IMG/VR virus record: IMGVR_UViG_3300021964_000728
Location: 1 to 20,278 of that record
Direction: 5' to 3' (one strand)
DNA length: 20,278 nucleotides
DNA from: a virus
The number at the start of each line of letters is the position of its first letter. Position 1 is the stretch's first letter. A program made the translations under genes and the position numbers. Below the pieces are notes generated by a model. It was not told the DNA's origin and did not search any database. It was given only the letters and a program-made list of their open reading frames with translations. Positions 1 to 20,278 of the stretch are shown here, piece after piece.

Positions 1-354
1 AGAATGTCTTGCGGCAGTTACCTCAGTACCATCAATATAAAGTTTCCAGTGTGATATAGCATGGGCATCTGTCCAAGAGTGCTGGTGTGAAAACTCATAT
101 ATCACACGACTTGCGCCAGCAGGAGGCGTGTAATCAATACTAGAACCCGACACGTCGGCGTATGTTGTCGATAGGAGTTGACCCGCGGTAACGTTTGGTA
201 ATGTGTACGTGCCAGATTTGACTGTCACGCTCGACCCATCGCATACGCCTGTAAGCACCTCGATAATTTGTCCCGGCTGGTACGTGTACCCGTCAGAGGA
301 CAAAATAACAGTGCCAGACGTATTTTGGACTTCGTCAACCTTTAAGATACTCAT
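1..354 (-). CDS. Tail/fibre-type virion protein, C-terminus cut off by window edge
   Basis: The open frame starts at ATG 354 and runs off the left edge after 118 codons without a stop. The N-terminus MSILKVDEVQNTSG followed by YQPGQIIEVLTG matches, by eye, the N-termini of the proteins at 1349-1903 and 614-1192. I infer a shared anchor module of about 45 residues, followed by a different C-terminal domain. The later part (SIDYTPPAGASRVIYEFSH) looks like a beta-rich domain of the kind found in phage fibre or receptor-binding proteins. The start overlaps the stop of the preceding gene as ATGA, so translation is probably coupled. A structural tail role is inferred from position and composition. 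No enzymatic motif is visible. Confidence 0.75.
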   Translation of the reverse strand, partial: MSILKVDEVQNTSGTVILSSDGYTYQPGQIIEVLTGVCDGSSVTVKSGTYTLPNVTAGQLLSTTYADVSGSSIDYTPPAGASRVIYEFSHQHSWTDAHAISHWKLYIDGTEVTAARHS

Positions 355-617
355 GGCTTTGGGTTCTCCTGCTTAATAGCAGTAATGGTGTCTTGCCACG
401 TGGTTGTCCCGTTAATTTTGTCCCAGTACAACATATCCAGTTGGTCAGCAATAGTGGGGTATGAAGCCCTACGTTGCCGTTTGTACTGATCTGGAGACAC
501 CCACGCAGTAACAGCGTCGGCGTCATAAATAACCTCAACGCCATTTGCATCGTATGCACGATCATTAAGAATACGAACAACACTAGGGTAAAGTGCATAG
601 ATTGCTTCATGGTTCAT
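351..617 (-). CDS. Small XkdW-like tail-region protein
   Basis: This is an 88-aa protein. The C-terminal half contains YPTIADQLDMLYWDKINGTT followed by TWQDTITAIKQENP. That 'YP(S/T)I-x-DQLDMLYWD' pattern recurs in small phage proteins near tail-fibre genes and resembles the PBSX XkdW family as I remember it. The N-terminal half (MNHEAIYALYPSVVRILND) looks like a short beta/alpha lead-in, usual for these proteins. The biochemical role is unknown; tail-fibre accessory or assembly function is a guess from neighbours. It is coupled on both sides: its ATG overlaps the upstream stop at 614-617 and its stop overlaps the next ATG at 351-354. Confidence 0.7.
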   Translation of the reverse strand: MNHEAIYALYPSVVRILNDRAYDANGVEVIYDADAVTAWVSPDQYKRQRRASYPTIADQLDMLYWDKINGTTTWQDTITAIKQENPKP

Positions 618-1192
618 CCCGCAATCTCCATAATAATCATTTCTGTACTAAATGTTTCGAAAGCTGACGACGGAGCGGTAAAACAACGGTTTGTCCAAAC
701 GGTGTAACTACCTGAAGCGGTAGTAAAGACTAGCCTAAAAGTAATTGGAGTCCCCGCAGTTGATCCCGTTGTGTCCAACGTGCTGAAATTTATCATATCT
801 GGCGTAGAGCTATTGTCAGCGGCGTAGTACGTCAACACAGGAGAACTAAGACCCTGGTAATTAAGAGTGCCCGGGGCGTTTATACGAACACCGTCCCTGT
901 GAATGTTAATACTTGAATTGTATGTAAAGCCGTTCGCTGATTCGCCAGCCCAGCGTACAGTGATTAAAAAATTAGAGCCGTCCCCAACAGGTGTTATTGT
1001 TTTAAAAATATCGGGGCTTAAAGCAATATCCGACGTTGAAACCGAAACCGATCCTTGATCGCTAGTGAGGAAATGAACCACCTGTAACACATTACCAGCG
1101 CGTTGCAGACGATCAAAAGTACCAGCAGTATCAGGAACAGCGATAGAGCCGCCACCTGCTGTTTTTATGTAGTCTACCGAGAGTGTTCCCAT
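614..1192 (-). CDS. Tail/fibre-type virion protein with STLKV-like N-terminus
   Basis: This is a 192-aa protein with no signal peptide or membrane segment. Its N-terminus MGTLSVDYIKTAGGGSIAVP and the following RAGNVLQVVHF correspond to the 'STLKV...QPG..QVL' module of its two neighbours. The remainder is Ser/Thr/Gly-rich with alternating hydrophobic residues (FLITVRWAGE, ITFRLVFTTASGSYTVWTN), consistent with a beta-sandwich or jelly roll, and ends in an Ile/Met-rich strand. I infer a minor virion or fibre protein whose N-terminal module docks on the tail and whose C-terminal domain varies. Only a weak AAGAG-like ribosome site precedes ATG 1192. It begins 5 bases after the stop of the cysteine-rich gene. 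The exact function is not determined. Confidence 0.75.
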   Translation of the reverse strand: MGTLSVDYIKTAGGGSIAVPDTAGTFDRLQRAGNVLQVVHFLTSDQGSVSVSTSDIALSPDIFKTITPVGDGSNFLITVRWAGESANGFTYNSSINIHRDGVRINAPGTLNYQGLSSPVLTYYAADNSSTPDMINFSTLDTTGSTAGTPITFRLVFTTASGSYTVWTNRCFTAPSSAFETFSTEMIIMEIAG

Positions 1193-1196
1193 ACTG

Positions 1197-1352
1197 TTAC
1201 TCTTGTTCTGTTACTTTGCAGTTGCAAATCGGGCATGACCCTCCCTGTGGTGCTTTTGGCGCACACTCAGGACATTCGTTATGCGGAGGATATTCTTTAG
1301 TCTCATCGCAATGACAGGCGTGTCCGCAAGTTTTGCAAGTATTTTCATTCAT
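1197..1352 (-). CDS. 51-aa cysteine-rich (zinc-knuckle-like) mini-protein
   Basis: Reading the minus strand from ATG 1352 gives 51 codons ending TAA at 1197-1199. The protein has nine Cys (residues 6, 9, 13, 15, 27, 30, 40, 43, 45) and His at 11, 14 and 25. They fall as CKTCGHACHC, CPEC and CPICNC, a pattern expected of a small zinc-binding fold with two or three CxxC knuckles. The start overlaps the upstream stop (ATGA at 1349-1352), and GGAG lies 8 bases before the ATG inside the upstream gene. The overlapping alternative at ATG 1348 gives a protein without any cysteine pattern, so it was rejected. Function is unknown. A metal-stabilised virion or regulatory peptide is possible. Confidence 0.75.
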   Translation of the reverse strand: MNENTCKTCGHACHCDETKEYPPHNECPECAPKAPQGGSCPICNCKVTEQE

Positions 1353-1903
1353 GCTTCAAACTCCATGACTTTCCAACCATACAGCATATTTGAGTGAACA
1401 AGGTAGTTGGTTTGGCTTGGCGCTGAGTTTCTGTACTGAACCAAATAACGTATAGTTGTGCCAACTAACTGTCCGTGCGTGTGAAAAAATACGTTCTCCA
1501 CAGGTTGCCAAGATACTTGGGCATACATCCAGTTATACGTATACGTTGGAGTGGGTGTTAAGTCCGTATATGTACTTCCACCATCAGTTGAAAATTGCAA
1601 GTTTGTAAATAGGGGGGTGGGGGCGCTGTACTGCATACTGGACCAAAACCGAACCTCATTTACGCTGTTAGCGGAGCGTACAGTAATGTCAATCGTAAGC
1701 GGTAAGTTTGTAAAACCGGTGGATGTGGAAGTTATATGTGTTGGGCTTGAAGCAGTAACCGCTTGTGCTTGTAGCACTTGCCCTGAATAGCCCGGCTGTA
1801 CAAAAGAATCAGCATCGGTCGCAACAATGCGATTTCCAGTGGGTAACGTGATGTCGCCCGCCCCTGTGCGGTTCTCAATTTGGTTTACTTTTAACGTACT
1901 CAT
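1349..1903 (-). CDS. Tail/fibre-type virion protein with STLKV N-terminus
   Basis: I place the start at ATG 1903 rather than the in-frame TTG at 1915. ATG 1903 overlaps the preceding stop as ATGA and gives the expected N-terminus [20 protein letters not shown], for a protein of 184 aa. The segment [16 protein letters not shown] follows, matching the second part of the module in both paralogues. The C-terminal two thirds ([38 protein letters not shown]) alternate aromatic and polar residues and probably form a jelly-roll or lectin-like domain. A receptor-facing or minor tail protein is inferred. Its stop overlaps the start of the cysteine-rich gene. Confidence 0.8.
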
Positions 1904-2451
1904 ACGATTGACCAATTGCCCCCTGTATCCACAGTAACGGTAACGCCTGTATCAATCACTATCGGACCAACAGACATTGCGTTTTCTGTTGAACCAATGG
2001 TAGTGTCTGACGTAATAGTACGGTCGTTGTAGTAAAAATTACCGCTATTGGTGAAGATGTTAGATGTCGTGCTACCGGTTACTGTCGCGCTTCCTGATAC
2101 TGTAAAGTCCCCCGGCAAAGATACATTGCCAGCGCCATCTTCATACACGGCTTTGCCGGACGGGTAAGTCACAAATACGTCTTTTGTACCCGCAGCAAAG
2201 TTAACAGCAGAACCAGCATTGCTCGACGAAAGTACAGTATCTCGGGATAAAGTGGTACCACTAGCAGTGTAAGTGCCAAGACCCACCTCCCAAACACCGT
2301 TACCAGAATCTACGATAGCGTAGTACGTGGTATTCCCGTCACCAACAACACTAAACGACTGGAAGCCTATCTCTGCCCCATCCAAAGTAACCGTACCGGT
2401 ACCGGTCGTCGTAGTGGTCTCTTTGACCCGATCAGCTACTACAAGTGCCAT
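1900..2451 (-). CDS. Virion/tail-fibre-like protein ([12 protein letters not shown] family)
   Basis: This is a 183-aa protein. The N-terminus [20 protein letters not shown] and the run [20 protein letters not shown], then [14 protein letters not shown] and [16 protein letters not shown], form a set that I know from many phage tail or fibre proteins, where it makes a conserved N-terminal domain of about 110 residues. Here it is followed by a short Thr/Ser-rich stretch and a C-terminal strand motif ([21 protein letters not shown]), common at the ends of such fibre-like proteins. Longer homologues continue into a shaft; this one is compact. The start codon shares one base with the upstream stop (TAATG). 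The likely role is a structural tail component. Receptor specificity is unknown. Confidence 0.8.
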
Positions 2452-3509
2452 TAGTTAAGCCCCGAGGTATCAATTTTAGTCCAGTTAGCTGGCTGGCTAG
2501 TATCCACATCATCCCAACTTGTAGCGCCAGAACTATCCACCGTACTCCAAGTCGCCGTCTGAGCTGTCTGCACATTAACCCATGCAGCACCCTCAGAACT
2601 GTCTATATTTTGCCAGCTAGCGGCTTGACTGTCATCAATTAATTCCCAGATGAATCGAGCGGTGATTGCGTCTAAAGCTACCCCTGAATCAAATAGCGAC
2701 GCCACAAAAGACATCCGAGCAACAAATGCCGCTGCTGCTCTTGCCTGATCCTCCATACTAGCCACAAACGTAACAGTAGCTGCACGGGCGTCTGTAATAG
2801 ACGCTGTATCAGACAATACGTTCGGGAAGATTACCGCAGAATCATCAGTCGCGTCGCCGGTTGCAGAGTCTGATAGCGTCGCCGGGTACTCTATGCTCGC
2901 CTCTGCTAAGTCAGTGGCTGTTGATGTGTCCGCCGCACTAGACACAAATACTTGCGAAACCGTTGAGCTTTCTGACGACGTTAGCAGATCGGAAAGAACA
3001 CTGGCAAAGACTACGGTACTAGCCTGTGCATCCGCACTAAGAACAGAATCTGTCAGCGACGTTGACGCTACATAACTAGCGCTAAAAGAACCTACCGATG
3101 ACTGCCCCCACCCCGTAGCTTGGTAACCTTGCGTTACACCACTCCATCCACCTGCGTCCCAACCGTCTATACTTTGCGGTGCGGATGCTTGTTCAGATAA
3201 GCTCTTATATATAAACAGAGTACGCTCAGTACTGTCCGTAGCAACTACAGTATCTGCGCTAAATGTATTAATTGGTGAGCGGCCTTCTATTAAGTCGCTA
3301 CCCTGTGTATCGGCAGGAGCGTTAAAACCCCAACCATACTCCCCCCAAGCGTTAACTGACCAAGTGCCCGACCCTACGAAGCACTCTTTAATTTTTAGGG
3401 CGTCAATGTCGGTATCGGCAGCACTTATGCTGTCCGCTAGAGCGGCCTGATACAGTTTACCTGCTAGAGTCGCATAGGGGGTGACGGCTAAGCCGGATAT
3501 ACCGAACAT
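2451..3509 (-). CDS. Repetitive tail/fibre-like protein with Trp undecapeptide repeats
   Basis: This is a 352-aa, Ser/Ala/Asp/Thr-rich, acidic protein. Residues 1-140 include Trp/Gly-rich patches ([25 protein letters not shown]). Residues about 160-285 hold about six degenerate repeats of roughly 20 residues built on 'F-x-x-x-L-S-D-x(5)-D'. Residues 286-352 hold six 11-residue units with Trp at 288, 299, 310, 321, 332 and 343. I recall similar Asp/Ser repeat proteins in aquatic phage contigs, where they are annotated as hypothetical or structural. A fibrous shaft ending in a repeat cap is inferred. The gene starts 3 bases after the stop of the 61-aa gene and has only a weak ribosome site, so coupling is likely. 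Confidence 0.75.
2454..2654 (-). repeat. Six tandem 11-residue Trp repeats
   Basis: In the last 67 codons of the fibre-like gene, Trp recurs exactly every 11 residues six times: [55 protein letters not shown] and [11 protein letters not shown]. The pattern is W-x-x-[IV]-[DQ]-[DST]-[SA]. DNA identity between units is low, so the repeat is kept at protein level rather than arising from recent duplication. Confidence 0.9.
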
Positions 3510-3512
3510 ACA

Positions 3513-3698
3513 TTACACAGACGCTTCTAGCTCGCTTTCTGGAAACCAGCGCGTTTGATTGATGCCAGCGGCGTCCACCCAAGAAATACGATAGTAAACT
3601 TCCCCGGTTTCTTCGTCCATACGGAAAGCCTCAACAGGGCCAGATGGAACAACAGTAACCACCCGAACTTGTTCGTTTTTAGCAAACTTAGTAGCCAT
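3513..3698 (-). CDS. 61-aa small beta-barrel-like phage protein
   Basis: This 61-aa protein contains VVTVVPSGPVEAFRMDEETG, EVYYRISWVDAAG and QTRWFPESELEAS. The order 'VxVVPxGPVxAFRMDE...YxIxWxDxxGxxQxRWFxExEL' is one I recognise from small phage genes next to tail genes. It resembles short SH3/KOW-like proteins in which a final Trp-Phe strand and an acidic tail close a barrel. No function is established for it as far as I know. A canonical TAAGGAG ribosome site lies upstream of ATG 3698. It sits between two tail-type genes and is probably co-translated with the fibre-like gene that starts 3 bases downstream. Confidence 0.7.
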   Translation of the reverse strand: MATKFAKNEQVRVVTVVPSGPVEAFRMDEETGEVYYRISWVDAAGINQTRWFPESELEASV

Positions 3699-3708
3699 TA
3701 ATCACTCC

Positions 3709-4290
3709 TTATGCAGCGTCAAGGCTGAAAGTATAGGTGACGGTAAGAGTGTCACCGGACACAACCGCACGGTCGCCGGGTGATGAAAAATCACCAGCCG
3801 AAAACAAGATACCAGACGTACCACCCTTGGTATTGTCGCTAGTCAAGAACGCCCCACCAATAGTAGCCGTAGCATTGATACTGTAGCTAGCAGCCGAAGC
3901 GGAGTTGCTAATCACTGATGGGTCCGCGCTACTAGCCGCGCCAAACGAACAGGCGGGACGCGTAGATTGCGAATAACCCGTTTCCTCTGTCCAACCAGCA
4001 TGGCTTGACATAGAGTCAGAAGCGGCGGGGTTGTTAGACGCTCCAGCTCCATACAAACCTAAATACCAAGTGGCGGTGTACCCAGAACCAGAGAAATACT
4101 TGTCGTTCATGTCTTTCAAACCGACATTAACAACTAGGTTAGGCGTGCTAGCTTCCCATTTTAGGTCGCCATTAGCGTCGTAGCATTTAACCGCGAAAAC
4201 ACCGCCGCCTTTAATAGCAGCACTAACACCGTTACCTTTGGATACGGTGCTACCGATCGCGTCGTTGGAGGTAGATTTGTCGATAAGCAT
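3709..4290 (-). CDS. Conserved virion/tail structural protein
   Basis: This is a 193-aa protein. After about 30 variable residues comes FAVKCYDANGDLKWEASTPN followed by LVVNVGLKDMNDKYFSGSG and TATWYLGLYG. The '(V/C)-x-D-x-x-G-x-L-K-W ... NLVxNVGLxxMxDKYF ... WYLGL' signature is one I know from phage genes near adaptor genes, usually labelled structural. The C-terminal half is small-residue-rich with alternating hydrophobics and ends DTLTVTYTFSLDAA, a beta-strand ending. It has no enzymatic motif. An AAGGAG site lies 8 bases before ATG 4290. I infer a minor tail or neck-proximal protein. Confidence 0.75.
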   Translation of the reverse strand: MLIDKSTSNDAIGSTVSKGNGVSAAIKGGGVFAVKCYDANGDLKWEASTPNLVVNVGLKDMNDKYFSGSGYTATWYLGLYGAGASNNPAASDSMSSHAGWTEETGYSQSTRPACSFGAASSADPSVISNSASAASYSINATATIGGAFLTSDNTKGGTSGILFSAGDFSSPGDRAVVSGDTLTVTYTFSLDAA

Positions 4291-4302
4291 TCCGAATGCT
4301 CC

Positions 4303-4728
4303 TTATGAAATACGAATAACTGCGTTCAAAGAATCCGCAGAAGGGAAATTTACGTTAAACGTTAAACCAGATGAAGTTATATCTGATCCAAAATCTATAA
4401 CAACTACAGCCTTGTTTGCCTTACTGCTGTTGTAGACTAACGCCCCACGCGCTGTAATCGCGCTTGACGCCCACGAAATATTGTTAAAGGACACAAACGC
4501 AGTTGTTCCCCCTAGCGACGGAGTACCAGTCGCTACCGTCAGGGCTTTACCACCGGCAGAATATCCAGTGCCACTTACTTCGTTAGTAGTGCTATACACC
4601 GTAGTATTGGCATCCATTGAAGCTGCTGAAGTGTATAGCGCGATCTTGAAAGTATCGACGCCAAAGTCATGCTCGGCTTCTAACAGCTCCTTTTTAAAGC
4701 TAGTGCACATAGCTTGAGTTATCGCCAT
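4303..4728 (-). CDS. Conserved phage structural protein (FKIALYTSAA family)
   Basis: This is a 141-aa protein. The sequence from residue 11 shows FKKELLEAEHDFGVDTFKIA and LYTSAASMDANTTVYSTTNE followed by VSGTGYSAGGKALT, then FVSFNNISW, ALVYNSSKANKAVVVIDFGS and a closing FPSADSLNAVIRIS. This set recurs almost unchanged in many phages of different hosts, always near connector or tail genes, and is annotated as structural. It is a beta-rich fold of constant length (about 130-145 aa). This copy is full length by comparison. Its start lies 2 bases after the adaptor stop, with a weak ribosome site, suggesting coupling. The precise virion location is not known. Confidence 0.8.
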   Translation of the reverse strand: MAITQAMCTSFKKELLEAEHDFGVDTFKIALYTSAASMDANTTVYSTTNEVSGTGYSAGGKALTVATGTPSLGGTTAFVSFNNISWASSAITARGALVYNSSKANKAVVVIDFGSDITSSGLTFNVNFPSADSLNAVIRIS

Positions 4729-4729
4729 A

Positions 4730-5404
4730 TCAGGTCACCGGTACCTTTACTTGCCCAGACCGGTAAGCATCTTGCCGCTCAAGGCCATCGCCAAGACGTT
4801 TAGCCAACATCAATGCTTCTTGGTACTTAGCGTTGTACAACTGAAGTAAATCTGGCTCGCCCTTCATAAACGTATAGGCTTCAACCAACGAGCCGTACAA
4901 CAGCACTGAATCGAAGTTATCCCCAAGCCAAGATGTGCCAGAAGAAGCGACGCTAATCGACTCTGGGTAGTAGTAGAAGTGTAACTCTACGGTGTACCCA
5001 CTATCAGGTGTAGGGCCCAAAATAAATGACAACTCGTTTGTAATTGCCGGACTAGCTCCGGACGTAGTTGTCGGCCCAAAAAGAGCGTAGTATTTTGGGA
5101 TGCCAGTAGAGGCGGGGTTTGGGTACGCCTGCCGGATAAAGTTAACGTCCTTGTTTAGCAAGTACTCGTAGTTACCACTACCATCAACTACGGCCAAAGA
5201 ATAGGGCGCAAGAAAGTCAGATGGTGTGGAAAGGTACTTATTGCCGTTGGAAAGGACAGCGGTCATATTTTTCCGCAGTGACGGAAACTGAACGCTATTG
5301 AATACCCGCTGCTCAGCCTGCTGTACAAACGTAGCAAGCTCAGTCGCACTGAAAGTATTTTCAGTGTAATCCTGTATAGCAGTTGTTAACGCGGCGTAGT
5401 TCAT
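4730..5404 (-). CDS. Head-tail adaptor / tail tubular-like protein
   Basis: This is a 224-aa protein starting MNYAALTTAIQDYTENTFSA and continuing TELATFVQQAEQRVFNSVQF PSLRK. The pattern of a helical N-terminal segment with 'IQDYTEN...FVQQAEQRI...PSLR', a beta domain with LSFILGPTPDSGYTVELHFY YYP and a C-terminal helix with LLQLYNAKYQEALMLAKRLG is what I know from phage neck proteins related to gp11-type tail tubular or adaptor proteins. It probably joins the portal-adaptor ring to the tail. The gene follows the 53-aa gene with a 1-base gap between stop and ATG. Length is normal for the family. Assignment to a particular ring (first or second adaptor) is inference. Confidence 0.75.
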   Translation of the reverse strand: MNYAALTTAIQDYTENTFSATELATFVQQAEQRVFNSVQFPSLRKNMTAVLSNGNKYLSTPSDFLAPYSLAVVDGSGNYEYLLNKDVNFIRQAYPNPASTGIPKYYALFGPTTTSGASPAITNELSFILGPTPDSGYTVELHFYYYPESISVASSGTSWLGDNFDSVLLYGSLVEAYTFMKGEPDLLQLYNAKYQEALMLAKRLGDGLERQDAYRSGQVKVPVT

Positions 5405-5405
5405 G

Positions 5406-5567
5406 TTATGCCATTGGGCCGCGAGCCATCACACCTTTAGTAGCCGCCCCATTACCGCGAGTTTTAACCCCGGTAGTTTTAACCCCAGTCTCGGGGTACC
5501 CTGCTGTTTTAGGCACGGGGACCGGTTTTGGTTGTTGGTATTTGTTTAAATCTGCGGTTTTTTTCAT
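5406..5567 (-). CDS. 53-aa 'TKGVMARGPMA' small phage protein
   Basis: ATG 5567 lies 3 bases after a full TAAGGAGTT ribosome site and opens 53 codons ending TAA at 5406-5408. The N-terminus is Lys/Gln/Pro-rich (MKKTADLNKYQQPKPVPVPK). The C-terminus has a Lys-Thr-Gly-Val repeat, then GNGAATKGVMARGPMA. The 'GxGAATKGxxxRGPMA' ending recurs in very short proteins of other aquatic phages, always near the neck genes as far as I remember. It is strongly basic and probably disordered. Function is unknown. Possibilities are a small virion peptide or a DNA-interacting tail peptide. It lies between the zinc-ribbon gene (10 bases before) and the adaptor gene (1 base after). Confidence 0.8.
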   Translation of the reverse strand: MKKTADLNKYQQPKPVPVPKTAGYPETGVKTTGVKTRGNGAATKGVMARGPMA

Positions 5568-5576
5568 ACTAACTCC

Positions 5577-5912
5577 TTACGATACGGTCACCGTAACAGT
5601 GCCAACTGTACCTGAAGATTGCACTCCAGACAAGGGATTAAAAGTTCCGGGGATATACCGGGACGAGGTTACAACGTTTTGATAATTTAGAGAGCGGTCG
5701 GGGCGTGGGTTCATAATTGCCTGCGGATCAACCACGGGGTATTTACCAACTTTATACTGCGGGTGATCTTCTTCCCAGCACTGGGTACAAACCTGAAGAT
5801 TAGTCGGAGCCTCGTTAATTACCAACTCTTTAAGGGTCTTACGTTTATAGCGGAATCCGCACCGGTCGCACTCGGCGAGGGTGTGTTTACCTTGGGCGTA
5901 TTTAGAAGACAT
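5577..5912 (-). CDS. Zinc-ribbon phage protein
   Basis: This is a 111-aa protein with MSSKYAQGKHTLAECDRCGF, Cys 15 and 18, and a second pair Cys 42 and 45 (LQVCTQCWEEDHP). This makes a four-cysteine zinc ribbon in the first 50 residues. The part after residue 50 (YPVVDPQAIMNPRPDRS, then a Thr/Val tail) is probably extended. Similar proteins beginning 'SSKYA...DRCGxRY...' lie beside head-tail adaptor genes in other phages. Their function is unknown, although the ribbon suggests a structural metal in the virion neck or an internal DNA contact. The gene begins 6 bases after the adaptor stop and has only a weak GGG-type ribosome site. Confidence 0.75.
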   Translation of the reverse strand: MSSKYAQGKHTLAECDRCGFRYKRKTLKELVINEAPTNLQVCTQCWEEDHPQYKVGKYPVVDPQAIMNPRPDRSLNYQNVVTSSRYIPGTFNPLSGVQSSGTVGTVTVTVS

Positions 5913-5918
5913 TAGGGT

Positions 5919-6611
5919 TTACCCTATAGTCATATACCGTGGTACAAGCTGGAACGTGGCTTTTTCCCTATCTTCAGTAGCAGCAAGCTCCCACGCTTCG
6001 TCATACTGTTGTTTGAGTAAGCCAATCCTATCCAACCCGTTTGGCAACTTGAGCGCCAAGTAATACGCTAGACCCGCTGTCAAGCAGTTTAAGAACCGGA
6101 ACGGCACATCCATTGTATTTACACCATTGCCAGCGTCTTGGATACGACGTAAACGCCAGTACACCAGTGTGTATGTCTGGGCTGTGTCTGGGATAGGCCA
6201 CAAACTAATTGATGGGGCACTTTCCTGCCGATCGATGTATATTTGTACGGGTCTACCCTGAGTTAATTTGTTCGGTATGCTAGCGTAGGTAGATACGCTA
6301 ATGCGTGAAACGCTCAAGTCAGCTTGGTTTGCCGCAGAACCTGCGTCTGTACGGATTACGTGCTCTAAAAGATCAACCGTATCAGCCGGTAAAGTGTAGG
6401 TTCCCGTACCCGGAGTAAGTACTTGCGACCCCTGCTCAACTGTCCACAAATTAATACCCCGATTAGACCAGTCAGTGAACATAAGATTCAGACTACGCCG
6501 TGCGGTACGAAGGTCATAGCCGCTACGCAACTCAGAACCAGCACGCTCAAACGCCTCCTCGACCAACTCGGTCAAGTCCATATTGAATACTGCGGTGCCT
6601 GATGTAGCCAT
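5919..6611 (-). CDS. Head-tail adaptor / head-completion protein (P22 gp4-like guess)
   Basis: This is a 230-aa protein. The N-terminal helical region has MDLTELVEEAFERAGSELRS and GYDLRTARRSLNLMFTDWSN RGINLWTVE. The middle has TGTYTLPADTVDLLEHVIRT and SISLWPIPDTAQTYTLVYWR LRRIQDAG. The C-terminal helix has FRFLNCLTAGLAYYLALKLP. I know this layout ('EAFERAGxExRSGYDLRTARRSLN', then 'LWPxP...Y...YWRLRRIQDAG') from phage head-to-tail adaptor proteins, sometimes compared with P22 gp4. It probably binds the portal ring once DNA is packaged. It starts at ATG 6611, sharing one base with the upstream stop (TAATG), with GAGG before it. The family name is from memory and the exact ring assignment is uncertain. 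Confidence 0.75.
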   Translation of the reverse strand: MATSGTAVFNMDLTELVEEAFERAGSELRSGYDLRTARRSLNLMFTDWSNRGINLWTVEQGSQVLTPGTGTYTLPADTVDLLEHVIRTDAGSAANQADLSVSRISVSTYASIPNKLTQGRPVQIYIDRQESAPSISLWPIPDTAQTYTLVYWRLRRIQDAGNGVNTMDVPFRFLNCLTAGLAYYLALKLPNGLDRIGLLKQQYDEAWELAATEDREKATFQLVPRYMTIG

Positions 6612-6856
6612 TATTTACCTCGATTCCTGTGCGGAGCAACCTTCTTAGCTATTCCTTGGGGTTGCTTGACGAACTGCTGCCCAGCAGCTTTGCCTTTGCG
6701 TTTTGCACGAGTTGTAGCAGCGTACTCCGCAGGGCTAAGAGCTTTAATAGCAGACTCTGGTAGGTATCTTTCACCTGTTTCAGAAGACTTTTTACCACTC
6801 TTGGTTCTCCATTTCTGAGCTGTCCAAGCCTTTAGCGACTGCTGCGGCTTCTTCAC
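6611..6856 (-). CDS. Small basic phage protein (KSLKxWTxxKW module)
   Basis: This is an 81-aa, Lys/Arg-rich protein beginning at a GTG codon (6854-6856) that overlaps the previous stop as GTGA. It contains SLKAWTAQKWRTKSGKKSSE, TGERYLPESAIKALSPAEYA and ATTRAKRKGKAAGQQFVKQP. I recognise this as a module common in phages and some large DNA viruses. There it often sits C-terminal to a 'GQWSARKAQLLA...GGGY' module in one polypeptide. Here that first module is encoded separately at 7220-7603. The conserved Trp, Glu-Tyr-Ala-Ala-Thr and basic tail suggest a small DNA- or RNA-binding virion protein, but no function is proven. It may be of the DUF5872 type; this name was not checked. Confidence 0.7.
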   Translation of the reverse strand: MKKPQQSLKAWTAQKWRTKSGKKSSETGERYLPESAIKALSPAEYAATTRAKRKGKAAGQQFVKQPQGIAKKVAPHRNRGK

Positions 6857-7236
6857 TTTTTCATCTTCCGCAGTGTCTGGGCTAGACGAGCACGTTGACC
6901 CATCTTACCCGGGGCTTTTGCTGCATTGGCAAGTTTTTTAGCTGGGATAGTTTCACCAGCTTTAACACCCATAGACTTACGCAGTGCGCCCGGCTTTTTG
7001 ACAGCGGACTGAATCCACTTACCACTTTTAGCTTTTACTTCTTTTTCTTTGGGTGCAAATCTTTCGAACTGCTCTAGTGCGTCCAAAGCGGATGACCTTT
7101 TACGCGCTGGAGCTTTCATACTACCGGGTAGCCTTAGCTTAGACCCAGACGACTTTCTAGTCGGTATAATTTTGCTAGGATCGATGTCTTTTCGGACTTT
7201 ACTGCGGTAATCGTATTTTTCAGCCACGATAGCCAC
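6853..7236 (-). CDS. Basic phage protein with 'GKWIQSAVKKPGALRKSMG' module
   Basis: This is a 127-aa, very basic protein. Start candidates are both GTG: 7236 overlaps the preceding gene by 17 bases, and 7227 follows GGTGG at 5 bases and would remove 3 residues. The N-terminal half (IIPTRKSSGSKLRLPG, APARKRSSALDALEQFERFA) is poorly conserved in my memory. The C-terminal half, GKWIQSAVKKPGALRKSMGV followed by KAGETIPAKKLANAAKAPGK and MGQRARLAQTLRKMKK, is a motif I have seen in small proteins of many unrelated phages. Function is unknown; DNA contact inside the capsid is plausible from charge alone. It is flanked by the two halves of a module pair that is usually fused. Confidence 0.65.
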   Translation of the reverse strand: MAIVAEKYDYRSKVRKDIDPSKIIPTRKSSGSKLRLPGSMKAPARKRSSALDALEQFERFAPKEKEVKAKSGKWIQSAVKKPGALRKSMGVKAGETIPAKKLANAAKAPGKMGQRARLAQTLRKMKK

Positions 7237-7603
7237 CGCCTTTCTCTTTGTACTTCTTAGCTAGCAACTGCGCCTTACGGGCAGACCACTTACCCGCACC
7301 GGTACCTTGGACTGCTTGCGCCTTAATTGACTCAAACAGCTTTTTACGCATACTAGGCTTGGTGTAGTTACCAGCTTGATTTACTTTTGACTTGACCTTA
7401 CCACCCTTTTTAGCCTCTACGACCTTGTCGCCTTTGTCTTTAGGGGGGTAATACGGCATCTTGCGCTGACCCTTGGGCGGAACAAAACGCCATTCATCAT
7501 CGCGGTGACCTTCTGGGCCATTCTTCTCAGTGGTTTTCACTCGGCCTTTATTGCTAAAGGCAACCGGCTTCATAGCTCGACCCATACCGCGACAATTCAT
7601 CAT
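7220..7603 (-). CDS. Basic phage protein with SARKAQLLAKKYKEKGGGY module
   Basis: I choose ATG 7603 rather than an upstream ATG at 7651. AAAGGAAAG lies upstream of 7603, and the longer start would extend 46 bases into the preceding gene. The product is 127 aa and strongly basic. The N-terminus is MMNCRGMGRAMKPVAFSNKG. The middle has EAKKGGKVKSKVNQAGNY. The C-terminus has YTKPSMRKKLFESIKAQAVQ, GTGAGKWSARKAQLLAKKYK and EKGGGYRG. The last part is the 'KPxxRExL...GxWSARKAQLLAxxYxxxGGGY' module I know from phage proteins in which a KSLKxWTxxxW module follows in the same chain. Here that second module is at 6611-6856. Role is unknown; a virion DNA-associated protein is a guess. Confidence 0.65.
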   Translation of the reverse strand: MMNCRGMGRAMKPVAFSNKGRVKTTEKNGPEGHRDDEWRFVPPKGQRKMPYYPPKDKGDKVVEAKKGGKVKSKVNQAGNYTKPSMRKKLFESIKAQAVQGTGAGKWSARKAQLLAKKYKEKGGGYRG

Positions 7604-7604
7604 A

Positions 7605-8216
7605 TCAGCACATCTTTCCTTTGGTCTTACCACGCTGAGCAATACCATCACGAGATTTAACTGAACCGCCTTTTTTCATACGAGGCGCTGCAGCGGGGGC
7701 GGTACCGGGCATCCCGGGTTTCTGCATGGACGGGTTCATGGCACTGGGAGGTGGCATCTGAGGCGGAACGCCTGCTTGGACTCTAGTAGGCGGAGGAGGA
7801 AAGCCACCGGGCATCCCGGGGTTCTGACTGGGAGGTCGCATTTGACCCATCCCGGGGTTCTGACTGGGAGGTGCTGGAATTTGACCCATTGCGGCTGCGT
7901 GACGTGCTGCATCCATTGCTGCCATAGACCCACGTTGAGGCACAGGCCCACGTTGAGCACTAGGACGCATTTGACCGCTTGCGACTGCTTGACGCGCTAA
8001 ATCCATTGCTGCCATAGGCCCACTTTGACGAGCACGCTCAGGTCCCCCCGCAGGAGGCCGCATTTGACCCATTGCGGCTGCTTGACGCGCTGCACCCATT
8101 GCTGCCATAGGCCCACGTTGAGCGGGGCGCGGAGCAGGTTGTGTACGTGATGAGCGATTGCTTCCAAATCCACCACGCCCACGACCACGGTTACTACTTC
8201 TTGGTTTAAAAGCCAT
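7605..8216 (-). CDS. Pro/Gly/Met-rich repeat protein with KKGG...KGKMC tail
   Basis: This is a 203-aa low-complexity basic protein. Residues 1-33 are Arg/Gly/Ser-rich (RGRGRGGFGSNRSSRTQP). Residues 34-116 hold three imperfect repeats of the form 'RGPMAAMxxARQAAAMGQMRP'. Residues 117-175 are Pro/Gln/Asn/Gly/Met-rich, with PPSQNPGM repeated. Residues 180-203, MKKGGSVKSRDGIAQRGKTK GKMC, form a terminal module shared with the next upstream gene. The whole protein is probably disordered apart from short helices in the repeats. AAGGGG precedes ATG 8216. Function is unknown; position suggests an internal head or neck component. Confidence 0.65.
   Translation of the reverse strand: MAFKPRSSNRGRGRGGFGSNRSSRTQPAPRPAQRGPMAAMGAARQAAAMGQMRPPAGGPERARQSGPMAAMDLARQAVASGQMRPSAQRGPVPQRGSMAAMDAARHAAAMGQIPAPPSQNPGMGQMRPPSQNPGMPGGFPPPPTRVQAGVPPQMPPPSAMNPSMQKPGMPGTAPAAAPRMKKGGSVKSRDGIAQRGKTKGKMC
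7869..8117 (-). repeat. Three imperfect 'GPMAAMxxARQAAAMGQMRP' repeats
   Basis: The repeats start near codons 34, 64 and 94 of the 203-aa gene. Each is about 22 residues long with 8-11-residue Pro/Gln/Arg-rich spacers. The DNA repeats are visible as recurring 'cccattgctgccatagg' blocks on the plus strand. The third unit has diverged (GSMAAMDAARHAAAMGQIPA). Confidence 0.85.
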
Positions 8217-8226
8217 GGTTTACCCC

Positions 8227-8922
8227 TTAACACATACGACCACGAGTCTTACCACGCTTGGCAACGCCATCGCCACGGACTGAACCCCCGGGCTTATACT
8301 TCGGCACGCCGCCTTTTTTCATGCCCGCCCCTAGAGGGTCGTTATCCATGCGCTCTTGAGCGGCTTTTTCCTTGATGATGTCTTTCATCTTGATTTTGTA
8401 GTCCCGCTCAGCATCGCCGCGACTAATTGGGGCAGCGGCGCGTTTGCGTTCCTCGCCCATCATCACCCGCTCGTCGGTATCTTTCTGGTCTGCCATTGGG
8501 TTAGCTTTAACCGCAGGACCCTGCATTGGCTTTGTGATGTTCGGCTTGCTGTCTTTGCGACTAATCGGGGCATTGTCTCGTTTGCGCTTCTCATCTGCCA
8601 TTGGGTTAGCTTTAACCGCAGGACCCTGCATGGGCTTTGTGATGTTCGGCTTGCTACTCTTGCGACTAATCGGGGCATTGTCTCGTTTGCGCTTCTCATC
8701 TGCCATTACGCGGGCGTCTGTTTCGGCGCGAGTTACGGGAGCCGTGTTGCGTTTACGAGTCTCGTCGTTTTTAATTCGATCGCTAGTCGTAACGCGTCTT
8801 GTTAACCCACGTTCTTTATTCAAGAAGTCGCGCAGGGACATACCCGAGGCTTCTAATTCCTCTTTGGTAACGATAGGGTTGCCGCGCTTGTCGAGCTTGC
8901 GGTTTTTTGGGTTGAACGCCAT
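8227..8922 (-). CDS. Lys/Arg-rich repeat protein with KKGG...RGRMC tail
   Basis: This is a 231-aa, highly charged protein, predicted mostly disordered or helical. Residues 1-72 contain MSLRDFLNKERGLTRRVTTS, and residues 53-72 are a diverged copy of the repeat start. Residues 73-142 are two near-identical 35-residue repeats (MADEKRKRDNAPISRK, then SKPNITKPMQGPAVKANP). A partial third copy follows (ERKRAAAPISRGDAERD). Residues 201-231 (MKKGGVPKYKPGGSVRGDGV AKRGKTRGRMC) resemble the C-terminus of the 203-aa protein encoded just downstream. TAAGGAG precedes ATG 8922. I know the 'RGDGxAxRGKTRG' ending from other aquatic phage proteins, where no function is assigned. Confidence 0.65.
   Translation of the reverse strand: MAFNPKNRKLDKRGNPIVTKEELEASGMSLRDFLNKERGLTRRVTTSDRIKNDETRKRNTAPVTRAETDARVMADEKRKRDNAPISRKSSKPNITKPMQGPAVKANPMADEKRKRDNAPISRKDSKPNITKPMQGPAVKANPMADQKDTDERVMMGEERKRAAAPISRGDAERDYKIKMKDIIKEKAAQERMDNDPLGAGMKKGGVPKYKPGGSVRGDGVAKRGKTRGRMC
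8497..8706 (-). repeat. Two 105-bp tandem repeats encoding 35 residues each
   Basis: Codons 73-107 (8602-8706) and 108-142 (8497-8601) are almost identical at DNA level. The few differences change KSS to KDS within the repeated protein and a few silent bases. This points to a recent unequal exchange or slippage duplication inside the gene. Confidence 0.9.
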
Positions 8923-8933
8923 TTTGTTACTCC

Positions 8934-9254
8934 TTAGACCATCTTACAGGCGCGACCACCACGGGCCATACCATAACCTTTAGCAGAGCCGCCGCCCATC
9001 ATCTTCTTGGGCTTCTTGGGCTTCTTGGACTTTTTATGCTCGCTGTCTTTCATCATCTTACCGTCGGGCATGCGGTGCATGCCTTTGGGCACCTTACCGC
9101 CTTTTTTCATACCATAACCGCCACCGCTCTTTTGGTACCCTTCTTCTTCCATCGTGTTTGCATCGTCACGAAGTTTGTTAGCACGCTCTAGCGCGTTGGG
9201 GCCACCTGCGGCTTCAATTTCATCCGCTTTCTTACGCATTGCATTTGGTGTCAT
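8934..9254 (-). CDS. Small Lys/Gly/Met-rich protein with KKGG motif
   Basis: This is a 106-aa, strongly basic protein. Residues 1-35 form a likely helix (MTPNAMRKKADEIEAAGGPN ALERANKLRDDANTM). The rest is low complexity: SGGGYGMKKGGKVPKGMHRM, then PDGKMMKDSEHKKSKKPKKP and a Gly/Lys-rich end (MGGGSAKGYGMARGGRACKM V). The KKGG motif and the penultimate-region Cys recall the tails of the next two genes, though here the end is CKMV rather than KMC. The AAGGAAA site upstream of ATG 9254 is good. Nothing identifies an enzyme. Nucleic-acid binding or a virion-packaged basic peptide is an inference from charge and neighbourhood. Confidence 0.6.
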   Translation of the reverse strand: MTPNAMRKKADEIEAAGGPNALERANKLRDDANTMEEEGYQKSGGGYGMKKGGKVPKGMHRMPDGKMMKDSEHKKSKKPKKPKKMMGGGSAKGYGMARGGRACKMV

Positions 9255-9263
9255 GGTATTTCC

Positions 9264-9527
9264 TTAGCTATTAGAGCTTTTTTGCTCTCGAATAAATACA
9301 TCTATCTTGTTATCTAGTCGATCAAGCCGGTCGATAATGCGATTAATGTCGTGATGGACATCTGCTTTAGTCACGTACTCTTTGGCGATTTCCTCGCGTG
9401 TACGGTTAACCAGTATCGTAATACGGCCCAATTCAGCCGCTTTTTCACGTAATATCCACCCGACCAGTGCAATAACACCACTCAGGATCAGGTTCCAAAG
9501 CATCATGTCCATTTCTAACATTTCCAT
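9264..9527 (-). CDS. Holin-like/membrane-anchored coiled-coil protein
   Basis: This 87-aa protein has one hydrophobic segment at about residues 8-26 (MMLWNLILSGVIALVGWIL) with an acidic N-terminal end and a positive start after it (REKAAELGR). A charged helix follows, with a likely coiled coil through residues 50-82 (YVTKADVHHDINRIIDRLDR LDNKIDVFIREQ). This layout of a short N-out TM helix followed by a coil is shared by class III-type holin or haemolysin XhlA-like phage proteins. A lysis role is a reasonable guess, but no lysozyme is seen in this window. Start ATG 9527 overlaps the upstream gene by 13 bases; ATG 9521 (two residues shorter) has a slightly better-placed AGAG. Confidence 0.55.
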   Translation of the reverse strand: MEMLEMDMMLWNLILSGVIALVGWILREKAAELGRITILVNRTREEIAKEYVTKADVHHDINRIIDRLDRLDNKIDVFIREQKSSNS

Positions 9528-9784
9528 GCTCTAAGGCTCTTGTTTATACGACTGTTCGGGTCTTTGGCTGTCTTGGCGCTCGTCAGCTTGGACTTCATCC
9601 CAGACATTCTGGCGCAGAAAGACTTTCGCCGTGCTGCGTCTTTCTCGGTCTTTGGTTTTGGTGCGGGGGCCTTCAAGCCCGGTTTCCCGGGGTTCGCCTT
9701 GTTGTAGGAGGCTCGCCCTTTGGCGTTTAGCCCGCCCTTCTCGGACTTGCCCTCTTTCCTCGTCCATGCCGCTGTCTTAGCCAT
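9515..9784 (-). CDS. Small basic phage protein (GGLNAKGRASY / SFCARMSGMK family)
   Basis: This is an 89-aa basic protein. MAKTAAWTRKEGKSEKGGLN, AKGRASYNKANPGK, then RRKSFCARMSGMKSKLTSAK and TAKDPNSRINKSLRAWKC make a full-length copy of a family I recognise from many phages and some large viruses, with the order 'W-T-R-K-E-G...GGLNAKG-R-A-S-Y...RRKSFCARM-x-GMK...DPxSRINKSLRxWxC'. It may be the DUF6321 type; this name was not checked. Conserved Cys residues near 57 and at the C-terminus might bind metal. Function is unknown. Start ATG 9784 overlaps the upstream gene by 8 bases, and its stop overlaps the next gene by 13, so expression is coupled. Confidence 0.75.
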   Translation of the reverse strand: MAKTAAWTRKEGKSEKGGLNAKGRASYNKANPGKPGLKAPAPKPKTEKDAARRKSFCARMSGMKSKLTSAKTAKDPNSRINKSLRAWKC

Positions 9785-10076
9785 AGAACACCATTACTGA
9801 AGCAACTGTAGTCACATCAGCATATACGTTGGTCTGGAACAGTAAGCCTTCACCGGGAAACTCGATGTAGTCTGAAGCCGTAGCCCCAGCCAGAGTGTTC
9901 AGTGTGACTTTGATTGGACCAGAAACGCCGCCATCACGTAAAACAACGCTACCTGCCCCAGTATCTGGAACAATGTAGACAGCCTTCACGCGGGTACGGG
10001 CGATAGTTTCGCCATTTTGATTCAGCATCTGCCCATCGGTTGTCCGTGGGGCACTAGCAAGAATATCGGTCTGCAT
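9777..10076 (-). CDS. Small virion-type protein, possibly capsid-associated
   Basis: This is a 99-aa protein with MQTDILASAPRTTDGQMLNQ, then RTRVKAVYIVPDTGAGSVVL RDGG, PIKVTLNTLAGATASDYIEF and GEGLLFQTNVYADVTTVASV MVFYG. This is the pattern of a small beta-rich phage protein I have seen next to capsid genes, with strands KAVYIVP, GSVVLRDGG, GLLFQTNVYADVTT and VMVFYG. It has no enzymatic residues. TAAGGAG precedes ATG 10076 with proper spacing. The most likely role is a capsid- or neck-associated accessory protein; copy number and location are unknown. Confidence 0.65.
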   Translation of the reverse strand: MQTDILASAPRTTDGQMLNQNGETIARTRVKAVYIVPDTGAGSVVLRDGGVSGPIKVTLNTLAGATASDYIEFPGEGLLFQTNVYADVTTVASVMVFYG

Positions 10077-10099
10077 ATTAGCTCCTTACAATGAATTAA

Positions 10100-10115
10100 A
10101 CCCCGTTACCGAGGT
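10100..10115 (-). other. Small GNRA-type hairpin between two head genes
   Basis: On the minus strand, ACCTCG GTAA CGGGGT forms 6 pairs including one G-U, with a GUAA tetraloop, followed by TTAATT. It lies in the 46-base gap before the 99-aa gene. It could be a weak terminator or an RNA-processing or stability structure. It has no proper U tract. Confidence 0.35.
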
Positions 10116-10122
10116 GAGCTAA

Positions 10123-10347
10123 TTAACTGAGAGCAGCGCCAACAGCAGTAACCCAAGCGGAACCAGTGCTGATAACCAAGCAATATTCGTTGTCACCTGC
10201 GCCGTTGTCGCTAATTAAACGCACTTGACCGGCATTTGCTGCTGAAGCAGCGGGCAATGCGGCAGTAGTAGAAATGGTCAGATCAGCGTAGGGGCCTTCA
10301 AAACCGTTAGTAGAAATAACGGGACCGGAGAACGTGGTATTAGCCAT
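10123..10347 (-). CDS. 74-aa virion-type protein
   Basis: This is a small Ala/Thr/Ser-rich protein: MANTTFSGPVISTNGFEGPY, then ADLTISTTAALPAASAANAG QVRLISDNGAG and EYCLVISTGSAWVTAVGAAL S. The start 'TFSGPVxSxNGF' and the following 'AGxxRxISDxGAGDxEYCLVxStGsAWVT' are elements I associate with short capsid-associated or head-fibre proteins in aquatic phages. The fold is probably a small beta domain. TAAGGAAA precedes ATG 10347. It is the first gene after the major capsid terminator, so its transcript must come from read-through or from a promoter I could not find in the 100 bases before it. Confidence 0.65.
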   Translation of the reverse strand: MANTTFSGPVISTNGFEGPYADLTISTTAALPAASAANAGQVRLISDNGAGDNEYCLVISTGSAWVTAVGAALS

Positions 10348-10448
10348 GATATTTTCCTTACATGCAAGTTAGGCGTATCTGTCTGCATGTCGTCAGCCGG
10401 GACTGTCAGATACACCGGAAACCCCGGAATGATCTCAATATACCTTAA

Positions 10449-10479
10449 AAAGAAAAGGGGCGCAAGGCCCCTTTTCTTT
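10449..10479 (-). terminator. Strong intrinsic terminator after major capsid gene
   Basis: A perfect 13-base-pair stem (AAAGAAAAGGGGC pairs with GCCCCTTTTCTTT) has a 5-base loop. Read on the minus strand, the 3' arm ends CCCCTTTTCTTTTT, giving the U-rich end. It begins 8 bases downstream of the capsid gene stop. The reverse orientation is also stem-competent, so it may act both ways. Confidence 0.9.
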
Positions 10480-10486
10480 GGTTTTA

Positions 10487-11398
10487 TCAGGTCGAACCTG
10501 AAGTACCCCACATACCGAGGGGATCAGACCAGCCGAAGCTATAACGCTCGCGGGCCTTGTAACGCACGTTACCCGTATCGAAGTCACCGTCCATGCCTGT
10601 AGACATAGCGGTGCGAACGAAGTGCTTCATGCCGTTAGGAACGTCGGTCTTAATGAACCAAGCGTTGTTATCGGTCAAGAAGTGGTTAACGGTGTAACCC
10701 TCTGGGATTGAACCCATGCTCTTCAACGCGTTGATGTCGTTGTCGGCAGTAGCCACGCGCAAGTCGGTATCCAACAAACGCTTAGCAACGAACATCAGTG
10801 CTGGAGGCACGATCAACTTACGGGGCTTAGCAGCGATCAACAGACCACGCTCGTCTGTCCAAGCAGCGATTTGGATAACGGCGGCTTCCAAAGAAGTCTC
10901 GTTCAAATCGACTTGAGCAGCGGGAGTGTTGCTGTTTGTGCCACCACCAACCAAGGGGTGAGCAGTGCTGAACAGAGCAACGTTGTCACCACCCTTATAA
11001 GAGGCAGAGAAACCGTTGTTCAAAACAGCAGCAGCTTTAACCTGCTTGGTGTAAGCCATAGCACGAGCCAGAGCCTTGGTGTAACGAGCAGACAAGCTGT
11101 CGTACAGGTTATCTTCAACCGCTTCTTCAGTGATTGAGAAACCCAAAGCAATGGTTTCGTGGTTGTAGCGAGTAGTCCAAGCCTCTTGCGCGTTGTCATA
11201 AGCGATGGCAGAGCCTTCAGCCTTGACAGGTGCAGAGCCGAAGCCAGATAGCTTGGTCTCTTCTTCGAATGAGCGCTCAGAAGATTCAGTTTCGTAAACC
11301 TCTTTGTGCTCTTCGCCGTACTTTTGATACTCCAGACCAAACAATGCGTTTAAGCCGGGGAGCAGCTCTTTCAGTAATTGACTGCGTGAAATAGCCAT
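10487..11398 (-). CDS. Major capsid protein (Mu gpT-like / HK97-fold type)
   Basis: This is a 303-aa protein. MAISRSQLLKELLPGLNALF, then EEHKEVYETESSERSFEEET KLSGFG, SAIAYDNAQEAWTTRYNHET IALGFSITEEAVEDNLYDSL, and FSTAHPLVGGGTNSNT are hallmarks of the gpT-like major capsid family as I know it, in which 'EVxxxxxSxRAFEExxxxxGFG ... FSTxHPL' is conserved. The C-terminal third (ALMFVAKRLLDTDLRVATAD, AWFIKTDVPNGMKHFVRTAM, RYKARERYSFGWSDP) contains the A-domain strands and the long E-loop-side helices. There is no cleaved N-terminal scaffold domain; a separate scaffold gene lies upstream. AAGGAG precedes ATG 11398, and a strong terminator follows the stop, consistent with very high expression. Confidence 0.85.
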   Translation of the reverse strand: MAISRSQLLKELLPGLNALFGLEYQKYGEEHKEVYETESSERSFEEETKLSGFGSAPVKAEGSAIAYDNAQEAWTTRYNHETIALGFSITEEAVEDNLYDSLSARYTKALARAMAYTKQVKAAAVLNNGFSASYKGGDNVALFSTAHPLVGGGTNSNTPAAQVDLNETSLEAAVIQIAAWTDERGLLIAAKPRKLIVPPALMFVAKRLLDTDLRVATADNDINALKSMGSIPEGYTVNHFLTDNNAWFIKTDVPNGMKHFVRTAMSTGMDGDFDTGNVRYKARERYSFGWSDPLGMWGTSGST

Positions 11399-11411
11399 TT
11401 TATGTTACTCC

Positions 11412-11969
11412 TTAACCGAACTTGCAGACATCAGAATTGATCTTGACCAGAACGTCGGTGTAAGCGTCGCCGGGAGTAGAAACAATTTCCACAACGGTGA
11501 AGCTCGCGCCAGCGTCGCTAGCAGCGCCAACAGAGTTAGTACCGTTACCAGTGGTAGCAGAACCAGTCTGAGTTGCGCTGTTCATACCAACTTCAATACC
11601 GACTTCGGTTTGAGCGATAGAACCAGACGATTGTGCTTGGTACAACACTTGTGGGTCAGTAACCACCTTAGCGGTAATCACTCCAGTAACACCCGTGGGG
11701 TAGTACTGAGACCAGAGTTGTTGACCTTGCGCGTTCACATAAGAACAGCCAACGAAAACGCCAGCAACGTTCACCAACGGATCAGCAGCAGTGCCTGCGT
11801 CCGTAGAGGGAGTGATGTAACCACCACTTAGGTAAACGGTGTTGCCGTTGTAGATAGATGCCGTGGTACCAGCGGGGTCAATGAGAAACTCAGTGACAGC
11901 GCCAGCGTAAGGCATACCATCTACGCGCTTGACGGGCTTAAGCCCGTAGGGTGCAGCAGTATTTGCCAT
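11412..11969 (-). CDS. Capsid-associated virion protein (decoration-like)
   Basis: This is a 185-aa protein, uncharged and small-residue-rich: MANTAAPYGLKPVKRVDGMP YAGAVTEFLID, then NTVYLSGGYITPSTDAGTA, VAGVFVGCSYVNAQGQQLWS QYYPTG and a C-terminal TVVEIVSTPGDAYTDVLVKI NSDVCKFG. The beginning ('MANTAAPYGLKPVxxxxGxPY') is one I know from structural proteins directly upstream of phage major capsid genes. The body is beta-rich. A capsid decoration or head fibre role is inferred. GGAG lies 7 bases before ATG 11969, and the gene ends 13 bases before the capsid ATG, so the two are certainly co-transcribed. Confidence 0.7.
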   Translation of the reverse strand: MANTAAPYGLKPVKRVDGMPYAGAVTEFLIDPAGTTASIYNGNTVYLSGGYITPSTDAGTAADPLVNVAGVFVGCSYVNAQGQQLWSQYYPTGVTGVITAKVVTDPQVLYQAQSSGSIAQTEVGIEVGMNSATQTGSATTGNGTNSVGAASDAGASFTVVEIVSTPGDAYTDVLVKINSDVCKFG

Positions 11970-11986
11970 TTAAGGACTCCTAAAAA

Positions 11987-12442
11987 TTAAGAACCAGAAC
12001 CAAATGTGACCTTCGATTTTCTGTCCGAGAACAGAGGCATGCGAGGATCATTCTCACGAAGAAAATTGTTGTCCACCGAATCCACTTGTGCTTGTGCTTG
12101 CTTCTCATAATAAGCAGCACGCTGCTGGAGGAACTCCTCCGGGATACGACAGAGCAACAGACCACCGATCTCAATATTCCCTTTAAAACGGGTGTCTTGA
12201 GAAGCTAGGTGCATCATTTCAGGATAATCGTCGGTTTTACACGCTTCATACCCTTCGCGGAATTTTGCAGAGACGTTCTGAGGGTCGGGTTGACCCATCA
12301 TACTCACCCGTACCCAGCGGTGTTTCCATCCGGGTCGGTCGTCTGGCGTGGGCAAAGTTTCCGGTGGACGCCATGCCTCGGCACGAGCGTACTGTTTACG
12401 TGAATCAAGTTCACGATCCAATCGGTTTTGTTGTCCAGCCAT
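11987..12442 (-). CDS. Conserved head-module protein of unknown function
   Basis: This is a 151-aa charged protein starting MAGQQNRLDRELDSRKQYAR. It contains AEAWRPPETLPTPDDRPGWK HRWVRVSMMGQPDPQNVSAK and REGYEACKTDDYPEMMHLAS, then IEIGGLLLCRIPEEFLQQRA AYYEKQAQ. I recall this pattern ('RPxxLLPxPxxRPGxxxRWVRxxxxGxxDxxNVxxRxREGWEP ... PEM' followed by 'GGLVLxRxPxExxxQRxxYY') from phage genes between scaffold and capsid. It usually has no assigned function. The long C-terminal helix with Gln and Tyr pairs is compatible with assembly of a complex. ATG 12442 lies 2 bases after the scaffold stop, with GGAG upstream inside the scaffold gene. Confidence 0.65.
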   Translation of the reverse strand: MAGQQNRLDRELDSRKQYARAEAWRPPETLPTPDDRPGWKHRWVRVSMMGQPDPQNVSAKFREGYEACKTDDYPEMMHLASQDTRFKGNIEIGGLLLCRIPEEFLQQRAAYYEKQAQAQVDSVDNNFLRENDPRMPLFSDRKSKVTFGSGS

Positions 12443-12444
12443 TT

Positions 12445-13428
12445 TTAAGCTCCATTCCGTAAGTTAGCAACCTGTTTAGCGTAAAGTTCTACTGGTACCC
12501 CAATTCGCTTAGCAATAGCGATCTGAGATGCCGTTAGCCTTACCTTATTAGGTGAGGTGCTGCGGGTAGCCGGAGCCACAACCGTAGCGGGTTTTGATGC
12601 ACGGCGCGGAGGTTCATCCTCTTGAGCCGGTTCGGATGCTTGATTTTGAGGAGCACCACTACCCTCATCGCTCCCGAAATAATCGGGGAAGGTTCTACGC
12701 ATAGTCCTATCAATTTCTTGGTAGTACCGATCCGTAGACGGATCAATTCCGCGATCTTCAACCAACTCTGAGTGCAGCCCTAGAGCGAACGCAGTCATGC
12801 GGCGATTTTGTCCAAACCAACCATTTTGACTACGCCAATTTTCAGCGCGTCGGTCAACAGTTTGCGGCTGTTGTCGTATTTGTAACTCTTTTTCCTCAAC
12901 TTGTAAAGGCTTTAAAGATGCTGTCTTATCAATTTTTAATGTAGCACGAGCGATCTGTTCTTGTGCTGCCACAATTGCATCAGTATCTCCCTCGTCATAA
13001 GCCGCTCGATAAGCCCGCTTAGCTGCCTCTAGTTCACTCTCAGCGACCTGTTTAGCCTGATCGATGTACTCTTGACTGCCAGAAGCCAATTGTCCTTGGA
13101 GCTTTCTATTCTCCTCGAATAGCTGTTTGGCGTACTCTTCTGCGGCTTGACGCTCGCGCAGAGCCGCTTCCTTCGCTCGACGCTCATCATGGTACCCACG
13201 AGTGAACTTTTTAATTCGTTTCTGTACCTTCTCGTCGTAAGAAGCTAATTCTTCCTCAGTAACTTCTTCGGGAGGCTCGGCAGGTTTACGGCCTCGATCC
13301 TCTTCTGGGGTGTCATCTTCTACCTCAAAAGAAAACTCTTCCTCTTCCGATTCTTGTTCCTCGGCTTTGGGTTCGTCTACTTCGTCGGGGAATTTAAACT
13401 CTTCGCCTTCAAACTCATTCTGTGCCAT
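12445..13428 (-). CDS. Scaffolding-like protein
   Basis: This is a 327-aa protein. Residues 1-65 are extremely acidic (long Glu-rich runs such as EEQESEEEEFSFEVEDDTPE EDRG). Residues 65-180 form a charged coiled coil (SYDEKVQKRIKKFTRGYHDE RRAKEAALRERQAAEEYAKQ LFEENRKLQGQLA). The remainder is helical, with YAGS-type spacer, RRMTAFALGLHSELVEDRGI and YYQEIDRTMRRTFPDYFGSD. It ends with a Pro/Ala-rich linker and a basic C-terminus (LTASQIAIAKRIGVPVELYA KQVANLRNG). This acidic-coil-basic order, position just upstream of the head genes and 'scaffold' size are typical of phage scaffolding proteins that use a basic C-terminal helix to bind capsid protein. No protease domain is visible. TAAGGAG precedes ATG 13428. 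Confidence 0.75.
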   Translation of the reverse strand: MAQNEFEGEEFKFPDEVDEPKAEEQESEEEEFSFEVEDDTPEEDRGRKPAEPPEEVTEEELASYDEKVQKRIKKFTRGYHDERRAKEAALRERQAAEEYAKQLFEENRKLQGQLASGSQEYIDQAKQVAESELEAAKRAYRAAYDEGDTDAIVAAQEQIARATLKIDKTASLKPLQVEEKELQIRQQPQTVDRRAENWRSQNGWFGQNRRMTAFALGLHSELVEDRGIDPSTDRYYQEIDRTMRRTFPDYFGSDEGSGAPQNQASEPAQEDEPPRRASKPATVVAPATRSTSPNKVRLTASQIAIAKRIGVPVELYAKQVANLRNGA

Positions 13429-13438
13429 AAATTACTCC

Positions 13439-13852
13439 TTACGCTCGTGAGATTCCACGGGGGTCTTCCACAACTGCTTCAACCGAATCATCGTTAATGA
13501 TGCGGAATTCACGGCCATGAATCTTCAGGCGGGTGCCTGAATTGGGTCGCACGACGATGAAATCGCCCTGCTTACACGACGGTCCACTGGGGAACCGAGT
13601 CGCATCTTTATACGCATCAGGACCAACTTTTACGACAAACAATACGGGGGTCAAAACCTCTTCGTAATGTAGTGTAGAGCCAGCTTTAATAATGCCACTT
13701 TCACTTTCAGCGAACTGCTCTATTGCTTCTGGAACAACGCACAGAAGATGGTAAGTTCTGGGGTCGGGCAACTGTTTGGCTTTCTCTTCAGCGGAGGTAT
13801 TTAGTACCTTCGATAAATCAATAGCCGTAGCGTCAAACTCAGTCGTCGTCAT
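13439..13852 (-). CDS. GroES-like co-chaperonin
   Basis: ATG 13852 is preferred over an upstream in-frame ATG at 13900 because GGAG lies 7 bases before it and none is near 13900. The product is 137 aa. From residue 30 the chain follows the Cpn10 fold: RTYHLLCVV, a loop-like acidic segment with SGIIKAGSTLHYEEVLTPV, then LFVVKVGPDAYKDATRFPSG, CKQGDFIVVRPNSGTRLKIH and GREFRIINDDSVEAVVEDP. The 'VVxVGPDA...GDxIVxRxNSGTxxKIxGxEFRxIxDDxVxAVVEDP' pattern matches phage GroES-like proteins. It would pair with host GroEL to fold the capsid protein. Position between portal and scaffold supports this. It overlaps the preceding 66-aa gene by 14 bases. Confidence 0.85.
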   Translation of the reverse strand: MTTTEFDATAIDLSKVLNTSAEEKAKQLPDPRTYHLLCVVPEAIEQFAESESGIIKAGSTLHYEEVLTPVLFVVKVGPDAYKDATRFPSGPSCKQGDFIVVRPNSGTRLKIHGREFRIINDDSVEAVVEDPRGISRA

Positions 13853-14039
13853 TGGAATGCTCCATTCTTTGCACAAGGTCTCTGACAATAGACTCTGCAT
13901 GCGTAAGACCCCGGATTACGCCACAGAGATACCGATACTCAGCGTAATCCGCTGCTCTACCGATGCTTAAAAAATCGCTCTGCTCTTGGCGGAGCTTGTC
14001 GAACTCCGTCAGCAGGTAATGAATTACTTTGTCGTCCAT
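13839..14039 (-). CDS. 66-aa protein between portal and GroES-like gene
   Basis: This is a short helical, mildly acidic protein, MDDKVIHYLLTEFDKLRQEQ, then SDFLSIGRAADYAEYRYLCG and VIRGLTHAESIVRDLVQRME. Two amphipathic helices separated by a short loop are likely. The ATG directly abuts the portal stop (TAA then ATG), with only an A-rich site upstream, so translation is probably coupled to portal synthesis. Proteins with a similar 'GxAxDYAEYRYLCGxIRGL' element occur near portal genes in other aquatic phages in my memory, with no function assigned. A role in portal ring formation or connector assembly is possible but not shown. Confidence 0.7.
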   Translation of the reverse strand: MDDKVIHYLLTEFDKLRQEQSDFLSIGRAADYAEYRYLCGVIRGLTHAESIVRDLVQRMEHSNDDD

Positions 14040-16511
14040 TTACTTTTTCGTTTGTTGACGAGGCTGAGACATCTGGGCACGCTCTCTCGCAATCTGTGCG
14101 CCTAGCTTCATACCCTCTAGTTGGTCTTTAGACTTCAGGTTAGCTTTATCGGAAGCGACTTTAGCCCCAATCTGCATCGCAGCAATACGCTCCTGTGTCT
14201 GCAAGCGTTGCTTCTCGATGATGAGTTGGTCGGCCTTAGCAGCAGCGTCGGTAGCAAGTTTCTTCTCTTCCAACTCCATCTTCTTCATCTTGAGTTGCAG
14301 CTCTTGCATCTGCATTTGAAGCACGGGGTCTTGCATTTGCTGCTGAGCTTGTTGTTGCTGAGCTTCTGCTTGATCGCGCTGGAGAAGTCGGGCTGACGCC
14401 TTGGCTGCAAGTTGAGCGACTTGCGCTGCTACTTCCGGCTCCATATTCTTGTTCTGATCTTCAGACGGCATAGGCAGGCCAAGCTGCTCTTCGATCTGTT
14501 TGCGATACTCGAACGCAACGTGCTCGTTGATGTGCGCCATCATGGTTGCTTGTATCTGTTGCGCCATCGGGTTCTGACCCACGATCTGCATAATCTTCGG
14601 GTCTTGCATCGCTGCCATGTGCACAGCAATATGGGCCTGATGGTCTTGTTCGATAAACGCCTTGACAGGTTTGCCAGTCAAAATGTTCTGGTTCTCCTGC
14701 ACTGGATCGACCGGTGTCTGATCGTCCTCAATCGGCACCAGCTTGTCAGCGTTCTTCACACCCAACACCTCAATCATCTGACGGTGTAATAAGGGCAAGT
14801 TATACAACTGTGGAGCTGCTTGCGCCAACTGCATCACGGCCTGATACTGAACAACCTTCTGCGCCATCGTGCTAGCGTTGGGGTCGCTCACAGGAATAAC
14901 ATCGGTTACGTCATAGTCAACGCCCTTGGCCTTACGACCGCCAGTCTCAGGCTTGTAGTCATAGTCATCGTCGGTGTAGTCACGGATGACACCCTTCAAC
15001 AACTTAAACTCTTGGCGCATTGAGTAGTGCAAGCGAGCCTGCACAGCACCCATAACTTTCAACATACGCTCAAGGATGGCAAGCGTCGTACCCACAGGGG
15101 CATTGGCGCTCATATCGCTTACGTTCAAATCTCCAGCAGAGGCAAACGAGCGACCCTCCTGCACAATGTTCTGGAACAGAGCAAACAAAACTTGGCTCGG
15201 CTCTTTGTACGGCAGGTTAAGAATGTTGTCACGGATACTGCCGCTAGGCACGTCCACATCACGCCACTCACCGGGAGCAATCGGTGTATCGTCGCCCTTG
15301 ATACGCAAGCCTCGTGACTTCAAACCACCGGGGAGGTTAGACAGAGTTCCCGCGTCCACCAACTGACGGATCAACATCGTGGCTGACTTGGCGTAACCAC
15401 CAATCAAGTGGATAAGGCCGTATCCATAGAACCCGAAGCCAGGAATATACTGATAATGCACGAAGTGCATGCGCTTGGTCTGTAGCTCATCGTCCTCGCG
15501 CCAATTGCGACGGATAGATAGGATGACCCCAGTACCCTTCTCGATAGTCACCACGTACGGCAGCGCGATGCCAGTCGGCTTACCCTTCTTATCCTTGTCC
15601 TCATAGCCCGGCAAGTCTAGTTCGACGTGCATTTCAAGGATACGGAAGCGGCTGTCGCTCGTCGCAGAAAACCCTTGTTCTTTGGCCTTCTGTTTCTCTA
15701 CATCATCAAGCTCACTGCTGGGCTCGCCTAAGTCAACATCGCTATAAAACCCTGCGGCTTGGAGCTTAAGAACTTCGTTCTTGGTCTTACGCATGACGTG
15801 CGTGACCCGCTCGGCGTTCTCTAAACTAGACGCTCCATAGGGCGCTACGATGTCCTCGGCGGGAACAAACATAGCAACCTGACGACCCTTGTTTGGATCG
15901 TAGTAAATCTTCTTGAAAGCGGAACCGGAAATAGGTAGACTCCACAACATGCGTTCATGTTCTGGGCGATATTCGGGCATGCCTTCTGTCAGCTCGTAGT
16001 TCATATCATCACGAACACGTTCTGCGGCGTCTTCTTTTTCAGGGGTTATTGCGCCCAAAATTTGGGTCTTAACCGGGCCGGAGGCGGGGAACGTCTCCAT
16101 AATCGCTTCACTTTGAAAGCGCACAACTGATTCAGTGAGCATAGGATGGAATACACCACAAGCACCTTCCCACGGCTCCGTACGATCCTCGTACTTAAGG
16201 CCCAAGAGCTTCATACCCTCGACGTATGTCTCCATCCACTCTTTGCGGTCGTTTACGTCTTTCTCGAAATCAGCTACTAAGTCACCACCCAAGGAATCCA
16301 AATCTTCGTCGGACATAAAGTCTGCGAGGTTTGCATCGAAATCTTCTGCGGTCGGCTCTTCTTTTTTAAGCTCGATCTCTAGCCCACTCATTTCAATACT
16401 TACTGATTCTGGGTCTTCGATTTCGATTTCGACTTCTGGCTCAACCATCATGGCATCTTCAATACCAACGGGAGCTGCGTACAAACCTTTGTCGATTCCA
16501 CTTGTAGCCAT
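14040..16511 (-). CDS. Portal protein
   Basis: This is an 823-aa protein, larger than most portals. Residues 1-80 are acidic (repeated Glu-rich, e.g. EVEIEIEDPESVSIEMSGLE). Next comes the portal core: DRKEWMETYVEGMKLLGLKY, PWEGACGVFHPMLTESVVRF and QSEAIMETFPASGPVKTQIL, then LWSLPISGSAFKKIYYDPNK and PYGASSLENAERVTHVMRKT. The wing and stem follow, with FGFYGYGLIHLIGGYAKSAT MLIRQLVDAGTLSNLPGGLK. Residues about 690-823 are a Gln/Lys/Met-rich coiled coil (barrel-like extension). The 'PWEGAxxVxxPMLxExVxxFxA' element and a crown-like coil are features of P22-type large portals, which form a 12-fold ring and bind terminase. AAGGA lies 6 bases before ATG 16511. It starts 9 bases after the terminase stop. 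Confidence 0.9.
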   Translation of the reverse strand: MATSGIDKGLYAAPVGIEDAMMVEPEVEIEIEDPESVSIEMSGLEIELKKEEPTAEDFDANLADFMSDEDLDSLGGDLVADFEKDVNDRKEWMETYVEGMKLLGLKYEDRTEPWEGACGVFHPMLTESVVRFQSEAIMETFPASGPVKTQILGAITPEKEDAAERVRDDMNYELTEGMPEYRPEHERMLWSLPISGSAFKKIYYDPNKGRQVAMFVPAEDIVAPYGASSLENAERVTHVMRKTKNEVLKLQAAGFYSDVDLGEPSSELDDVEKQKAKEQGFSATSDSRFRILEMHVELDLPGYEDKDKKGKPTGIALPYVVTIEKGTGVILSIRRNWREDDELQTKRMHFVHYQYIPGFGFYGYGLIHLIGGYAKSATMLIRQLVDAGTLSNLPGGLKSRGLRIKGDDTPIAPGEWRDVDVPSGSIRDNILNLPYKEPSQVLFALFQNIVQEGRSFASAGDLNVSDMSANAPVGTTLAILERMLKVMGAVQARLHYSMRQEFKLLKGVIRDYTDDDYDYKPETGGRKAKGVDYDVTDVIPVSDPNASTMAQKVVQYQAVMQLAQAAPQLYNLPLLHRQMIEVLGVKNADKLVPIEDDQTPVDPVQENQNILTGKPVKAFIEQDHQAHIAVHMAAMQDPKIMQIVGQNPMAQQIQATMMAHINEHVAFEYRKQIEEQLGLPMPSEDQNKNMEPEVAAQVAQLAAKASARLLQRDQAEAQQQQAQQQMQDPVLQMQMQELQLKMKKMELEEKKLATDAAAKADQLIIEKQRLQTQERIAAMQIGAKVASDKANLKSKDQLEGMKLGAQIARERAQMSQPRQQTKK

Positions 16512-16520
16512 GCTTAATCC

Positions 16521-18044
16521 TTAAACTGTGTAATAGCGCTCTTTACTAGAGCTTCTGAAATACCGAATATCCTCTGGCTCATCAAGTGGCAACCGGAGGA
16601 ACCCACCTTGACGGAAACGCATTAAGGCAAGCGTTGTCGCGTCAACCAAGTCATCGTGCTCTCCAGATGGGAAAGCCGCAATCTCGTCCACTAACTCTTC
16701 TGCCCATCGTGTTCGGGGCACCCAGACCTTGCCAGAGGCAATAATGTCTGAGACAGAGTTTAATCGTGCTATCTTGTCCTGTCCACGACTAGGCGTGTAT
16801 TCCTGCACAGGCACGCCCATCGAGCGTAACTCATATATAAGCGGAGCGCCACTGGCCTTTTTCTCGACAATCATCGAGTCAGGCTCCCATTGGTTGTACC
16901 AATTAAGCACATCGCGCTTGAGTTCTACCCACTCAACCCGCTTCTTATAGCTGTCTAGAAGGATTAGATTGGGCGTATTGTTATCTTCTTCGTTGTACCA
17001 AACACCCCACGTTGTGCCCGCAGAATAGTCAGCCCGTTGGTTCTTCTCAAACGCCGTATCCCAGCTCTGAAGGATGTAATCGCACGCTGGCGGCTCATCA
17101 TGCTCCCACCACTGCCACCAATCGCGCTTCACAATAGCCGATTCGTTACCTACAGGGTTCTGCTGATACTGTGCTTGCCACTTAGAGTTAGGAAGTTCCT
17201 CTTGCAGCGCACTTAATTCTTCTAACGACCAGAACTCAGGCCATAAAGGTTTACCCGAAGGTAGGATTGCGGGAAACTCGATCACTTCCCACTCTTCACC
17301 ACCGCGCTGAGCAGCAGCTTTAATCACTTGCCCGGTCAAATCACGCTGAGCCCAGCGTGTCATCACAATAACAATAGCCCCACCCGGCTGCAAACGCTGC
17401 CGAGGCCCAGACGTGTACCACTCGTACACTTTATCGTACACCTCTGGGTTGCTTGAGGCCATAGCAGCCTCTTGTTCTGAGTGCGGGTCGTCAATAATCA
17501 GTAGATCAGCACCTTTACCGGTCACTGCACCACCCACACCGATAGCGAAATAGTCACCACCCTTGGATGTGTTCCATCGACCGGCTGCTTTTGAGTCTGA
17601 TTGCAGGCTTAGATCGGGAAAAATCTCTCTGTAGACCTCTGTGTCCACCAAATTTCGCACTTTTCGACCGAAACCAACCGCTAATTCGGCTGTGTGGGAC
17701 GTTTGGATGACCTTTTTACCCGGGAAATTACCTAAAAACCAAGCTGGGAGCAGGTATGAGGCGAATTCTGACTTGGTATGGCGGGGTGGCATGTTGATAA
17801 TGACCCGTTTTGACTCCCCACGGGCCACTCTCTCGAAGGCTGCGGCCATTCTAGAGTGGTGTTTACCCCCAATAAAGCTAGGCCACACCCGCTCCACGAA
17901 CTTCATGAACCTTTGCTGGGAAATCTCTCGGCGTTTTAGCTCTTCTAGCTTGGCTAGCTCACGGTCTAGCACTCGCATCTCTGCTTCAGACAAGCGCCCT
18001 GACTTAATAAGAGCGTTGATTTCTTGCGCTGAGAGACCGCTCAT
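16521..18044 (-). CDS. terL: Terminase large subunit
   Basis: This is a 507-aa DNA-packaging motor. The ATPase domain has a Walker-A-like motif PPRHTKS at residues 86-92 (Thr where most P-loops carry Gly, seen in this family), a Walker B region LLIIDDPH at 181-188 with Asp 185/186, and a coupling motif MTRW at 228-231. The RNase H-like nuclease domain has SWDT (Asp 329), IVEKKASG (Glu 394) and EHDDLVDA (Asp 464, 465, 468), the expected acidic set. This is the TIGR01630-type terminase as I recall. It cuts and pumps concatemeric DNA into the prohead through the portal. The start overlaps the small-subunit stop as ATGA. Confidence 0.95.
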   Translation of the reverse strand: MSGLSAQEINALIKSGRLSEAEMRVLDRELAKLEELKRREISQQRFMKFVERVWPSFIGGKHHSRMAAAFERVARGESKRVIINMPPRHTKSEFASYLLPAWFLGNFPGKKVIQTSHTAELAVGFGRKVRNLVDTEVYREIFPDLSLQSDSKAAGRWNTSKGGDYFAIGVGGAVTGKGADLLIIDDPHSEQEAAMASSNPEVYDKVYEWYTSGPRQRLQPGGAIVIVMTRWAQRDLTGQVIKAAAQRGGEEWEVIEFPAILPSGKPLWPEFWSLEELSALQEELPNSKWQAQYQQNPVGNESAIVKRDWWQWWEHDEPPACDYILQSWDTAFEKNQRADYSAGTTWGVWYNEEDNNTPNLILLDSYKKRVEWVELKRDVLNWYNQWEPDSMIVEKKASGAPLIYELRSMGVPVQEYTPSRGQDKIARLNSVSDIIASGKVWVPRTRWAEELVDEIAAFPSGEHDDLVDATTLALMRFRQGGFLRLPLDEPEDIRYFRSSSKERYYTV

Positions 18045-18670
18045 TTAACTTCTTCCTCATCGGCTTCAGTATCAGATTCAATATCAGCTTCAATATCTTC
18101 ACTTTCGACTTCAACCACATCATCTGCAGTCTCAGAACCAAGTAGCGTATCCAAATCATCGGCCTGCGGAATATCAGTGACGTCGGCATTTAGCAACCTC
18201 TTTACCCGTTCTTTAATAGAAGCCTCTAGAGACGCGCTGCTTGTGTGATGCACTGTGATTTCGCTGCGCTCTGTAAATAGTCCGATGTCGCTGTGTTTGC
18301 CCAATAGCTCTAGAGCCTTAATCTCTAGCCGTGGGTCTCCGCACGAAGCAATATCAATTAAGCGGTTTGTTATGAAATGACGTGCCTGCTGTATGTCAGC
18401 GAAGGCTTGGAAGTCATTTTCTTGGATCACTGCACGTAATGCAGCAGCCGTACGTGAATCACGCACATGCTTTGGTTTGTCTTTGGGTTTTGCTACTAGG
18501 TCTACGGCTTTTTTGCCGTCTTCGGGGCTGAAGTCTATTGAACCACCTAATGTGTTTATTAGGTCTACCGTGTTAGCGGCAATGGCTAGCGCGTCCGACT
18601 GAGTCTTGGGTTGCTCGTCGGATAAGTCAAAAGGTACGGGCACTTCACCCGTGGGTTCAATATTAATCAT
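18041..18670 (-). CDS. terS: Terminase small subunit-like protein
   Basis: This is a 209-aa protein. The core is RAVIQENDFQAFADIQQARH followed by FITNRLIDIASCGDPRLEIK ALELLGKHSDIGLFTERSEI TVHHTSSASLEASIKERVKR LL. The 'DPRLExKALELLGKHSDxGLFTERxExT' signature is common in phage small terminase subunits, which form a ring, bind the pac or cos site and hand DNA to the large subunit. The last 40 residues are extremely acidic (Asp/Glu-rich), and the N-terminal 60 residues look flexible. The helix-turn-helix expected in many family members is not clear to me. It is the first gene of the late operon, and the ribosome site before ATG 18670 is weak. The next gene is the large subunit. Confidence 0.8.
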   Translation of the reverse strand: MINIEPTGEVPVPFDLSDEQPKTQSDALAIAANTVDLINTLGGSIDFSPEDGKKAVDLVAKPKDKPKHVRDSRTAAALRAVIQENDFQAFADIQQARHFITNRLIDIASCGDPRLEIKALELLGKHSDIGLFTERSEITVHHTSSASLEASIKERVKRLLNADVTDIPQADDLDTLLGSETADDVVEVESEDIEADIESDTEADEEEVK

Positions 18671-18837
18671 GCAGCACCGTGTAGCCGGGATGACCGAACT
18701 GTAACAGAAATATTACTTAGTGTGCAAGTGGTATTTAAATAGGGTGGGGGCGTCAGGCCAACTTTGGAGATTGAAAAGGAGAAGAAAAACACCCTAGCCC
18801 CCAAGCACTACTGTAGTTGCAGTTACTAGAAAATATA

Positions 18838-18853
18838 TTGGGGTTAACCCCAA
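18838..18853. repeat. 16-base perfect palindrome
   Basis: TTGGGGTTAACCCCAA reads identically on both strands. It sits in the terS upstream region, 168 bases from the gene. It may be a protein-binding site, or part of a pac/cos-type or regulatory structure. No second copy is seen in the window. Confidence 0.85.
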
Positions 18854-19194
18854 GGAGGTTGGGACTCCTACCCGGGGGGTGTTTCTATATAGAGGGGGTG
18901 GGGTCTCGTGGTACAAAAAGAGTACGGGGGTGGGGGGTCATTTTGAAATCGCAACATCGTTTGTGTGAAACACTATGTATAGGAGTGTTAGTACTTACTT
19001 GGTGTACTTGGGTGGTGGGGGTACGGTAGGGTCTACCCCCCGTGGCTGTTTTGGAAGCCCTACCCCTAGTCGGAGTCCAGTCGCGTGGTATTTGGTATTC
19101 ATGCCGAGCGAAGCGAGGCGGTTTTTAATCATGCCTGACACCCAGGCACCCAGGTGCGCTAGCAACCTGGGGGCTTCTACTCTGTTGGCTGTTA

Positions 19195-19212
19195 GCCCTA
19201 ACTTGTTAGGGC
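19195..19212. promoter_or_regulatory. Palindrome site 1 (upstream of early promoter)
   Basis: GCCCTAACTTGTTAGGGC is an 8-base inverted repeat with a TT centre. An additional half site GTTAG at 19191-19195 gives three alternating half sites (GTTAG, CTAAC, GTTAG) spaced 7 bases apart. It lies 45 bases before the extended -10, where an activator or repressor could bind. Confidence 0.8.
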
Positions 19213-19256
19213 GGTTGCGCCCCCCGAATTATTGTATATTATTTTGTGGTACGTTT

Positions 19257-19265
19257 TGTTATAAT
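19257..19265 (+). promoter_or_regulatory. Extended -10 promoter, plus strand
   Basis: TGTTATAAT is a perfect consensus -10 (TATAAT at 19260-19265) with a TGn extension. There is no good -35 at 16-18 bases, which is tolerated for extended -10 promoters. The predicted start near 19272 gives a leader of about 65 bases before ATG 19339 and lies between palindrome sites 1 and 2. Confidence 0.75.
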
Positions 19266-19301
19266 AGATACATCCAGCAAATAGTTGTTGGTGTTAATCC
19301 C

Positions 19302-19319
19302 GCCCTAACAAGTTAGGGC
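19302..19319. promoter_or_regulatory. Palindrome site 2 (5' leader of early gene)
   Basis: GCCCTAACAAGTTAGGGC is the exact reverse complement of site 1. It is 30 bases past the predicted transcription start and 19 bases before ATG 19339. It could act as a DNA operator blocking elongation, or as an RNA hairpin (7 pairs, CAAG loop) near the ribosome site. Confidence 0.8.
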
Positions 19320-19338
19320 TACTTTCCGAAGGTCAATG

Positions 19339-19953
19339 ATGAAACAAGTAAATGTAACCCCAGTTGCCCAAGCCGCCGCTATCGTGTCCAATGCCCCGTC
19401 TGCTGTCGTCAAGGCTCGCGGCGAAGCTGTCGCTGTATCGGTCGAAGTCGAAAAGATCAACCGAGTCGGTCATGCGGCGAATCGTGTCTACGGCGAAGCA
19501 ATGGCGCTTTGGGCTTTCCAAATCGCGCCGTCCGTCAAGTGGCATGAAATGACGTTCGATCAGTTGAAGGCGGCGAACAAGGATCTATTCGCTGAAGCTA
19601 AGGCGTTTCGTTCCGAATACGTCACGACTAATATCTCCAAGGTCTGGTCTGACATTAAAGGCTATGCGGCTGAATTCATCAAGTCGCGCCCTGATATGTG
19701 CGAAGTCTACTATGGGGTCGCCGAGTTGGTCGAGCTGGACGCCGAGGAAGACGGCGGCGAAGGCGAAGGCAACGCACCTCGGACGGCTGACGAAGTGATT
19801 CGATCTTCCAAGAAAAACGGCGGCGTGTGGCTGTATCGTAATCTGTCCAAGCGTGACGGTCTGACTGGTAATCAGGCTACATTCTTGGGTGAGTTGCGCG
19901 ATTCGCTCAAGCACTACGGTATCAGCGAAGCTGAGTTAGACGGTAACGCATAA
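19339..19953 (+). CDS. 204-aa early-region protein of unknown function
   Basis: I chose ATG 19339 over ATG 19336 because AAGG at 19329-19332 then has a 6-base spacing; the difference is one Met. The 204-aa product begins MKQVNVTPVAQAAAIVSNAP. It has a helical middle (VEVEKINRVGHAANRVYGEA MALWAFQIAP, then AEAKAFRSEYVTTNISKVWS DIKGYAAEFIKSRPDMCEVY YGVAEL). An acidic Gly linker follows (ELDAEEDGGEGEGNAPRT), then a C-terminal helical part (DEVIRSSKKNGGVWLYRNLS KRDGLT). I do not recognise it. Codon choice (many GTC, GCG, TCC, CGT) looks more GC-rich than in the late genes. It has its own promoter and terminator, so it is a single-gene early unit, possibly regulatory. Confidence 0.75.
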   Translation: MKQVNVTPVAQAAAIVSNAPSAVVKARGEAVAVSVEVEKINRVGHAANRVYGEAMALWAFQIAPSVKWHEMTFDQLKAANKDLFAEAKAFRSEYVTTNISKVWSDIKGYAAEFIKSRPDMCEVYYGVAELVELDAEEDGGEGEGNAPRTADEVIRSSKKNGGVWLYRNLSKRDGLTGNQATFLGELRDSLKHYGISEAELDGNA

Positions 19954-19964
19954 CATGTTAGGGG
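19951..19964. promoter_or_regulatory. Palindrome site 3 (overlaps stop and terminator)
   Basis: TAACATGTTAGGGG contains the palindromic core TAACATGTTA and, with GGGG, matches half of the site 1/2 consensus. Its first three bases are the stop codon of the 204-aa gene, and its last bases are the left arm of the terminator. It is the exact reverse complement of site 4. Confidence 0.75.
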
Positions 19965-19995
19965 AATAGAGCTCAGAGCTCTGTTCCCCTTTTTT
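19960..19995 (+). terminator. Intrinsic terminator between the two plus-strand genes
   Basis: AGGGGAATAGAGCT pairs with AGCTCTGTTCCCCT (14 pairs, one G-U) across a 3-base CAG loop, followed by TTTTT. It lies immediately after the 204-aa gene and 25 bases before ATG 20020, so the downstream gene depends on read-through unless a promoter is hidden here. Confidence 0.9.
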
Positions 19996-20019
19996 GTACT
20001 TCAATTAAAGGACAATATC

Positions 20020-20211
20020 ATGCAACAACTGGAATTAGACTTCACACCTGACGTGTTCGATCATGAGGAAATTATTGATTCGCTCGAATCGGTAAGCCTA
20101 GAAGAAAATCAGGATAGCACCTACGGCTACCACTATAACCCTGACGCCTCGGTCTACTCTTATACAAGCTGGTTCTATGACAACGATGATTCTGCCTTCT
20201 CGGTGATCTAG
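20020..20211 (+). CDS. 63-aa very acidic protein, no Lys/Arg
   Basis: The protein starts MQQLELDFTPDVFDHEEIID and ends in a Tyr/Asp/Ser-rich stretch (STYGYHYNPDASVYSYTSWF YDNDDSAFSVI). It contains about 15 Asp/Glu and no Lys or Arg, so the pI must be very low. AAAGGA lies 8 bases before ATG 20020. Small, strongly acidic early phage proteins often mimic DNA (for example T7 Ocr) or bind host enzymes. That is only an analogy; no sequence similarity is claimed. The gene lies between two intrinsic terminators and between palindrome sites 3 and 4, as an isolated cassette. Confidence 0.75.
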   Translation: MQQLELDFTPDVFDHEEIIDSLESVSLEENQDSTYGYHYNPDASVYSYTSWFYDNDDSAFSVI

Positions 20212-20234
20212 TCGGCGAAACCCTCACTCACACC

Positions 20235-20258
20235 ACCCGCCACTCGGCGGGTTTTTTT
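20235..20258 (+). terminator. Intrinsic terminator after the acidic gene
   Basis: ACCCGCC pairs with GGCGGGT across a 4-base ACTC loop, followed by seven T. It lies 24 bases after the stop of the 63-aa gene. Confidence 0.9.
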
Positions 20259-20264
20259 CGCCTA

Positions 20265-20278
20265 CCCCTAACATGTTA
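20265..20278. promoter_or_regulatory. Palindrome site 4 (cut by the window end)
   Basis: CCCCTAACATGTTA is the exact reverse complement of site 3 and contains the same TAACATGTTA core. The window ends at the last base of the core, so the right flank is unknown. It lies just after the terminator of the acidic gene. Confidence 0.75.

Follow-up and report, generated by a model that had tools for sequence, protein, structure and literature searches.

A 63-residue, strongly acidic phage protein without lysine or arginine is encoded by a lineage-restricted gene under purifying selection

The window analyzed in this study is the whole 20,278-nucleotide stretch of the viral record IMGVR_UViG_3300021964_000728. 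The last 1.1 kb of the window contains a gene for a 205-amino-acid protein, followed on the same strand by a much smaller gene that starts with ATG and encodes the 63-amino-acid acidic protein MQQLELDFTPDVFDHEEIIDSLESVSLEENQDSTYGYHYNPDASVYSYTSWFYDNDDSAFSVI. These genes, the terminators, promoter-like box, and palindromes that accompany them, and an additional unit present in the related locus L002 are listed in Table 1.

Table 1. Features at the acidic gene in the window and in the related viral contig L002
Feature	Position	Strand	Evidence or remark
Palindrome CCCTAACTTGTTAGGG	19196..19211	.	Upstream of promoter
Extended -10 promoter-like box TGtTATAAT	19257..19265	+	Upstream of 205-aa gene; candidate from sequence comparison
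Palindrome CCCTAACAAGTTAGGG	19303..19318	.	Leader of 205-aa gene
205-aa gene	19336..19953	+	Upstream neighbor of acidic gene; predicted all-helical
Palindrome copy	19948..19963 (core 19951-19960)	.	Overlaps stop codon of 205-aa gene; left arm imperfect
Terminator hairpin between 205-aa gene and acidic gene	19960..19990	+	-23.9 kcal/mol, z -5.8
Ribosome-binding site AAAGGA	20007..20012	+	7 nt before ATG; sequence and alignment
Acidic protein gene, 63 aa	20020..20211	+	ORF; composition; codon-level purifying selection versus L002:4050-4241
Terminator hairpin 3' of acidic gene	20235..20252	+	
Palindrome copy after second terminator	20266..20278 (core 20269-20278)	.	Cut by contig end
Extra promoter/36-aa ORF/terminator unit	L002 4283-4515		

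An exact count gave 15 aspartate or glutamate residues and no lysine or arginine in the acidic protein, in agreement with an earlier note on this DNA, together with 2 histidines and 11 aromatic residues (F, W, or Y), and the pI is 4.05. Residues 1 to 31 hold 10 of the acids, and residues 32 to 63 hold the other 5 as well as 9 of the 11 aromatics, so that the C-terminal half is indeed as rich in aromatic residues and tyrosine as the same note had described. Among 1,211 gene models from the window and related phage loci, the protein ranked second in net negative fraction. Only 4 of the 318 models of 40 to 100 amino acids are free of lysine and arginine, the acidic protein included, and the other three are hydrophobic and membrane-like. 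With the lysine-plus-arginine frequency of 11.9% obtained from five genes of the phage, the chance of finding neither in 62 residues is approximately 4e-4. The composition is unusual, not unique.

The only carrier of the gene besides the window among the viral contigs was L002 (IMGVR_UViG_3300021961_008573), where it is 87% identical. The sequence at the ribosome-binding site, GTACTTCAATTAAAGGACAATATCATG, is the same in the L002 alignment, and the start and stop codons are conserved. The two copies differ at 33 bases, 4, 4, and 25 of which are at the first, second, and third codon positions, respectively. These differences replace 8 amino acids, compared to a mean of 21.7 and a minimum of 14 when the same differences were placed at random (5,000 trials). 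The dN/dS ratio (omega) is ∼0.04; for the same pair of sequences, it is 0.027 in the terminase large subunit and 0.19 in the 205-aa neighbor. Synonymous divergence was 1.5 in the acidic gene versus about 0.5 in the neighbors, which may be noise due to the small size of the gene or may reflect a separate exchange. An antisense ORF at 20072 to 20227 was ruled out as a gene because its omega of 2.7 is that of unconstrained sequence. The idea that the 63-aa ORF arose by chance can draw on its being an orphan in every collection searched except for one contig, but the codon pattern has already refuted it, and the conserved translation signals also count against it, leaving it virtually no probability. 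Thus, judged by codon-level comparison, the ORF is a real gene that has been maintained by selection in a pair of related, uncultured phages.

Selection may not have acted evenly along the protein. Of the eight replacements, seven affect residues 1 to 31; residues 32 to 63 change only by D57E (Fisher P = 0.026) and remain identical at 31 of 32 positions despite saturation of their synonymous sites. Each of the 15 acidic positions also has Asp or Glu in L002 (13 identical, 2 D/E swaps). As far as two sequences can hint, the Tyr-rich half looks like a specific interface, and charge has been kept where the residues around it have not. Because constraint is mainly in the Tyr-rich C-terminal half, which has 5 of the 15 acids, charge is not indicated as the chief selected feature.

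The earlier note had recommended remote homology searches and structure prediction. No family match above chance was found in PHROGs, Pfam, NCBIfam, or PADLOC, collections in which anti-CRISPR and other antidefense proteins are poorly covered, PADLOC being devoted to defense rather than counterdefense proteins. Sequence comparison with the PDB likewise gave no match, the best being a cold-shock-like protein (E = 0.83) and a centrosomal protein (E = 2.1), and tblastn against a phage collection produced only a chance match to Stenotrophomonas phage Philippe (E = 2). Scans of the viral contigs with peptide patterns, alignment, terminator DNA, and a degenerate motif returned L002 alone, and one scan of the genome contigs did not recover the protein. 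Two short matches from a profile search of 50 related records, 24 residues (E = 0.002) and 23 residues (E = 0.02) in length, are inside longer reading frames and were taken as chance.

The AlphaFold model built from the two sequences has a pLDDT of 57 and a pTM of 0.21, with its best block (pLDDT, 74) at residues 41 to 50, and is too poor for a surface charge pattern to be read from it. At this low confidence, a helix is predicted at residues 15 to 22 and strands at residues 33 to 40 and 45 to 52, which would form a beta-hairpin in the Tyr-rich half. Foldseek found no match to the model better than an E value of 0.8 in the PDB or BFVD, and VIA-align returned nothing at a Z of ≥2, as expected for such a poor model. 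The recommended check yielded no homologue of known function and a model of low confidence. The two outcomes that had been named beforehand as counting against DNA mimicry, a fold without a negative surface pattern and a homologue among metabolic or structural proteins, were not obtained either.

The gene had been described as an isolated cassette between two terminators and two operator-like palindromes. Hairpin terminators do lie on both sides. The L002 counterpart of the first has a quite different stem sequence yet still forms a hairpin followed by a T run, which suggests that the hairpin itself has been kept. Both palindromes are also present, although the left arm of the upstream copy is imperfect and the downstream copy is truncated. 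However, the cassette is probably not transcriptionally isolated. A stretch of 24 nt separates the T run of the upstream terminator from the start codon, and no promoter was recognized there; the acidic gene is thus probably expressed by read-through from the 205-aa gene. A private promoter was considered less likely, as 24 nt leave no room for one if the start codon is to be transcribed. The likely source of the transcript is the TGtTATAAT box, which was missed by a consensus promoter scan but is inside an ∼46-bp block that also precedes the 36-aa ORF of L002.

The second terminator occurs once in the window and twice in L002, where a promoter, the 36-aa ORF, and a terminator copy form an extra unit placed exactly between the two terminator repeats. 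Such units may be gained or lost via recombination between terminator copies. Because the product of the 36-aa ORF ends in FYGYAI, sharing YGY as well as the terminator with the acidic gene, paralogy of the two proteins was considered, but their similarity was not significant (shuffle P = 0.11 to 0.16), and only the terminator is called duplicated. The 205-aa gene also has a further, diverged copy in L002, on the opposite strand (5273 to 5656; 128 amino acids, cut by the contig end).

Relatives of the 205-aa gene were found at about 43 other loci, nearly all of them upstream of terS and in the opposite orientation to the terminase, and the acidic gene is absent from all of the loci searched other than L002. 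Three residues of the 205-aa family, W69, E87, and W104, are near invariant. The model of the 205-aa protein (pLDDT, 84) consists entirely of helices; its best PDB match (Z = 5.0 over 91 residues) is in the range of common helical arrangements, and matches in a viral library had E values of 0.5 or worse. At locus L048 (contig G023, 63 kb), the arm headed by the 205-aa gene leads, on the same strand, to genes for an AAA ATPase, a DUF2201 (VWA-like) protein, a family A DNA polymerase, a PD-(D/E)XK nuclease, and a helicase. By synteny with such uncultured relatives, from which its early timing is also deduced, the acidic gene is most likely the second gene of an early/replication arm. The slot that follows the 205-aa gene is filled with small genes that differ from one phage lineage to the next, a pattern expected for accessory genes. 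A small CxxC protein (..WKECIDCGDD..CLFCGE..VQEYTKGNYQ..TLKQTNPKE) that looks like a zinc-binding early protein is widespread within ∼1.5 kb after the 205-aa gene (L048, L034, L018, and others). Elsewhere in the window, a GroES-like co-chaperonin is encoded between structural genes (13439 to 13900, minus strand; phrog_3188, E = 1.6e-8).

The palindromes at the acidic gene belong to an array. The TAAC..GTTA core occurs four times in the last 1.1 kb of the window and seven times in L002, and arrays are present in 15 loci with the 205-aa family, L002 included. In the other fourteen loci the sites are two bases longer, TAACA..TGTTA (TAACANNTGTTA), and occupy corresponding places, as though the protein that binds them had altered its spacing. 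In thirteen of these loci, 128 sites were counted over 81 kb of early arm versus none over 136 kb of late arm. In these 13 loci, 69% of the sites are between gene models, although intergenic DNA makes up only 25% of the early arm, and about one-third precede a start codon by no more than 60 bases. No regulator was identified for the array, and the stretches of DSL-LC04 and HTVC027P that were read contain no such palindromes. Mycobacteriophage stoperators are repressor sites spread over the genome (PMC9283540). The array resembles them in its spread, but stoperators are asymmetric whereas the array sites are palindromic. This phage-wide, stoperator-like array may be more deserving of attention than the acidic gene.

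The small size and strong acidity of the protein, and the place of its gene near the promoter end of a likely early arm, are compatible with a host-inhibitor or antidefense role, and several known phage proteins invite comparison. Ocr (gp0.3), the type I restriction inhibitor of T7, is acidic and is encoded near the start of the T7 early region, where the acidic gene is likely to have a similar position in its own phage. The uracil-DNA glycosylase inhibitor p56 of phi29/PZA is of similar length, is also acidic, and has a tyrosine that is important for its function. However, neither of the p56 motifs, F-X-D-S-Y and E-X-X-Y (PMC10303552), is in the 63-aa sequence. The Ugi/SAUGI motif, E-[ASVFHTNI]-[LVIFMT] in the first beta-strand (PMC10303552), is matched by ESV at residues 23 to 25 of the window protein, outside the predicted strands of the poor model, and L002 has ESA there. 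The DNA mimic gp5.9 of T7, a RecBCD inhibitor, is another very small phage protein with a pI of about 4 (4.0; PMC9836394), but it is a parallel coiled-coil dimer, whereas the low-confidence prediction for the 63-aa protein shows a single short helix and a hairpin. Ocr has 116 amino acids, 34 acidic and 6 basic (PMC4872106). Sequence similarity of the 63-aa protein to gp5.9 or Ocr was not detected in the PDB search.

A different kind of likeness is offered by HTVC027P, which also has small orphan genes beside its terminase genes. These genes, gp30 to gp34, are adjacent to terS/terL, several of them opposite to the terL strand; for the minus-strand genes gp33, gp34, and gp30, expression is early to middle or early and late, and every gene of the early cluster is of unknown function (PMC12753301). 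However, HTVC027P is a distant cultured relative from another phage group, with a different gene order, and no homologue of the 205-aa gene or the 63-aa protein was found in the phage collection.

These considerations suggest, with about even confidence, that the acidic protein is a lineage-restricted host-interaction protein, encoded by an accessory gene close to the promoter side of the early (replication) arm of an uncultured tailed phage. Transcription would begin at the promoter that precedes the 205-aa gene and continue through the hairpin into the acidic gene. The product would be a small protein that binds a host protein stoichiometrically; its near-invariant Tyr-rich half, with the predicted beta-hairpin, would give specificity, and the acidic N-terminal half would attach to a basic surface, for example a site that binds nucleic acids. 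Consistent with this possibility are the purifying selection on the gene, its second place in an arm that the 205-aa gene opens beside terS, the variable contents of the slot, shared in the case of the acidic gene by L002 alone, the modular unit of L002, and the early-to-middle expression of small genes near terS/terL in HTVC027P. Against it count the want of a homologue of known function or a reliable structure, the dependence of early timing on synteny with uncultured relatives and of conservation on two sequences, and the strong hairpin before the gene, which could mean low expression.

It is also possible, but unlikely, that the protein acts within the virus, for example by regulating or chaperoning a phage protein involved in replication or transcription. 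Its place in a likely replication arm and probable cotranscription with the 205-aa gene would fit such a role. However, in all other loci searched, the 205-aa family and the replication genes are present while the acidic gene is missing, and the acidic protein is therefore no core component.

A true DNA mimic, in which carboxylates arranged in a phosphate-like pattern block a DNA-binding host enzyme (restriction, CRISPR, a RecBCD-type nuclease, or uracil-DNA glycosylase), seems quite unlikely. The strong excess of Asp and Glu over Lys and Arg that marks this class is found in the 63-aa protein, which comes close to the pI of gp5.9 (PMC9836394), stays acidic at every acidic position in L002, and is encoded close to the promoter side of what is probably the early arm. 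However, the acidic half is the less conserved one, the p56 motifs are absent, the Ugi-type motif is not retained in L002, no fold match was found, and the model is unusable for charge mapping. Similarity to a solved structure of the class was not found in the PDB sequence search either, although membership of the class does not require it.

Even more doubtful is a largely disordered acidic peptide, a charge buffer or decoy whose exact structure matters little. The low AlphaFold confidence and the simple composition of the acidic N-terminal half are what such a peptide would show, but the near invariance of residues 32 to 63 implies a specific structure or interface.

The kind to which we assign the acidic gene is the ordinary one of lineage-restricted small phage accessory genes, and not that of "DNA mimics." A more ambitious version of the host-interaction proposal, which we consider rather improbable, is that an acidic helix and an aromatic beta-hairpin make up a new fold that blocks a nucleic-acid-binding enzyme of the host, encoded in a terminator-bounded slot for exchangeable early host-takeover genes. 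Among the sources of host inhibitors are the small early genes that phages carry next to a conserved landmark. If such genes generally occupy the slot after the 205-aa gene, candidates could be listed across the phage group. In the case of the 63-aa protein, both the fold and the target would be new.
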